This document shows positions 1 through 64,000 of a stretch of 64,000 bases of DNA, piece after piece. The DNA comes from Endobacter medicaginis (GTDB lineage Bacteria; Pseudomonadota; Alphaproteobacteria; Acetobacterales; Acetobacteraceae), in NCBI RefSeq assembly GCF_014192375.1, contig NZ_JACHXV010000001.1:62001-126000 (forward strand), read 5' to 3'. Position numbers and translations under genes: made by a program. The notes under the pieces were generated by a model that worked only from the letters and a program-made list of their open reading frames with translations, had not been told where the DNA came from and searched no databases. Within the stretch, counting starts at the first letter, position 1, and the number at the start of each line of letters is the position of its first letter.

Positions 1-269
1 AGCCGTTCTCGGCGCTCGACAGCCCGACGCGGCTGCGCATCCAGGATCTCGCGGCCGACAGGCTGGCCGGACGCACGGTGCTGCTGATCACTCATGACGC
101 GCTCGAGGCGTGCCGGCTGGCCGACCGGCTGGTGGTGCTGGCCGGACGCCCGGCCCGGCTGATCGAGCATCCGGTGCCGCCCGGCCCGGTGCCGCGGCGC
201 AGCGACGATGCGGAGGTGCTGGCCGCCCAGGGCGCGCTGCTGGAGCGGCTCGCGGCGGGGATCGGCTGA
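1..269 (+). CDS. ABC transporter ATPase, C-terminal part only
   Basis: Only the last ~88 codons are present; the gene begins left of the window and is in frame from base 3. The fragment reads PFSALDSPTRLRIQDL, containing the SALD D-loop that follows Walker B, and then RTVLLITHD, the beta-strand and switch histidine (H-loop) of ABC ATPases. The tail is typical of the nitrate/sulfonate/pyrimidine-precursor class of import ATPases. The TGA stop at 267-269 overlaps the ATG of the permease gene, so the two are translationally coupled. It would power substrate import at the cytoplasmic face of the inner membrane. The substrate cannot be told from this fragment. Confidence 0.9.
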   Translation, partial: PFSALDSPTRLRIQDLAADRLAGRTVLLITHDALEACRLADRLVVLAGRPARLIEHPVPPGPVPRRSDDAEVLAAQGALLERLAAGIG

Positions 270-1021
270 TGCGGCCGCTGATCACGTTGCTGGGGCTGGT
301 CGGGGTCTGGGCGGCGGTCCAGCATTTCGGCGCCGTGCCGGACTACCTGCTGCCGCGGCCGGTGGATGTCGCCGCCTGTCTGTGGCGGCAGCGCGGGCTG
401 CTGGCCGGCAATGCCGCGGTCACGCTCGCCGAGACGCTGTGCGGGCTGGTGCTCGGCAGCGCGTGCGGACTGGCGCTCGCGCTGGCGATGGTGGCCTTCG
501 CCACCCTGCGGCGCTGGCTGATGCCGCTGGTGCTGCTGAGCCAGGCGGTGCCGGTGTTCGCGCTCGCACCGCTGCTGGTGCTGTGGTTCGGCTTCGGCAT
601 GGGCTCGAAGATCGTGATGGCGACGCTGGTGATCTTCTTTCCGGTCACCGCCGCCGCGTTCGACGGGCTGCGGCGCACCGATCCCGGCCTGCTCGACCTT
701 GCCCGGACCATGGATGCGAACCCTGCGCTGCTGCTGCTGCGCCTGCGTCTGCCGGCTGCCCTGCCGGTGATCGGGGCGGGGCTGCGGGTCGCGGCGGCGA
801 TCGCGCCGATCGGTGCGGTGATCGGCGAATGGGTGGGTGCATCCGCCGGGCTCGGCTTCGTGATGCAGAACGCCAATATCCGCATGCAGAGTGACCTGAT
901 GTTCGCGGCTTTGGCGGTGCTGTCCGCGATGACGATGGCGCTGTGGGTGGCCATCGACCGGGCGCTGCGGTGGAGCCTGGCCTGGGCGCCGGATTCGGAC
1001 CCCGGGGTGACGGGGCGGTGA
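269..1021 (+). CDS. ABC transporter permease (TauC/SsuC/ThiX-like)
   Basis: A 250-residue inner-membrane permease. It has a short N-terminal anchor, about six hydrophobic segments, and a cytoplasmic EAA-type loop around residues 150-170 (LDLARTMDANPALLLLRLRL), which docks on the ATPase. The start chosen is the ATG at 269, sharing bases with the TGA of the ATPase gene; a longer upstream reading is only the overlap with that gene. Family members import taurine, alkanesulfonates, nitrate or hydroxymethylpyrimidine. The adjacent kinase-like protein would fit a vitamin-precursor or alcohol substrate, but that is inference. The binding protein gene is not in this window, so it probably lies further left. 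Confidence 0.88.
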   Translation: MRPLITLLGLVGVWAAVQHFGAVPDYLLPRPVDVAACLWRQRGLLAGNAAVTLAETLCGLVLGSACGLALALAMVAFATLRRWLMPLVLLSQAVPVFALAPLLVLWFGFGMGSKIVMATLVIFFPVTAAAFDGLRRTDPGLLDLARTMDANPALLLLRLRLPAALPVIGAGLRVAAAIAPIGAVIGEWVGASAGLGFVMQNANIRMQSDLMFAALAVLSAMTMALWVAIDRALRWSLAWAPDSDPGVTGR

Positions 1022-2160
1022 GCGGTGCTGCGGCGCACGGGCTGACGCGTGACCCGGCAGCGCCGGCGTGGGAGCGGATCGGGGCGGAGTTTTCGGACGT
1101 GCTGGCGGCCTGGCCCGCCCTCGGACCGTGGTTCGAGATCGACTGGCATGCGCCAAGGCCGTTCGCCGCCACGGCCCGGGTGCGCACCGCCGCCGGCACA
1201 GTGTTCGTCAAGCGCCACCACCCGATGCTGCGCAGCGTCGACGATCTGCGCTGCGAGCACCGCTTCGCCGCCCACGTTGCCGCATCCCTCGCCCGGCAGG
1301 GGGTCGCCGTGCCGGTGCCGCTGGCCGGACGCGACGGCGCGACCGCGCAGCTCGCCGCCGGCTGGGTGTGGGAGGTGCTGCCGGCGGTGCCGGGGCATGA
1401 CGTGTATCGCGACACGCTGTCATGGGAGCCGCCGGCGCAGGCGGGGGTGGCGGTCGCCGCCGGTCGCGCGCTGGCCGGACTGCATCGGGCCGCCGCCGGC
1501 TTCGATGCGCCGGCGCGGCGCGCGCCATGGCTGGTCGGCCGGTTCGCGCCGCTCGATGCGCCCGATCCGCTCGCCGCCCTGCTCGGCAGCGTCGGCACGG
1601 CGGCGTTGCCGCACGCGGCCCTGGCGCGCTGGCCGGACTGGCGGTCGCGCTGCATGCAGGTGCTGGGCGGGCGGCTGGCGCGGTTCGCGGCCGAGCCCCG
1701 CCAGCCGCCGCTGTGGACACATGGCGACTGGCACGTCTCCAACCTGCTGTGGACCCAGGCGGAAGCGGCCGGCGGCGCGGGCGAGGTGGCGGCGGTGCTC
1801 GATTTCGGCCTCGCCGATCGCAGTTGCGCGCTGTTCGACCTCGCCACCGCGATCGAGCGCAATGCCGTCGCCTGGCTCGATCTCGACAGCAACGCGCCGA
1901 TCGCCCGGCCGGCGATCGCACGCGCGCTGCTGGACGGCTATCACGCGCTCCAGCCGCTCGACCGCCCGGCGCGGCGGACGCTGGCCGCCCTGCTGCCGGT
2001 GGTGCATGTCGGCTTCGCGCTGTCGGAGATCGGCTATTTTCACGTGCTGCGCGGCGAGCCGGATTCGGTGGCCCTCGCCTTCGAGACGTTCCTGCTCGGC
2101 CATGCATCCTGGTTCGACACGCCGGATGGCGTCTCGCTGCTGGCGGCACTGCTGGACTGA
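1018..2160 (+). CDS. APH/choline-kinase-fold phosphotransferase
   Basis: 380 residues starting at a GTG (1018-1020) that overlaps the permease stop, giving a three-gene coupled operon with the ABC transporter. The kinase signature THGDWHVSNLL (H235, D237, N242; Brenner-type HGDxxxxN loop) is followed by a Mg-binding LDFGLAD with D262. An N-terminal lysine in VFVKRHH matches the ATP-phosphate-binding position. Proteins of this fold phosphorylate hydroxyls on small molecules such as aminoglycosides, choline, homoserine or thiamine. Being co-translated with an importer suggests it phosphorylates the imported compound (metabolic trapping). The substrate is unknown and a resistance role is not implied. 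Confidence 0.8.
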   Translation: MSGAAAHGLTRDPAAPAWERIGAEFSDVLAAWPALGPWFEIDWHAPRPFAATARVRTAAGTVFVKRHHPMLRSVDDLRCEHRFAAHVAASLARQGVAVPVPLAGRDGATAQLAAGWVWEVLPAVPGHDVYRDTLSWEPPAQAGVAVAAGRALAGLHRAAAGFDAPARRAPWLVGRFAPLDAPDPLAALLGSVGTAALPHAALARWPDWRSRCMQVLGGRLARFAAEPRQPPLWTHGDWHVSNLLWTQAEAAGGAGEVAAVLDFGLADRSCALFDLATAIERNAVAWLDLDSNAPIARPAIARALLDGYHALQPLDRPARRTLAALLPVVHVGFALSEIGYFHVLRGEPDSVALAFETFLLGHASWFDTPDGVSLLAALLD

Positions 2161-2167
2161 AGGCGCG

Positions 2168-2830
2168 TTACGTGTCGGAGCGTCGGGAGCGGCGCGGCGA
2201 TTTCTCCTCGGCGCGGGCCGCGCGGAGCGCCTCCTCGGTCAGCCGGCGCTCGTTGCGCTTGAGGAAGACGAATGCGCAGGCGACCACGATCGCCGCGATC
2301 ACCCCGATGACGATGCCCGTGGTGCCGGCCAGGGCGGCGGCACGCTTGCCGAGCCAGTAGGCGGCCAGCGCATAGCCGCCCGCCCAGCCGATGGCGCCGG
2401 CGGCGTTGTAGAACAGGAAGCTGCCCCAGGGCATGTGGTTGGCCCCGGCGAGCAGGGCGGCGAAGGTGCGCAGCACGGCGATGAAGCGGCCGAAGAACAC
2501 CACCTTGCCGCCGTGGCGGCGGAACAGGTAGCGGCCGAGGGTGAGGCGGTCGTCGGTCAGTCCGACGCGCTTGCCGTAGCGTGCCAGCAGCCTGAAGCCG
2601 AGGCTGCGGCCGATCAGGTAGCCGAAATTGTCGCCCATCGCGGCACCCAGCACCGCGACCGCCACCACCCAGCCGATCTCGAGCCGGTGCGTCGTGGCGC
2701 AGTAGAGCGCGGTGCCGATCAGCAGGCTCTCGCCGGGCAACGGCAGGCCCATGCTCTCGAACATCAGCACCACGCCGACAAGTCCGTAGCCATAATGCTG
2801 GAGCAGCTGGTCGAGATGGTGGAACAGGAT
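2168..2830 (-). CDS. DedA-family inner-membrane protein
   Basis: About 220 residues with the DedA/SNARE-associated signature: FESMGLPLPGESLLIG near the N-terminus, GDNFGYLIGRSLG in the middle and FFGRFIAVLRTFAALLAG (the conserved F-x-R-[FW]-x-P/A-x-x-R region), plus three to four membrane segments and a basic C-terminal tail. DedA proteins are thought to flip or recycle lipids such as undecaprenyl phosphate or phosphatidylethanolamine. No ATG, GTG or TTG occurs at the expected N-terminus (HHLDQLLQHYGYG). The coordinates assume an ATC/CTG initiation near 2825-2830; a GTG at the VVLMFES site would remove the first helix. The gene converges on the kinase gene and is divergent from the peptidase. 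Confidence 0.85.
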   Translation of the reverse strand: MLFHHLDQLLQHYGYGLVGVVLMFESMGLPLPGESLLIGTALYCATTHRLEIGWVVAVAVLGAAMGDNFGYLIGRSLGFRLLARYGKRVGLTDDRLTLGRYLFRRHGGKVVFFGRFIAVLRTFAALLAGANHMPWGSFLFYNAAGAIGWAGGYALAAYWLGKRAAALAGTTGIVIGVIAAIVVACAFVFLKRNERRLTEEALRAARAEEKSPRRSRRSDT

Positions 2831-2988
2831 GCAGGCCCCATGCGGAGGAGACGGACGTGGCGGGCGGCGCGTTGGAGCCGGGCTACAAGGCCGGCGGGCG
2901 GGCGGCAAAGTCAACCCGGCAGGGCTGCGCCGCCGTCGCGTCGGCTGTAAGACGGTTCGCAACGACACAGTTCCCCGACCGGAGCCCC

Positions 2989-5100
2989 ATGCGCCTGAAC
3001 GCCATCCTCGCCCGCCTGCTGTCCACATCGATGCTCTGGACCCTGCCGGCCGCCGCCGCGGGTCTGACGGCGCAGACCCTGGTCAAGCTGGACCGGCTCG
3101 GCGCCCCGGCGACCTCCGCCGACGGCAGCCGGGTGGCCTACACGGTCCGCCATGTCGATCTCGCCGCCGACCGCACCACCACCACGCTGGTGGTGCAGGG
3201 GACGCGGCCCGGCGAGGCCGGCAGGACGTTCACCCTGCCCTGCCCGGGCTTCCACGGCGTGGGCGAGCCGCAATGGTCGGGTGCCGGTTCGGTGGTGGTG
3301 ATCGGCCATTGCGAGGGGCCGGACCAGCTCTGGCGGGTCGGGCCGGATGGCGGCGCGCAGGCCCTGACCCACCTGCCGCTCGACGTCCAGGCCTATCGGC
3401 TGAGCCCGGACGGGCGCCATGCGGTGGTCGCACTGGCGGTGTTCGCCGACGAGGAGAAGCCGGGCGCGGACGCTCTGGATGCGACACGGCGGCGGCTCGA
3501 TGCGCGCGCCGCCGACCACGCCACCGGGATGGTGTTCGACAGGCTGTTCGTCCGGCACTGGGACACGTGGGCCGACGGCACCCGCAACCACCTCTATGCG
3601 GTCGATCTCGACGGCCATACGCCGCCGGTGCCGCTGATGGCCGGGTTCGACGGCGACGTGCCGGGCAAGCCGTTCGGCGACGAGAGCGACTTCACCGTCT
3701 CGCCGGATGGCCGCTCGGTGTTCTTCTCCGCGAGGCTGGCAGGGCGCAGCGAGCCATGGAGCACGAATTTCGACATCTACCGGGTGGGCCTCGACGGCCG
3801 CACCGCGCCCGAGAACCTGACCGCCGCCAACAAGGCCTGGGATGGTGGGCCCGTGCTGTCGCCGGACGGCAGGAGCCTGGCCTGGCGAGCGATGAAGCGC
3901 CCGGGTTTCGAGGCCGACCGCTTCGGCATCATGATCCGTGACCTCGCCACCGGCACCACACGCGAGATCGCCCCGCACTGGGATCGCTCGGCGCAGTCGC
4001 TGCTGTTCTCGGCCGACGGGCGCACGCTCTATGCCACCGCCGACGATCTTGGCAGCCTGCGCGCGTTCGCGGTCGACATCGCCACCGGCACGGTGCGCCG
4101 GCTGACCGGGGACGGGCATGTCGGCGCGGTGCTGGCCGGGCCGGCGGGGCAGCTCGTCATCGACCGCGACGCGATGGACAGTCCCGCACAGCTCTGGAGC
4201 CTCGCCCTGCCCGCGCCGGGTGTCACGGGGGATGCGAGGATCGTGCGGCTGACGGATGTGGGCGGCGCCCAGCTCGCCTCGACGACCTTCGCACCCTGGC
4301 AGCAGTTCGCGTTCCCGGGGTGGAATGGCGAGACCGTGCATGGATATGTGGTCTGGCCGGCGGATTTCCGGCCCGGCCACCGCTATCCGGTGGCGTTCCT
4401 GATCCATGGCGGCCCGCAGGGCTCGTTCGGCGATGACTGGTCGTATCGCTGGAACCCGCAATTCTATGCCGGGCTGGGCTATGCGGCGGTGATGATCGAT
4501 TTCCATGGCTCCACCGGCTACGGGCAGGGCTTCACCGATGCGATCTCCGGGCACTGGGGGGACCGGCCGCTCGAGGACCTCCGCAAGGGCTGGGCCTGGG
4601 CGCTGGCGCATTTCGACTTTCTCGACGGCGACCGTGCCTGTGCGCTCGGCGCGTCGTATGGCGGCTTCATGGTCAACTGGATCGCCGGCAACTGGAACCA
4701 GCCGTGGAAATGCCTCGTCACCCATGACGGGGTGTTCGATGACCGCATGATGGGGTTCTCGACCGAGGAGCTGTGGTTCTCGGAATGGGAGCATGGCGGC
4801 CCGGGCCATACGCCGTGGTCCGACCCGGCTGCGTACGAGCGATTCAATCCTGCCGATCACGTGGCGGCCTGGCGGGTGCCGCAGCTCGTCATCCATGGCG
4901 GCCGCGACTACCGCATCCCGCTCGAGCAGGGACTCGGCGCGTTCACCGCGCTGCAGCGGCGCGGCATCGACAGCCGGCTGCTGGTGTTCCCGGCGGAAAA
5001 TCACTGGGTGTTGAAGCCGGCCGATTCACTGATGTGGCACCGCGTGGTGGCCGACTGGCTGGCGGCGCATCTGCATCCCGCCCAGACCCCGGCGCCCTGA
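2989..5100 (+). CDS. Exported S9 family prolyl oligopeptidase-like peptidase
   Basis: 703 residues. The first ~22 residues form a Sec signal (basic start, hydrophobic LLSTSMLWTL, then PAAAA), so the enzyme should be periplasmic. Residues ~30-430 contain WD40/PD40-like propeller repeats (TSADGSRVAYTV, LSPDGRHAVVA, VSPDGRSVFF, LSPDGRSLAWR). The C-terminal alpha/beta hydrolase has nucleophile S556 in GASYGGF, D640 in GGRDYRIP and H672 in ENHWV, the dipeptidyl-peptidase/acylaminoacyl-peptidase triad. It would cleave dipeptides or oligopeptides from imported peptides. The ATG at 2989 was chosen because it gives the signal peptide; an in-frame extension upstream does not. It is monocistronic. Confidence 0.92.
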   Translation: MRLNAILARLLSTSMLWTLPAAAAGLTAQTLVKLDRLGAPATSADGSRVAYTVRHVDLAADRTTTTLVVQGTRPGEAGRTFTLPCPGFHGVGEPQWSGAGSVVVIGHCEGPDQLWRVGPDGGAQALTHLPLDVQAYRLSPDGRHAVVALAVFADEEKPGADALDATRRRLDARAADHATGMVFDRLFVRHWDTWADGTRNHLYAVDLDGHTPPVPLMAGFDGDVPGKPFGDESDFTVSPDGRSVFFSARLAGRSEPWSTNFDIYRVGLDGRTAPENLTAANKAWDGGPVLSPDGRSLAWRAMKRPGFEADRFGIMIRDLATGTTREIAPHWDRSAQSLLFSADGRTLYATADDLGSLRAFAVDIATGTVRRLTGDGHVGAVLAGPAGQLVIDRDAMDSPAQLWSLALPAPGVTGDARIVRLTDVGGAQLASTTFAPWQQFAFPGWNGETVHGYVVWPADFRPGHRYPVAFLIHGGPQGSFGDDWSYRWNPQFYAGLGYAAVMIDFHGSTGYGQGFTDAISGHWGDRPLEDLRKGWAWALAHFDFLDGDRACALGASYGGFMVNWIAGNWNQPWKCLVTHDGVFDDRMMGFSTEELWFSEWEHGGPGHTPWSDPAAYERFNPADHVAAWRVPQLVIHGGRDYRIPLEQGLGAFTALQRRGIDSRLLVFPAENHWVLKPADSLMWHRVVADWLAAHLHPAQTPAP

Positions 5101-5359
5101 TCGACAGGCGGGTGCGGCAGGCGGGTGCGGTTTTTGTTGTGCCCTGCAGCAAAAGTCACCACACTCAACCTTGCGTTGCTGCCCGAGCGCTGGGTTCGGC
5201 CGGCAGTATGGGCCATCGGGGTCCGGCTGCGCGGTGCGGGACGGGTGGAGAGGGTCTCCCCGTCCCAGGGCGCGACGATTTCACGCGTTGAAATTTGCCT
5301 GTGCTGCCGAGCATCATGCGCTTCGGGTATCTGAGCCAGGCGATCAAGGAGAACTTCCG
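5101..5359. promoter_or_regulatory. Leader region before the GHKL gene, with imperfect hairpin
   Basis: 259 bases without a gene. Near the left end GGCGGGTGCGG is repeated twice, followed by a T-run that could help terminate the peptidase mRNA. An imperfect hairpin spans 5238-5266: GGGACGGG and a 4-bp inner helix pair with TCTC and CCCGTCCC around a GGG loop. A good ribosome-binding site, AAGGAGAA at 5346-5353, precedes the ATG at 5360. No sigma-70 promoter can be assigned with confidence. Confidence 0.35.
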
Positions 5360-7261
5360 ATGGATGTCAGTCCGCTGCGGGTCGGCAACGAGGCGTTTCT
5401 CGTCGCCAGCATGATCGAGCGCTGCCCGAAGGTGATGATGCTTCGCGAGCTGGTCACCAACGCGCTGGAAGCGGCGTCCGCCGCGCCCGAGGGCAGCCGC
5501 GAGGTGCGTATCAGCGGCCTGTCGATCGACGGCGCGCGCAAGCTGGCGATCTGGAACTCCGGTCCCGGCATGGATGCGGTGTCGCTGCACCGGATGTGCG
5601 ACATCGCCTCGTCGATCGGCAAGACCAACTCGCTCGAGAAGAATTTCGGCATGGGGGCCAAGGTGGCCACCCTGCCGTCGAACCAGCACGGGCTGCGCTA
5701 CCGCTCCTGCACCGGGGGACGCGTGCATCAGGTCGTCATGGGCAAGCGCGACGGGGCCTATGGGCGCCTGATGCAGACCGGCCCGGACGGGGTGGTGGCC
5801 GACGTAATCGACGTGACCGAACGCGCGCTGGCCGAAGGACGCCCGGTCGCCGAGGACTGGACCGAGGTGGTGCTGCTGGGCAACCGTCCCGATCAGGACA
5901 CGCTGGCCGACCCTTACGATGGCGCGCCGCATGTCGGCCACGACTGGATCGAGCACTACCTGCATCGCCGCTTCTTCTCGCTGCCGGAAGGCACCGTACT
6001 CCTGCTCGGCGAGGGGATCCATCACCAGCAGGGCTGGAACAGCTTCGTTCCACTCGGCGAGCGTCTCGACACCGCGTTCACCCGCCATGAGACCGTGGCG
6101 GTCGATCGCGGTGTGCGCATCCACTACCTCTACGATGCGACCGATGCCGCCCATCCCGAGCGCACCCTGTCGCAGCGCGACGGCCATGTCGCCGACAGCG
6201 GCGCGGCAGTCATCTTCCGCGGCGAGATGTACGATTTCCGCTATGGCCATATCTGGCGTCACGAGGCACCGATCTACGGGCTGACGTTCGGGGCGCGCAA
6301 CTTCACCGTGCTGGTCGAGCTCTCCGACTCCTACCCGGTGCTGCCGGACGGCTATCGCGAGTTCATGCGCTACCGCGAAGGCCACCAGGCCCAGGTCGAG
6401 ACCCGGCATTTCGCCGCCCAGGTCAACCGCTTCCGTCCGGAATGGCTGCTGGAGCTGCTGCGCGACCTCGCCCCGAGTGCGAACCACATGCAGTCGGCGC
6501 GCGACGAGATGGCCGCGCTGTTCGCCAAGCTCGGCGTCAAGCGCCGCTGGTATCCGACCGCGGCGATCCCGCTCGAGGCGGAAGCCTTCGACCTGCCGGC
6601 GACGGAGAGCACCGAGACCAGAGACCTGCTGGAGCCCGAGACGTCGGCCGAAGCCGAGTCGCTCGCCCAGGAGCTTTCCGAGCCGCCAGCCGCGGAGCCA
6701 CCGGACGACCTGCCCGAGGTGCCCGAGCCGGAAGAGCCCCCGGTGCTGCCACCGGAGGAGCCCAAGGCGGAGCAGTCCGGGACGGCCGACGAGGATCCGC
6801 CAGAGGCCGAGGAGGACGAGTACGAGGTGCCGCCGCAGATCGTCGCCCTGCGCGATCCAGCCGATATCGAGGAGCGTGGCATTTCGCAGATGGCGGCGAG
6901 ATTCTATCCCGAAACGCACCAGGTCTTCATCAACTGCAATTACAGCGCGATCGACCGGGTACGAAACGAGCTGACCGCGGCGTTTGCGGCCGAACCGGAC
7001 CAGAGCCGGGTCAATGAGCTCGCCCTCACCTCCGCCGAGCAGGTGGCGACCCGTCTGATCTGCCGCAAGCTGGCGCTCGGACTGTCCAAGCACGGGGCCT
7101 GGGCGGACTGGCAGGTCTATCACTCGGTCAGCAACGAGAGCCTGTCGCTTGCGGCGGAGGATTATGAAGCCGAGCTGCCTGCTGCCCGGCGCGCCATGCA
7201 GCAGGCTCTGGACATCGAGGCGACATCAGCGACGGCGCATCCGGTTCTGGTCGCAAGCTGA
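5360..7261 (+). CDS. Stand-alone GHKL-type (HSP90/MORC-like) ATPase, function unknown
   Basis: 633 residues. The N-terminal ~110 residues form a Bergerat ATP-binding fold: N-box LRELVTNALEAA (E30, N34), a G1-like motif WNSGPGMD (65-72) where the usual aspartate of DxGxG is Asn66, and a G2 motif NFGMGAKVATL (95-105). A middle region of ~300 residues resembles the transducer part of GHKL ATPases. An acidic, proline-rich linker (~415-495) joins a ~135-residue C-terminal domain. There is no His-kinase phosphoacceptor, MutL/gyrase signature or membrane segment. The ATG at 5360 has AAGGAG eight bases upstream. Its neighbours give no pathway. The role is unknown; protein or DNA remodelling is only a guess from the fold. 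Confidence 0.8.
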   Translation: MDVSPLRVGNEAFLVASMIERCPKVMMLRELVTNALEAASAAPEGSREVRISGLSIDGARKLAIWNSGPGMDAVSLHRMCDIASSIGKTNSLEKNFGMGAKVATLPSNQHGLRYRSCTGGRVHQVVMGKRDGAYGRLMQTGPDGVVADVIDVTERALAEGRPVAEDWTEVVLLGNRPDQDTLADPYDGAPHVGHDWIEHYLHRRFFSLPEGTVLLLGEGIHHQQGWNSFVPLGERLDTAFTRHETVAVDRGVRIHYLYDATDAAHPERTLSQRDGHVADSGAAVIFRGEMYDFRYGHIWRHEAPIYGLTFGARNFTVLVELSDSYPVLPDGYREFMRYREGHQAQVETRHFAAQVNRFRPEWLLELLRDLAPSANHMQSARDEMAALFAKLGVKRRWYPTAAIPLEAEAFDLPATESTETRDLLEPETSAEAESLAQELSEPPAAEPPDDLPEVPEPEEPPVLPPEEPKAEQSGTADEDPPEAEEDEYEVPPQIVALRDPADIEERGISQMAARFYPETHQVFINCNYSAIDRVRNELTAAFAAEPDQSRVNELALTSAEQVATRLICRKLALGLSKHGAWADWQVYHSVSNESLSLAAEDYEAELPAARRAMQQALDIEATSATAHPVLVAS

Positions 7262-7283
7262 AGCGATCGGGGCACGGCGGAGA

Positions 7284-7359
7284 TGGTGGAGCCAATCGGA
7301 ATCGAACCGACGACCTCCTGAATGCCATTCAGGCGCTCTCCCAACTGAGCTATGGCCCC
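7284..7359 (-). tRNA. tRNA-Ala (anticodon GGC)
   Basis: 76 bases on the minus strand, beginning GGGGCCATAGCTCAGTTGGG and ending with an encoded CCA. The acceptor stem GGGGCCA/TGGCTCC has one G-U pair. The D-arm contains AGCTCAGTTGGGAGAGC. The anticodon stem CCTGA/TCAGG closes the loop ATGGCAT with anticodon GGC. The T-arm carries the GGTTCGATTCC motif. It lies between the GHKL ATPase gene and maf. Confidence 0.97.
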
Positions 7360-7424
7360 GCCGTGCTGTCGGATCGTGATGATCCGCTTGGGTGGCGGCC
7401 GTATAGACCGGGGGCGGGCGGTGA

Positions 7425-8123
7425 TCAAGCCCCCGGCAGGGTCGAAATCGGATTTCGATGTCCGATTTCGACATCATGCCCGGCCAATCGAGCCAGCAGC
7501 ATCTCGAGCGGCAGGCCCATGATCACCGATTGCCGCCCCTCGACCCGCGTAAACAGCGCCGCACCGTCGCTCTCGATGCGATAGGCGCCCACACAGCCGC
7601 ACAGCGCCTCCCCCTCGGCGGCGACGGAGCGGGCGATGTCCGCCTCGGTCAGAGGACGCATCGACAGCGATGCCGTCTCCACATCCGTCGCCACCTCCCG
7701 GCCATCGCACCACAGGCTGAATGCGCTCCACAGGCGGTGGGTGCGGCCCTGCAAACGGCGCAGTTGTGCTGCGGCAGCGTCGAGGCTGCCGGGTTTGTCG
7801 AACCATGCGCCGTCCAGTTCGAGCATCTGGTCCGCGCCGATCACCCAGCGTCGCGAAGGGTGATGCAGCGCCGTGCGCCGCGCCACCTGACGGGCCTTGA
7901 GCCAGGCCAGGCGTTTTGCCGTACAGGCCACGTCGTGGCCCCGGCGTACGGCGGCGTGCCGGACCGCCGCCTCGTCGATGCTGGCAGGCGCGACCGTGAA
8001 AACCACTCCCGCCCCGGTCAGCAGGGCGGCGCGGGCGGGCGAGGCGCTGGCCAGGATCAGGTGATCGGTGGCCGGCAGGGACTCACAACGGGCCGGGTTT
8101 TCTGCGCGTTCAGGTCGAGACAT
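7425..8123 (-). CDS. maf: Maf-like nucleoside triphosphate pyrophosphatase
   Basis: 232 residues. Maf/Ham1-fold signatures: LILASASPARAALL (phosphate-binding SxSPxR-like, residues ~23-36), VIGADQMLELDG (ADQ metal site) and a C-terminal region with TRVEGRQSVIMGLPL. Maf enzymes hydrolyse dTTP, UTP or methylated NTPs to monophosphate and pyrophosphate, as house-cleaning or division-linked enzymes. The gene diverges from hemE across a candidate origin; in many alphaproteobacteria a maf gene sits beside the origin-proximal hemE. The last ~10 codons contain an 11-bp inverted repeat (7441-7451/7462-7472). The start ATG at 8123 is preceded by a DnaA-box-like TTATCCCCA. Confidence 0.9.
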   Translation of the reverse strand: MSRPERAENPARCESLPATDHLILASASPARAALLTGAGVVFTVAPASIDEAAVRHAAVRRGHDVACTAKRLAWLKARQVARRTALHHPSRRWVIGADQMLELDGAWFDKPGSLDAAAAQLRRLQGRTHRLWSAFSLWCDGREVATDVETASLSMRPLTEADIARSVAAEGEALCGCVGAYRIESDGAALFTRVEGRQSVIMGLPLEMLLARLAGHDVEIGHRNPISTLPGA

Positions 8124-8421
8124 GGGGATAAACCATCTGCCCGACTCGATCGGCTGCGGGTACCGGGGATGGCGGGTACCGATCGTCGGGCGCTGCGTCG
8201 TGGTGTGGGTTGTACACAGCCCGAGGCTGGGGGAATCGGGATAAGTGCCGCAAGTCTCTGATCCTCAAGCCGGGTCCGGGTTGTACAGGGGACGGGAAAA
8301 CCGGGGTACGAATCCTGTGAAGGGTGTACCCCGTCATCCACAGGGCCTATCTCCCCCTCCGCATATCTTTATCTTCTCTCATTGTTTAGGAGAGGGCGAC
8401 GAGGCCTCGGAGCGGAAACGG
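8124..8421. other. Candidate chromosomal replication origin (oriC-like intergenic region)
   Basis: 298 bases between divergent maf and hemE, the position of the origin in Caulobacter and some other alphaproteobacteria (family knowledge). DnaA-box-like 9-mers (consensus TTATCCACA): TTATCCCCA on the minus strand at 8123-8131 (one mismatch), TCATCCACA at 8334-8342 (one mismatch), TTATCCCGA on the minus strand at 8236-8244 (two), and TTGTACACA at 8210-8218 (two). The last lies in a 10-base direct repeat GGGTTGTACA (8207-8216, 8278-8287). The AT-richest stretch, GCATATCTTTATCTTCTCTC and on to TTTAGG (8361-8390), could be the unwinding element. It may also hold the hemE and maf promoters. Confidence 0.6.
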
Positions 8422-9468
8422 GTGACGGACAAGAGATTGATGCGTGTGCTGCAGGGCGAGGCTCTCTGGCCGCCGCCGGTGTGGCTCATGCGTCAGGCCG
8501 GCCGCTACCTGCCGGAGTTCAGGGCGATGCGCGAGCGGGCCGATTTCCTGACCCGCTGCCTGACGCCCGAGATTGCTGTGGAACTCACGCTCCAGCCGAT
8601 CCGGCGCTACGGCATGGACGGGGCGATCCTGTTCAGCGACATCCTGATCCTGCCCTGGGCCATGGGACAGTCGCTGGAGTTCGTCGATGGCGAGGGACCG
8701 GTCATGGCACCGATCCGGGACGAGGCGGCGCTGGAGCGGCTGGATCCGGCCCGCATTCCCGAGGCGACGGCGCCGGTGCTGGAGGCGCTGCGCAGGCTGC
8801 GGGCGATCCTGGATGCGCCCGATGGGCCGGGAGGCGGCAACACCACCTTGCTGGGCTTCACCGGCGCGCCGTTCACCGTCGCCTGCTACATGGTCGAGGG
8901 GCGCGGCAGCCGGGAGTTCGCGTCCGTCAGACAGATGGCCTATGCGCAGCCGGAGCTGTTCGAACGGTTGATCGGGCTGCTGGAGGAGACCACGGCCGCC
9001 TATCTGGGTGCGCAGCTCGATGCGGGGGCCGAAGCGGTGATGCTGTTCGACAGCTGGGCCGGGCTGCTCGCTCCGGACCAGTTCCAGAAGCATGTGATCG
9101 AGCCGACCCGACGGATCGTCGATCGCGTGCGCGCCGGGCGGCCGCAGGCGCGTATCATCGGTTTCCCCCGGCTGGCCGGGCTGAGCCTGCCGGAGTATGC
9201 GGCGCGGACCGGGGTGGATGTGGTCGGTCTCGATACCGGCTGCGATCTTAATCAGGTCTGCGAGCTGCTGCCGCCGCAGATGGGGGTGCAGGGCAATCTG
9301 GATCCTCTGGCCCTGCTCGCCGGCGGTCAGGCCCAGGCGGATGCGGTGACGGCGATCCGCGAGCGGCTGCGCGGACGGCGACATATCTTCAATCTCGGCC
9401 ATGGCGTATTGCAGCAGACGCCGCCGGAGCATGTCGCGGCCCTGGTCGCGCAGGTACGTGCGGCGTGA
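8422..9468 (+). CDS. hemE: Uroporphyrinogen decarboxylase
   Basis: 348 residues, the usual length for HemE. It decarboxylates the four acetates of uroporphyrinogen III to give coproporphyrinogen III in the cytoplasm. Signatures: WLMRQAGRYLPEFR near residue 20 (substrate-binding arginines), ILFSDILILPWAMG with the catalytic Asp, GFTGAPFTVACYMVEG, and LFDSWAGLL. The GTG at 8422 gives VTDKRLMRVLQGE, matching the family N-terminus; an ATG at 8440 would remove six residues. It is the first gene of a hemE-hemH-hemJ operon joined by 4-base overlaps, next to the candidate oriC. Confidence 0.95.
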   Translation: MTDKRLMRVLQGEALWPPPVWLMRQAGRYLPEFRAMRERADFLTRCLTPEIAVELTLQPIRRYGMDGAILFSDILILPWAMGQSLEFVDGEGPVMAPIRDEAALERLDPARIPEATAPVLEALRRLRAILDAPDGPGGGNTTLLGFTGAPFTVACYMVEGRGSREFASVRQMAYAQPELFERLIGLLEETTAAYLGAQLDAGAEAVMLFDSWAGLLAPDQFQKHVIEPTRRIVDRVRAGRPQARIIGFPRLAGLSLPEYAARTGVDVVGLDTGCDLNQVCELLPPQMGVQGNLDPLALLAGGQAQADAVTAIRERLRGRRHIFNLGHGVLQQTPPEHVAALVAQVRAA

Positions 9469-10553
9469 GTGACGCCAAGGCCCGCCGTGTCGCCGTCGTG
9501 CTGTTCAATCTCGGCGCACCGGACCGTCCGGAGGCGATCCGGCCGTTCCTGCACAACCTGTTCGCCGATCCGGCGATCCTGCGTGTGCCGCCGCCGATCC
9601 GGCCGCTGCTGTCGGCGCTGATCACGTCGCGCCGGGTCAAGCCGGCGACCGAGAACTACATGCTGCTGGGCGGCAGCTCGCCGCTGCTGGCGCAGACCGA
9701 GGCGCAGGCGCAGGCGCTGTCGGCCGTGCTGGCCCAGCGCCTCGAGGATATCGAGGCGCGCTGCTTCATCGCCATGCGCTACTGGCATCCGCGGGCGGAG
9801 GCGGTGGTGCAGGACGTGGTACGCTGGCAGCCGGACGAGGTGGTGCTGCTGCCATTGTATCCGCAGTATTCGACCACCACGACCGGCAGTTCGCTGACCG
9901 AATGGCGCGCGATGGCGGCGAAGCACGATCTGGTGGTTCGCACCGCGTCGGTCTGTTGCTGGTACACGCAGCCCGGTTACATCGCGTCGTTCGCCAGGCT
10001 GCTGGCCGAAAGTCTCGAGGCGGCGCGCATGTCGCTGCCGCAGGGCACGAAGCTGCGGGTGCTGTATTCGGCGCACGGGCTGCCTGAAAGCATCGTCACC
10101 GCCGGCGATCCGTACCAGATGCAGGTGGAGGCGGCGGCCGCGGCGATGTCGGCGGCGATCGGGCTGGACACATTCGCCGACACCGATGCCGTGGTCTGCT
10201 ATCAGTCGCGCGCCACACCGCAGAAATGGCTCGAGCCAAGCACCGAGCAGGCGCTGGCGGCGGCTGCGGCCGATCGCAGGGCTGTGGTGGTGGTGCCGCT
10301 CGCCTTCGTCTCCGAGCATTCGGAAACGCTGGTCGAGCTCGATATCGAATATCGCCATCTCGCCGACCGGCTGGGTCTGCCGGGCTATGTCCGGGTTCCA
10401 ACACCGACGCTGGACGCCGATTTCATTGGCGGTCTGTCGGATCTCGTCTGCGGGATGCTCACCGACGGTCCGGGTGTCTGCCGTGACGCTCACTCGACGC
10501 CCTGTGGCGCGGCACATCGCGACTGCCCGCAGCGCAGGAGGGTGCGGGCATGA
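9465..10553 (+). CDS. hemH: Ferrochelatase, probably [2Fe-2S] type
   Basis: 362 residues starting at a GTG overlapping the hemE stop (GTGA). Inserts Fe2+ into protoporphyrin IX (or coproporphyrin in the coproporphyrin branch). Conserved features: FNLGAPDRPEAIRPFLHNLF at the N-terminus, catalytic H204 in YSAHGLP, and SEHSETLVELDIEY (H285, E287, E291). The C-terminal tail holds Cys339, Cys347 and Cys354, and there is an internal Cys164/165 pair. One internal plus three C-terminal cysteines is the pattern of [2Fe-2S] ferrochelatases known from Caulobacter and mycobacteria. Its stop overlaps the hemJ ATG. Confidence 0.94.
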   Translation: MSDAKARRVAVVLFNLGAPDRPEAIRPFLHNLFADPAILRVPPPIRPLLSALITSRRVKPATENYMLLGGSSPLLAQTEAQAQALSAVLAQRLEDIEARCFIAMRYWHPRAEAVVQDVVRWQPDEVVLLPLYPQYSTTTTGSSLTEWRAMAAKHDLVVRTASVCCWYTQPGYIASFARLLAESLEAARMSLPQGTKLRVLYSAHGLPESIVTAGDPYQMQVEAAAAAMSAAIGLDTFADTDAVVCYQSRATPQKWLEPSTEQALAAAAADRRAVVVVPLAFVSEHSETLVELDIEYRHLADRLGLPGYVRVPTPTLDADFIGGLSDLVCGMLTDGPGVCRDAHSTPCGAAHRDCPQRRRVRA

Positions 10554-11002
10554 CAATCACTGCACTGGCTTCGGTCTATCCATGGCTGAAGGCGTTTCAT
10601 GTGATCGCGCTGATCGCCTGGATGGCGGGGATGTTCTATCTGCCGCGGCTGTATGTCTATCACTGCACCGCACCCGCCGGCGGCGTGCTGAGCGAACGTC
10701 TGAAGGTGATGGAACGGCGGCTGCTGAAGCAGATCATCAACCCGGCGATGATCGCGACCTTCGTCTTCGGCGTGCTGCTGGTGCTGACACCGGGTGCGGT
10801 GGACTGGTCTTCGGGATGGTGGTGGGTGAAGCTGGTCTGCGTGGCCGGGCTGTTCGGCTTCCACGGTGCGGCCTCGCGCTGGCGGAAGGATTTCCTCGAC
10901 GAGCGCAACACGCGGCCGCAACGCTTCTATAGGATCGCCAACGAGGTGCCGACGGTGCTGATGGTGATCATTGTCATCATGGTGATCGTCAAACCGTTCT
11001 GA
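10550..11002 (+). CDS. hemJ: Protoporphyrinogen oxidase HemJ (UPF0093)
   Basis: 150 residues, four predicted membrane helices. HemJ oxidises protoporphyrinogen IX to protoporphyrin IX in organisms lacking HemG/HemY. Conserved features: WLKAFHVIALIAWMAGMFYLPRL with the essential histidine and arginine, ERRLLKQIINPAM, and a WWWVKL helix. The ATG at 10550 overlaps the hemH stop by four bases, placing the gene third in the haem operon next to the enzyme that uses its product. The spacing to sthA is 16 bases, so sthA may be on the same transcript. Confidence 0.93.
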   Translation: MTITALASVYPWLKAFHVIALIAWMAGMFYLPRLYVYHCTAPAGGVLSERLKVMERRLLKQIINPAMIATFVFGVLLVLTPGAVDWSSGWWWVKLVCVAGLFGFHGAASRWRKDFLDERNTRPQRFYRIANEVPTVLMVIIVIMVIVKPF

Positions 11003-11018
11003 TCGAGGAGGCTGGCCG

Positions 11019-12470
11019 ATGGCCGAGGACTACGATTACGATCTGGTTGTGATCGGCAGCGGTCCTTCGGGACGGCGGGCCGCGGTGCAGGCGGCGAAGT
11101 TCGGTCGGTCGGTGCTGCTGGTGGACAAGGGCGTGCGCGTCGGCGGTGTGTCGGTGCATACAGGTACGATCCCGTCGAAGACGCTGCGCGAGACCGTGCT
11201 GAACCTGACCGGCTGGCGCGAACGCGGCTTCTACGGTCTGGCCTATCGGGTGAAGAAAGACATCACCGCGGGCGACCTGCGCTCGCGTCTCGCCAAGACG
11301 CTCGACTACGAGGTCGAGGTTCTCGAACACCAGCTTGCACGCAACCGCGTCGATGTGCGGCGGGGCCTCGCTCAGTTCGTCGATGCGCACCATGTCGAGA
11401 TCCACACCGAGGCCGGCGAATCTCATACCGTGTCGGCCGACAAGATCGTCGTCGCGGTGGGTACCAAGCCGTATCGCCCGCCGCATGTGCCGTTCGATGA
11501 AAGCATCGTCATTGACAGCGACGGCATGGTCGATCTCGACCTGCTGCCGAGATCGCTGACGGTGGTGGGTGGCGGCGTGATCGGTATCGAATACGCGACC
11601 ATCTTCAGCGCGCTCGACGTCAGGGTCACGCTGGTCGAACCCAAGGCGACGATCCTGGATTTCGTCGATCGTGAACTCGTCGACGATTTCACCCATCAGC
11701 TTCGCGACCAGGGCGTGAATTTCCGTCTCGGCACACATATCGACGCCATCCGGATGGAAGCCGGGCAGCCGGTGGTGATTCTCGAAGGCGGGCGCAGGGT
11801 TCGTTCGGAAATGCTTCTCTATACCGCCGGGCGCGTCGGTGCGACGGACCAGCTCAATCTGCCGGCGGCAGGACTGCGTGCAGATCATCGTGGCAGGCTC
11901 AGCGTCAATCCGAAGACATTCCAGACGGAGGTGCCAAACATCTACGCGACGGGTGACGTGATCGGTTTTCCCTCGCTGGCTTCGACCTCGCTCGAGCAGG
12001 GGCGGATCGCGGCGTGTCATGCGTTTTCCGAGACTCTGCCGCATGCACCGGAATTCTTTCCCTACGGCATCTATTCGGTTCCCGAAATCTCGACGGTCGG
12101 GCTCAGCGAGGAGGAGGCGCGCGCCAAGGGTATTGCGTATGAATGCGGCGTGGCGCGGTTCCGCGAGACTTCGCGCGGGCACATCATGGGTCTGCGCGGC
12201 GGCATGCTAAAGCTGCTGATCTCGTTGCAGACGCACAAGCTGTTGGGTGTTCACATCGTCGGCGAAGGTGCGACCGAGCTGGTGCATATCGGCCAGGCGG
12301 TGCTCAATCTCGGCGGCAAGCTCGACTATTTCATCGATGCCACCTTCAACTATCCGACGCTCGCCGAGGCGTACAAGATCGCAGCACTCGACGCGTGGAA
12401 CCGCATCACGCCACGCCGCGACGACGAGGCGGAGCCCGTCGCACCGCTTCAGAGCGAAGCGGTGAAGTGA
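11019..12470 (+). CDS. sthA: Soluble pyridine nucleotide transhydrogenase (Si-specific)
   Basis: 483 residues, flavoprotein disulfide-reductase fold: FAD GxGxxG as VVIGSGPSGRRAA (11-23), a second NAD-binding VVGGGVIGIEYATIF (~183-197), the FAD-ribityl site IYATGDVIGFPSLAS, and a C-terminal dimerisation domain. It moves hydride between NADPH and NAD+. In place of the disulfide of lipoamide or glutathione reductases it has GGVSVHTGTIPSKTLRE, with no cysteine, as expected for a transhydrogenase rather than a dithiol reductase. The ribosome-binding site GAGGAGG precedes the ATG. It follows the haem operon by 16 bases, so cotranscription is possible. Confidence 0.92.
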   Translation: MAEDYDYDLVVIGSGPSGRRAAVQAAKFGRSVLLVDKGVRVGGVSVHTGTIPSKTLRETVLNLTGWRERGFYGLAYRVKKDITAGDLRSRLAKTLDYEVEVLEHQLARNRVDVRRGLAQFVDAHHVEIHTEAGESHTVSADKIVVAVGTKPYRPPHVPFDESIVIDSDGMVDLDLLPRSLTVVGGGVIGIEYATIFSALDVRVTLVEPKATILDFVDRELVDDFTHQLRDQGVNFRLGTHIDAIRMEAGQPVVILEGGRRVRSEMLLYTAGRVGATDQLNLPAAGLRADHRGRLSVNPKTFQTEVPNIYATGDVIGFPSLASTSLEQGRIAACHAFSETLPHAPEFFPYGIYSVPEISTVGLSEEEARAKGIAYECGVARFRETSRGHIMGLRGGMLKLLISLQTHKLLGVHIVGEGATELVHIGQAVLNLGGKLDYFIDATFNYPTLAEAYKIAALDAWNRITPRRDDEAEPVAPLQSEAVK

Positions 12471-12488
12471 TCCATGTCTGGAAAGCTG

Positions 12489-12564
<76 letters not shown>

Positions 12565-12635
12565 ACAGCGAGGGCGGACTTAAGGCAACATGGGCGTCAG
12601 CGCAACCCGAAAAATGACGCCGTGACCTCGGATCG

Positions 12636-13529
12636 CTACTGGCCGCCGCGCAGCAGGGCGAGAATGCCGTCGAGCTGGTCGAGATTGCGGTAGCCGATCC
12701 GGACCGATCCGCCACGGCCATTGAAGGTGATGCCGATATCGAGGCCAAGCTGGGCCCGGAGCTCGCGTTCGAGCGCCTTGATTTCCGGATCGCGCGGCGG
12801 CGGACGGGATGATGCGTCGTCACGGTAGCGGCGCTCGGGATCAAGGCGCTCCCCCGTGGCTTCGGCCTGCGCCAGCGCCTCGGTCTGGCGGACGGTGAGG
12901 CGTTCGGCGAGGACCTTCAGGGCGCCGCGGGCTGGGTCCGGGTGGGCGAGCAGGGCGCGGGCGTGGCCAGCGGTCAGCTGGCCGGAACGGACATCGTGGC
13001 GAACCGCCTCGGGCAGAGCGAGCAGACGCAGGGTGTTGGCCACATGCGAGCGTGACTTGCCGATCGCATCGGCAAGCTTCTCCTGGGTCAACTCGAAGTC
13101 GGTGGTCAGCCGTTGCAGGCCCTCCGCCTCCTCGATCGGATTGAGATCCTGGCGCTGCATGTTCTCGATCAGGGCGGCGGCCATCGCACTGGTGTCGTCG
13201 AGGCGACGGATATGCGCGGGGATCTGATGCAGCCCGGCCGCCTGGGCCGCACGCCAGCGGCGCTCGCCGGCGATGATCTGGAACTGGCCTGGACGGGCCG
13301 GGTCGGGTCGTACCAGGATCGGCTGCAATACACCCTGGGCGCGGATCGAGGCGGCGAGCTCGCTCAGCGCCTCGTCGTCGATTGTCTTGCGTGGCTGGAA
13401 CGGGCCCGGTGCGAGCAGATCGACCGGAAGCACGGACAGGTCGTCACCGGGCCGTTCGGGGCGTCCCTGTTCGCCAAGCAGGGCGGCAAGACCGCGGCCG
13501 AGGCGGGGGGCAGGCTTCTTCTCACTCAT
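12636..13529 (-). CDS. parB: Chromosome-partitioning protein ParB
   Basis: 297 residues. The N-terminal LGRGLAALLGE is followed by the ParB/Srx CTPase domain with PFQPRKTIDDEAL and IIAGERRWRAA (GERR box, CTP binding). Then come ENMQRQDLNPIEEAEG, the helix-turn-helix (TQEKLADAIGKSRSHVANTLRLL) and a C-terminal dimerisation domain. ParB loads at parS as a CTP-dependent sliding clamp and segregates the origin with ParA. Two parS sites lie about 1.4 kb upstream, in rsmG. The ATG at 13529 overlaps the parA stop by four bases. It is the last gene of the mnmE-mnmG-rsmG-parA-parB cluster. Confidence 0.96.
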   Translation of the reverse strand: MSEKKPAPRLGRGLAALLGEQGRPERPGDDLSVLPVDLLAPGPFQPRKTIDDEALSELAASIRAQGVLQPILVRPDPARPGQFQIIAGERRWRAAQAAGLHQIPAHIRRLDDTSAMAAALIENMQRQDLNPIEEAEGLQRLTTDFELTQEKLADAIGKSRSHVANTLRLLALPEAVRHDVRSGQLTAGHARALLAHPDPARGALKVLAERLTVRQTEALAQAEATGERLDPERRYRDDASSRPPPRDPEIKALERELRAQLGLDIGITFNGRGGSVRIGYRNLDQLDGILALLRGGQ

Positions 13530-14329
13530 GGGGTTGGGTATCCGCGTCGGGAAAGCAGTTCTGTCGCGAGGGTATCGTAGGCGAGCGCGCCGCTGGACCG
13601 TGGGTCATACAGCCCGACCGGACGGCCATGGCTCTGCGCCTCGGAGATGCGGATATTGCGTGGAATGAGGGTGTCAAAGACCGCCGTACCAAAGAAGGCA
13701 CGGGCATCGTCGGCCACGAGTTCGGAGAGGTTGTTGCGCCGATCATACATCGTCAGCACGAGACCACCGAGAGTCAGGCGAGGATTGAGGCTGCGCTTGA
13801 CGCTGTCGATGGTGCGGGTGAGCTGGGAGACGCCCTCGAGAGCGAAGAATTCGCATTGCAGCGGCACCAGCACGATGCTGGCTGCGACCAGCGCGTTGAG
13901 TGTCAGCAGGCCGAGGCTGGGCGGACAGTCGATCAGGACGAGATCGGCGGGGAAGCTGCCGTTCTGCATCCGTTCGGCAAGACGGTATTCGCGCCGGTCT
14001 TCACCGACCAGTTCGATTTCGGCGCCGGCGAGGTCGTTGTCGGCACCGATCACCTTCAGCGTCTCGATCTCGGTGTCGCGCAGCAACGAGGCCGGAGCGG
14101 CTTCGGCGGTCAACAGGCTGTAGGTGCCGTTCTTGCGCGCGGCATGGCCGATGCCGAGCCCGGTGGAGGCGTTGCCCTGTGGGTCGGCGTCGATCAGCAC
14201 GACGCGCCGGCCACGCTGGGCGAGGGCGGCCGCGAGATTGATCGCGGTGGTGGTCTTGCCGACGCCTCCCTTCTGGTTGGCGATGGCAATGATGTCAGGA
14301 ACGCGGTCCTTGGGCCTGGTCTGTGGCAC
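13526..14329 (-). CDS. parA: Chromosome-partitioning ATPase ParA (Soj)
   Basis: 267 residues, MinD/ParA family. The deviant Walker A motif is [20 protein letters not shown] (residues 17-36, signature Lys included). Walker A' is [13 protein letters not shown] and Walker B is [18 protein letters not shown]. The ATP-bound dimer binds DNA nonspecifically, and ParB-parS complexes stimulate hydrolysis to pull origins apart. The 12-residue N-terminal extension is short, as for chromosomal ParA. Its start overlaps the end of rsmG by 35 bases and its stop overlaps parB, so expression is tightly coupled. Confidence 0.96.
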
Positions 14330-14930
14330 GCCTGATGTCAGTCAGTTGGAGGATGACGCCGTCGGGATGGACCCGGCTGGGAATACGGGTGACGCTCATC
14401 TGCCATTCGGCCGCGGCCTGGGTCAATTCGTCTTCGGCCCGGGTGCCCTTGAGAAACAGGCAGGTGCCGCCGGGAGTGAGCAGCGGCGCCGTCCAGCGCA
14501 GCAATTGCGGCAAGGCAGCGAGCGCGCGCGCGGTGATGAGGGGCGCGGGTGCCACCTTGGCCTGCTCGATCCGCGTGGCGAGGACGGTCACCTCGCAGCC
14601 GGTGACTCTGGCTGCTTCCCGCAGGAACGCCGCCTTGCGCTGGTCCGATTCGATCAGGGTCATCCGGCAGCCGGTGGCAATCGCCAGCACGAGGCCGGGA
14701 AATCCGCCGCCCGAGCCGAGATCGGTGGCGTGGTCTGCCGAAATCAGAGGCGCCAGTTGCAGGCTGTCGGCGATATGGCGGTCCCACAGATTGGGCAGAT
14801 CGCGGGGTGAGACGAGGTTGATGCTGGGGTTCCACCGCGTCAGCAGGGCCGCATACAGCTCCAGGCGTTCGACCGTTTCACGTGAAACAATGCCGGTGTC
14901 GATCCAGGCCTGGGGGGTGCGTTGTTTCAC
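14295..14930 (-). CDS. rsmG: 16S rRNA (guanine527-N7)-methyltransferase
   Basis: About 211 residues from a GTG at 14930 (a TTG at 14939 is equally possible; no ATG exists at the family N-terminus). The SAM-binding motif I is [18 protein letters not shown], with [25 protein letters not shown] upstream, diagnostic of GidB. It methylates N7 of G527 of 16S rRNA. It begins about 12 bases after the mnmG stop. Both parS palindromes lie inside its first codons and force the residues HVKQ and VSRET, a known feature of gidB genes beside parAB. Confidence 0.93.
14874..14889. promoter_or_regulatory. parS centromere site 1 (ParB-binding palindrome)
   Basis: CGTTTCACGTGAAACA differs from the 16-bp parS consensus TGTTTCACGTGAAACA only at the first base. 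It lies within the N-terminal codons of rsmG (VSRET), about 1.35 kb from the parB start. It should be a loading site for the ParB clamp. Confidence 0.93.
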
Positions 14931-14938
14931 GTGAAACA
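14923..14938. promoter_or_regulatory. parS centromere site 2 (perfect consensus)
   Basis: TGTTTCACGTGAAACA is an exact match to the parS consensus. It covers the proposed GTG start codon of rsmG and lies just past the mnmG stop. Site 1 begins 49 bases away. A bound ParB clamp here would sit on the rsmG translation-start DNA and could influence transcription through the operon (inference). Confidence 0.96.
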
Positions 14939-14941
14939 ATT

Positions 14942-16819
14942 TCAGGCCGCTGCACGGGGCCGGCTGCGCAGATGGCCGAGCAGGGCCATCAATCCAGCCG
15001 GGGTCATGCCGGCGATCCGGCGGGCCTGCGCGAAATCCACTGGTCGTACGCGCTCGAGGCGTTCGCACATTTCCGAACTAAGGCCACCGATGACACGATA
15101 ATCGAGATCGGTCGGGATCGTGATCGCCTGTTCCTCGCCCAGCGCACGGACCTCGCTGTCCTGACGCTGAAGGTAGCCTCGATATCGACTCTCCGCCTGG
15201 AGATGGCGCAAGGTGCGCAGGCTGAGCGTGCCCAGCCACGGGATCGCGGTGACCAGGCGATGGGTGTCATCGACCTGTGCGACGAGATCGCTGACCGTGC
15301 GCGTGCGTCCGTCACGAGAGGGGGTCAGCCCGCAGGCGGTGGTGGCTGCGGCCGGCAGGCGTTCAGCTTGCGCCCGCTGTCCGGCCTGCGTGATCTCGGC
15401 CTCAGCCGCGGCAAACCGCTCGGCGCGGTCATGTCGCACCAGACCGAGCGCGATGCCGAGTGGGGTGAGGCGTAGGTCGGCATTATCATGCCGCAAGGCG
15501 AGCCGGTATTCGGCCCGCGAGGTGAACATCCTATACGGCTCGCTCACACCCTGGGTGACGAGATCGTCGATCATCACTCCGAGATAGGCCTGATGTCGCT
15601 CGAGCCGGATGGGTGCCGCGCCCGCTGCCCGGCGCGCCGCGTTCAGTCCGGCAAGCAGCCCCTGAGCGGCCGCTTCCTCATACCCGGTGGTGCCGTTGAT
15701 CTGTCCGGCGAGGAACAGTCCTGGCAGGGCGCGCAGTTCCAGCCCATGCGACAGGGCCCGGGGATCGACATAGTCGTATTCGACCGCATAGCCGGGCTGG
15801 GCGATCTCGGCATGGGCGAGCCCGGGCATGGTCCGCACGAGCGCGAGCTGGACGTCTTCCGGCAGGCTGGTGGAGATGCCGTTGGGATAGATCAGCTCGC
15901 TGCCCGGCCGGCCCGGCAAAGCCTCGGGCTCGAGAAACACCTGATGCGACGTCTTGTCGGCGAAGCGGACGATCTTGTCCTCGATCGACGGGCAATAACG
16001 TGGCCCCCGTCCGGCGATCGCCCCGCCATAGACCGCAGACAGATGCAGCGATCCGCGGATCACCTCATGTGTGCGCGCATTGGTCTGGCTGATTCGGCAC
16101 TCGGTTTGTGGAAGGGTGATCGCGTCGGTCATGCGGCTGAACGGCTCCGGCGCGATATCGCCCGGATCGGCGGGCAGCGCGTCCCAGTCGATCGTCTCAC
16201 GGCGCAGACGCGGTGGCGTGCCGGTTTTCAGACGGCCCAGCGGAACGCCGAGCGCCTCCAGACGCTCGCCGAGACGCGTCGCCGCCGGTGCATCGATGCG
16301 GCCGGCTGGCCGGGTCTGGTGTCCGACATGGATCACGCCGCGCAGAAACGTGCCGCTGGTGACGACCACCGCAGCCGCACGCAGGGTTGTTCCGTCCTCG
16401 CACACGACGCCGCAGACCTGTCTGTCCTCGACGATCAGGTCTCCCACCGCGCCCTCGATCACGCGCAGGGTTGCCTCGGCGGCGATCAGCGCCTGCACCG
16501 CGTCGCGGTAAAGGCCCCGATCCGCCTGTGCGCGCAGGCCCTGCACGGCCGGCCCCTTGCTGCGGTTGAGCATCTTGAAATGGATGCCGGCAGCATCCGC
16601 AGCGCGGGCCATCAGCCCGTCCAGGGCGTCGATCTCGCGCACCAGGTGCCCCTTGCCGATGCCGCCGATCGCCGGATTGCACGACATGGTGCCGATCTGG
16701 GCGCGTGAGTGCGTCACCAGCGCCACGGTCGCGCCCAGACGCGCTGCCGCAGCGGCCGCCTCGCAGCCGGCATGACCACCACCCACCACGATCACGTCGA
16801 AGATCTGCTGTCTTGTCAT
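14942..16819 (-). CDS. mnmG: tRNA uridine-5-carboxymethylaminomethyl modification enzyme MnmG
   Basis: 625 residues, the normal length for GidA/MnmG. FAD-binding [21 protein letters not shown] at the N-terminus, then [33 protein letters not shown], the most conserved stretch of the family. NAD-binding and C-terminal helical domains follow, with the RYRGYLQRQ signature near residue 540. With MnmE it installs the cmnm5 group on U34 of several tRNAs. The start at 16819 was chosen because the FAD motif begins there; the longer upstream reading is an overlap with mnmE. The gap to mnmE is 35 bases. Confidence 0.96.
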
Positions 16820-16854
16820 CGCGGCGGACCTTAATCCGCTCGATCGCCGGATGG

Positions 16855-18174
16855 CTACTTTCCGATGCAGAACTGTCCGAAGATCGTGTCCAGCACGTCC
16901 TCGACGCCGATCCGTCCGGTGAGGCGGCCGAGTGCCAGCGTCGCCAGCCTCAGTGCCTCGCCGCGCAGTTCCGGCCAGGTCTGCACCTGCGCGTCGCGCA
17001 GGTGCACGACGGCTTCCTCCACACCCGCGCGATGACGCGCCCGGGTCAGCGACGCCCCCGCACCACCGGCCGTCAACCGACGCACCGCCGCGACGAGTTG
17101 CTCGCGCAGCCGATCCAGCCCCTGGCCGCTGCGGGTGCTGATGGCGAGTTCGCCGGGTGCCGCCGGTGCGGTCAACAGATCCGCCTTGCTGCGGATCACC
17201 CAGCATTCCGCCTCTGTCACGATTTGCTCCGGCGCGGCGCCAGGCTCGACGAGGCTCAGCACGAGATCGGCGCGCGCGGCATGCACGCGGGCACGGCGGA
17301 TGCCTTCCGCCTCGATGGCGTCGCCGGTTTCGTGCAGTCCTGCCGTATCGATGAAGCTGACCAGCGTGCCGGCCACCTGCAGCCTGACCGAGATCGCATC
17401 GCGCGTGGTGCCGGCAATCGGCGAGACGATCGCATCTTCTTCGCCCGACAGCGCATTCAACAGGCTCGACTTGCCGGCATTCGGTGCCCCGGCGATCACC
17501 ACCCGCACGCCGGAGCGGATCCGTTCGCTCCGCGCACCGTCCGCCAGATGCGCCTGCATCTCCTCGCACAGGCTGCGCAGGTCCGACCGGTTGGCTGCCT
17601 CCGTCTCGTCGGGCAGATCCTCGTCGGGAAAGTCGATCAGCGCCTCCTGGCGTGCCAGCAGCAGGCGCAGACGCTGCGCCCACCCTTCGTAAAGCCGGCT
17701 CAGCCCGCCGCCGAGCTGGTCGAGTGCCTGCCTGCGTTGTGCGCCGGTCTCGGCCGCCACCAGATCGGCGATCGCCTCCGCCTCCAGTAGCCCGATCCGC
17801 CCCGACAGGCAGGCCCGCCGGGTGAATTCCCCCGGTTCCGCCGGCGTGGCGCCAAGAGCGAGCAGGGCATCGGCTACGGCCTCGATCACCGCGGCCCCGG
17901 CATGCAGATGCAGCTCGGCCGAGTCCTCGCCGGTATACGAACCCGGCCCTGGAAACCGCAGCACCAGCGCCTGGTCGAGCGCTTCCCCGGCGTGACGCAG
18001 GACCCGCAACGTTGCCAGCCGGGGCGCCGTGAGGCTTCCCGCCAGCGCCTCCAGGATCGCATCCGTCCGTGGGCCGCTGAGACGCATGATGGCGATCGCC
18101 GCCGGCGGTGCGCCGCTGGCCAGGGCGAAAATCGTGGTGGACGCCTCCGCAGGCGCGTGCTGCAACCCGTTCAT
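16855..18174 (-). CDS. mnmE: tRNA modification GTPase MnmE
   Basis: 439 residues. An N-terminal tetrahydrofolate-binding domain ([21 protein letters not shown], then [12 protein letters not shown]), a helical domain, and a G domain with G1 [13 protein letters not shown]2 GTTRDAI and G3 DTAGLHET. It ends with the catalytic CIGK (CxGK), so the gene is complete. It works with MnmG as a GTP-dependent complex on tRNA U34. The ATG at 18174 gives the family N-terminus; an upstream reading adds an unconserved 32-residue extension. It diverges from the DUF255 gene by only 20 bases, so the promoters overlap. Confidence 0.96.
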
Positions 18175-18194
18175 CGGCGGCCGAGGACCCAGGA

Positions 18195-20171
<1,977 letters not shown>

Positions 20172-20177
20172 ACGCCG

Positions 20178-20633
20178 ATGCCCCAGCTGTCCCTGCACTC
20201 ACCGATCGGCCCGCTGACCCTGTCCGAGGAAGACGGCATGATCGTCGCCCTCGATACCGGCTGGGGGCGTGATCAGACGCGAAGCGCCTTGTTGCGCACC
20301 GCGGCGGACCAGCTCCAGGCCTATTTCGACGGTCGGCTGCAACGCTTCGACCTGCCGCTGGCCCCGATCGGCACCGTTTATCGCCGCCGGGTCTGGCAGC
20401 ATCTGCGCGACATCCCGTTCGGCCACACCCTGACCTATGCCGGGCTCGCCGCCCGCGCCGGCGGCGTGGCCCGCTCGATCGGCCAGGCGCTGGGCGCCAA
20501 TCCCGTGCCGATCCTCATCCCCTGCCATCGCGTCCTGGCGGCGCGTGGGCTGGGAGGGTTCTCGATGGAGGGTGGCGACGAGACCAAGCGCTATCTGCTG
20601 AGGCTCGAAGGCGTCAGCCTCGATCATCTCTGA
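20178..20633 (+). CDS. ogt: Methylated-DNA--[protein]-cysteine S-methyltransferase
   Basis: 151 residues. The active-site motif is LIPCHRVLA (nucleophile Cys) preceded by GQALGANPVP, with the winged-helix DNA-binding part RRRVWQHLRDIPFGHTLTYAGLA. It transfers a methyl group from O6-methylguanine or O4-methylthymine to itself in a suicide repair reaction. There is no AdaA-like domain, so this is the Ogt class. The last 20 bases overlap tail-to-tail with the convergent membrane-protein gene. Confidence 0.93.
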   Translation: MPQLSLHSPIGPLTLSEEDGMIVALDTGWGRDQTRSALLRTAADQLQAYFDGRLQRFDLPLAPIGTVYRRRVWQHLRDIPFGHTLTYAGLAARAGGVARSIGQALGANPVPILIPCHRVLAARGLGGFSMEGGDETKRYLLRLEGVSLDHL

Positions 20634-21066
20634 ACGGATCCGGCAGGGGCCGTCCGTCACGACGGCGTCCGAGCAGACGGGCGGTCATGCCGAGCGACGC
20701 GATCAGCGCCAGAAGAAACGCGCCCGCCCAGCGAAGCCCGTCACCGCCCTCGTCCGATCCTCCCGGCACCGCCACCAGCAGCACGAACACCAGCCCGACC
20801 ATGAAGAGCGGACGTCCCACCCGCAGGCGGTCGCGCGATGCCAGCCCGCACAGCCCGACGAACACCACGATCAGCGCGATTGCGAACGCACGCAGCACCG
20901 ACAGGCTGGTCGGCCCGAGTCCCGACACGATTTGCCGCATCGCCTCGGCCCAGCCGGCGAGCATGGTGCCCAGTCCCGCCGGCCCGATCAGGATCAGCAG
21001 CAGGGCGAGCACCGCCCCCGTTGCCCAGATTGCCCAGATACCGCTCCTGCCCATCGCCCCCGCCAT
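20614..21066 (-). CDS. Small hydrophobic membrane protein, unknown
   Basis: 150 residues with four likely membrane segments (WAIWATGAVLALLLILIG, FAIALIVVFVGLCGL, PLFMVGLVFVLLVAVPG, WAGAFLLALIASLGM) and a basic tail RLLGRRRDGRPLPDPF. No family is recognised. It follows the rhamnose-linked glycosyltransferase by 13 bases on the same strand, so it is probably the last gene of the rml operon and could serve cell-surface polysaccharide assembly (inference). Its 3' end overlaps the ogt gene by 20 bases. A second Met at codon 5 is an alternative start. Confidence 0.65.
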   Translation of the reverse strand: MAGAMGRSGIWAIWATGAVLALLLILIGPAGLGTMLAGWAEAMRQIVSGLGPTSLSVLRAFAIALIVVFVGLCGLASRDRLRVGRPLFMVGLVFVLLVAVPGGSDEGGDGLRWAGAFLLALIASLGMTARLLGRRRDGRPLPDPFRDDRG

Positions 21067-21079
21067 CGCAACGCCCGTC

Positions 21080-21985
21080 TCACCCGAGCACGAACCACAG
21101 CCTGAACAGCAGCGTCTCGGAGCGGGTCCGCCGGCGCAGCCGTGGCCGCCGGGCCAGGGTCAGGATCCGTGACAGCCGCCCTCGCCGCAGGCTGCGCGAC
21201 AGTCGCATGACGATGCGGCCGGACGAGGCATCGAGCAAGGCCCTATGCGCGACCAGTGCCTCCACATGCACCCTGAACGTGGTCATGAACGCCCCCGGGC
21301 CGCGGCGCAGGGCGGCGATGGCGCGTCTCAGCCACGATGATGGTGCGCCCACTGCATTGTCGGGATGCTGCCGATACAGCACGACCGGTTCCGGATCGAC
21401 CACCATCCGCCCGCCCGCGGCGGTGACGATCAGATAGGCCCACCAGTCATGCAGCGTGCCGAGCGGTGGCCGGGTGCGTCGCAGCAGAGCCACCGCGGCA
21501 GGATTGAGGGCCACGGTACAGCCGGTGGCGACGTTCTGGGTCAGCGCGTCGGGGAAACCCGGCAGGTCGCCGTAATCCGGCGACAGGCCGAGATCGCGCA
21601 GCTGTGCATCGACCAGGCGCTGGCGTGCGCAATACAGGGCCGGCACGTCGGGGTCGACCTCACCGAGTGCTGCCACCGCGCGCGCCAGCTTGTCAGCCAG
21701 CCAGACATCGTCCTGATCTGCAAACGCGACGATCGCCCCCTCGGCTTCGGCGCGCGCGGCGGCGTGACACAGCAGCGCCCAGAAGGAGGCGGTGATGCCC
21801 AGGTGGCGGCCGTCGGTGCGGTCGGTCGCGTCGATCCGTGCGGCGTCGACGAAGGCACGCACCCGGTGCCGACTGTCATCGGACGAGCCATCATCGCGCC
21901 AGATCAGGCTCCAGCTCCGATGGCTCTGGTCGACGAGCGATTCGAGCTGGGCGTCGAGGAAACGCGCCCCGTCATACGTCGACAA
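21080..21985 (-). CDS. Family 2 glycosyltransferase, probably rhamnosyltransferase
   Basis: 301 residues. GT-A fold: the start STYDGARFLDAQLESLVDQS, nucleotide-binding WRDDGSSDDS, and the metal-binding AFADQDDVWL (DxD-like). It resembles GT2 rhamnosyltransferases that add rhamnose to surface glycans, and it sits directly after rmlD (41 bases), which supplies dTDP-rhamnose. The TTG at 21985 is the first usable start; codons before it (VIVL) complete the first beta-strand of the fold but have no ATG, GTG or TTG upstream, so the true start may be an unusual codon. The C-terminus is strongly basic. Confidence 0.85.
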   Translation of the reverse strand: MSTYDGARFLDAQLESLVDQSHRSWSLIWRDDGSSDDSRHRVRAFVDAARIDATDRTDGRHLGITASFWALLCHAAARAEAEGAIVAFADQDDVWLADKLARAVAALGEVDPDVPALYCARQRLVDAQLRDLGLSPDYGDLPGFPDALTQNVATGCTVALNPAAVALLRRTRPPLGTLHDWWAYLIVTAAGGRMVVDPEPVVLYRQHPDNAVGAPSSWLRRAIAALRRGPGAFMTTFRVHVEALVAHRALLDASSGRIVMRLSRSLRRGRLSRILTLARRPRLRRRTRSETLLFRLWFVLG

Positions 21986-22026
21986 CAGGACGATGACGGG
22001 GCGGGTCGCGTGCGAGGGGCTTGAGT

Positions 22027-22947
22027 CTATGATCCGGCGGTCTCGGTGAGCAGCCGGTCGACGGTGTGCCTGAGGCTGTCGCGCCAGGGCGGCAGCCGCA
22101 CGCCGAAGACCGTGGCGAGCTTGGTGGTATCGAGGCGTGAGTCGGCGGGGCGCTTCGCCGGCGTCGGCCAGTCCTCGGTGCGGATCGCGATCACCTCGGG
22201 CATCGGCCGGCCATGGGTCGCGGCCTGTTCGAGAGCGGCGACGGCCAGGCCGTGCCAGGTCGTTTCGCCGGTACCGACGGCGTGATAGATGCCGCCATAA
22301 TGCGGCCGGAGGCCGTCGCGCTCGATCAGGGCGATGATCGCCGCGATCGCGTCGGCGAGATCGTCCGACGAGGTCGGATTGCCGCGCTGGTCGCCGACCA
22401 CGCGCAGGGTCGGGTTCTTGGCCCCGGCATTGAGCATCGTGCGCACGAAATTCTTGCCCGAAGCCGAATAGACCCAGGCTGTGCGCAGGATGATGCTGTC
22501 CGGATGGGCCGCCAGCACCGCCTGCTCGCCCTCGGCCTTGGTGCGACCATAGACCCCGGTCGGGCAGGTCGGATCGCTTTCCAGGTAGGGCTCACCCTTG
22601 TCGCCGTCGAAGACGTAGTCGGTGGAAACATGGATGAACGGGATGCCGTCTCGCGCGCAGAGCCGCGCGAGTTCGGCCGGGCCGTGATGGTTGGCGCGTG
22701 CGGCGCCCTCGGTCTCGGTCTCGGCGAGATCGACCGCCGTCCAGGCCGCGGCGTTGACTACCGCCACCGGCCTGACCTTGTCGAACACCGCCGCGAGTCC
22801 CTCCGGTCGGTCGAGATCGGCCTCGGGGCGGCCGATTGTCACGATCCGCGGACCACCGCGCGCCGCCAGCGACTGCGCGAGTTGCCCGTTGACGCCGATC
22901 ACCAGGATCGGGCCGCCCTCGCCAAGCGGGGATACGGGCGCGCTCAC
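22027..22947 (-). CDS. rmlD: dTDP-4-dehydrorhamnose reductase
   Basis: 306 residues. Short-chain dehydrogenase fold with ILVIGVNGQLAQSL (NADPH site), VSTDYVFDG, and catalytic YGRTKAEGE (YxxxK). A late WPTPAKRPADSRLD is typical of RmlD. It makes dTDP-L-rhamnose in the last step of the pathway. The GTG start at 22947 overlaps the rmlC stop (GTGA); the longer reading upstream is only the rmlC shadow. Confidence 0.95.
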   Translation of the reverse strand: MSAPVSPLGEGGPILVIGVNGQLAQSLAARGGPRIVTIGRPEADLDRPEGLAAVFDKVRPVAVVNAAAWTAVDLAETETEGAARANHHGPAELARLCARDGIPFIHVSTDYVFDGDKGEPYLESDPTCPTGVYGRTKAEGEQAVLAAHPDSIILRTAWVYSASGKNFVRTMLNAGAKNPTLRVVGDQRGNPTSSDDLADAIAAIIALIERDGLRPHYGGIYHAVGTGETTWHGLAVAALEQAATHGRPMPEVIAIRTEDWPTPAKRPADSRLDTTKLATVFGVRLPPWRDSLRHTVDRLLTETAGS

Positions 22948-23501
22948 AGCGAGAACCAGCCATGCGCGGCCGAAAACGGCGGTGCGACCTGGTCCTTGTC
23001 CGACAGCACTGCCTCGGTACCGCCGAGCGGCCATTCGATGCCGATCTCGGGGTCGTTCCAGATCACCGCGCGCTCGCAGTCCTTGGCATAGACATCGGTG
23101 CATTTGTACTGCACCTCGGCGTTCTCGGTCAGGGTCTGGAACCCGTGCAGGAAGCCCGGCGGCACCCAGATCTGGGTCCAGTTCTCCTCCGAGATCTCCG
23201 CGCCCACCCATTTGCCGTAGGTCGGCGAGCCGACGCGGGCGTCCACGGCGACGTCGAAGATCGCACCGCGGGTGCAGCGCACCAGCTTGCCCTGCGCATG
23301 CGGCGCAAGCTGGCAGTGCAGTCCACGCACCACGCCCTTCTGCTTGGACAGGCTCTGATTGTCCTGCACGAAGGGAATGGTGATGCCCGCCTCGGTGAAG
23401 CGCGGGCCGTTATAGGTTTCCGAGAAGAAGCCTCGCGCGTCGCCGAAGCGCGGCGGGGTGACGAGGATGACGTCGGGAATGGCCAGTCGTTCGATCTTCA
23501 T
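22944..23501 (-). CDS. rmlC: dTDP-4-dehydrorhamnose 3,5-epimerase
   Basis: 185 residues, cupin fold. Signatures: FGDARGFFSETYN, VVRGLHCQLAPHAQGKLVRC with the catalytic His, VDARVGSPTYGKWVG, and IWVPPGFLHGFQTL. It epimerises C3 and C5 of dTDP-4-keto-6-deoxyglucose. The position between rmlA and rmlD, with a 4-base overlap into rmlD, matches the operon. The 45-base gap to rmlA shows no obvious terminator. Confidence 0.96.
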   Translation of the reverse strand: MKIERLAIPDVILVTPPRFGDARGFFSETYNGPRFTEAGITIPFVQDNQSLSKQKGVVRGLHCQLAPHAQGKLVRCTRGAIFDVAVDARVGSPTYGKWVGAEISEENWTQIWVPPGFLHGFQTLTENAEVQYKCTDVYAKDCERAVIWNDPEIGIEWPLGGTEAVLSDKDQVAPPFSAAHGWFSL

Positions 23502-23546
23502 CGCACAGGGTCTTCCTTGATCGATGTCGCCGGTGAGGGCGCAGGG

Positions 23547-24446
23547 TCAGTGCGAGCCGTCCGCGACCTCGAGCAGCATCCGTCCGAGATCGGTTTTCTT
23601 GAGCTTCTCGGCGAGGCTGCGAAGCTGCGCGGCGTCGATGAACCCCATACGGAACGCCGCCTCCTCCGGGCTGCCGACCAGCAGGCCCTGGCGCGACTGG
23701 ATGGTCTGCACGAAGGTGCCGGCCTGCATCAGGCTGTCGGGCAATCCGGCATCGAGCCACGCGCAGCCCCGGCCGAGCCGGTCGACATGCAGCGTGCCCT
23801 CCTCGAGGTAGATCGCGTTGAGATCGGTGATCTCCAGCTCGCCGCGCGGCGACGGCTTGATCTGCTTGGCCAGTTCGCCGACACGGCTGTCGTAGAAATA
23901 CAGGCCCGTGATCGCCCAGTTCGATGTCGGGTTGGCCGGTTTCTCGACCACCTCGATCGCACGTCCGTTCTCGTCGAACGCCACCACGCCGTAGCGCTCC
24001 GGATCGCGCACCTGATAGGCGAACACCGTCGCCCCCTCGGGCCGTTTTGCAGCCGCGCGCAGCAGCACGCCGAGATGGTCGGCGAAGATCAGGTTGTCAC
24101 CCAGCGCGAGCGCGCATGGATGCCCGTCGAGCCAGTCGCCGGCGATGAGGAATGCCTGCGCGAGGCCGTCGGGGCTGGGCTGCTCGCGATAGGTGAAACT
24201 GCAGCCGAATTTCGAGCCATCGCCGAGCAGACGCTCGAACTGCGGCAGGTCGACCGGTGTGGAGATGATCATGATCTCACGGATGCCGGCGAGCATCAGC
24301 GTCGTCAGCGGATAGTAGATCATCGGCTTGTCGTAGACCGGCAGCAACTGCTTGGAAGCCGCCAGCGTCATCGGATGCAGGCGCGTGCCGGACCCGCCGG
24401 CGAGAAGGATGCCCTTCATGCCGGTCGCCTGGGACTTGTCGGTCAT
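23547..24446 (-). CDS. rmlA: Glucose-1-phosphate thymidylyltransferase
   Basis: 299 residues. Nucleotidyltransferase signature [20 protein letters not shown], then [20 protein letters not shown] and the metal-binding ALGDNLIF. It makes dTDP-glucose from glucose-1-phosphate and dTTP. Typical RmlA lengths are 290-300. The ATG at 24446 overlaps the rmlB stop (ATGA), which supports this start; an inner Met (24419, MKGILLAGG) would fit the family N-terminus equally well. Confidence 0.95.
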
Positions 24447-25519
24447 GCCGCCTCTCCGGTCTTCGCGGGCGAGGTGCCGAGGCGCTGGCCGGTGTAGCGG
24501 CCCGAACGGATCGCCTGCCACCAGTCCTCGTGGTCGAGATACCACTGCACGGTGCGGCGGATGCCGCGCTCGAAATCGTGCCTGGCTTTCCAGCCGAGGC
24601 TTTCCTCGGCATGGCTCGCATCGATCTCGTAGCGGAAATCATGTCCCGGACGATCGGTGACGTAGGTGATCAGACGCTCGCGCGGGCCGGCCGGATCGGG
24701 TCGCAGCTCGTCGAGGACGCGGCAGATCGTTGTCACGACTTCGAGGTTGCTGCGCGGCTGACGCGCACCGATCGCGTAGGTCTCGCCCGGCTTGCCCTGC
24801 TCGACCGCCTTGACCAGCGCCTCGGCGTGATCCTCGACGAACAGCCAGTCGCGCTTGTTGGAGCCGTCGCCGTAGATCGGCAGGGGCTTGCCCTCGATTG
24901 CATTGATCGTGACCAGCGGGATCAGCTTCTCGGGGAAGTGCCACGGACCGTAGTTGTTGGTCGTGTTGGTCACGAAAGCCGGCAGATGGTAGGTGTGATA
25001 CCAAGCCCGCACCAGATGGTCCGACGCCGCCTTGGACGCGGAATACGGACTGCGCGGATCATAGGGCGTGGTCTCGGTGAACGGCGGATCGCCATCCTCG
25101 AGCGCACCGAACACCTCGTCGGTGGAGATGTGGTGGAAGCGGAACGCCGCCTTGCCCGCCTCGTCGAGACCCGACCAGTACTGGCGTGCCGTATCGAGCA
25201 GCACGAAGGTGCCGATCACGTTCGTCTGCACGAACACGCCGGGGCCGTCGATCGAGCGGTCGACATGGCTTTCGGCGGCGAGATGCATCACCGCATCTGG
25301 TTTGTGTGTGGCGAACACCTCGGCCATCGTGGCTGCGTCGGTGATGTTGGCCTTGACCAGTGTATGACGCGGGTCGTTCAGTGCTTCTTCAAGCGCGTCC
25401 TCGGACGCGGCGTAGGTCATTGCATCGATGTTGACGACGCTGTGGCCCGTGGTGCGTATCAGGTGGCGGACGACCGCCGATCCGATGAATCCGCAGCCGC
25501 CGGTCAGAAGAATTCGCAT
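24443..25519 (-). CDS. rmlB: dTDP-glucose 4,6-dehydratase
   Basis: 358 residues, extended SDR fold: [20 protein letters not shown] (NAD site), [23 protein letters not shown], and catalytic [14 protein letters not shown]. It dehydrates dTDP-glucose to dTDP-4-keto-6-deoxyglucose. It is the first gene of rmlB-rmlA-rmlC-rmlD-GT2. The start at 25519 is fixed by the NAD-binding strand; an in-frame upstream extension of 45 residues lacks conservation and overlaps the divergent promoter region. Confidence 0.96.
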
Positions 25520-25613
25520 CCCTGGCCTCATCTCGAAATTGCAAGGAACCGGTCGCTCACAAACCGGTGTAGCGTCAACTTGACAGCACTCCCAGTCGTC
25601 CGCAACTGGGGCG

Positions 25614-26300
25614 ATGTCCGAAAAAGCCGACACATCCGCACCCGTGACGCGCATCTGGCTGGTCCGCCATGCGATCGTCGAGCAGAACGCGCGGGCAACA
25701 CTTTATGGAATCCAGGATGTTGCCCTGTGCCCCGACAGCCTGGTCGCGGAAGCGCCGCGCTACCGCGCACTCGCGTCATGGTTGCCGCAGGGTGCCAGAT
25801 GGCTCGTCACACCCCTGACGCGAACCCGTCGTACCGCCGCCGCCATCGCCGCGCAGGCACGCCAGCTCGGTATCGCCGTGCCGGAGCCGATCGTCGAACC
25901 CGGGCTGATCGAGCAGGATTTCGGCGACTGGCAGGGGCTCGATGCGGTCGCGCTGCCGCCGAGGCTCAGCCTGCTGCCGCACGGGTTCTGGCCGGTCGAT
26001 CCGGCCGAGGTCCCGCCCGGCGGCGAGAGTTTCGAACAGATGTGCGGCCGTGTCGGCGACACGATCGAGCGCCTGGTGACGCAGCATGCGGGCGCGGAGA
26101 TCGTCGCCGTCAGCCATGGCGGTGCGATCCGCGCGGCGTGTGCGCACGCGCTCGGCTGCACGGCGCGTTCGGCGCTGCATCTGGCGATCCAGAACCTGTC
26201 GGTGACGATCCTCGAACATCGCCCGCGGGGCTGGCGCGTGCTCTGCATCAACGAGATCGCCGGTCCGGACGTTACCGGCCGGCAGATGACCGATTACTGA
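25614..26300 (+). CDS. Histidine phosphatase superfamily protein
   Basis: 228 residues. The catalytic motif [12 protein letters not shown] (RHA rather than RHG, still with the phospho-acceptor histidine), the Arg of [13 protein letters not shown], the acid [11 protein letters not shown], and the second histidine [12 protein letters not shown] match phosphoglycerate-mutase-like phosphatases. The start at 25614 leaves about 95 bases to the divergent rmlB gene. The substrate cannot be told from sequence; members dephosphorylate sugars, alpha-ribazole phosphate or proteins. Confidence 0.85.
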
Positions 26301-26303
26301 TCC

Positions 26304-27287
26304 TTACCGATCCGACGCGTCGGCCTGTTGCCGCGACAGTTCCAGTGCCCGCGCATACACCACGCGCCTCGGCAGGCCGCTGGCCGTCGCGGCGAGGCCG
26401 GCGGCGTCCTTGACCGAATGTGTTCCGAGCAACCGACGCAGCTCGTCGTCGAGGGCCGCGGCCGGGGTCTGCGCCGTCTCCGCCGGCGGCCCGAGCAGCA
26501 CGGTGATCTCGCCGCGGGCGGGGTGGGCGGCATAATGCGCGGCCAGCGCACCCGCCGTGTCGCGCCTGAGCTCCTCGAAACGCTTGGTGAGCTCGCGTGC
26601 CACCACCGCCTCGCGCGTCGCGCCGAACACGGCGGCGAGATCGGCCAGCATGCCGTCGAGCCGGTGCGGCGCCTCGTGCCAGATCAGCGTCGCCCGCAGC
26701 CCTGCCTGCTCGGCGGCCAGCAGGACGGCGAAGGCCTCGCGCCGCGCGGCGGCGCGGGGTGGCGCGAAACCGGCGAACAGATAGGGGTGCGGCGGCAGTC
26801 CCGAGAGGGTGAGGGCGACCAGGGCCGCGTTTGCGCCCGGGGCCGCGCTCACCGTCAGCCCGGCCTCGATCGCCGCCCGCACCAGCCGATAGCCCGGATC
26901 CGACACCAGCGGCGTGCCGGCATCCGAGACCAGCGCGAACCGCGTCCCGGCCCGCATCGCATCCACCAGAGCGGCACTGCGGGCGGCCTCGTTGTGGTCG
27001 TGCAGGGGCTGCATCGGCCGCTGGATGCCGAGATGCAGCAGCAGCCGCGCGGTCATGCGCGTGTCCTCGCACAGGATCGCATCCGCCTGGGCCAGCAGCC
27101 TCGCCGCCCGGACCGTGATGTCGCCGAGATTGCCGATCGGGGTGGCAACAAGTATCAGCGAAGCCGACCCCCAGTCGGATTTGGGTTCGGGTTCGGATCT
27201 TGACCCGGCTCGGTCCGCTCCGTCGCGGCACATGTCCGCCGCCACGACGGCCTCATCGGAGGATTCGGATGCTTCATCGTTCATCAC
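26304..27287 (-). CDS. rsmI: 16S rRNA (cytidine1402-2'-O)-methyltransferase
   Basis: 327 residues. The signature is ILVATPIGNLGDITVRAARLL, then CEDTRMTARLLLHLG, LVSDAGTPLVSDPGYRLVRAA and SAAPGANAALVALTLSGLP, typical of the tetrapyrrole-methylase-like RsmI fold. It 2'-O-methylates C1402. The first ~40 residues are acidic and unconserved, and the first 19 bases overlap the divergent LppC-like gene, so initiation at an inner Met (27233) is also plausible. The converging phosphatase gene ends three bases away. Confidence 0.92.
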   Translation of the reverse strand: MMNDEASESSDEAVVAADMCRDGADRAGSRSEPEPKSDWGSASLILVATPIGNLGDITVRAARLLAQADAILCEDTRMTARLLLHLGIQRPMQPLHDHNEAARSAALVDAMRAGTRFALVSDAGTPLVSDPGYRLVRAAIEAGLTVSAAPGANAALVALTLSGLPPHPYLFAGFAPPRAAARREAFAVLLAAEQAGLRATLIWHEAPHRLDGMLADLAAVFGATREAVVARELTKRFEELRRDTAGALAAHYAAHPARGEITVLLGPPAETAQTPAAALDDELRRLLGTHSVKDAAGLAATASGLPRRVVYARALELSRQQADASDR

Positions 27288-28531
27288 CCAAGCCTAGCAC
27301 CGTCCGCCGCCCCGCGCGCCGGGCGCCGGGGCTCGCCGGGATCTGTCTGCTGCCGGCGATGATGCTGTCCGCATGCACCTCCGGTCCGACGGGCCTGTTC
27401 GGCAATGGCGGCGTCGGCGGCCCCGATGCGACCCAGGCCACCGCCCCCACTCCGGCCTCGCGCAAGGTCGCGCTGCTGCTGCCGATGAGCGGGGCGAACG
27501 CCTTTCTCGGCCCGGCGCTGGAGAAGGCGGCCCGGCTCGGCCTCGACCAGCAGCCGGGCGGCCCCGAGATCGTCGTCGAGGACACACGCAGCACCAGCGC
27601 GGGCGCCGCCGAGGCGACCCGCGCGGCGGTCGCCGCCGGCGCGGGCATCATCATCGGGCCGCTCACCGCCGCCGATACCGATGCGGCCGCGCCGATCGCG
27701 CAGGCGGCAGCGATCCCGATGCTCGCGCTGACCTCGGATGTCGGGGAGGCCCGCCCCGGGGTCTGGGTGCTGGGCGTCACCCCCGAACAGCAGGTGGCAA
27801 GGCTCGTCGAGGGGCTGCGCGGCTCCGGCCAGACCCGGATCGGCGCGCTGTTGTCGCAGGATGCGTTCGGCAGCGCGATGGCGGACGGGCTGACCACCGC
27901 GGCGGCCCGCGCGGGCTTGCCGCCGCCGAGGATCGAACGCTACGGAACCGGGTTTTCCGGCATCAATTCAGGCCTGCGCACCGTCTCCGACTATGCGGGC
28001 CGTCATCCGGCGACCGACAAGGGCGCATCGGCGGCCGATGCTGCCGCCGCGCCGTCGCCCGGTCTGCCGATCGACGCGCTGCTGCTGAACGCGACCGGCA
28101 CGCAGCTCCAGGAGGTGATTTCCTGCCTCGCCTTCTACGACCTGCAGCCCGACCACATCCGCATTCTCGGTCCTGGCCTGTGGGGGGCATTCGCGAGCAA
28201 GCTCAAGGCGCTGCCGGGGGCATGGTTCGCGGCTCCCGACCCGTCGGCGCGCACCGGCTACGTGCAGCTCTACCAGGCGCGCTACCACGATTCGCCGCGG
28301 GCGATCACCGACATCGTCTATGATGCGGCCGCCCTGGCCCGCAGCCTGTCGGGTGATGGCTACAGCGCGGCATCGCTCACCCGCGAACAGGGCTTCGCCG
28401 GGGTGGACGGCGTGTTCGGCCTGCGGCCGGACGGGCATGTGCGTCGCGAGCTGGCGATCTTCGAGATCCAGCCCGGCGGCGGCGCAAAAGTGGTGCAGCC
28501 GGCGCCCGGCGTCCTGTCGAACGGGAGCTGA
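27269..28531 (+). CDS. LppC/LpoA-like periplasmic-binding-fold lipoprotein
   Basis: 420 residues. Type II signal LPAMMLSAC (lipobox, Cys at ~37) followed by a low-complexity linker. The rest is a type I periplasmic-binding fold (KVALLLPMSGANAFLGPALEKAARLGL, GIIIGPLTAADTDAAAP), which in LpoA activates penicillin-binding protein 1A. Alphaproteobacteria usually carry this gene divergent from rsmI, as here. Ribosome-binding site GGAGGA at 27258-27263 precedes the ATG at 27269. Confidence 0.88.
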   Translation: MLHRSSPKPSTVRRPARRAPGLAGICLLPAMMLSACTSGPTGLFGNGGVGGPDATQATAPTPASRKVALLLPMSGANAFLGPALEKAARLGLDQQPGGPEIVVEDTRSTSAGAAEATRAAVAAGAGIIIGPLTAADTDAAAPIAQAAAIPMLALTSDVGEARPGVWVLGVTPEQQVARLVEGLRGSGQTRIGALLSQDAFGSAMADGLTTAAARAGLPPPRIERYGTGFSGINSGLRTVSDYAGRHPATDKGASAADAAAAPSPGLPIDALLLNATGTQLQEVISCLAFYDLQPDHIRILGPGLWGAFASKLKALPGAWFAAPDPSARTGYVQLYQARYHDSPRAITDIVYDAAALARSLSGDGYSAASLTREQGFAGVDGVFGLRPDGHVRRELAIFEIQPGGGAKVVQPAPGVLSNGS

Positions 28532-28616
28532 AGCGCTCGCCTGACAGGCTGCCGAAAAATTGGCTGTTGAGGATGGGCGGGCGAATTTTCGTGCGGGAAA
28601 GGCGCCGCTCAGCCGA

Positions 28617-29003
28617 TCAAGCCGCGAAGACCGGCCGCGGCAGCACCGGTCGGATCGCGTTGAGCGCCGCCTCGAAGCTGGAATGGCGGCCGAGCTCGTA
28701 GTTGCGCTGGTGGTCGATCACCGCCCAGCGCAGGCCGAGCGGGCGGATCATGTACGCCGGGTCGGCGCTTTCGCGCACCCAGACCAGCACGTGCTCGACG
28801 GGGTGAGCGGCGACGGCCGAGGCCGGTGCGGAGCCGGTCGCCACCTCGGCGTCGGAGACTCCCATCGGGGCGCTCGCCGCGAGCCAGCGGACGAGGCTCT
28901 CGTGATGACGCGGCAGGAACAGCGCTCGTAGCGGAATGACGTTGTCGCCCGGGGAGCAGGGCTGCACGAAGTCATTTTCGTCCATTATGGCGACCGAAGG
29001 CAT
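28617..29003 (-). CDS. Hypothetical protein, 128 residues
   Basis: No family is recognised. The protein is soluble (no signal or membrane segment) with a conserved-looking core VEHVLVWVRESADPAYMIRPLGLRWAV and a tail rich in Arg and Pro. The first Met gives MPSVAIMDEND; a second Met at codon 7 is an alternative. The 85 bases between the LppC-like gene and this stop show no feature. It starts 160 bases from the 3' end of the acyltransferase gene, so it is probably monocistronic. Confidence 0.6.
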   Translation of the reverse strand: MPSVAIMDENDFVQPCSPGDNVIPLRALFLPRHHESLVRWLAASAPMGVSDAEVATGSAPASAVAAHPVEHVLVWVRESADPAYMIRPLGLRWAVIDHQRNYELGRHSSFEAALNAIRPVLPRPVFAA

Positions 29004-29163
29004 GGGGATCCGACCTGTGCTCGCGATTTCGTGAGTCGAAACCTAAAGCGGCCGTAACCCGGCTGCCAAACGGATTCAGCAGGCCGTCAGGGACCGCACC
29101 GGAAAAGCCCGAGAGCTGTGACCTTTTTGCAAGGATTGGTTACGTATATGATACGCCCTGTTT

Positions 29164-30153
29164 TTATCCATTATTTACAACGTGTTGAGAGACGTCCTTT
29201 GGCCACCGCCTGTGGAGCCAGAGCCACGATCCCGGGGATTGTCGAATCCAGGCCTCGATCTGGTCGTTGACCGCCTGGGTCAGCCAGGCGATCGCGGCGG
29301 CGGTATCGCGACCCTCGCCCAGGGTGTCCGGCGGCAGGCTCAGCACCTCGCTGACATGCAGCTGCAGCCGCGCCGGCCCCAGCCGCTCCACCCAGCCGCC
29401 GATCACCGGTGCATCGTAGCGCAGTGCCATCGCCGCCAGCGCCGGCGCCGTCATCGCCCGGTGGCCGAACAGTCGCGCCTCGATGCCGTCGTTCATCTTC
29501 TGGTCGACCAGCATGCCCAGGCGGTGGCCGCGCCGCAGATGCGCCAGCGCCCCGCGCGCGCCGGTCGCGCCTTTGGCGAACGGCCGCGCGCCGGCCGAGG
29601 GATCGGCGGCCAGCACCGGGCCCAGCGCGGCACGACGCAGGCCGAGGATCACCTCGTCGGCAGCGCCGATGCTGGCGGCGCGATAGATCGAGGTAAAGCC
29701 CGCGCCGCACAGCCCGGCGGCGCGCGGCAGGGCTTCCCAGTTGCCGAGATGGCCGGAGAACAGCAGCACCGGTCCGGGTGGCAGCGCCTCCAGCCGGGCG
29801 CGGTCGGTGGACTCGATGATCAGCCCGGGTCCGGCGGCGGTGTTGACCTCCAGCCCGGCCAGATGCGGAAACTCGCCGATCGTGCGGCCGAGATTGTCCC
29901 ACACCCCGCGCAGCACCGCCCGCCGTCCCGCATCGTTGAGCTCGGGCAGGGCGAGGCGCAGATTGGCATCGCCCACCCTGTTGACCGGCAGCCACGGCCC
30001 GACGGTGCGCGTCAGCCCGCCCGCCAGGTTCGAGGCCCGTACCGGCCCGGCGAGGCGCAGCAGCGCCACCGCGCCGCGCAGCGCCGCGCCCACCGCCATG
30101 GTCGTCGCCCGGGTGCGCCATGCGGCGATCCGGCCCTGCCTGCCGTGCGTCAT
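29164..30153 (-). CDS. LpxL/HtrB-family lipid A acyltransferase
   Basis: 329 residues. The N-terminal region has one weak membrane segment, then the acyltransferase motif GHLGNWEALPRA (HxxxxE) and LVDQKMNDGIEARLFG, with a C-terminal WLHRRWP typical of lipid A late acyltransferases. It adds a secondary acyl chain to Kdo-lipid A. The ATG at 30153 overlaps the lpxK stop (ATGA). It is the last gene of the operon DUF374-waaA-lpxK-this gene. Which acyl donor and position are used cannot be told. Confidence 0.9.
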   Translation of the reverse strand: MTHGRQGRIAAWRTRATTMAVGAALRGAVALLRLAGPVRASNLAGGLTRTVGPWLPVNRVGDANLRLALPELNDAGRRAVLRGVWDNLGRTIGEFPHLAGLEVNTAAGPGLIIESTDRARLEALPPGPVLLFSGHLGNWEALPRAAGLCGAGFTSIYRAASIGAADEVILGLRRAALGPVLAADPSAGARPFAKGATGARGALAHLRRGHRLGMLVDQKMNDGIEARLFGHRAMTAPALAAMALRYDAPVIGGWVERLGPARLQLHVSEVLSLPPDTLGEGRDTAAAIAWLTQAVNDQIEAWIRQSPGSWLWLHRRWPKDVSQHVVNNG

Positions 30154-31142
30154 CGCGGCACGCCGTCCAGCCAGGTGTCGAGCAGGGCCTCGACCTCCGT
30201 CTCGTCCGACCATGCCAGACGCAGCCCGACCACCCGCGGCGCGGGCGACTGACTGCCCCAGCGGGCGAGATCCTTCGGTGTGGTCACCGCCACCGCGTCG
30301 AGGCGCTTGGCCTCGTCCAGCAGCCGGGCGCGCAGGGCGGCGGTATAGGGCTGATGGTCGCCCAGCGCCCGCGTTCCTGCGAGGTCGAGCCCGGCGCTGC
30401 GCAGCGCGTCGAAGAACTTCTCCGGCCGGCCGATCCCGGCGAAGGCGAACAGGCGCATCCCGCGCAGGGCGTCGATCCCGGCCGGGTCCTGCACCGGCGT
30501 CGCCGACAGCTCGACCCGTCCGGTCGGCGGATCGAGACGCCCTTCGGCTCCGTCGCCGATGCGTACCACGGCCGCGCAGCGGGCAGCGGCGGCGGCCGGC
30601 GTCTCGCGCAGCGGCCCCAGCGGCAGCAGCCGGCCATTGCCGAACCCGGCCCCGGCATCCACCACCAGCAGGCCGAGATGCTTGTGCAGACCGGGGTTCT
30701 GCAACCCGTCATCCATCACCAGCGCGCCGGCGCCGGCCGCCACCGCCTGTCGCGCCGAGGCGACGCGGTCGCCCCCGATCCAGACCGGGGCGTGGCGGGC
30801 CAGCAGCAGCGCCTCGTCGCCGACCATCGCTGCCGTGTCCGCCGGACCCACGCGATGCGGCCCGCGCAGCCGGCCGCCATAGCCGCGCATCAGCACATGC
30901 GCCTCGACACCACGCGCGCGCAGGCGCTGCACCAGATCGATCACCACCGTGGTCTTGCCGCTGCCGCCGACGGTGACGTTGCCCACGCACAGCACCGGCA
31001 CGCCAGGATCGACCCCGGCCTGACGCGCGCGCCGCGCGGCCACCCGTCCGACCCCCCAGGCCACTGGCCCGAGCGCGAGCCGCAGTGGCCAGGGGGGGCG
31101 TCGTTTTGCCGCCCAGAACGCGGGTGCGCGCCAGCCCGCCAT
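30150..31142 (-). CDS. lpxK: Tetraacyldisaccharide 4'-kinase
   Basis: 330 residues. P-loop CVGNVTVGGSGKTTVVIDLVQRL (Walker A GGSGKTT) close to the N-terminal membrane-associated segment, then MRGYGGRLRGPHRV, DDGLQNPGLHKHLGLLVVDA and GPLRET. LpxK phosphorylates the 4' position of the lipid A disaccharide. The ATG at 31142 overlaps the waaA TGA by one base (TGATG). The longer frame upstream is only the shadow of waaA. Confidence 0.95.
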   Translation of the reverse strand: MAGWRAPAFWAAKRRPPWPLRLALGPVAWGVGRVAARRARQAGVDPGVPVLCVGNVTVGGSGKTTVVIDLVQRLRARGVEAHVLMRGYGGRLRGPHRVGPADTAAMVGDEALLLARHAPVWIGGDRVASARQAVAAGAGALVMDDGLQNPGLHKHLGLLVVDAGAGFGNGRLLPLGPLRETPAAAAARCAAVVRIGDGAEGRLDPPTGRVELSATPVQDPAGIDALRGMRLFAFAGIGRPEKFFDALRSAGLDLAGTRALGDHQPYTAALRARLLDEAKRLDAVAVTTPKDLARWGSQSPAPRVVGLRLAWSDETEVEALLDTWLDGVPR

Positions 31143-32518
31143 CACGCCGGAGTCCGCACCGGGACGGCCTGCGCGAGCAGGGCTTCCGCCACCCGTTCCG
31201 GCAGGTCGCGCCCGGTGCTGAAGATCGCCGCGGCGGCCTGCGCGCTGCGCATCCTCGCCATCGGGTCGGCCAGCATCGCCGCCACCCAGTCGGCGAGTGC
31301 TGCCTCGTCGGCCACCACCGTCAGCGCGCCTGCCGCCTCGAGGATGCGCACCGCGTCGTTGAAATTGCCGGTCAGCCTGCCGGTCGCCACCGCCGCCTCG
31401 CAGCGCGCCGGCTCGTAGGGGTTGTGCCCACCCCCCTGGCCGAGCAGCGAGTGGCCGACGAACACCACCCGCGCCGCCCGGTAGAGCATACCCAGCTCTC
31501 CCAGCGTGTCCCACAGATAGAGCCCGGCTCGTTCCGGCAGTGCCTCGCGCGCGGAGCGACGCCGCACGCCGCCGAGCTCGGCGGCGATCGCGGCGCCGCG
31601 ATCGGGGTGGCGCGGCGCGATCAGCGTCAGCAGCCCCGGATGATGCGGGGCGAGGCGGGCATGCACCCGGGCGATCGCCGCCTCCTCGCCGGGATGGGTC
31701 GAGGCAGCCAGCCACACCGGCCGCTTGCCGATCTCGGCGCGCAGTGCTGCGAGGGCGGCCGGATCGGCGGGCAGGGCGGGCGCGGCCTGCTTGAGGTCGC
31801 CGACCATCACCGCCTCCGGGCCGCCGAGGGCCGCGATGCGTGCCGAATCCTCCGCGCTGCGGGCCAGGACCGCGGTGATCAGCCCGAACGGCGTGCCCCC
31901 CAGCAGCCGCGCAGCGCTCTGCCAGCGCGCCCCGCTGCGTGCCGACAGCCGCGCATTGATCATCAGCGCCGGGATGCTGCGCCGGGCGAGTGCCGCGAGC
32001 GTATTCGGCCAGATCTCGCTGTCGACGAAGCCCGCGACGTCGGGGCGCCAGCGATCGAGCAGCCGGGCGACGGCGCGCGGGGTGTCGTGCGGGGCGAAGC
32101 GATGGCTCAGCCGCCCGCCGAGCGGCAGCGGCGCGCGCGCCTCGAGGATCGCCGCCGAGCTCAGCGTGCCGGTGGTGACCAGCACCGCAACGTCCTCGCG
32201 CGACAGCAGCCGTTCGATCACCGGCAGCACCGAGACCGTCTCGCCGACGCTTGCCGCATGCAGCCAGACGCGGCGCGCGGCCCTGTGCCAGGTCTCGGGC
32301 GGCGGCGTGCCGAGGCCACGGCGTTCGTCCAGCCGATCCGGATCTTCCTTGCCGATCCGTACCCGCCACGCCAGCAGCGCTCGCAGCGCCGGCGGCGCCA
32401 GCGAGGCGGCGACCGCCCAGGCGGCGGCGACGGCGCGCCCGCGCAGGGTGCTGCGGGGTGTTGCGAACGCGCGTTTTCCGGCCTGCGGATCGCGCATTTC
32501 CTGTGTCTCGATGCTCAT
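31142..32518 (-). CDS. waaA: 3-deoxy-D-manno-octulosonic acid (Kdo) transferase
   Basis: 458 residues. The GT30 signatures are VWLHAASVGETVSVLPVI with the catalytic Glu, SEIWPNTLAALARRSIPALMINARLS, GDLKQAAPALP, IAPRHPDR and VGHSLLGQGGGHNPYEPA. A short hydrophobic N-terminal region anchors it at the inner membrane. It attaches Kdo to lipid IVA. The start used is the first Met; a later Met (MRDPQAG) is possible. Its stop overlaps the lpxK start. Confidence 0.95.
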   Translation of the reverse strand: MSIETQEMRDPQAGKRAFATPRSTLRGRAVAAAWAVAASLAPPALRALLAWRVRIGKEDPDRLDERRGLGTPPPETWHRAARRVWLHAASVGETVSVLPVIERLLSREDVAVLVTTGTLSSAAILEARAPLPLGGRLSHRFAPHDTPRAVARLLDRWRPDVAGFVDSEIWPNTLAALARRSIPALMINARLSARSGARWQSAARLLGGTPFGLITAVLARSAEDSARIAALGGPEAVMVGDLKQAAPALPADPAALAALRAEIGKRPVWLAASTHPGEEAAIARVHARLAPHHPGLLTLIAPRHPDRGAAIAAELGGVRRRSAREALPERAGLYLWDTLGELGMLYRAARVVFVGHSLLGQGGGHNPYEPARCEAAVATGRLTGNFNDAVRILEAAGALTVVADEAALADWVAAMLADPMARMRSAQAAAAIFSTGRDLPERVAEALLAQAVPVRTPA

Positions 32519-32596
32519 GGCCGCTCGCGGCCACGCCGCTTCGAGGCGCGAAAACGCACGGTTTTCGGCTCGGACTCCACAAGTTTGTGGCCCCCG

Positions 32597-33289
32597 CTAG
32601 TCATCGACACGGCCGAGCGCCTCCGCCGCGATGCGCGCGACGCCGTCGAGTGCGGCCCGCACGATCTCGTCGCCGCCGGCGTGCCGGTCGGCGCCGATGT
32701 CGAACAGCGGGCCATAGACCAGCACGCCGCGCGCGAACGGCAGCGGCACGCGCATGCGGTCCCAGCTGCGCAGACGCAGGGCCGGGCGCGTCGCGCCGGC
32801 CATCGGCAGCAGGCTCAGCGAGGTCCGGGCGGCCAGCATCGCCGCACCCGCCGCCGGCACCCGCCGCGGCCCGCGCGGTCCGTCGGGGGTCAGGCCGAGC
32901 ACCGCGCCCTGGTCACGCAGCGCCAGCAGCCGCCGCAGTGCCGTGGCACCGCCCTTCGGCCTCGTGCCGCCATCGGCACGCACGCGGTCCGACGAACCGG
33001 CGATCACCTCCAGCCCCCAGCGCGCGAACAGCCGCGCCAGCGCCTGGCCATCGCGATGGCGGCTGACCATGACATGCAGTCGGCGCGGATTGCCGGCCCG
33101 GATCGCCTCACGCCACAGCGCCGGCCCGAACGGCAGGAACTCGTGCCACAGTACCGCCACCGCCTGGAGATCGCCGTCGATCACGGCCTGCGCCGAGGGA
33201 TCGACGACCAGCCGCCAGCGTACGGTGCGCAGGGTGAGGTCGAGATAGGCACCGATCAGGGCGGTGACGAGACGGGTGGAGAAAGCCAT
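32597..33289 (-). CDS. DUF374 lysophospholipid acyltransferase-like protein
   Basis: 230 residues. AVLWHEFLPFGPAL carries the acyltransferase-like His; MVSRHRDGQALARLFARWGLEVIAGSSDRV and LGLTPDGPRGPRRV are the conserved DUF374 blocks. DUF374 proteins sit with waaA and lpxK in many alphaproteobacterial genomes and are assumed to be acyltransferases of LPS. The start ATG at 33289 begins MAFSTRL; the upstream in-frame extension is not conserved. It ends 78 bases before waaA. Confidence 0.88.
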   Translation of the reverse strand: MAFSTRLVTALIGAYLDLTLRTVRWRLVVDPSAQAVIDGDLQAVAVLWHEFLPFGPALWREAIRAGNPRRLHVMVSRHRDGQALARLFARWGLEVIAGSSDRVRADGGTRPKGGATALRRLLALRDQGAVLGLTPDGPRGPRRVPAAGAAMLAARTSLSLLPMAGATRPALRLRSWDRMRVPLPFARGVLVYGPLFDIGADRHAGGDEIVRAALDGVARIAAEALGRVDD

Positions 33290-33323
33290 CGGATCGGTGG
33301 CGGATGATGGTACCGCCCCCGGC

Positions 33324-34247
33324 TCAGGCGGCTTGCCGATGAAGGTCCGGGACGGGCGGCGCCTCGCCGCCGGTGCCGTGGGTGGCGAGTTGTGCGGTGC
33401 GCACGCCGGGTCGGGCGGTGTCCCAGGCGCGCAGGCCACGCAGCGCGAGATCGGCCATCGACGGCAGCAGCCGCGGCTGCATCAGGTCGGGGTCGAACTG
33501 CGCCATGCGGCGGGCATTCTCCCGGTAGCAGTCGGTGACGAAGCCGCGGAAGCTGAACCCGTCGAGGAACAGGTTGGCCTGGGTGACGGCGAAGTCGCGC
33601 CCGTCATTGGGCTCCTGCCCGCGCCGTACCATGCCCAGCAGCCGCCCGGCGGCGCGCCCATAGAAGCGCGCCGACTTCGCCGCCCGGCGCACCGCGCCGA
33701 GGCCCCGCTGCTTCTCGCGCCAGGCCATGTAATTGATGAAGAACACGATGTGACGGGTCTCCTCGTGCATCAGCACGTCGAAGATCTCGAACATCTTCTC
33801 AGGCAGGAACTTGCTTTCGCGCGCCGTCTTGAAGGCGCCGAAACCGAGGAACGCGTCGAGGCACTCGCCGAAGCCGAAATCGATGAACGCCGTTTCCAGA
33901 TCGGGCGGAAATGCCTCCAGCGGCTGCTCGGTGGCATCCAGCCCGTAACGGTCGATCATCACCCGGATCAGCTTGGCATGGCGGGTTTCCTCCAGCCCCT
34001 GCAGCGCCACCGCCTCGCGTACGATCGGGTCGGTGATGGTGGGGGTGAAGGCCTCGACGATCGCACCCGCGCGGCGCTCGGTGTGGAACACCTCCTGCCA
34101 GAACGGCACGCCGCGCAGCCGGGCGAGTTCCTCGTCGGTCAGCTCGGGCCAGGGCAGGGTGTCAGGATCGTAGAGTTCGTGGCTGTCGATGAACTGACGG
34201 CAGAACAGCGCCTTGTGGGCGTCCGAGCCGGCTGTGATGGTCATCAT
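33324..34247 (-). CDS. Ferritin-like diiron protein, unknown function
   Basis: 307 residues, four-helix diiron layout read directly from the sequence: E57 (FHTERRAG), E87-T-R-H90, E128 (FGFGECLDAF), and E163-T-R-H166. These give the E, ExxH, E, ExxH ligand set of ferritin-like diiron oxygenases. The rest is helical with a basic segment. No substrate family is recognised. The start ATG-ATG at 34247/34244 has AGGGGAG upstream. It is divergent from the heme-oxygenase-like gene at 34547, with an AT-rich region between. It could hydroxylate or desaturate a substrate (inference). Confidence 0.8.
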   Translation of the reverse strand: MMTITAGSDAHKALFCRQFIDSHELYDPDTLPWPELTDEELARLRGVPFWQEVFHTERRAGAIVEAFTPTITDPIVREAVALQGLEETRHAKLIRVMIDRYGLDATEQPLEAFPPDLETAFIDFGFGECLDAFLGFGAFKTARESKFLPEKMFEIFDVLMHEETRHIVFFINYMAWREKQRGLGAVRRAAKSARFYGRAAGRLLGMVRRGQEPNDGRDFAVTQANLFLDGFSFRGFVTDCYRENARRMAQFDPDLMQPRLLPSMADLALRGLRAWDTARPGVRTAQLATHGTGGEAPPVPDLHRQAA

Positions 34248-34546
34248 CCACTCCCCTGGTCCAGTCCTGCGGATCTTGTAGCGCAGGAGGCCTGAGGCGC
34301 GAAGCCGGCAGCGGCGGCGCGCGAAAACCCACCTGCGATCTCTCCTCGGCATTGTATTATGCAAGTATTCATAGGTGGTTCTAAGTTGTTCCAACTTTCG
34401 CAATAAATGTGCGGTTGAAACTAAGTATACTGTAAGAAATAATTTTCTTGGTGTTTGCTAGCTTCCGCTGGGATGGTGTCGACCCAGGTCATCCTGAAGC
34501 ATCGATTTCGGATGATACTGACGTCAACACAACAGGTGAGGTCGCG
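34248..34546. promoter_or_regulatory. AT-rich divergent promoter region between two diiron-enzyme genes
   Basis: 299 bases without a gene, with a markedly AT-rich core at 34350-34450 unlike its surroundings. On the minus strand a CATAAT box (34356-34361) sits 17 bases from TTAGAA (34379-34384), a plausible promoter for the ferritin-like gene. A palindrome AAGTTG-TTC-CAACTT (34383-34397) abuts that -35 and could be an operator. TATACT (34426-34431) is a possible -10 toward the other gene, without a clear -35. Confidence 0.4.
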
Positions 34547-35281
34547 ATGTATGCTCTTCTCTTTGCTGAACCTGTCGTCGACCGCGACGCGTTGCGCGTC
34601 CATGCGCGCGAGGAGGTGTTCGGCTCGCCGCTGATCCGCGCCTGTGCGGCGGGCGATGTCACGGCGGTGCGCGCCCTGCTGGCCGGCTTCTGGCCGTTCG
34701 TGAAGGCCTTCGAGCGTGCCATCGACCTTCGCGTCGGCCGCCTGCCCACCCGTCCGCTGATCGAGCGCTTCGGCCAGAGTCGGGTGCGGGCCTTCTTCGG
34801 CGAGGCCCGCGAGGCGGTGCGCGAGATGAAGGAGGAGGAAGGCTCGCACATGGCGCTGTGGCGCAAGAGTGCCGACGAGCTCGGTCTCGATCTCGACGCC
34901 GTGCCGGTCCTGCCGGGCGTCGAGGCGCTGCTGGCCAGCGCCGAGTCCGACGATCCGACCGAGTTCTTCTGCTGGCTGGCCGGCACCGAATACATCACCG
35001 AGGAGCTGTCGGCCTATCTGTGCCACGCGCCGGCCTTCGTGCGGCTGTTCGCCAAGCCGCGCTGGCCCTGGGGGGTGGCGCATCTGATGGACGAGCACGA
35101 TGGACCGTCGCATCTCGAGATCGACGAGGATCTGGCCCGCGCCTATCACCCGTCGAACGACAACGCGATCGTCGGCGCCACCCTGTTCGCGCACATCCGC
35201 CGCTGCCAGGAGCTGTTCGGCCTGGCCGCGCGCAATGTCGGCGAGGTGCTCAGCCCCGGCTTGGTGCCGCTCGCGGCCTGA
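34547..35281 (+). CDS. Heme-oxygenase-like diiron oxidase (HDO/iron-containing redox enzyme family), putative
   Basis: 244 residues, all-helical. The ligand pattern seen is E56 in FVKAFERAID, E98-G-S-H101 (ExxH), E148/E152/E153 in TEYITEEL, and D185-G-P-S-H189 (DxxxH). This matches the EX2H...DX3H signature of heme-oxygenase-like diiron oxidases such as UndA or SznF (family knowledge). The start ATG at 34547 has AGGTGAGG upstream; an in-frame extension to 34448 lies in the promoter region. It is divergent from the ferritin-like diiron gene. The substrate is unknown. Confidence 0.75.
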   Translation: MYALLFAEPVVDRDALRVHAREEVFGSPLIRACAAGDVTAVRALLAGFWPFVKAFERAIDLRVGRLPTRPLIERFGQSRVRAFFGEAREAVREMKEEEGSHMALWRKSADELGLDLDAVPVLPGVEALLASAESDDPTEFFCWLAGTEYITEELSAYLCHAPAFVRLFAKPRWPWGVAHLMDEHDGPSHLEIDEDLARAYHPSNDNAIVGATLFAHIRRCQELFGLAARNVGEVLSPGLVPLAA

Positions 35282-35373
35282 GCACGATCCGCCCACGGAA
35301 CTGTTCCCGAAACCATGACCGCCGATCGTGGATTTCGTGGACAGTCCTCGCCGCGAAGTGGTAACCCCGGCAG

Positions 35374-37923
35374 ATGCTGAATCTCCGGCCTGGACGACGA
35401 TCTGGACGGACGTCCGGGGACCAGGCCGGGTCTGGCCGGGTGCGGTCCGACGATGGCGTCGGCGGTCCGGGATCCCTGAGCAAGCGGCACGCCACGCTGG
35501 TCGCCGGTGAGGCGACGCGCAACGCGCTCGCGCTGATGCCCTACTGTTTCATTACCAGCGCCCTCGTCGGCCCGATCATCTGCCTGGCCGGACCCGATTC
35601 CACGCATCGCCTCTATGGCCTGCTGCTCGCGCTGTGCAACGCCGCCGTCTGCATCCTTGGGCTGTGCTACGGGCTGTGGCGGTCGCGTCGCCGGGCGAAT
35701 GCCCGTGGCGCCTCCCTGGCCGACCTGCGGCGCGACCGCGCCGCCGTGGTCGCGTTCTCTGCCGCCTGCGGACTGGTGTGGTTCTGGATCCCGGTGCTGC
35801 TGTTTCCAGGCGCGGGCGCCAACGGGCGGCTGATGATTGCCTGCACCTGTGCCGGCATGATCTGCACGTCGCTCGCCCTGGTCGCCGTGCCGCTCGCGCA
35901 GCGCGCCCTGGCGCTGCCGCTGATCGCCGGCTTCTTCCTTGCCCTCGTCCTGACCGGCGAGCGTCAGCTTGTCGCGCTGGGCACGCTGCTGGTCATCTAC
36001 GGGTTGTTCGTGGTCGGCGCTGCCAAGCAGCTCGAGCGGCTGTTCCTGCGCTATCGCCGGCTCCGTTACGAGTTCCTCGACCAGACCAGCACCGTGCAGC
36101 TCCTGCTGGGCCATCCCGAGACCGGTCATGGCAGCCTGCTGTGGGAGACCGGTGCCGATGGCTGCCTGCTGAACGTGAACGAGAGGCTTGCCACGGCCCT
36201 CGGCGTCCGGCGCTCGCAGCTCGAGGGTCTGCCCCTCCCCACCCTGCTGATGGCCAGCGCGGAGGACGATGCCCACGCGCGCCTCACCGCCTGCCTCGCC
36301 GACCGCGTCGCCTTCCGCAACCTCGCCGGTCCGGTCGGCATCGCCGCCTCGCCCGATCGCTCCGTCAGCGGCATTACCGCCGGCAGCTTCCCCCCGACGC
36401 CCGGTCCGGAAGTGCCGCGCACCTGGTCGTTCACCGGCCGGCCGGTGTTCGAGGGGGGCGGCGAGTTCGCCGGCTTCCGCGGCGTCGCGACCGACATCAC
36501 CCAGACCCGCGAGGCTGCGCGGCGCGCCTCGCACCGCACCAGACACGATTCGCTGACCGGGCTGCTCAACCGCTACGGCTTCAGCGACCGGCTGCGCCTC
36601 GCCCTGCACGCGCTCGGTCGCAACGGCACCCCGTTCGCCCTGCTCATCGTCGATCTCGACGATTTCAGCGCCGTCAACGAGGCCTATGGCTACGGTACGG
36701 GCGACCGCATCCTCAAGACGATGGCGGCGCGGCTGCGCTCGGCCTGCGACGCGACGGCAATCCTCGCGCGCCATGGCGGCGACCAGTTCATGATCCTCGT
36801 CGAGGCGGCCGATGTCGACATCGTCGATGATCTCTCCCGCCGCCTGCTGGCTTCGCTGGCCGAGCCGGTCCTCGTCGGCGACGAGCGCGTCGTCTGCTCG
36901 GCCAGCATCGGCGTCTGCCTCGCACCGCTGGCCGGCGACACGATCGACTCCCTGCTCGAGGCGGCCGATCTCGCCCTTGCGCGTGCCCGGCGCGATGGCG
37001 GGCAGTCGGTGTGCTTCTACGAGCCGCGGCTGCGGCTGCTGGTCGAGGAACAGCGCAGCCTGCTGGCCGACCTGCGCCGTGCGGTGGCCCGGCACGCGTT
37101 CGGCGTCGAGTACCAGCCGATCGTCGACACCCAGACACTCGCCCTGCGCGGCTTCGAGGCGCTGCTGCGCTGGCACCGGCCCGGATACGGACCGGTGCCG
37201 CCCGACCGCTTCATCCGCGTCGCCGAGGAGGCCGGGCTGATCTGCGAGCTTGGTGCCTGGGTGCTCGAACAGGCCTGTCGGGAAGCGGTGTCGTGGCCGT
37301 CGCGGGTCAGGGTCGCGGTCAATGTCTCGGTCAGCCAGCTCGAATCCCCGGGTTTCGCCAGGCAGGTCGCCTCCATCCTGTCGAAGGTCGGTCTCGAGCC
37401 GTCACGCCTCGAGCTGGAGATCACCGAGAGCATCTTCATGGACGCCAACGCCTCCAGCTTCGGCGTGCTGGAGAGCCTGCGCGAGCTGGGCGTGGGCATC
37501 GCGCTCGACGATTTCGGTTGCGGCTTCTCCTCGCTCGGCTTTCTGCGTGGCTTCAGCTTCTCGAAGCTCAAGATGGACACCACGTTCGTGCGCGAGATGG
37601 GGATCGACCGGCGGGCGCATGCGGTGGTCAGCGCGATCGTCAATCTCGCCGCCGAACTCGGCGTCGCGGTGACCGCCGAGGGGGTGGAGACGCCGCAGCA
37701 ACTGTCGATCCTGCGCCAGATGGGCTGCACCCAGGCGCAGGGCTTCCTGTTCAGCCGGCCGATGCAGCCGGCGGCGATCCCGCCGCTGCTCGACCAGATC
37801 GGTGGCGAGATGGCGCTGTCGCCTGCCCCGGATGCGGTGTTGGGCGAGCCGCCCGAGACGCAGCCCGGGGCGCGGTTCAGCTTCGGCGCCGGTCGCGGCG
37901 ACGGCACCGACCCGGCCGGCTGA
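35374..37923 (+). CDS. Membrane-bound GGDEF-EAL protein with degenerate GGDEF
   Basis: 849 residues. The N-terminal ~220 residues hold about five membrane segments, then a PAS-like region (~250-370), a GGDEF domain with RHGGDQF near residue 470 (GGDQF instead of GGDEF) and an EAL domain. The EAL domain has FEALLRW, NVSVSQLE, LEITESIF, DDFGCGFSS, KLKMD and EGVET, all catalytic residues of a c-di-GMP phosphodiesterase. The protein probably degrades c-di-GMP, with the GGDEF acting as a regulatory domain (inference). The first ~40 residues are unconserved and a downstream start is possible. It is monocistronic. Confidence 0.88.
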   Translation: MLNLRPGRRSGRTSGDQAGSGRVRSDDGVGGPGSLSKRHATLVAGEATRNALALMPYCFITSALVGPIICLAGPDSTHRLYGLLLALCNAAVCILGLCYGLWRSRRRANARGASLADLRRDRAAVVAFSAACGLVWFWIPVLLFPGAGANGRLMIACTCAGMICTSLALVAVPLAQRALALPLIAGFFLALVLTGERQLVALGTLLVIYGLFVVGAAKQLERLFLRYRRLRYEFLDQTSTVQLLLGHPETGHGSLLWETGADGCLLNVNERLATALGVRRSQLEGLPLPTLLMASAEDDAHARLTACLADRVAFRNLAGPVGIAASPDRSVSGITAGSFPPTPGPEVPRTWSFTGRPVFEGGGEFAGFRGVATDITQTREAARRASHRTRHDSLTGLLNRYGFSDRLRLALHALGRNGTPFALLIVDLDDFSAVNEAYGYGTGDRILKTMAARLRSACDATAILARHGGDQFMILVEAADVDIVDDLSRRLLASLAEPVLVGDERVVCSASIGVCLAPLAGDTIDSLLEAADLALARARRDGGQSVCFYEPRLRLLVEEQRSLLADLRRAVARHAFGVEYQPIVDTQTLALRGFEALLRWHRPGYGPVPPDRFIRVAEEAGLICELGAWVLEQACREAVSWPSRVRVAVNVSVSQLESPGFARQVASILSKVGLEPSRLELEITESIFMDANASSFGVLESLRELGVGIALDDFGCGFSSLGFLRGFSFSKLKMDTTFVREMGIDRRAHAVVSAIVNLAAELGVAVTAEGVETPQQLSILRQMGCTQAQGFLFSRPMQPAAIPPLLDQIGGEMALSPAPDAVLGEPPETQPGARFSFGAGRGDGTDPAG

Positions 37924-37942
37924 GTTCCCTCCCGGCAGCAGA

Positions 37943-37971
37943 ACGGCCCCCGATCGTCGATCGGGGGCCGT
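37943..37971. terminator. Hairpin between convergent genes, terminator-like
   Basis: A perfect 13-bp stem, ACGGCCCCCGATC/GATCGGGGGCCGT, with loop GTC, lies between the convergent EAL gene and mdh. It is symmetric and can end both transcripts. No T-tract follows on either strand, so it may act as a stabiliser or weak terminator. Confidence 0.6.
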
Positions 37972-38021
37972 GCCTTGGCGTCATCGGTGCGCCGCGCCCG
38001 GCGGTGCCTGGCGAGCAGGGC

Positions 38022-39017
38022 TCAGCCGAGCAGGGCCTTCACCGCGTCGCGCTCGCCGCGCAGCTCGTCGGCCGTGGCATCCATCAGCCGGCGCGAGAAA
38101 TCGTCGACGGGCAGGTTCGGCACGATGGTGTAGGTGCCGCCCGAGCAGGTGACCGGAAAGCCGTAGATCAGCCCGGCATCGATGCCGTACGAGCCGTCCG
38201 ACGGAATGCCCATCGACACCCAGTCGCCGTCCGCGGTGCCGAGCGCCCAGTTGCGCATGTGGTCGATCGCGGCCGAGGCGGCGGAGGCGGCCGAGGATGC
38301 GCCGCGCGCCTTGATGATCGCGGCACCACGCTGCTGCACGGTCGGGATGAAGGTGGTCTCGTACCAGTCGCGGCCGATCTTCTGGGCCGCCGGCGTGCCG
38401 TCGATGGTCGCCTGGGAGATGTCGGGATACTGGGTGGCCGAATGGTTGCCCCAGATGGTGACCTTCTTCACCCCGGTCGAATGCGTGTCCGTCTGCTCGG
38501 CCAGCAGGCTGAGCGCGCGGTTGTGGTCGAGCCGCATCATCGCGGTGAAGCAGCGCGGATCGAGATCCGGCGCATTGGCCTGGGCGATCAGCGCGTTGGT
38601 ATTGGCCGGATTGCCGACCACCAGCACCTTCACGTCGCGCTTGGCGTGCTTGTTCAGCGCCCGGCCCTGCGGACCGAAGATCGCGCCGTTGGCCTCCAGC
38701 AGGTCCTTGCGCTCCATGCCCGGCCCACGCGGCCGCGCACCGACCAGCAGCGCGAAATCGACGTCGCTGAACGCCACGTTCGGATCGTCGGTGGTCACCA
38801 CGCCGGCGAGCAGCGGGAAGGCGCAGTCGTTGAGCTCCATCACCACGCCCTGGGCGGCCGGCAGGGCCGGGGTGATCTCCAGCAGATGCAGGATCACCGG
38901 CTGGTCGGGACCAAGCATGTCGCCGGCGGCGATGCGGAACAGCAGGGCGTAGCCGATCTGGCCGGCCGCCCCGGTGACGGCGACGCGGACGGGAGGCTTG
39001 AGCGTGGAAGCTGACAC
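38022..39017 (-). CDS. mdh: Malate dehydrogenase
   Basis: 331 residues. The NAD site [21 protein letters not shown], the loop [22 protein letters not shown] and catalytic [12 protein letters not shown] identify the NAD-dependent enzyme. It interconverts malate and oxaloacetate in the TCA cycle. The length and [11 protein letters not shown] motif are of the ~330-residue MDH class rather than the LDH-like ~320-residue class common in other alphaproteobacteria (family knowledge). The GTG at 39017 is preceded by GAGGATC and fits the family start; an upstream extension is not conserved. Confidence 0.94.
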
Positions 39018-39198
39018 GATGACGATCCTCGTTGTTGACGGCCCGGACAAGGCGTTTGCGGTGCGCACTCTCCGCCCGCGCGCGAGGATCGTCAACCAAG
39101 TGAACCATCGCCCTGGCCGTCCGGCGCATCCCCTCGCCTGACGCATACGTCAATGCTAGGGTCGGGAGCGAAGAAGAATGGCGCAGCGGAGGCGTGGG

Positions 39199-39987
39199 AT
39201 GATGTCCGGGACGAACGTGAAGCCGGCGACGGCGACCGACGAGGTGGTGGTCGCCCGCGAGGGCGCGGTGATGGTGCTCACCCTGAACCGCCCGGCGGCG
39301 AAGAACGCGCTCACCGCGCCGATGTACGAGCGCCTGACCGGGGCGCTGGCCGAGGCCTCGGCCGATGCCGCCATCCGCGCGGTGCTGATCGAGGGCAGCG
39401 GCGGGGCGTTTTCCGCCGGCAACGACATCAACGATTTCGTCCGGCGCGCCAGCGCCGGCGGCCAGGGCCCGGTCGAGGTGCTGGACTTCCTGCGCGCGCT
39501 GGTGACATTCGAAAAGCCGGTGATCGCCGCCGTCGGCGGCGTCGCGGTCGGCATCGGCACCACGCTGTTGCTGCACTGCGACCTCGCCTATGCGGTCCCC
39601 GAGGCGGTGTTCTCCACCCCGTTCGTGCGCCTCGGCCTGGTGCCGGAGGCCGCCTCGTCGCTGCTGCTCGCGCAGCGCATCGGCCCGGCCCGCGCCAGTG
39701 CGATGCTGCTCGGCGCGGAGAGCCTGTCGGCGCAGGCGGCGGAGGCGGCCGGTCTGGTCAACGAGGTGGTCCCGGCCGAGGCCCTCGCCGCCCATGCCCG
39801 GGCCAAGGCGGCCGCGATCGCCGCCTTTCCGTCCCAGGCGGTGGCGGCCTCGCGCCGGCTGATGCGCGGCGACCTCGCGCCGGTTCTCGCCCGGATCGAC
39901 GAGGAGGCGGCGATCTTTGCCCGGGCCATGGCCTCGCCCGAGGCGCGCGAGGCCTTCGCCGCCTTCCTCGGCCGCAAACGGGGCTGA
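39199..39987 (+). CDS. Enoyl-CoA hydratase/isomerase family protein
   Basis: 262 residues (start at ATG 39199, GGAGG six bases upstream; 39178 is an in-frame alternative). The crotonase-fold oxyanion holes are AFSAGNDINDF (~68-78) and GGVAVGIGTTLLLHCDLAYA, with the catalytic-acid region VRLGLVPEAASSLLL. It could hydrate enoyl-CoA in fatty-acid oxidation or process another acyl-CoA. The gene is alone and gives no substrate clue. Confidence 0.85.
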   Translation: MMSGTNVKPATATDEVVVAREGAVMVLTLNRPAAKNALTAPMYERLTGALAEASADAAIRAVLIEGSGGAFSAGNDINDFVRRASAGGQGPVEVLDFLRALVTFEKPVIAAVGGVAVGIGTTLLLHCDLAYAVPEAVFSTPFVRLGLVPEAASSLLLAQRIGPARASAMLLGAESLSAQAAEAAGLVNEVVPAEALAAHARAKAAAIAAFPSQAVAASRRLMRGDLAPVLARIDEEAAIFARAMASPEAREAFAAFLGRKRG

Positions 39988-40084
39988 GGCAGGCGGTCCG
40001 GCCGGGTGCGCACGATTGCCGCTTCCGAAACGAGGCCGAACTGCGTAGCGTGGCGCCTCTCCCCATCCGCGAGGCGGTGCTGCG

Positions 40085-41101
40085 ATGACAGGGCCTGAGC
40101 CGTCGACCGATCCTGCCCGGCCCCCGGAGGGTGCGATGCTGATCGCCCGGCAGCGCCGGCGCCTGCTGGTCTGGCGCATCGCGGCGATCGCCGCCTTCGT
40201 GCTCGCCCTCGTCGCCGTGCTGCCGCGCCCCGGCCGCGTCGGCGCCATGCACACCCAGGCACCGCATCTGGTGCGGCTGAAGCTCACCGGCCTGATCACA
40301 GACAATACCGACCGCATCGCCGCCATTGACGCCGCGGCGAAGGATGCCTCGGTCAAGGCCATGCTGCTGACCATCGACAGCCCCGGCGGCACCGTCGGCG
40401 GCGGCATGGCGCTGCACGACGCGCTGGCCCGCTTCGCCGCGGCCAAGCCGCTGGTCGCGGTGATGGGCGATGTCGCCGCCTCCGCCGCCTATATGGATGC
40501 AGCTCCCAGCGCGCGCATCTTCGCTTCCCCCGGCACGCTGACCGGCTCGATCGGCGTGCTGATGCAGTCGCCGGATTTCTCCGGCCTGCTCGGCAAGCTC
40601 GGCATCAATGTCGACATGCTGGTCTCCGGCCCGCTCAAGGGCCAGCCCAGCGGCGTGCAGCCGCTCAGCCCCGCCGGCCGCGCGATGCTCCAGGGCATCG
40701 TCGACGACTACGACACCCAGTTCGTCGAGATGGTCGCCGCCGGCCGCCATCTGCCGGTCGACCGCGTGCGCGCGCTGGCCGACGGGCGTCCCTACACCGG
40801 CCGCCAGGCGCTGGCCGCCGGGCTGATCGACCAGATCGGCGACGAGCACGCCGCCCGCGACTGGCTCGCCGCCCAACGCCACGTGCCCGCCACGCTCGAC
40901 ATCATCGCGCTGCCGAAGTCGCACCGCGCTGCCTCGCGCCGCACGCTGCTGCTGCGCCTGCTGCGCGAGGACGATGACGGCAATGACGCCGATTCCGCCT
41001 CGCTGGGCGCGATGCTGTGGCGCACGGCACTGCCGCCGGCGCTGCGCGAGGCGATCGACGCGCGCCTGCTCAGCGGTCCGGTGGCCCTGTGGCAACCCTG
41101 A
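40085..41101 (+). CDS. S49 signal peptide peptidase (SppA-like)
   Basis: 338 residues. A 35-residue cytoplasmic start is followed by a single membrane segment (IAAIAAFVLALVAVLP). The periplasmic S49 domain has DSPGGTVGGGMAL, nucleophile Ser in GDVAASAAYM and general-base Lys in SGPLKGQPSG. It degrades cleaved signal peptides at the membrane. The short, single-domain length (not the double-domain SppA of E. coli) is typical of alphaproteobacterial SppA. It is followed 48 bases later by ihfB. Confidence 0.9.
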   Translation: MTGPEPSTDPARPPEGAMLIARQRRRLLVWRIAAIAAFVLALVAVLPRPGRVGAMHTQAPHLVRLKLTGLITDNTDRIAAIDAAAKDASVKAMLLTIDSPGGTVGGGMALHDALARFAAAKPLVAVMGDVAASAAYMDAAPSARIFASPGTLTGSIGVLMQSPDFSGLLGKLGINVDMLVSGPLKGQPSGVQPLSPAGRAMLQGIVDDYDTQFVEMVAAGRHLPVDRVRALADGRPYTGRQALAAGLIDQIGDEHAARDWLAAQRHVPATLDIIALPKSHRAASRRTLLLRLLREDDDGNDADSASLGAMLWRTALPPALREAIDARLLSGPVALWQP

Positions 41102-41149
41102 GAGCCCGCCTATGAGCGGCGCCTGCTTCCCCGACCGACAGGAGAGACG

Positions 41150-41494
41150 ATGACCCGTTCGGAGCTGATCGCCGAGCTCGTCGCTGCCAACCCGCATCTC
41201 CAGGGCCGTGACGTCGAGCTGATCGTCTCGACCGTGTTCGACGAGATCTCCGGCGCGCTCGCGCGCGGCGAGCGGGTCGAGTTGCGGGGCTTCGGCGCCT
41301 TCACCGTCAAGAAGCGCGACGCCCGCACGGGGCGCAATCCGCGCACCGGCGAGTCGGTCAGTGTCGAGGAGAAGGTGGTGCCGTTCTTCAAGGCCGGCAA
41401 GGAACTGCGCGAGCGCATCAATCTCGGCGGCCAGTCCCGCGCGCGCCGCCCCGCGCGCCCGTCCGCGGCGCGGCTGACCCTGCTGCCGGACTGA
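41150..41494 (+). CDS. ihfB: Integration host factor subunit beta
   Basis: 114 residues. The DNABII fold starts [22 protein letters not shown], with the DNA-inserting arm [15 protein letters not shown] and [13 protein letters not shown]. Pairs with IHF-alpha to bend DNA. The basic C-terminal extension after ~residue 92 ([10 protein letters not shown]) is longer than in E. coli. The ATG at 41150 has AGGAGAG upstream. Confidence 0.93.
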
Positions 41495-41514
41495 GCTTTC
41501 CCGGTCTCGGGTTC

Positions 41515-41838
41515 TCAGGCTTTCAGCCGGCGCCCGCCGCAGGCGACCGGTTCACGGGAACGGATGAAATACACCGCGTGCCTGGCCGGTGCGAACAGAC
41601 CCGAGGCCAGGACATCGCGATGCCGGCGCACCGGCTGCGCGTCTGCCGACAGCAGACAGGCCGATATCGGGCGGCCTATCGGCATCGCGCCCGCGGTCCA
41701 TGCCGCCGGCCGATCGAGGCCGGACAGTCCCGCGATGCAGGCGCCCAGCAGCAGGCCGCCGGCGATCCTCGACAGCAGCGCCCGCCGAACCCGTGTCCGA
41801 AACCGCATCCGATGCCTCCGCGCCCGCGCTTCCGGCAT
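41515..41838 (-). CDS. Possible small exported protein
   Basis: Up to 107 residues. A basic start (RFRTRVRRALLSR) leads into a hydrophobic stretch IAGGLLLGACIAGLSG that could be a signal or lipoprotein-like segment. The rest shows no recognisable domain. A Met at codon 11 (41808) gives a shorter version. It could equally be a chance frame in a GC-rich gap. Kept with low confidence because of the clear hydrophobic segment and its convergence with ihfB. Confidence 0.35.
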   Translation of the reverse strand: MPEARARRHRMRFRTRVRRALLSRIAGGLLLGACIAGLSGLDRPAAWTAGAMPIGRPISACLLSADAQPVRRHRDVLASGLFAPARHAVYFIRSREPVACGGRRLKA

Positions 41839-42070
41839 CAGCGCCGGCTGACCGAGACCTAGCCCAGCGCATCGAACAAAACAAGAACATTAGCGCTTTC
41901 CCAATTTTCCGGGCGCAGGGCCACGGGCTGCAGCAGACGCTCGGGATCGGTCGGACCCGGCTTGTGGGAGGCGATTGGCCACTGTGCGGCGGCCGGCTGC
42001 CGATATACAAGCGAGACGCACCCACCCTGCGCCGGGTGCATGTCTGACCGATCTGCCTCCGAGAGGGGAT

Positions 42071-42349
42071 ATGCCTGCGATGTTCGGCCGCCGTCCCACG
42101 TCATCCGCCCCCCGTCCCGCCGACCGTCCCGGGGTGCCGGCGACGCCCGTCCGCAGCCAGACCCCCGGACAGCTCGCCTACGAGGCGCGCCGTGCCGCCC
42201 GTGCGGGGATGAGTGTCGAGAAATGGCGCGAGGCCCGCATCCGCGCGCAGGCCGAGGCGCAGGCGGCGATCGAGGCCGCGCGTCCGCGTCCGCAACGCCC
42301 GCCCTCGCTGTTCCGTCGCCTGCTCGACCGCGCGCACAAGCCGCTCTGA
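42071..42349 (+). CDS. Small basic conserved-looking protein
   Basis: 92 residues from ATG 42071 (or MFGRRPT at 42080). GAGAGGGG lies just upstream. The core QLAYEARRAARAGMSVEKWREARIRAQAEAQAAIEAARPR is charged and helical. No family is named. It is placed 39 bases before the manC GTG start, so it is probably cotranscribed with manC. The 232 bases before it hold no other convincing gene. Confidence 0.55.
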   Translation: MPAMFGRRPTSSAPRPADRPGVPATPVRSQTPGQLAYEARRAARAGMSVEKWREARIRAQAEAQAAIEAARPRPQRPPSLFRRLLDRAHKPL

Positions 42350-42388
42350 TCCGTCCCGCCGCGTCGGCGGCGCCCATTCGAAAGGTCC

Positions 42389-43921
42389 GTGAACGTGCTT
42401 GTGCATTCCGCCCCGCCCGCTGTGGGCACCCATGCGACCGCCACCCCGGTCGAGCCGCCGGCCGCCGACGCGCGCACCGCCGAGCCGGTGGTGCAGGCGG
42501 GTGCCGCCCCGATCGTGCCGGTGATCCTGTCGGGCGGCTCGGGCTCGCGGTTGTGGCCGGTCTCGCGCGCCTCGTTCCCCAAGCAGCTCTGGCCGCTGAT
42601 TTCCGCGCACACCATGCTCCAGGAAACCGCGCTGCGGGCGATCGGCGCCGAGTTCGCGCCCCCCGTGGTGGTCTGCAACGAGGAGCACCGTTTCCTGATC
42701 GCCGAGCAGCTGCGCGAGGCCGGGATCGACGCGCCGCGCATCGTGCTGGAGCCGGTCGGCCGCAACTCCGCCCCGGCCCTCGCCGCCGCGGCGCTGATCG
42801 TCGCCGAGACCAGCCCGGATGCGGTGCTGTGGATGATGGCCGCCGATTCCGCCATCGCCGACACTGCTGCCCTGCGCACCGCGCTCGATCAGGCCGTCGC
42901 CGCCGCGCGGGCCGGCCGGGTGGTGACCTTCGGCATGAAGCCGACCCGGCCGGAGACCGGCTATGGCTATATCGAGCAGGGCGACGGGCTGCCCGACCTG
43001 ACCGGCGTGCATGATCTGACCGCCTTCGTCGAGAAGCCGGATGCCGCCCGCGCCGCGATCCTCGCCTCCGATGGCCGCCATCTGTGGAATTCCGGCATGT
43101 ATGTGCTGACCGCGCGCACCGCGCTCGCCGAGTTCGAGGCGCATGCGCCGGCGGTGCTCGATGCGGTGCGGGCCTCGGTCGCCGGACGCGCGCAGGATCT
43201 CGACTTCATCCGCCTCGAGCCGAAGAGCTTCGCCACCGCCCCGGACATCAGCATCGACTACGCCATTGCCGAGCGCACCCATCACGCCGCCGTGGTGCCG
43301 GCCGATCTCGGCTGGTCGGATGTCGGAAGCTGGGATGCGCTGTGGGACATCTCCGACAAGGATGCCCAGGGCAATGTCGCGGTGGGTGACGTGGTGCTGG
43401 CCAGCGCGGAGAACTGCTACGTGCGCTCCGACGGCATCGTCACCGCGGTGAGCGGCCTGTCGGATGCGATCGTGGTGGTCACCGGCGATGCGGTTCTGGT
43501 CACCCATCGCGACCATGCGCAGGACGTCAAGAAGGTGGTGGAGCAGCTGCGCGCCAGCGGCCGCCAGGAGGCGGTGTCGCATCGGCGCTCCTACCGTCCG
43601 TGGGGGTTCTACGAGAGCCTGATCGAGGGTGACCGCTTCGAGGTCAAGCGCGTGCACATCATGCCGGGCGAACGGCTGTCGTTCCACAAGCACTTCCACC
43701 GCGCCGAGCACTGGGTGGTGGTCGCCGGTACCGCCGAGGTGACCCGCGAGACCGAACGCCTGCTGCTGCGCGAGAACGAAGGCCTGTACATGCCGCTCGG
43801 TGTCGCGCATCGCGTCGCCAATCCCGGCCGCATCCCACTGACCCTGATCGAGGTTCGCACCGGCTCCTATTTCGGCGAGGACGACATCGTCCGTCTCGAG
43901 GACGATTACGGCCGCATCTGA
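42389..43921 (+). CDS. manC: Mannose-1-phosphate guanylyltransferase / mannose-6-phosphate isomerase
   Basis: 510 residues, GTG start with AAAGG upstream. The nucleotidyltransferase domain (residues ~40-320) begins VPVILSGGSGSRLWPVSRASFPKQLWPL and has FVEKPDAA and WNSGMYVLTA. The C-terminal cupin-type isomerase domain (~390-500) has RPWGFYESLIEGDRFEVKRV and SFHKHFHRAEHWVVVAGTAEVT with metal-binding histidines. It makes GDP-mannose for exopolysaccharide or LPS. The N-terminal 40 residues are Pro/Ala-rich and unusual. Confidence 0.94.
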   Translation: MNVLVHSAPPAVGTHATATPVEPPAADARTAEPVVQAGAAPIVPVILSGGSGSRLWPVSRASFPKQLWPLISAHTMLQETALRAIGAEFAPPVVVCNEEHRFLIAEQLREAGIDAPRIVLEPVGRNSAPALAAAALIVAETSPDAVLWMMAADSAIADTAALRTALDQAVAAARAGRVVTFGMKPTRPETGYGYIEQGDGLPDLTGVHDLTAFVEKPDAARAAILASDGRHLWNSGMYVLTARTALAEFEAHAPAVLDAVRASVAGRAQDLDFIRLEPKSFATAPDISIDYAIAERTHHAAVVPADLGWSDVGSWDALWDISDKDAQGNVAVGDVVLASAENCYVRSDGIVTAVSGLSDAIVVVTGDAVLVTHRDHAQDVKKVVEQLRASGRQEAVSHRRSYRPWGFYESLIEGDRFEVKRVHIMPGERLSFHKHFHRAEHWVVVAGTAEVTRETERLLLRENEGLYMPLGVAHRVANPGRIPLTLIEVRTGSYFGEDDIVRLEDDYGRI

Positions 43922-43939
43922 GCCCGGTGCCGGCCGCGT

Positions 43940-44092
43940 TCAGAAGCTCAGCACCCGGTGCCTGAACGAGAACCCACCACTGGTGTCGGCGCCGCCGTTG
44001 CGGTTTGGTGCCGAGCACCCGGCCAGCAACATGATTGCGGCAAGCATCAGCCAGGCTTTCGGCGACGCTGAGCGGGAGAGAGATCGGTTCAT
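43940..44092 (-). CDS. 50-residue lipoprotein (short)
   Basis: A 50-codon gene too short for routine ORF calling. It begins MNRSLSRSASPKAWLMLAA, continues to MLLAGC (lipobox, Cys at 26) and ends in a short tail SAPNRNGGADTSGG and FSFRHRVLSF. The signal and lipobox are strong, so it is probably a real entericidin-like or other tiny lipoprotein. It sits between manC and the intron-containing tRNA-Arg. Its function is unknown. Confidence 0.6.
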   Translation of the reverse strand: MNRSLSRSASPKAWLMLAAIMLLAGCSAPNRNGGADTSGGFSFRHRVLSF

Positions 44093-44143
44093 CGGCGTTG
44101 CATAACCGTAACGCCGATATGGACCAAGTCTCGGGACAGGAAA

Positions 44144-44463
44144 TGTCCGCGGCGGGATTCGAACCCACGGCCCCAGGATTCAATCCACTTCGGCTTTCGC
44201 CGCCGCAGGGCCGGCTGGCCCTGCGTTCGTGGTCTGGACTGTCCCTTCGCCATAGCCACGAATGGCCTTAGGCGCCGCCCTACCAGTCTCTACACCTTCC
44301 GCGCCCTTTCGGGATCGCGGCTTGGCTCGGGATCGGCACGAGGACCTCGCGGCCCCCAGAGCGTTCCCCGAATTTAAGCGGATCCACCGCGTGGTTTCCC
44401 CTCGCGGCGCCCAATTCACGTCAACCAGGAATCCTGTGCTCTATCCTGCTGAGCTACGCGGAC
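44144..44463 (-). tRNA. tRNA-Arg (anticodon CCT), interrupted by a group I intron
   Basis: Minus strand, 320 bases. The 5' exon (44463-44427) begins GTCCGCGTAGCTCAGCAGG and ends at the anticodon in CAGGATTCCT. The 3' exon (44180-44144) resumes AATCCTGGGGCC and carries GGTTCGAATCCC and the acceptor CGCGGAC plus A. Joined, the anticodon stem CAGGA/TCCTG closes TTCCTAA (anticodon CCT). The intron interrupts after the third anticodon base. Unlike the other two tRNAs here, CCA is not encoded. Confidence 0.95.
44181..44426 (-). ncRNA. Group I self-splicing intron (IC3-like) in tRNA-Arg
   Basis: 246 bases. The 5' exon ends in U (CCT) and the intron ends in G, as group I splicing requires. Visible core: an internal guide GGG (intron nt 15-17) that can pair the exon CCU with a U-G at the splice site; P2 stem CCGCG/CGCGG around AGGGGAAACCA; TTAAATTCGG; CCGAGCCAAGC; GAAGGTGTAGAGACTG; and P7 GACTG/CAGTC in ACAGTCCAGA. 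These blocks match the Azoarcus tRNA-Ile intron of class IC3 (family knowledge). No homing endonuclease ORF is present. Confidence 0.93.
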
Positions 44464-44503
44464 ACACCGGCCGTTCCATACAGCCCGCCACCACGCCTGT
44501 CCA

Positions 44504-46168
44504 TCACGAGGCGTCGGTCATCGCAGCCACGGGGGCGGTGAAGCTCGCGGTCAGGCCCTCCGGCGCATAGTCTAGCTTGCCGCCGCCGATGCCGACCAGC
44601 CCGGCCCGGATCAGGCGCGAGCCGAAGCCGTTGTACTGCGGCGCACGCGCCGGCGGGCCGCCGCGCTCGCGCCAGCCAAGCACGAACACCGGATCGCCAT
44701 CGTCGGGGCGCTCGATGTGCCAGACCACCGAAACCTGCCCGGTCGGCACCGACAACGCCCCGTATTTGCAGGCGTTGGTGCCGAGCTCGTGCAGCAGCAG
44801 CGAGGTCGACAGCGTCGCGCGCGGCGACAGCATCATCTCCGGCCCGGCGATCTCGAAGCGCCCGTCCATCCCGTGCAGCGCCAGCGATGCTTCCACCAGC
44901 GGCCGGATTGGTGCGGACGACCAGCTCTCCTGAAGCAGCACCTCGTGCGCCTTGCCAAGTGCCTGCAATCGCCGCATCAGCCGATCCAGGGCGCCGCGAT
45001 CGTCGAGCCCGCGCAGGGTCTGCGCCGCCAGCGCCTGCACCACCGACAGGGTATTCTTCATCCGGTGCTCGAGCTCGCGCGCCAGCAGTTCGCGCTTGGC
45101 CAGCGCGGCCCGCTTGGCCAGCGAGACCGACAGCCGGTCGGCGACCGACTGCACGAACAGTATCTCCGCCCGCGACCAGTCGCGCGGGCCATCGCACTGC
45201 ACAAACAGCACGCCTTCCAGCGGCTCCTGCTCGCGCAGGCCGATCGCGATCTGCGCACCGCCCGCCTCCGGCGCGGCATTGCGCCGCACGCTGATGCGTC
45301 CCGGCCGCAGGCCGCCCGCGCCCCGCAGCGCACAGAGCTTATGCCGCCCGACCAGGCTTTGCAGGCCCGGCCGTACCCAGTCGGCGATGATGTCGAGATG
45401 GTCGGCGCCGACAGGGCGCAGCCCGACCCCGGCGCGCGCCGTCCCGAGCGTCTCGACCAGCAGTCGGCTGGCGGCGGTGATGGAGGCCTCGCGCGACCCG
45501 CTCGCGTGCAGCGCATCGCCGATCGCGATCAGCGCCTCCTGACGCCGTTCCGAGCTGCGTCGTTCGTCGATCTCCGCCTCGCTGGCCCGCAGGCGTTCAC
45601 GCAGCACCAGAGAGTCGCGGCGCGCACCCAGCACGGCACGGCTGCGGCGCAGCAGCACGCGCCGCATCTCCAGCAGCCCCATCACCTGCCGCGCCAGCCG
45701 GACCAGATCCTCCGCCTGGTCGGCGGAGAGCCCGCTGGGCCGAGGCTGGCGGTCGATGACGCAGATCGTTCCCAGCACCTGCCCGGCCGGGGTGATCAGC
45801 GGCGCGCCGGCATAGAAGCGGACCGCCGGTTCCTCGACCACCAGCGGATTGGTGCAGGTGCGCGGGTCCGCGGCGAGATCCTCGATCACCAGCAACTCGC
45901 CGCGCGCCACCGCATGCACGCAGACCGAGTGGCCCAGATCGGTCTCGGGCAGGGCGAAATTGTGCCGCTGCCGCGCCTTGAACCATTGCCGGTCACGGTC
46001 GACGAAGCTGATCAGCCCGATCGGCGCGGCGCAGAGATGGCAGGCGAGGGTCACGAGGTCGTCGAATTCCGCCTCGGGCACGGTATCGAGGATGTCGTAC
46101 TCGTCGAGGGCCGCCAGCCGATCCGGATCGCGCGCCACCTCGGGCGCAGGGGTCATGCCGAAAGGCAT
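44504..46168 (-). CDS. HWE-family histidine kinase with GAF domains
   Basis: 554 residues. The first GAF domain spans residues ~15-165 (LAALDEYDILDTVPEAEFDDL and GAPLITPAGQVLGTICVID), with a second GAF-like region (~215-345). The HWE kinase core has the phosphoacceptor LARELEHRMKNTLSVVQALA, N-box HELGTNACKYGALS, and the W-x-E motif GWRERGGP. It is a soluble sensor kinase, probably responding to a small ligand or light via GAF. No response regulator gene is adjacent. The start at 46168 (or M5) was chosen for the conserved DRLAALDEYDILDT region just after it. Confidence 0.9.
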   Translation of the reverse strand: MPFGMTPAPEVARDPDRLAALDEYDILDTVPEAEFDDLVTLACHLCAAPIGLISFVDRDRQWFKARQRHNFALPETDLGHSVCVHAVARGELLVIEDLAADPRTCTNPLVVEEPAVRFYAGAPLITPAGQVLGTICVIDRQPRPSGLSADQAEDLVRLARQVMGLLEMRRVLLRRSRAVLGARRDSLVLRERLRASEAEIDERRSSERRQEALIAIGDALHASGSREASITAASRLLVETLGTARAGVGLRPVGADHLDIIADWVRPGLQSLVGRHKLCALRGAGGLRPGRISVRRNAAPEAGGAQIAIGLREQEPLEGVLFVQCDGPRDWSRAEILFVQSVADRLSVSLAKRAALAKRELLARELEHRMKNTLSVVQALAAQTLRGLDDRGALDRLMRRLQALGKAHEVLLQESWSSAPIRPLVEASLALHGMDGRFEIAGPEMMLSPRATLSTSLLLHELGTNACKYGALSVPTGQVSVVWHIERPDDGDPVFVLGWRERGGPPARAPQYNGFGSRLIRAGLVGIGGGKLDYAPEGLTASFTAPVAAMTDAS

Positions 46169-46290
46169 CGCTCGAACATGGCTGGTCCTGTCAGTGCCGC
46201 AGGTGAGATGCGCGTCGGTGTACGCAGGGGTAACGCGGCAGTCCCGCAGATGTGACAGTCGCGGGTCAAAAAATCCCCGCCGGGTGCTGC

Positions 46291-47343
46291 TCAGCGCCGC
46301 CCGGCGGATGGCCGTCCCGAAAGGCGCATCGACTCGCGTGCCAGGCGAGCGAAGTGCTCGCGCACCAGCGCGGTGTCGGGCATGGCGCTGCGCTTGCAGT
46401 CACGTTCCACCGCCGAGCTGCGCGCCGCCGCGGCGTCCAGCGCTGCCGCCGGCCACAGCGATACCGCCTTCGTCACTCCCGGCGCCCGTCGGAAGAACAC
46501 CGGCGGGCGCAGGCCCTTCACCGCATCGGCGGCAGACAGACCGTCCTGCGCCATCGCCGCGCGCGCTGCACGCAGCCTGTGCAGATGCGCCAGCAGCACG
46601 CGCAGCAGGGCAACCGGGCTCGCCCCCTCGGCCAGGGCGCGCTCGACGGCGCGATCGGCCAAAGCGAGGTCACCTTCCATCGCTGCATGGGCGGCATCGT
46701 CGAGCGAGAGATCGGCAGCATCCCCGCTCAGCGCCTCCAGCGCGGCGAGTCCGAGCCGTTCGCGCTGCGGTCCGGCATAGAGAACCAGCTTGGCGATTTC
46801 CTGGCGCATCGCTGCCCGGTCGCTGCCGAGCCGGTCGGCGAGAAAGGCCAGTGCGTCGCGGTCGATCTCCACCCCGGCCTCGGCCAGAGCGGTGGCGATC
46901 GAGGCCTCGAGCGCGCGGCCCTCCTCGTGGTAGCAGGCCAGCACCGCGGCCGCCGGATTGGCCTCCAGCGCGCTGCGCAGCTTCGCCCGCGACGGCAGCT
47001 CCGGTGCCTCGATGACGATCAGCGTGTCGCTGCCGCTCGCGAGGCTGCGAGTGACGGCGCCGAGCAGGGCGTCATTGCCGTCGCGCACCCAGACCGCGCG
47101 TCGGCCGCCGATCAGCGAGCCGGCGGTGGCTTCCTCTTCCAGCCGCTCGTGGCCGGAACGCTCGAGCACGGCGAGGCGGAAAGGATCGTGCCGGTCGGGG
47201 CCGAGCATCCCGGCGACCGCCGCCTCGGCGCGCTCGCGGATCAGTCCGGGATCGTCGCCATGCAGCAGCAGCACGCGGGCAGGATGTCGGGCGGAGGCCA
47301 GCTCGGCGAGAAACCGCGCCGCCTGCCGCGGCTCCACCTTCAT
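46291..47343 (-). CDS. holA: DNA polymerase III subunit delta
   Basis: 350 residues from the Met at 47343 (MKVEPRQAARF). The clamp-loader delta fold is recognised by RVLLLHGDDPGLIRERAEAAV at the start, LIVIEAPELPSRAKLRSAL, and DRLGSDRAAMRQEIAKLVLYAG. It opens the beta clamp during replication. The upstream reading overlaps lptE and is not conserved. The gap to lptE is 16 bases, and the order leuS-lptE-holA is typical of alphaproteobacteria. Confidence 0.9.
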   Translation of the reverse strand: MKVEPRQAARFLAELASARHPARVLLLHGDDPGLIRERAEAAVAGMLGPDRHDPFRLAVLERSGHERLEEEATAGSLIGGRRAVWVRDGNDALLGAVTRSLASGSDTLIVIEAPELPSRAKLRSALEANPAAAVLACYHEEGRALEASIATALAEAGVEIDRDALAFLADRLGSDRAAMRQEIAKLVLYAGPQRERLGLAALEALSGDAADLSLDDAAHAAMEGDLALADRAVERALAEGASPVALLRVLLAHLHRLRAARAAMAQDGLSAADAVKGLRPPVFFRRAPGVTKAVSLWPAAALDAAAARSSAVERDCKRSAMPDTALVREHFARLARESMRLSGRPSAGRR

Positions 47344-47359
47344 CCGAGGCCGGCCGCGC

Positions 47360-48064
47360 TCAATGCGCCCCGATCGGCGCCTGCAGGCCCAGCGCGCCGG
47401 CAGGCATGCCATCCGGCCCGACCGGCTGGGTCGAGGTCTGCCCGTCATCGCCCGGGACCGGCCGGTAGTTCAGGAAGCCCGGCTGGGTGCTCGGTTTCGG
47501 CAGCTGCACGGGGCTGACCGCCGGCTGCGGCTTGCCGTCGGGGTGGTCGCGGAACCAGATCGCGAGCTGCTGCACCACGCGGTCGGCGAGCTGTCCGGCG
47601 ATGCGCGCATTGGTGCTCTCGCCGGCGAGCTGCGAGTTGAAATACTGCTCGTCGATGATGTTGAACCCGTCCATCGTCCGCGCCCGTCCGGTCGCCACCA
47701 GCACCGGCGTCGCCGAGACGGTGACCAGCGACCAGCGTGCATCGGCCGACACCCGTACCCGCGCGGGCGAGTTGTCGCCATGGATGCCAAGGAATTCGGA
47801 ATTGTACATCGGTGCGACCGACAGCCGGTAGGTCTGGCTCTGGCTGTCGCCGTCACCGCCGAGCCGTGCCTGCAGCGCCTGACGCAGCAACTGTCCCGAT
47901 CTTTCCATGATCGGGTTGACGTAGACACGCGAGAGCTTCTGGTTGACCGACGTCTCGACCGCTCCGCCCGGTCCGTCCTGTGGCCCGTACAGCGGATGAA
48001 AGCCGCAGCCCGCCAGAGCCAGCGCCGTGACGAGGAGCGATGCGGCGCCCGGGCGATGTCTCAT
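47360..48064 (-). CDS. lptE: LPS-assembly lipoprotein LptE
   Basis: 234 residues. Lipobox ALALAGC (Cys ~20) after a short signal, then GFHPLYGP, the near-universal start of LptE. The core includes [16 protein letters not shown]. The C-terminal 60 residues are Pro/Gln-rich and probably disordered. It plugs the LptD outer-membrane translocon. The ATG at 48064 overlaps the leuS stop (ATGA). Confidence 0.92.
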
Positions 48065-50688
48065 CCCGCCACCACCAGGTTGACGATCCGGTTGGGTACG
48101 TAGATGCGCTTGACCACCCGGCGCCCCTCGATCAGCCGCGCGACATTCGGCTCCGCCTCGGCGAGGGCGAGCACGTCCGCCTCGGACGCGTCGGGCGCGA
48201 CCTCGATGGTGCCGCGCAGCTTGCCCATCACCTGCACCGCCAGCTTCACCGAGCGTGCCGCCAGCCAGCCCGGATCGGCCTCGGGCCAGGCCCGGCTTGC
48301 CGCCAGCGCCCCGCCGGGCTCCAGCCGTGACAGCATCTCCTCGGCCAGATGCGGCATCATCGGTGCAATCAGCAGGCACAGCGTGCGGGCCGCCTCGCGA
48401 CGTGCCCAGACCAGATCGGGGGTCGGCTCGGCCCGCTCGGCCTCGGCCAGCGCATTGGCGAATTCGTACAGCCGCGCGACGCCGACATTGAAGGTGAAGG
48501 TCTCTAGCGCCTCCGTCAGCGCCGCGATGGTGCGATGGGTGGCGCGCATCAGCGTGTCCGCGGCCTCGCCGTAGCTTTCTGGCACCTCTGCGGCCTGGGT
48601 GTCCCCGGCTTTCGCTTCTTCGGCGATCCGCCCGACCAGCCGCCACAGCCGCTGTCCGAACCGCGCTGCTCCCGTCACCCCGGCTTCGGTCCATTCCAGG
48701 TCGCGCTCCGGCGGGCTGTCCGACAGCACGAACAGTCGCGCGGTGTCCGCCCCGAAGCGCTCGATGATCGGCGCCGGCGCGATCGTGTTGCGCTTGGATT
48801 TCGACATCTTCTCGACCCGGCCGATCTCGACCGGCGCGCCGCTGTCGCGGCGGGTCGCCCCGCCGGCGGTGCGGACGATCTCGTCCGGCGCGACCCAGCC
48901 GGAGGCGTCGCGATAGGTCTCGTGATGGATCATGCCTTGCGTGAACAGCCCGGCGAACGGCTCGTCCACCGACACGTGCCCGGTGCGGTGCATCGCGCGG
49001 GTGAAGAAGCGCGCATACAGCAGGTGCAGGATCGCATGCTCGATGCCGCCGACATACTGGTCCACCGGCAACCAGGCGCGGGCGGCGTCCGGGTCGGTCG
49101 GGGTCGGCGCGTGCGGGCTGGCGAAGCGGGCAAAATACCACGAGCTGTCGACAAAGGTGTCGAACGTGTCGGTCTCGCGGACCGCCGCCGCCCCGCAGGC
49201 CGGGCAGGCGACATGCTTCCAGCTCGGATGATGGTCGAGCGGATTGCCCGGCAGGTCGAAGCGCACGTCGGCCGGCAGCTCGACCGGCAGCTGCTCGTGC
49301 GGCACCGGTACCGGCCCGCAGGCCGCGCAGTGGATGATCGGGATCGGGCAGCCCCAGTAGCGCTGGCGCGACACGCCCCAGTCGCGCAGCCGCCAGTTCA
49401 CCACGCCCTCGCCGGCACCAATCGATTCGAGCCGCTCGATCGCCGCGCGGCGTCCGGTGGCGAAATCCATCCCGTCGAGAAAGCCGGAGCGGATCAGCGT
49501 GCCGTCGCCGTCATAAGCGGTGTCGCCGACGCCGAAGCTGCTGGCATCCTCACCCGGCGGCAGCACCACCACGGGCACGTCGAGCCCGTATTTCCGCGCG
49601 AAGTCGAGATCGCGCTGGTCGCCGCACGGACAGCCGAAGATCGCCCCGGTGCCGTACTCCATCAGCACGAAATTGGCGATCCAGACCGGGTAGGTTGCAC
49701 CCTCGATGAACGGATGCGCCACACGCAGGCCGGTATCGTAGCCACGCTTCTCGGCCTGCTCGATCGCGGCTTCCGAGGTGCCGAGGGCGGCGCATTCGGC
49801 GATGAATGCGGCCGCCTTCGCATCGGACGCCGCCACCCTCGCGGCGATGGGGTGCTCCGGTGCGATGGCCAGGAAGCTCATTCCGAACAGCGTATCCGGC
49901 CGGGTGGTGAACACCTCGATGCGCGCGTCCGACCCGTCGGCCAGCGCGAACTGCACCTTCGCGCCTTCCGAGCGGCCGATCCAGCGTGCCTGCATGGTCC
50001 GCACGCGCTCGGGCCAGCGGGTCAGCGTGTCGATCCCCGACAGCAATGACTCCGCCGCGTCGGTGATGCGCAGGAACCACTGGCTGAGCTTCTTCTTCTC
50101 CACCGGCGCGCCCGAACGCCAGCCGCGCCCGTCGATCACCTGCTCGTTGGCGAGCACGGTGTGGTCCACCGGGTCCCAGTTCACATAGGCCTCGCGCCGC
50201 TCGGCCAGTCCGGCCGCGAGCATGTCGAGGAACAACGCCTGCTGGAGCCCGTAATAGCGCGGCTCGCAGGTGGCGAATTCGCGGTCCCAGTTCAGCGAGA
50301 AGCCCAGCCGCTGCAACGTGGCGCGCATGGTGGCGATGTTGGCGAAGGTCCATTCGGCCGGATGGACGCCACGCTCGCGGGCGGCGTTCTCCGCCGGCAG
50401 GCCGAATGCGTCCCAGCCCATCGGATGCAGCACGCTGAACCCGCGCGCGCGCTTGTAGCGCGCCACCACGTCGCCGAGCGTGTAATTGCGTACATGCCCC
50501 ATATGGAGCTGTCCCGACGGGTAGGGGAACATCTCCAGGACGTAGTAGGTGGGTGTGCCCGGCGCGGGTACGTCCGGCACGTCGAACAGGTGCGCTTCCG
50601 CCCAGGCGCGCTGCCAGCGCGGTTCGGCCTCGGCGAACGCATAGCCGGTGGTCTCGGTGTTCTCCGACATCGGGGCGTGGTCGGCCAT
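48061..50688 (-). CDS. leuS: Leucyl-tRNA synthetase
   Basis: 875 residues, normal for LeuRS. Class I signatures: [18 protein letters not shown] (HMGH), the editing domain with [19 protein letters not shown], zinc-like cysteines in CPACG, and KMSKSKRN near residue 627. It charges tRNA-Leu. Met at 50688 is used; a Met six codons later (50670) is equally possible. It is followed by lptE with a four-base overlap and preceded by the DUF3576 gene. Confidence 0.96.
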
Positions 50689-50711
50689 CTCCCGCAGCGC
50701 CCTGTCGCCGA

Positions 50712-51224
50712 TCAGCGCGAGGTGCCGGTCGCCGCCGAGCGCAGCGCGCGGGCGCGGGCCAGCACCTTTCCGGCCAGATCGGTGGCGATGTTGGGCTGCA
50801 CCGGCGCATCTACCCAGGCGCCGCCCTGCTGCACCTGGCGGAACACCGACAGGTTGAGCGCATCGGCACGCATCTCCGGACCCAGGATCGCCGCCGTCAC
50901 CTTGAAGCGCTCGCCAGCGGTGGTCGGCGGCTGGTACCAGTCGGTGATGATCACGCCGCCGAACGGATCGGCGGAAGCGAACGGCATGAAGCTCAGCGTG
51001 TCGAGCGCCCCGCGCCACAGATAGGCGTTGATGCCCGCGCTCACCGTCTTGGTGTCGGTGGAGGTGTCCGACCCGATCAGGTGCGAGCGCGTATCCGCCG
51101 TCGATCCACCCACCACGGGTTGCGTCGAGGCGCGGTCGTCATGACAGGCCGACAGCAGCGGGGCGGCCAGCAGGACGAGACCGGCGAAACGCGGCAGGGT
51201 GCGGGTCTGGAAGATACGGGTCAT
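50712..51224 (-). CDS. DUF3576 lipoprotein
   Basis: 170 residues from Met 51224. Signal peptide with lipobox LLSACHDD, then the DUF3576 core [20 protein letters not shown] and [16 protein letters not shown]. This family is found upstream of leuS in alphaproteobacteria, as here (23-base gap). Its role is not established; outer-membrane or LPS assembly is suggested only by the neighbours. Confidence 0.88.
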
Positions 51225-51271
51225 GATTGCGGCGTTTCTTTCGCAGGCAAACGGGGTCGGCGCCATGCTCC

Positions 51272-52576
51272 TTAGCCGTTGTCAACCGCTTCGCCAAGCA
51301 CGCCGCCGCCTTGTGCGGCCCTCGCCATCCGCCAGGCCAGTATCGCGAGGCCCAGCGCAAGTGCCGCGACGCCCGCCCCCAGCAGCGGCAGCAGCCGGTA
51401 GCCCAGCGTGTCCCCGTCGGAGACGCTGCCCAGCCAGCCTCCCAGCCAGCCTCTGGGTCCGAACGCCAGCAGCATCAGGCCGCCGAACCATGCGCCGAGT
51501 GCGTTGCCGAGGTTGAAGGCGCCCTGGTTGAGGGTGGACGCCATGTTCGGCGCCTCGAACGCCGTTTCCACCACCCTGTACTGAAGGGGCGGTACCAGGG
51601 CGAACACCACGATCCCCCAGACGAACAGCGTCGCCACCGAGCCCAGCCGGCTGGTGACGGTGAAGCTGAACGCCACCAGCACCGCGATCGCCACCACCAG
51701 CGTGCCGATCACCGATGGCAGCAGGCGCCAGTCGGCGAGCCTGCCGCCCAGCAGGTTGCCCAGGGTGATGCCGACCCCGAACGCCAGCAGGGCGAACGTC
51801 ACCTCATGCGGGCCGAGCCCCGCGAGACGCTCCAGCATGGGTGTGACATAGGTGAATACGCTGAACAGGCTCACCGAGGTCAGCGTCGAGATCGCCATCG
51901 TCAGCGCCACCTGCGGCCGCCGCAGCACGCGGAACTCGCCCAGCAGGCGCGCGGCCGGCATCGGCGCGCCGCGCGGCAGCCACAGCGCGATCGCACCCGC
52001 CGCCAGCACCCCGATCGCCACCACGGCGAGGAAGGTCGACCGCCAGCCCCAGGCGTGCCCCATCGCGGTGCCGAGCGGTACGCCGAACACGTTCGCCAGA
52101 GTGAGGCCGGCGAAGACCAGGGCGAGCGCCTGCGCGCGCCGCCGGCGCTCGACGAGGTCGGCGGCGACCACCGCGGCGATGCCGAAGAACGCCCCGTGGC
52201 AGAACGAAGTCAGCACCCGCGCCGCCATCAGCGTGCCGTAGCCGGGGGCGAGCGCGCAGGCGAGGTTGCCGAGGATGAACAGCCCCATCAGACTGACCAG
52301 CGCGGTCTTGCGCCGCAGCCGTGCGGTGGCGATCGCCACCAGCGGCGCGCCCACCGTCACCCCCAGCGCATAGCCCGACACCAGCAGCCCGGCCGACGGG
52401 ATCGACACATCCAGATCGCGCGACAGTTCCGGCAGCAGGCCCATGATGACGAATTCGGTGGTGCCGATGCCGAACGAGGCGATGGTCAGCGCCAGCAGGG
52501 CGGGGCTGAGCAGCCGCGCTGACGCGGACGGTGCGACGGCGGTGGCATCGGTGGAGGCGGTCTGCGGGGGAAGCAA
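51272..52576 (-). CDS. MFS transporter, DHA1 (AraJ-like) family
   Basis: 434 residues with about 12 membrane segments. The N-terminal motif LALTIASFGIGTTEFVIMGLLPELSRDL identifies the AraJ/YdeA-like sugar- or drug-efflux branch, and ATARLRRKTALVSLMGLFILGN is the MFS motif A region. It probably exports a sugar, amino acid or toxic compound by proton antiport; the substrate is unknown. The first ~20 residues are unconserved. It is on the same strand as DUF3576-leuS but separated by 47 bases. Confidence 0.9.
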   Translation of the reverse strand: MLPPQTASTDATAVAPSASARLLSPALLALTIASFGIGTTEFVIMGLLPELSRDLDVSIPSAGLLVSGYALGVTVGAPLVAIATARLRRKTALVSLMGLFILGNLACALAPGYGTLMAARVLTSFCHGAFFGIAAVVAADLVERRRRAQALALVFAGLTLANVFGVPLGTAMGHAWGWRSTFLAVVAIGVLAAGAIALWLPRGAPMPAARLLGEFRVLRRPQVALTMAISTLTSVSLFSVFTYVTPMLERLAGLGPHEVTFALLAFGVGITLGNLLGGRLADWRLLPSVIGTLVVAIAVLVAFSFTVTSRLGSVATLFVWGIVVFALVPPLQYRVVETAFEAPNMASTLNQGAFNLGNALGAWFGGLMLLAFGPRGWLGGWLGSVSDGDTLGYRLLPLLGAGVAALALGLAILAWRMARAAQGGGVLGEAVDNG

Positions 52577-52775
52577 TGCGGTGCGATCCTTCGATCGGGC
52601 GGCGTCGCCGGCGGGTGGCGCGCGGCGTCATTGATAGGCTCCTTGCGGCCTCACGACCAAGCGATCGCGCGTTTTTCAGCATTTCATGGGTGGTTCGACC
52701 CGCGAGCGGCCTTGTCGGCGGCTCGCGTCCATGGTCCTTTCTGGGCTGGAAGAAACGACAAGCGGAACATCTGAC

Positions 52776-53126
52776 ATGCCCACCAAACCCGCCCCCAAGG
52801 CGAAGGCCGCGCCGGCGAGCGCCAAGCCTGCCGCCAAGCCCGCCGCGGCGCCGATCGTCACGCTGAAGAACCTTGCCGCGGAAGTGGCCGAATCGCAGGA
52901 TCTGACCAAGGCCCAGGCCGAGAAGATCGTCACCGGCCTGGTCGGTGGCATCACCACGCATCTGAAGTCGGGTGCGCGTCTGCGTCTGGCCGGCCTCGGC
53001 GTGCTCGAGGTCAAGGATCGTCCGGCACGCAAGGGTCGCAACCCGGCCACCGGCGCCGAGATCGAGATCGCGGCGAGCAAGAAGATCGCCTTCCGTCCGG
53101 CCAAGGAGCTCAAGGACGCGATCTGA
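52776..53126 (+). CDS. HU-family DNA-binding protein with basic N-terminal extension
   Basis: 116 residues. The first ~28 residues are Lys/Ala/Pro-rich (MPTKPAPKAKAAPASAKPAA and on) and the rest is the DNABII fold with TLKNLAAEVAESQDLTKAQAEKIV, the beta arm RKGRNPATGAEIEI, and FRPAKELKDAI. The extension resembles a histone H1-like tail. It is likely a nucleoid protein. The Met at 52776 was chosen because it opens the basic tail; earlier in-frame codons are unconserved. A strong terminator follows. Confidence 0.88.
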   Translation: MPTKPAPKAKAAPASAKPAAKPAAAPIVTLKNLAAEVAESQDLTKAQAEKIVTGLVGGITTHLKSGARLRLAGLGVLEVKDRPARKGRNPATGAEIEIAASKKIAFRPAKELKDAI

Positions 53127-53153
53127 TCGCGTCCCGCAGGGGAACTGCTCGGC

Positions 53154-53189
53154 AAAAAGGCGGGTCCCCCGGAGGGGCCCGCCTTTTTT
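53154..53189. terminator. Bidirectional rho-independent terminator
   Basis: The stem AAGGCGGGTCCCC/GGGGCCCGCCTT is nearly perfect, with a short CGGA-type loop and a T6 tract after it (53184-53189). The mirrored A5 run before the stem makes it work for the minus strand as well. It ends the HU-like gene and the convergent transglycosylase gene. Confidence 0.92.
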
Positions 53190-53209
53190 CTGTGCCATGC
53201 GGCGGGAGG

Positions 53210-54565
53210 TCAGCTCGCGTTGGGCGAGACGATGATGCAGTCGCGCATCCGCGCGCAGGCGCGGGTTGCCGCATCGCGAGACAGTCCGGTCAGCCGCGCG
53301 CGATACAGCGCGACATGGCCGCGGTGCAGACTTTCGACCTCGGCATGGGCGCCCTGCAGCCCGGTCCGGCTGCGCGCCTCGCCGGCGGCGGCGTTCGCCT
53401 GCCGCTGCGAGCCGAACGCGCCCACCTGGATCGCCCATCCGCCGTGCCCGCCGGCCACCGGCAGCAGATGCTGGCGCGAGGGCGGCAGGTGCACACTGGC
53501 CAGACGCAGCTTCGGCTGCGCCGTGGCGGTCGCATCATCGCTGCCGTCGCTCTGATCGTCGTCCTCGGCACCCGTCGGCGCAGCCGCGGCGGTGCCGATG
53601 GGCGCAATGGTGTTCGACGCCATCAGCACCCCTTGCACCGGCGTCGCGCTCGCGGCCGGGACAGACGGCGCCGACGACGCGATGCCGGCCTGGCGTTGCG
53701 CCCACGCGGCAGCGACGGCGCTGCGGCCCGTGGCGGGAGCGACGCCCACCTGCTGCCAGCCGGCGCCATAGCGTGGCGCCGGCTCGGCGGCGATCGGTGC
53801 CTCCGCGACCTGCACCGGGACATTGGTATCGACCGCCCCACTTTGGCCGCCGCCATCGCGGTTGGCCCAGGCGAGCTGGACCGAGCGGGTCTGCGCGTTG
53901 GACTGCACCGGCATTGCGGCGGCGGCGAAGGTCGCCTCTCCGCCATGCGCCGCGGTCGCCATCAGGTCGGTCTGCGAGCGGTTGGCGGGATAGATCCCGG
54001 CGATCTTCGGCCCGATCATTGCGACATAGTGCCGGGTTTCCGCCGGCAGGGGCTTGTCGCGGGTCAGGAACGCGTCCAGCCGGCCCGGTCCGGCATTGTA
54101 GGCGGCGAGAAAGCCCGGCGTTCCATACAGGTCGTACATCTGCCGGACATAGGCGGTGCCGGCCATGATGTTGTCATGCGGATCATAGGCGTCGTCGCCG
54201 AGCCCGTACTGGGCGCGCATCTCGTCATAGGTGAAGGGCATCACCTGCATCAGCCCCATCGCGCCGGGCGCGGAGAGCGCATACTGGCCGAAGACGCCCG
54301 ATTCCTGGTGGATCACCGCCCGGATCCAGGGCTCGGGCACGTCGAAGCGGCGAGCCGCCTCCTTGATATAGGGGCGCCACGGATCGCCCGGCGGTCCGGG
54401 CTCGGCATAATGGCCGCGGGCATGGGCGCGATAGAGCTGCGCCTCGTCGGTGGCCGGCATGGTCGGCTTCTGGCCGCTGTCGGCACAGGCCGCGAGACTG
54501 CCGAGCAGCCCCAGCCCGCACAGGGTCCGGAAGCGGAAGAAAGGGTGCCTGGCGCGCTGGATCAT
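53210..54565 (-). CDS. Lytic transglycosylase with SPOR domain (lipoprotein)
   Basis: About 451 residues. Lipobox GSLAAC (Cys ~27) after a signal. The SLT catalytic domain (~70-190) has AVIHQESGVFGQYALSAPGA with the catalytic Glu, MGLMQVMP and FLAAYNAGPGRLDAFL. The middle is Ala/Gln-rich, and the C-terminal ~75 residues form a SPOR domain (WAIQVGAFGSQRQANAAAGE) that binds denuded septal peptidoglycan. It cleaves peptidoglycan glycan strands during division. The inner Met (54565) gives a good signal; a GTG seven codons earlier is an alternative. Confidence 0.9.
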   Translation of the reverse strand: MIQRARHPFFRFRTLCGLGLLGSLAACADSGQKPTMPATDEAQLYRAHARGHYAEPGPPGDPWRPYIKEAARRFDVPEPWIRAVIHQESGVFGQYALSAPGAMGLMQVMPFTYDEMRAQYGLGDDAYDPHDNIMAGTAYVRQMYDLYGTPGFLAAYNAGPGRLDAFLTRDKPLPAETRHYVAMIGPKIAGIYPANRSQTDLMATAAHGGEATFAAAAMPVQSNAQTRSVQLAWANRDGGGQSGAVDTNVPVQVAEAPIAAEPAPRYGAGWQQVGVAPATGRSAVAAAWAQRQAGIASSAPSVPAASATPVQGVLMASNTIAPIGTAAAAPTGAEDDDQSDGSDDATATAQPKLRLASVHLPPSRQHLLPVAGGHGGWAIQVGAFGSQRQANAAAGEARSRTGLQGAHAEVESLHRGHVALYRARLTGLSRDAATRACARMRDCIIVSPNAS

Positions 54566-54890
54566 CGTCGAAGCCCGTCGCGGCACGCGCCGCCTGAAAA
54601 TGGTTGTCCGCCGACCGAAAGCATCCTCGATCGCAAGCCGCTGACCGAGGCAGCCGACCCGCCGACGTTACATCCCGAGAATTCGAGGCGTCGGCCTGCC
54701 CGGAGGCGCCGCCTGTCGTCCATCAGGAGCCGGATGGGCCAAGACTGTTCAGCCACATGCTCAACTTATCTGTCTAAGTGCTTACAGTGAACAAATATTT
54801 AAAGCAATATCGAGGTCATTTCATGGCGACCCTGAAACGGCCGTCGCGCCGGGCGTTGCGGGCGACAGGGTGATCGGCTAGGCGAGGGCG
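54566..54890. promoter_or_regulatory. 325-base gap with AT-rich leader before the exporter genes
   Basis: No convincing gene. The left part is GC-rich coding-like sequence. From about 54755 to 54830 it becomes AT-rich (TTATCTGTCTAAGTGCTTAC and onward, AACAAATATTTAAAGC). This is the probable promoter region of the Wzm/Wzt exporter. A tiny 15-codon frame starting at an ATG near 54822 was seen and not kept. Confidence 0.35.
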
Positions 54891-55787
54891 ATGGATCCGC
54901 TCCCCGCCACCCGGCCGACCATCAGTCTGGCCGCGTCAGAGGCCGCCCTGCACCCCGGCGCGAGCCGGCTGCATCTGCGCGGCGATCTCGGCTGGGTGCA
55001 GCGCTTCACACTTGCCGCGGCGGATGTGGTCGAGGGCGTCAGGCTGCTGCCGCTGGGCTGGACACTGGGCTGGCTCGACATCTCGCTGCGTTATCGTGGC
55101 TCGGCGCTCGGGCCGCTGTGGCTGACCATCTCCACCGCGATCATGGTCGCTGCTCTCGGCTATATCTATGGTACGCTGTTCCACATGGATCTGGCGAGCT
55201 ACCTGCCGTTCCTGTCGGTCTCGCTGGTGCTGTGGAATGCCGGCATCGGCGCGGTGGTGTCGGACGCGTGTGCCACCTTTCTGCAATCGGAGCAGACCAT
55301 CCGCTCGCTGCGCCTGCCGCATTTCGTGCAGGTGGTGCGCGTGCTGGTGCGCAACCTGCTGGTGATGGCGCACAGCATCGTCGTGCCGTTCGCCGTGTTC
55401 GCGATCTACCACGCCTGGCCGGGGTTTGCCGCGCTCTGGGCGCTGCCGGGGCTGGCGCTGTGGACGCTGGACGCGGCGGCGGTGTGCATGCTGCTGGGCG
55501 GCATCTGCGCGCGTTTCCGCGACGTGCCGCAGATCGTCGCCTCGGTGATGCAGGTGGCCTTCTACATCACGCCCGTGGTCTGGAAGCCCGAGCAGCTCGG
55601 CGCGCGCGGGTGGTGGCTGCCGCTCAACCCCTTCCACGACCTGCTGGACGTGGTGCGCGCGCCGCTGCTTGGGCATGCGCCGGGAACGCTGGTGTGGCAG
55701 GCGGCCCTCGCCTACAGCGCGGCGCTGTGTGCGGTGGCCTGGATCATGTTCGCCCGCACCCGCCCAAGGCTGGCATTCTGGGTCTGA
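54891..55787 (+). CDS. Polysaccharide ABC exporter permease (Wzm/KpsM-like)
   Basis: 298 residues. The ABC-2 type fold is seen in LDISLRYRGSALGPLWLTIS (the conserved amphipathic entry helix), about six membrane segments, and FYITPVVWKPEQLG near the end. It carries lipid-linked or free polysaccharide across the inner membrane. It is followed five bases after its stop by the ATPase gene. The first ~40 residues are unconserved. The exported polymer may be the rhamnose/mannose surface glycan made by the genes elsewhere in the window (inference). Confidence 0.92.
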   Translation: MDPLPATRPTISLAASEAALHPGASRLHLRGDLGWVQRFTLAAADVVEGVRLLPLGWTLGWLDISLRYRGSALGPLWLTISTAIMVAALGYIYGTLFHMDLASYLPFLSVSLVLWNAGIGAVVSDACATFLQSEQTIRSLRLPHFVQVVRVLVRNLLVMAHSIVVPFAVFAIYHAWPGFAALWALPGLALWTLDAAAVCMLLGGICARFRDVPQIVASVMQVAFYITPVVWKPEQLGARGWWLPLNPFHDLLDVVRAPLLGHAPGTLVWQAALAYSAALCAVAWIMFARTRPRLAFWV

Positions 55788-55792
55788 GCGCG

Positions 55793-56635
55793 ATGGCGAT
55801 ACGTCCGGCACGGGTGGAGGTGCGTGACCTCTCGCTCGATTTCCCGCTCTATCACGGCAGTGCGCGCAGCCTGAAGAAATCGCTCGTCGGGGCCGCCTCC
55901 GACCGGTTCGGCGTCGGCGGCGGCCGCTCCGACGTGGTGCTGGTGCATGCGCTGCGCGAGATCGGCTTCTCGCTCGCGCCCGGCGAGAGGCTCGGGCTGA
56001 TCGGCGGCAACGGCGCCGGAAAGTCCACCCTGCTGCGCGCGCTCGCCGGCATCTACGAGCCGCTGCGCGGCGAGGTGCTGGTCGAGGGCACCATCGCCGC
56101 CCTGGTCGATCCCGGGCAGGGGATGAACGGCGAGCTGACGGGGCGTGAGAACATCATGCTCGGGGGCCGCTATGCCGGTCTGTCGCGCGCCCGCACCCGC
56201 CAGCTGGTCGAGGACGTGGAGGAGTTCGCCCGGCTCGATGCGTTTCTCGACCTGCCGGTACGTTTCTACAGCGCCGGCATGACGGTCCGGCTCGGCTTCG
56301 GTCTTGCCACCGCGATCGCGCCGCAGGTGCTGCTGATGGACGAGTGGTTCATGGCCGGGGACACCGCCTTCCAGGCCCGTGCCCAGCACCGTCTCGAGAG
56401 CGTCGTCCGCCAGGCCGACATCCTGGTGCTGACGACGCACGCCATGCCGGTGCTGCGCGCATGGACGACACGGGTGATCTGGCTCGACCAGGGCCGCATC
56501 CGCGCCGACGGCGCGCCGGACGCGGTGATCGATGCCTATCTGGCCGAAGTGGGCGACGCGCTTGGCGTGACCATCGACGAGCATCAGGGCGTCGACCCCG
56601 CGCTCTCGCGGACCCTGCCGCCCCCGAAGGGCTGA
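55793..56635 (+). CDS. Polysaccharide ABC exporter ATPase (Wzt/KpsT-like)
   Basis: 280 residues. Walker A GLIGGNGAGKSTLLRALAGIY, a Q-loop region GQGMNGELTGRENIMLGG, signature-like FYSAGMTVRLGFGLA (degenerate LSGG, as in the exporter class), Walker B VLLMDEWFMAGD and H-loop TTHAMPVLRAW. It lacks the C-terminal carbohydrate-binding domain of long Wzt, so it is the short KpsT-type. It powers the adjacent permease. A longer upstream frame overlaps the permease and is not used. Confidence 0.92.
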   Translation: MAIRPARVEVRDLSLDFPLYHGSARSLKKSLVGAASDRFGVGGGRSDVVLVHALREIGFSLAPGERLGLIGGNGAGKSTLLRALAGIYEPLRGEVLVEGTIAALVDPGQGMNGELTGRENIMLGGRYAGLSRARTRQLVEDVEEFARLDAFLDLPVRFYSAGMTVRLGFGLATAIAPQVLLMDEWFMAGDTAFQARAQHRLESVVRQADILVLTTHAMPVLRAWTTRVIWLDQGRIRADGAPDAVIDAYLAEVGDALGVTIDEHQGVDPALSRTLPPPKG

Positions 56636-56959
56636 CTCGGGCGAGCGCGTGCCTCTGGCCGCAGGCACGCGTTCCTCTGGCTCCTCCCTGTCTGTTCCCG
56701 AGCGATCACGATCTCGACGCTGAGCTTTCGCCTAACGGTCACTTGAAAGGCGTCTCATTATAAATACTTATGTCACAGTACGGGCGCTCGTCTCAAGTTA
56801 TGATGAGAGTTTCGTAAGGAGCAAAACAGATTTCGGATTGGACAATAGTACCACGAATTTTTCGACTTCGGCCAAAAAAACACTCGCTTTCCTGAACAAC
56901 ATCCTGCTAGATAATCAACAGGGGCAAGCAAAGGGCTTGCAAATATTTGGAGATCAATC
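56636..56959. promoter_or_regulatory. 324-base AT-rich region before the secreted peptide gene
   Basis: No confident gene. The section 56750-56950 is strongly AT-rich, unlike the flanks, with a TATAAATACTTATG stretch at 56758-56771 that could be a promoter. A 48-codon TTG-start frame (56838-56984) overlaps the peptide gene and is listed among the rejected items. Confidence 0.35.
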
Positions 56960-57094
56960 ATGCGTTACAGCAACTTTCGTCTGATTGCCGCCGTTGTGGG
57001 CGCTGTCGTGGTCGCTCACCCGCATCTCGCCATGGCCGGTTCTCTCGCTGATCTGATCACCGTCCTGAGCCGCAACGTCGGCGTTCCGCACTAA
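56960..57094 (+). CDS. 44-residue secreted peptide precursor
   Basis: A 44-codon gene with GGAG at 56949-56952 and ATG at 56960. The peptide has a clear Sec signal: basic MRYSNFR, hydrophobic LIAAVVGAVVVA, and PHLAMA before the cleavage site. The predicted mature part is GSLADLITVLSRNVGVPH (18 residues). It is not a recognised family. It sits 115 bases upstream of a large periplasmic-sensor diguanylate cyclase on the same strand, so a signalling or modulatory role is possible (inference). Confidence 0.6.
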   Translation: MRYSNFRLIAAVVGAVVVAHPHLAMAGSLADLITVLSRNVGVPH

Positions 57095-57257
57095 TGCGTT
57101 GTCGGGGTGATCTTTCCAGATCAGGGAAGTCATCCCGACCCTTGATGTTCGTCCGTTTGAACGACCAAAGAGCATCGTGAGCAGCGCCGACTGGGGGTAA
57201 TATCTCGCTATGAGGTCGAGGTGTCTCCTGGTCTTGGATCGTGCTCCACAGCAGGCG

Positions 57258-60176
57258 ATGGCGATTCGCTGGTTGGCGATTGCTCTGGTCATCTTTTTGC
57301 TTTTCCTGTCCGGGCCAACCGCTTACGCCCAGACCCTGTCCGGACGCCTCTACAGCCATGCCCGCGGCCTGGTGGATGTCACTCCGCAGCAGATGCTGCA
57401 GACAGCGAGTGGCGCAATCTTTGTCAACACTGAAAGCCGGGCCTTTTTTTTTGACGGCCAGCGTTTTCTCGTGCTGGGCGAAAACCAGGGTATCAAGGGC
57501 TCGCCGACCTTCACCTATCTGGCCGCGAGTGCCGACCGGCGTTTCATCGTCGGGTCCCAGGTCGGCAGGCTTCTCGTTGCCAGAGATGACGGGCAACAGA
57601 CCTATCAGCGACTGAAGTTTCTCGAGGTCCGTTCGAGCACTGACCAACTGGTCAGTTTCGGCATCATGACCCCCTATGGTGCCGGCATGGTCGTGGCGAC
57701 TCAGTCACGATACGCCTATCTCGACCTCAGCGACCCGAAGCGTCCCCAGTTGACCGGGCTGCCCCCCGAACTGGCCGATGCCGATCACGTGCTTCATCAG
57801 GCCAGCAGCATCCTTGCCGACGGCCAGACATTGTGGGGTACTCTGCCCACCGGCGAGATTTGCTCGACCGGCGCCGGCGGCTCGCGCTGCTGGACGGCGC
57901 GCGACGGTCTGCCGAACGAGCGCTGGGGCGGACTGGCACGAACGCCATCCGGTCAGATCATCGCCCGTAGCCCCTATCATATGGTCTGGCTGGATCGATC
58001 AGACAATCACGTCCGTCGGATCGTGGATCTTCCCGATCCCGCGCAGGTCTACAGTGCACCCGGTGCCGCAAGCCAGGCAGTCATCGTGGCGCCGACCGGC
58101 GATTTGCTGACGCAGACCAGGCATGGCATCGCCATGTTGCGCGGAGATCGGTGGCTCAGGATCGACATCGCGCCGAGCGTCGGCAGCCTGAACATCTCGA
58201 CGCTGTTCCGGGATCGATCGGGTTCGCTCTGGGTCGGTGTGTTTGCCGTCGGGCTGATGCAGTATTTCAATTACGATACGACCGAGAGCTGGACCACCGA
58301 CAGCGGGCTGTCGAGCAATGTCGCCTGGGCCATCGCCCGTGACGGCGACCGGACGTTCATCGGCACCGATGGAGGTCTCAATCTCATGGTGGGCCGGTCC
58401 GAGCCACGTCCGTGGATGGAGTCGCAATCGACACAGGCGGTCGCGGTCGGTCGCAACGATACGCTCTGGGCCTGCATGAGCGATGGAACGCTGATGCGCG
58501 TGGACAGGCTGACCGGGCAATCACGTCGTTGGACTCTGCCGATGCTCACCAACGTCCATGTCGCGACGGACGGCTCTGTCTGGATCGCGACGGGCAAGGG
58601 CCTCTACCTGATTCATGACAATAGTACGTCTGTCACCGATCCCGTGCTCCGCAGCAGTCCCGATCTCACCATCACCGATCTGGCCGTCGATCCCGACGGC
58701 GAGCTCTGGCTCACCGGCAACGGCGCATTGTGGAACCTTGGACCCAATGGCAAGCTTGTCCAGACAGTCAGTGACTGGCACGAACAGGGGATCAGCCCGG
58801 AGATCGTGCGTCATTCTCCGGATGGGCCGATCTGGGTCGGATCGATGGACGGGCTGTTTCGCGTGGATCTCCGCGGCGATGGCCCGGTGGTTACACGTGT
58901 CCCCGACAGCCTGCTTCCGAACTCCACGATCATGGCGGTACTGCCGCATAGCAATGGCGATCTGTGGGTCGGCACCACTGCCGGCATCGCCATCGAGCGC
59001 AAGGGCATCTGGACCACAATCGACACCAATGACGGGCTGATCGGCAATGATGTCGCCGCGGACGGGATCGTTGAGGACGTCGACCACTCCGTCTGGGTCG
59101 CGACCAGCAGCGGCGTCACCCATATTCTTGATCCGGTCGCCATCCTGCGTCCGCACTTCCCGGTGGTGTCGCTGCTCAGCGAGACGGTGAACGGCGCACC
59201 GTACGATGGCGCTCTGCTGCCCAATGCTCCGGCGCGCCTGGACCTGATGCTTGGCGTGTTCGACAACCCTTATGGTGGACGCATCCAGTACCGCACCAGG
59301 ATGGTGGGCGTCGATCCGGACTGGATCGTGCAGCCGACCGGCAGTGCCATCTACCCCTTCCTGCCCAGCGGGCATCATGACCTGCTCGTCGAGGCCTATG
59401 ATCCGGTGCGTCATATCGCCTCGGAGCCGCTGCATGTCCTGGTCGCGATGGCAGAGCCCTGGTGGCGTCGCCCCTGGGCGATCGTCATCGCCGCGTTGCT
59501 GATCGCCGGTCTCGTGTGGCTCGCCCTGCGCTGGCGCACGGCCTATCTGGTCCGTCAGCGACACGCACTGGCCGAACAGGTCTCGTCGCGCACGCGCGAG
59601 CTCGAGCTGCGCACGCACGAGCTGGAGGAGGCGCGCCAGCGTCTCGAAGTGCTTGCCCAGCGCGATGCCCTCACCGGCCTGCTCAACCGCCGCGCGGTGC
59701 GCGACCTGTTCGACAAGCATGCAGGTCGAAAGGATGCCAGCCTCTCCGTCGCCCTGCTCGACGTCGATCACTTCAAGCGCATCAACGACACGCATGGCCA
59801 TCTCGGCGGCGATTCGGTGCTGGTCGAGATCGCCCGGCGGTTCGAACGCGCCTTCGTCGGCGGCGAGGTCATCGGCCGCTTCGGCGGCGAGGAATATGTC
59901 GTGCTGCTGCCCGGGCCGCCCGGTCTCGCACCCGAGGCCCTCAGACGGGTCGTGCGTGAGGTCGTGGACCGTCCGGTCTTCTTCGGGGCCCGCGTGATCC
60001 GCTTCACCGTCAGCGGCGGCATCGCCGACGTGTTGCCGTCCGAGACCTGGGAGCAGGCGCTCTCACGCGCCGACCAGGCGCTCTACGAGGCCAAGCGGGC
60101 CGGGCGAGACCTCATTCTCGAGGCGCATCCCGCCCTCACTCCGTCGCCGGTCGCCGCAGCACCACTCGGTTTCTGA
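57258..60176 (+). CDS. Periplasmic propeller sensor diguanylate cyclase (Reg_prop-Y_Y_Y-GGDEF)
   Basis: About 972 residues. Signal segment MAIRWLAIALVIFLLFLSG, then ~600 residues of regulator-propeller repeats (GSLWVGVFAVGLMQYF, GSVWIATGKGLYLI, GDLWVGTTAGIAI), a Y_Y_Y-type domain (~665-730, RTRMVGVDPDWIV), and a membrane segment (IVIAALLIAGLVWLAL). A coiled-coil (~775-800) precedes the GGDEF domain with catalytic RFGGEEY near 875. It makes c-di-GMP in response to a periplasmic ligand. An in-frame ATG at 57210 would add 16 residues; 57258 was chosen for its signal peptide. Confidence 0.9.
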   Translation: MAIRWLAIALVIFLLFLSGPTAYAQTLSGRLYSHARGLVDVTPQQMLQTASGAIFVNTESRAFFFDGQRFLVLGENQGIKGSPTFTYLAASADRRFIVGSQVGRLLVARDDGQQTYQRLKFLEVRSSTDQLVSFGIMTPYGAGMVVATQSRYAYLDLSDPKRPQLTGLPPELADADHVLHQASSILADGQTLWGTLPTGEICSTGAGGSRCWTARDGLPNERWGGLARTPSGQIIARSPYHMVWLDRSDNHVRRIVDLPDPAQVYSAPGAASQAVIVAPTGDLLTQTRHGIAMLRGDRWLRIDIAPSVGSLNISTLFRDRSGSLWVGVFAVGLMQYFNYDTTESWTTDSGLSSNVAWAIARDGDRTFIGTDGGLNLMVGRSEPRPWMESQSTQAVAVGRNDTLWACMSDGTLMRVDRLTGQSRRWTLPMLTNVHVATDGSVWIATGKGLYLIHDNSTSVTDPVLRSSPDLTITDLAVDPDGELWLTGNGALWNLGPNGKLVQTVSDWHEQGISPEIVRHSPDGPIWVGSMDGLFRVDLRGDGPVVTRVPDSLLPNSTIMAVLPHSNGDLWVGTTAGIAIERKGIWTTIDTNDGLIGNDVAADGIVEDVDHSVWVATSSGVTHILDPVAILRPHFPVVSLLSETVNGAPYDGALLPNAPARLDLMLGVFDNPYGGRIQYRTRMVGVDPDWIVQPTGSAIYPFLPSGHHDLLVEAYDPVRHIASEPLHVLVAMAEPWWRRPWAIVIAALLIAGLVWLALRWRTAYLVRQRHALAEQVSSRTRELELRTHELEEARQRLEVLAQRDALTGLLNRRAVRDLFDKHAGRKDASLSVALLDVDHFKRINDTHGHLGGDSVLVEIARRFERAFVGGEVIGRFGGEEYVVLLPGPPGLAPEALRRVVREVVDRPVFFGARVIRFTVSGGIADVLPSETWEQALSRADQALYEAKRAGRDLILEAHPALTPSPVAAAPLGF

Positions 60177-60216
60177 GCCCCATGGCTTCTCTGGCCCTCT
60201 GTCCCTGGCTGGTTCA

Positions 60217-60254
60217 TGTTGGGTGCGGTCATCGGCTGATGACCGCACCCAACA
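60217..60254. promoter_or_regulatory. Perfect 17-bp hairpin abutting a Shine-Dalgarno
   Basis: TGTTGGGTGCGGTCATC pairs perfectly with GATGACCGCACCCAACA around a GGCT loop. The right arm runs directly into AGGAGG (60254-60259), the ribosome-binding site of the next gene. It may terminate the preceding gene, protect the mRNA end, or regulate translation by masking the ribosome-binding site. There is no T-run. Confidence 0.8.
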
Positions 60255-60267
60255 GGAGGTTTCTGCC

Positions 60268-60516
60268 TTGAAGCTGACGTCCCTCCTCGCCCTGGCGGTG
60301 ACCGGCATGCTGACGCTGGGCGCCGCGAGCGCGGTTGCGCAGCCGGCACCGCCGCCACCTTCGCCCGGCCCTGTCGGGCCGCCGATGGCAGCACCTCCGC
60401 CGCCCCCTCCGCCCGGGGCCCGGCGGCTACCGCCGCCACCGCCACCGCATCGGTGGCGTCATCGCCACCGGGAATGGGACCGCTGGCACCGTCACTGGCA
60501 CTGGCGCTACGACTGA
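60268..60516 (+). CDS. Proline-rich, His/Trp-tailed exported protein
   Basis: 82 residues from a TTG start (60268) eight bases after AGGAGG. Signal peptide LKLTSLLALAVTGMLTLGA with ASAVAQ before cleavage. The mature part is Pro-rich (PAPPPPSPGPVGPP and several PPPPPP runs) and ends in an HRHREWDRWHRHWHW tail that could bind metal. No family is recognised. It ends 10 bases past the start of the convergent UPF0178 gene's 3' end, an overlap of the two tails. Confidence 0.7.
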   Translation: MKLTSLLALAVTGMLTLGAASAVAQPAPPPPSPGPVGPPMAAPPPPPPPGARRLPPPPPPHRWRHRHREWDRWHRHWHWRYD

Positions 60517-61019
60517 CCAGGGGCGATCCGGCTCCGGGCCACCGACCGACGCAAGGCCGTCAGCTCGGCATCGAGCGCGTTGAGAAATGCTGCGCGATGC
60601 TGTCTGGAGAACGGCGGCGGCCCGCCGCTTGCCAGGCCAAGTTCGCGCAGATGGGCGGATATTGCCCGCCCGGCGAGCTTTGCGCCGATATTGTCATTGC
60701 TCCACACGGTGCCGTTCGGCGCCAGGGCGCGCGCACCTGCGCCAAGGCAGCGCGCGGCAAGCGGAATGTCGGAGGTCACGCATAGATCGGCGGGTCCGAT
60801 CCGCTCGGCGATCCAGTCGTCGGCGCGATCCGCACCGTCCTCGACCAGCACCATCCGCACGAACGGCAATCCGGTGGGCCGGATCGGCCGGCTGCCATTG
60901 GTGACCAGCACCACGGGCAGGGAGAATCGGTGCGCGACGCGATAGATCTCCTCGCGCACCGGGCAGGCATCGGCATCGACATAGACCGTCGAAGCCGGCG
61001 CCGGCGAGGCTCCGCTCAA
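60507..61019 (-). CDS. UPF0178 (YaiI/YqxD-like) protein
   Basis: 170 residues from a TTG start overlapping the ahcY stop (TTGA). The NYN/PIN-like fold of this family opens [18 protein letters not shown], with [25 protein letters not shown] and [18 protein letters not shown]. Members resemble PIN-domain nucleases but no activity is established. It is probably cotranslated with ahcY. The 3' end overlaps the proline-rich gene tail-to-tail by 10 bases. Confidence 0.88.
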
Positions 61020-62344
61020 TAGCGATACAGCTCGTGCTTGAACGGCCCGGCCGCGTCGAGGCCGAGATATTTCGCCTGTTCGGTGCTCAGCTTCGTCAGT
61101 GTCGCGCCGACCTTGGCCAGGTGCAGGGCGGCGACCTTCTCGTCGAGATGCTTGGGCAGCGTGTAGACCTGACGCTCGTATTTGCCCTCGGGCGCGGTCC
61201 ACAGTTCGATCTGGGCAAGGGTCTGGTTGGTGAACGAGGCCGACATCACGAAGCTCGGATGCCCGGTCGCATTGCCGAGATTCACCAGCCGCCCCTCGGA
61301 CAGCACGATGAGACGCTTGCCATCGGGGAACACCACCTCGTCGACCTGCGGTTTGACGTTCTCCCACTTGTAGTTGCGCAAGGACCCGATCTGGATCTCG
61401 GAATCGAAGTGGCCGATGTTGCACACGATCGCACGGTGCTTCATCGCGCGCATGTGGTCGAGCGTGATCACGTCGATATTGCCGGTGCAGGTCACGAACA
61501 GGTCGCCGCGCGGGGCGGCATCCTCCATCGTCACCACCTCGAAACCCTGCATCGCCGCCTGCAGCGCGCAGATCGGGTCGATCTCGGTGACCAGCACCCG
61601 GCAGCCCGAGGCGGCGAGCGAGGCGGCCGAACCCTTGCCGACATCGCCGTAGCCGGCGACCACCGCCACCTTGCCGGCCAGCATCACGTCGGTGCCGCGA
61701 CGGATGCCGTCCACCAGGCTTTCGCGGCAGCCATAGAGATTGTCGAATTTCGACTTGGTCACGCTGTCATTGACGTTGATCGCGGGCACCAGCAGCTTGC
61801 CGTCGCGCGCCATCTCCCACAGACGGTGCACGCCGGTGGTGGTCTCCTCGGAAATGCCGCGCACGTCGGCCAGCATCTCGGGATACTTGTCGTGCATCAG
61901 CAGGGTGAGATCGCCGCCATCGTCGAGGATCATGTTCGGCGTCCAACCGTCAGGCCCGCGCACCGTCTGCTCGATGCACCACCAGAACTCCTCCTCGCTG
62001 AGGCCCTTCCAGGCGAACACCGGGATGCCGGCGGCGGCGATCGCGGATGCGGCATGGTCCTGGGTCGAGAAGATGTTGCACGACGACCAGCGCACCGTCG
62101 CACCAAGCGCCACCAGCGTCTCGATCAGCACCGCGGTCTGGATGGTCATGTGCAGACAGCCGGCGATGCGTGCGCCCTTGAGCGGCTGGCTGTCGCCATA
62201 CTCGGCCCGCAGCGCCATCAGCCCGGGCATCTCGTCCTCGGCGATCGAGATCTCCTTGCGGCCCCATTCGGCGAGCGCGAGGTCGCGCACCTTGAAATCG
62301 CCGTCGGCGGCGGTGTCGTGCTTGATCGGGGTCTGGACGTTCAT
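61016..62344 (-). CDS. ahcY: S-adenosylhomocysteine hydrolase
   Basis: 442 residues. NAD-binding [21 protein letters not shown]-contacting [14 protein letters not shown] and [10 protein letters not shown], the catalytic-lysine region [13 protein letters not shown], and the C-terminal FKHELYRY, typical of the bacterial enzyme. It splits S-adenosylhomocysteine into homocysteine and adenosine. No SAH riboswitch was recognised in the 117 bases upstream. Its stop overlaps the UPF0178 TTG start. Confidence 0.96.
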
Positions 62345-62460
62345 TCGGAATCGCTCCGTAGGTGGGCGCGGGGAGGGGCGGTCATCGTGACGGTACGCAC
62401 GGCCGCGATCGGCCTGCTATACCGGCTGCACCGCATCAGGGCCAGTGCGGGGGCGGGACG

Positions 62461-63309
62461 TCATCCAGCCTTGCGTGCCGGTTTGGCGCGTGCCTTGCGC
62501 TTCTTCGCCGGTTTGTCCTCGCCGAGGCTGCGCCGGAGTGCGGCCATCAGGTCGACGACATTGTCATCCTCTTCGATGGCGGCGGGTGCCGTGACCTCCG
62601 CCCCTTCGGCTTTCGCCGCGATGATCTCGCGCAGCCGGGTCTGATAGCGGTCCTCGGTATCGTCCGGCTCGAAGCGGCCGCTCTGGCGCTCGACGAGCTG
62701 GGTGGCGAGCTTGACCATCTCGGCTTCCGCCTTGTGCCGGCCGAGCCCGTCGAACAACGCCGCCGGATCGGCCACCTCGCGCGCATCGTGCAAAGTATAA
62801 AGTACCATCCCCTCGCCGAGCCGCATCACCGCCACCGCCCGCTCGCGCCGTGCGATCACCAGCCGCGACAAAGCCGCCATCTCCGCCTTGCCGATCGCGT
62901 CGCGCAGCACGACGAACACATCGTCGGCGGCATCGCGCCCCGAGCCATCCGGGGCGAGGTAATAGGCGGTGTCGAACCAGATCGGGTCGATGCTGCCGGT
63001 GGGCACGAACTTGTCGATCTTCAGCACCGACGAGGTCTCGATCCGCGCCGCCTCGAAATCCTCGTCGTCGAGCAGCACGTAGCGGTCCCGCCCGATCTCG
63101 TAGCCCCGCTGCAGATCGCGCCGCTCCAGCTCGTCGTCGGTCTGTGCGTCGAGCGTCACGTTTCGCACCCGGTTGCCGGTCGCCGGATTGATGAAATGGA
63201 AATGCAGCCCCTCCGAGGCCTGTCGCGATGGATGCAGCGCGATCGGGCACGACACCAGGGCGAGCCGCAACTGCCCGCGCCAGATCGCCCGTGTCGGACC
63301 GCGGCTCAT
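62461..63309 (-). CDS. ku: Non-homologous end-joining protein Ku
   Basis: 282 residues. The bacterial Ku core starts AIWRGQLRLALVSCPIALHPS, with FHFINPATGNRVRN, RGYEIGRDRYVLLDDEDFEA and the C-terminal basic tail AKKRKARAKPARKAG. Homodimers ring DNA ends and recruit LigD. The ATG at 63309 overlaps the ligD stop by four bases. Confidence 0.95.
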   Translation of the reverse strand: MSRGPTRAIWRGQLRLALVSCPIALHPSRQASEGLHFHFINPATGNRVRNVTLDAQTDDELERRDLQRGYEIGRDRYVLLDDEDFEAARIETSSVLKIDKFVPTGSIDPIWFDTAYYLAPDGSGRDAADDVFVVLRDAIGKAEMAALSRLVIARRERAVAVMRLGEGMVLYTLHDAREVADPAALFDGLGRHKAEAEMVKLATQLVERQSGRFEPDDTEDRYQTRLREIIAAKAEGAEVTAPAAIEEDDNVVDLMAALRRSLGEDKPAKKRKARAKPARKAG

Positions 63310-64000
63310 CGGCGGTCCCGCTTGACCGGCAAAGGCCGCGCCGCATCGGCGAAGCCCGCCCAGGGGTCGATCCAGGACTTGCGCAGCACCCGGCCCGGCA
63401 CCGTCTCGAGGGTATAGGTCGATGGATCCAGACGTGCGGTGACGGAACGCCAGGCCAGCGGCATCGCCACGCAGGCCCCGTCCCGTGCCCGTGGCGAGAA
63501 ACTGGCGATCGCCGTGCTGCCGAGCCCGTTGCGCAGCCAGTCGATCAGGATGCGCCCGCGTCGGATGTCCTTGCGGGTCGCGGCGACGAAACGGTCCGGG
63601 AACTCCTTTGCCAACGCTTCTGCGAAGGCCCGCGACCAGGCGCGCGCCGCATCCCAGCCCGCTTCCGGGCGCAGCGGCACCACCACATGCAGCCCCTTGC
63701 CGCCCGAACTGCGGCAGAATGCCGCCAGCCCCGCCTGTTCCAGTCGCTCACGGAGCAGCCGCGCCGCCTCGGCGATCGCGGCCATCGCGACCCCCTCGCC
63801 GGGATCGAGATCGAACACCAGCCGGTCGGGATGACCCGGATCGTCGAGCGTCGAGCCCCAGCTGTGCAGCTCGATCGCCGCGATCTGCGCACAGCCGATC
63901 AGCCCCGCCACCCCCTCGATCGCCAGATACGGCGCATCGTCGAACGCCCCCTCGACGATCGTGTCCGGCTGTCCGCGCCCGGCATGTTTCTGGAAGAAAT
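63306..64000 (-). CDS. ligD: DNA ligase D, polymerase domain end (partial)
   Basis: Only the C-terminal ~230 residues are in the window; the gene continues beyond the right edge. The reading is FFQKHAGRG, AIELHSWGSTLDDPGHPDRLVFDLDPG (DLDPG metal site of the AEP polymerase), FCRSSGGKGLHVVVPL (SGGKG-H), DRFVAATRKDIRRGRILIDWLRN and a terminal VPVKRDRR-like tail (here PLPVKRDRR). It ends after the polymerase domain. It works with Ku in bacterial end joining. Confidence 0.93.
   Translation of the reverse strand, partial: FFQKHAGRGQPDTIVEGAFDDAPYLAIEGVAGLIGCAQIAAIELHSWGSTLDDPGHPDRLVFDLDPGEGVAMAAIAEAARLLRERLEQAGLAAFCRSSGGKGLHVVVPLRPEAGWDAARAWSRAFAEALAKEFPDRFVAATRKDIRRGRILIDWLRNGLGSTAIASFSPRARDGACVAMPLAWRSVTARLDPSTYTLETVPGRVLRKSWIDPWAGFADAARPLPVKRDRR

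Follow-up and report, generated by a model that had tools for sequence, protein, structure and literature searches.

A heme-oxygenase-like protein and its conserved PAS-GGDEF-EAL neighbour in Acetobacteraceae: a possible enzyme-plus-receptor module

The window analysed here is a stretch of 64,000 nucleotides from the genome of Endobacter medicaginis (Acetobacteraceae). It harbours FER_A, coding for a ferritin-like protein, HOL, coding for a heme-oxygenase-like metalloprotein and oriented away from FER_A, and GE, coding for a protein with PAS, GGDEF and EAL domains, which begins 92 bases after the HOL stop codon. The features of the locus are as follows.

33324..34247 (start ~34247, stop 33324), minus strand: FER_A, open reading frame of a ferritin-like protein, 307 aa as translated
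Adjoining on the FER_A side of the window: lipid A-type genes LpxL, LpxK, KdtA and DUF374
34248-34546: intergenic gap between FER_A and HOL, 299 bases
34330..34546, plus strand: AT-rich leader of HOL; a promoter-like site spans 34415-34443
34547..35281, plus strand: HOL (P0001), heme-oxygenase-like metalloprotein, 244 aa (open reading frame and predicted fold); candidate ligands E98 and H101 (helix 1), E148 (helix 2), H184 and H189 (remodelled helix 3)
35374..37923, plus strand: GE, 849 aa, conserved HOL neighbour; membrane PAS-GGDEF-EAL protein
35527..36024, plus strand: N-terminal hydrophobic, putative membrane region of GE, six hydropathy peaks (hydropathy only)
36148..36504, plus strand: PAS domain of GE (PF13426 PAS_9, E 9.5e-5, below the Pfam cut-off)
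36541..37002, plus strand: GGDEF domain of GE (Pfam)
37069..37761, plus strand: EAL domain of GE, c-di-GMP phosphodiesterase type (Pfam and residues)

In the initial annotation FER_A and HOL were described as a divergent pair of diiron enzymes that share an AT-rich promoter in a 299-base gap. Two different proteins with metal-ligand motifs are indeed encoded on either side of a gap of this length, one with a predicted heme-oxygenase fold and the other ferritin-like by motif. FER_A is a real gene, and its product is likely ferritin-like, because its ligand residues are invariant and several of its relatives match Rubrerythrin or AurF. The residues named earlier (E57, E87xxH90, E128 and E163xxH166) are, together with E86 and E162, invariant in a 16-row alignment. 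Pfam Rubrerythrin was matched by 7 of the 16 aligned relatives (best 4.1e-6) and Pfam AurF by 6 of the 16 (best 6e-3). FER_A of the window itself gave no ferritin-like Pfam match, and its single-sequence structure model had a mean pLDDT of 37.5. For FER_A and HOL of the window, searches of Pfam, NCBIfam and PDB sequences gave no credible match; those of PDB yielded no credible ferritin-like or HDO match, with 5ux1 (a MiaE-like hydroxylase) appearing at E 0.23 only. A family name for the ferritin-like protein was also sought via plasmid records, which carried no annotated feature. A PDB match at 6e-7 to a designed Kelch protein spans just 22 residues.

The survey of gene neighbourhoods showed no co-occurrence of FER_A with HOL, the outcome that the initial annotation had named as refuting its proposal, and the divergent pair as a unit is not supported. 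A ferritin-like gene was found near HOL in none of 24 loci, for which the flanks reached at most 6 kb and less where a contig ended, and in none of the 20-kb HOL loci of five further genomes (G021, G109, G318, G302 and G176). In G021 the two genes are separated by 0.88 Mb and in G109 they are located on different contigs, while G318, G302 and G176 lack a FER_A orthologue and have only a 30-33% identical paralogue. FER_A was found in seven genomes, namely that of E. medicaginis, G021, G024, G007, G008, G012 and G109. In five of these (G021, G024, G007, G008 and G012) it forms a tandem with its paralogue FER_B, next to a gene for a ClpP-like protease, an arrangement that is missing in E. medicaginis and G109. 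The position of FER_A beside HOL looks like a chance neighbourhood, not part of the HOL-GE module. Lipid A genes do lie next door, as had been remarked, on the FER_A side. A role of FER_A in lipid A tailoring was considered and rejected, since no homologues of the window's four lipid A-type genes were found in the flanks retrieved around its orthologues.

The gap between the two genes is AT-rich as described earlier (AT 0.48 versus 0.31 for the window, a value reached by 0.6% of equal stretches), but it does not look like a shared promoter. The AT-rich part of the gap lies toward HOL, and its only promoter-like site, at 34415-34443, is oriented to HOL (0.1 expected by chance); no promoter-like site facing FER_A was found in the gap. 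The same bias was observed in other loci. In 25 out of 25 loci examined the AT content of the 200 bases 5' of HOL was 0.22-0.33 above that of the own locus. When whole gaps were counted, 22 HOL-side gaps had a mean AT content of 0.25 above the locus (range 0.05-0.32), compared to 0.06 (sd 0.07) for 30 further gaps of promoter type; this automatic count covered 22 of the 25 HOL gaps and missed those of the window, L053 and L055. The AT-rich leader is thus HOL's own feature. No Rfam element was found in it at gathering score. Elsewhere in the window, the control gap 56669-56953 is nearly as AT-rich, at 0.23 above its surroundings.

The real conserved partner of HOL is GE and not FER_A. No partner gene had been recognized earlier, whereas the downstream PAS-GGDEF-EAL gene adjoins HOL in all 28 distinct loci, all of them from Acetobacteraceae. 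These are 24 loci plus the window, G021, G318 and G176; the loci of G109 and G302 were taken as duplicates of loci among the 24. In 26 of the 28 loci GE follows HOL downstream on the same strand, and the two genes are divergent in G176 and in L075, an Acidiphilium MAG in which GE was seen only as a 109-residue piece at the contig edge. GE and HOL were also the only families common to all five further HOL loci, as judged from open reading frames picked by codon composition, a list that is incomplete and missed HOL itself in L038. No terminator-like site was found in 34200-35420, which spans the HOL-GE gap. Over the 24 loci the mean pairwise identity is higher for HOL (0.77) than for GE (0.60) and the divergence of the two proteins is correlated (r 0.98), both following species history. 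Two other candidate partners of HOL, which we take to be PepF and an ABC1 kinase, were rejected, being located beside HOL only in G318, L055 and L058 (Acetobacter-type). The same two genes adjoin the ferritin-like paralogue in the E. medicaginis genome, and do so in no other locus compared.

HOL appears to be confined to one family. The 24 loci encode relatives of the HOL protein at 57-77% identity and belong to Acetobacter, Gluconobacter, Lichenicoccus and Acidiphilium, all genera of the Acetobacteraceae. They were taken from 501 candidate stretches by a scan with two peptide patterns, and divergent members can be missed by such a scan because it is based on these two patterns. The genome search for HOL yielded ten matches, four of which were dropped as chance matches (E 0.005-0.009, 28-39% over ~65-90 residues), leaving six. 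When 385 genomes from the class were searched with a profile, HOL turned up in that of E. medicaginis only, and no HOL relatives were found on plasmids or viral contigs.

The fold anticipated for HOL was borne out by modelling. An AlphaFold2 model built with 25 sequences reached a mean pLDDT of 89.8 and a pTM of 0.88, and HOL is confidently predicted to have a heme-oxygenase fold, nearest to that of UndA. In a VIA-align structure comparison restricted to Foldseek's own top chains, UndA was the top match (Z 18.2, 219 residues, rmsd 3.5), followed by a TenA homologue (Z 17.8) and CADD (Z 16.5, 202 residues, rmsd 3.2), with heme oxygenases lower (Z 13.7); the best Foldseek match itself had an E value of only 2.3e-3. 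This likeness in predicted fold goes together with a low sequence identity of UndA and CADD to HOL (~10-17%). Pfam PSD2 matches to 16 of the 25 HOL members (best 3.1e-4) and DUF4248 matches to 4 of them were taken as chance because the fold of HOL is clear. UndA is described in a review as a fatty acid decarboxylase, and the substrates of characterised HDOs as mostly fatty or amino acids (PMC13108848).

The metal site of HOL is less clear than its fold. E56, E97, E98, H101, E148, E152, E153, H184 and H189 are invariant in alignments of 6 rows (A1) and 25 rows (A3). Of the metal-site residues listed for HOL in the initial annotation, E56, E98, H101, E148, E152, E153 and H189 thus held, but D185 did not, this position being occupied by D, E or H. 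HOL was also compared by profile-profile alignment with 27 PF14518 proteins, drawn from 30 loci with L120, L125 and L126 left out. The global alignment gave an E value of 4.5e-5 with a probability of only 41%, the local alignment 1.1e-4 and 56%. In the global alignment E97/E98, H101, E148 and H189 fall on the usual PF14518 ligand positions, and HOL thereby resembles UndA and CADD in its helix-1 Glu/His and helix-2 Glu positions, as judged against the PF14518 proteins. The last His of the family corresponds to H189 of HOL, and the canonical Asp position to the invariant G186. The third helix is different from that of UndA and CADD. Its motif H-x3-[D/E]-x2-H, present in 26 of the 27 PF14518 proteins compared, occurs in none of 29 distinct HOL sequences. 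Instead, a pattern H-x4-H-x4-H-x-E-x-DED is found in 27 of these 29 sequences and GPSH in all 29. A diiron site in HOL, as proposed earlier, is uncertain because this canonical third-helix motif is absent. In one HDO-type case loss of two helix-3 ligands accompanies a mononuclear site (PMC13108848). A mononuclear site has been described for FlcD. In view of the altered helix 3 and of such a precedent HOL is called HDO-like here, not HDO.

The domain make-up of GE points to c-di-GMP turnover. The EAL residues that we take to be catalytic are invariant in 12 chosen GE proteins that were compared. The GGDEF motif is degenerate in GE of the window (GGDQF), and its pattern was unmatched in 7 of 27 GEs. 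Six proteins of the family (those of the window, L048, L040, L038, L042 and L184) were scanned for domains; PAS matches were weak, obtained in four of the six, and two proteins had none. The GE partner of HOL in G176 (L042) stops after the GGDEF domain and has no EAL domain, so the output of the family is not always that of a phosphodiesterase.

HOL is not the only type of gene found beside GE. A profile of the membrane-PAS half, built from HOL-linked GEs, was used to search 298 Acetobacteraceae genomes, 65 of which had GE homologues at E 1e-10. The six HOL-linked GEs scored 346-409 bits and the next protein 223, a lead which is partly built in because the profile was made from them. Out of 58 homologues above 100 bits, a threshold set after the list had been inspected, 6 adjoin HOL, 40 have FeeM within 3.5 kb, 12 have neither gene as a neighbour, and no homologue has both; among the 27 matches below 100 bits none was near FeeM or HOL. 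Conversely, 39 of the 43 FeeM genes above 80 bits are located beside GE, and 2 of the 14 FeeM matches at or below 80 bits, counted apart, are near GE. The identity of FeeM was indicated by PF21926 (E 6e-28 to 1.5e-34 in all 6 proteins scanned). The motif E-[IV]-x-R-L, which presumably holds the catalytic Glu, is kept in all 10 FeeM proteins inspected. FeeM is characterized as an acyltransferase that depends on acyl-ACP and resembles autoinducer synthases (PMC4897644). G176 carries both a HOL-GE and a FeeM-GE pair. The only FeeM gene of the E. medicaginis genome lies 1.3 kb short of one end of contig C8, and a GE gene begins right at the edge of another contig, C6; the two may be one broken pair, since both are near contig ends. 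In the fetched flanks of the 12 partnerless GE loci, some of which are cut by contig ends, no FeeM or HOL was found, and both were absent near the eight best-scoring GE relatives fetched from other families.

Phylogenetic analysis of GE showed clustering by partner type. The tree comprised 49 rows, among which 13 HOL-linked rows chosen for diversity and two outgroup rows with very long branches. One group of 16 (support 100/100) contains 12 of the 13 HOL-linked GEs together with four partnerless proteins, and another group of 19 (93/95) contains 17 of the 18 FeeM-linked GEs together with two partnerless ones. The remaining HOL-linked protein, that of G176 (L042), branches close to the HOL group without belonging to it, and L191, a long FeeM-linked branch, is located outside the FeeM group. 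Because four members of the HOL group (G159, G084, G241 and G093) have no HOL, GE can be kept without it. Partner type therefore mostly follows receptor lineage, with occasional partner loss. The FeeM loci, 40 of the 58, share with HOL-GE the receptor family and the logic of the neighbourhood, whereas FeeM is an acyltransferase, HOL a metalloenzyme-like protein, and their partners belong to largely separate GE clades. In one further system that connects the synthesis of N-acyl amino acids with c-di-GMP, the synthase is proposed to be under c-di-GMP control, while the neighbour found here is of c-di-GMP-degrading type.

HOL may make a signal, because related bacteria often have a gene for a signal-molecule synthase in that place. 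It is tentatively proposed that HOL and GE form a two-gene enzyme-plus-receptor module in which a small oxidised signal made by HOL is read by GE, a reading to which a probability of roughly 0.4 is given. Soluble HOL would oxidise a fatty-acid- or amino-acid-like metabolite, and its product would be the ligand sensed by the membrane/PAS half of GE. Sensing would alter the activity of the EAL phosphodiesterase, by which c-di-GMP would be either lowered or raised. HOL takes the place that the FeeM-type N-acyl amino acid synthase has in sister lineages. A more specific version is proposed with more reserve: HOL, with its rebuilt third helix, would produce an autoinducer, and the c-di-GMP level would be set by a membrane PAS-GGDEF-EAL receptor for this compound. 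It also counts against such a module that HOL could be non-catalytic, given that none of the 29 sequences has the canonical HDO third-helix motif, and that the location of FeeM beside GE may reflect co-regulation rather than signalling.

The main rival, judged rather unlikely, is that HOL is a metalloprotein by which O2, redox state or iron is sensed, and that it switches GE by binding it directly, with no diffusible product. It agrees with a small soluble metal-ligand protein encoded beside GE, with the altered third helix, and with the higher conservation of HOL and the correlated divergence of the two proteins, though both proteins follow species history. H-NOX partners of c-di-GMP enzymes, diguanylate cyclases or phosphodiesterases, offer a precedent, as these too are stand-alone metal-ligand proteins encoded beside a c-di-GMP protein (PMC8846402). 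However, an H-NOX domain was found by Pfam neither in P0001 nor in the 25 HOL sequences, and most relatives of GE carry FeeM, an enzyme family, in the equivalent place. It is less probable again that HOL and GE are co-regulated only and that HOL has a protective or metabolic task, e.g. limiting oxidative stress, in a surface-attached state controlled by c-di-GMP. Acetic acid bacteria are strict aerobes, which would suit such a task. The case of DtpC, an HDO-like protein of Acinetobacter for which a link to desiccation and oxidative stress is described, would suit it as well (PMC13232832). Co-regulation would nevertheless not require that HOL be paired so strictly with one receptor subfamily, at unrelated places in the genomes, or that it be exchanged with a gene of signal-synthase-like type.

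Two further readings have very little in their favour. A predicted heme-oxygenase fold beside a GGDEF-EAL protein recalls the BphO/BphP type, in which HOL would be a true heme oxygenase providing biliverdin for a phytochrome-like GGDEF-EAL protein. This is very improbable: the six GE-family proteins scanned gave only EAL, GGDEF and PAS matches and no GAF or PHY domain, the 25 HOL sequences gave no heme oxygenase Pfam match, and solved heme oxygenases rank below UndA, the TenA homologue and CADD. Least credible of all is the joint action of HOL and FER_A in an oxidative tailoring pathway near the lipid A genes, as had been considered earlier. Their divergent adjacency is seen in one genome, that of the window, and FER_A is unlinked to HOL in all five other HOL genomes checked, missing from three of them, and is found instead with its paralogue and the ClpP-like protease in five of its seven genomes; homologues of the lipid A-type genes are absent from the fetched HOL and FER_A flanks elsewhere.

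An enzyme plus a c-di-GMP receptor would, by analogy with RpfF/RpfR, be an already known kind of module. RpfF is a crotonase-fold enzyme and RpfR has no membrane region, whereas HOL has a predicted heme-oxygenase fold and GE an N-terminal region that, from hydropathy only, appears to be membrane-located. As in HOL-GE, a small enzyme-like protein adjoins a PAS-GGDEF-EAL protein, and the PAS domain of GE in the window is of Pfam type PAS_9, by a sub-threshold match. The interaction of synthase and receptor in RpfF/RpfR affects c-di-GMP (PMC6361424), and RpfR, a phosphodiesterase, becomes more active when the fatty-acid signal BDSF binds to its PAS9 domain (PMC8846402). With respect to UndA and CADD, HOL differs in having a c-di-GMP protein as partner and not a pathway enzyme. 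Text searches, outside which subscription papers mostly fall, found no literature linking heme oxygenase-like proteins to GGDEF and EAL domains, or FeeM to GGDEF.

Acetic acid bacteria of industrial use (Gluconobacter, Acetobacter) carry the HOL-GE pair in a genetically tractable form, and a heme-oxygenase-like metalloprotein may there feed a c-di-GMP switch. Among them is Gluconobacter oxydans NBRC 14819, with the pair at locus L061. The physiological function of N-acyl amino acids is called still not clear in the literature (PMC4897644), and the wider FeeM/PAS-GGDEF-EAL system would assign a role to these compounds.

Downstream of the gene for the ferritin-like protein FER_A lies a row of four lipid A or acyltransferase-type genes, which in the Endobacter medicaginis genome may be co-transcribed with it:

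29164-33439, minus strand: LpxL, LpxK, KdtA and DUF374

FER_A was found in tandem with its paralogue FER_B, a second ferritin-like protein, together with a ClpP-like protease in five genomes, and in 3 of these 5 the tandem adjoins a gene which, recognised by eye, we take to be recA. It is possible that FER_A, FER_B and the ClpP-like protease constitute a separate functional cluster.

L043:9406-12028, and loci L044, L045, L046 and L047: FER_A, FER_B and ClpP-like protease

A search of a plasmid collection revealed the ferritin-like family at 58-66% identity in Burkholderia, Paraburkholderia, Caballeronia and Cupriavidus (13 records, among which NC_010625.1 and NC_007974.2); no annotation was listed beneath the matches in these records. 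On contig C6 the E. medicaginis genome harbours another ferritin-like paralogue, divergent from another PAS-GGDEF-EAL protein (both within L048:9684-13385), and in genome G022 (L090) ferritin-like and PAS-GGDEF-EAL genes are ~1.5 kb from each other. Such proximity was absent from the remaining ferritin-like loci compared.

Among the sampled Acetobacteraceae, 39 of the 43 genes for FeeM-type N-acyl amino acid synthases (>80 bits) adjoin a membrane PAS-GGDEF-EAL gene, the type represented by GE, the conserved neighbour of the heme-oxygenase-like protein. Examples are found at L175, L180-L186, L189 and other loci. Among the papers searched, none was found on a system of FeeM and a membrane PAS-GGDEF-EAL gene. 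In E. medicaginis, two genes situated near contig ends may represent a single FeeM-GE pair broken by assembly:

L230:6143-6853, close to one end of contig C8: FeeM gene
L187:3-2297, start of contig C6: GE, N-terminally cut
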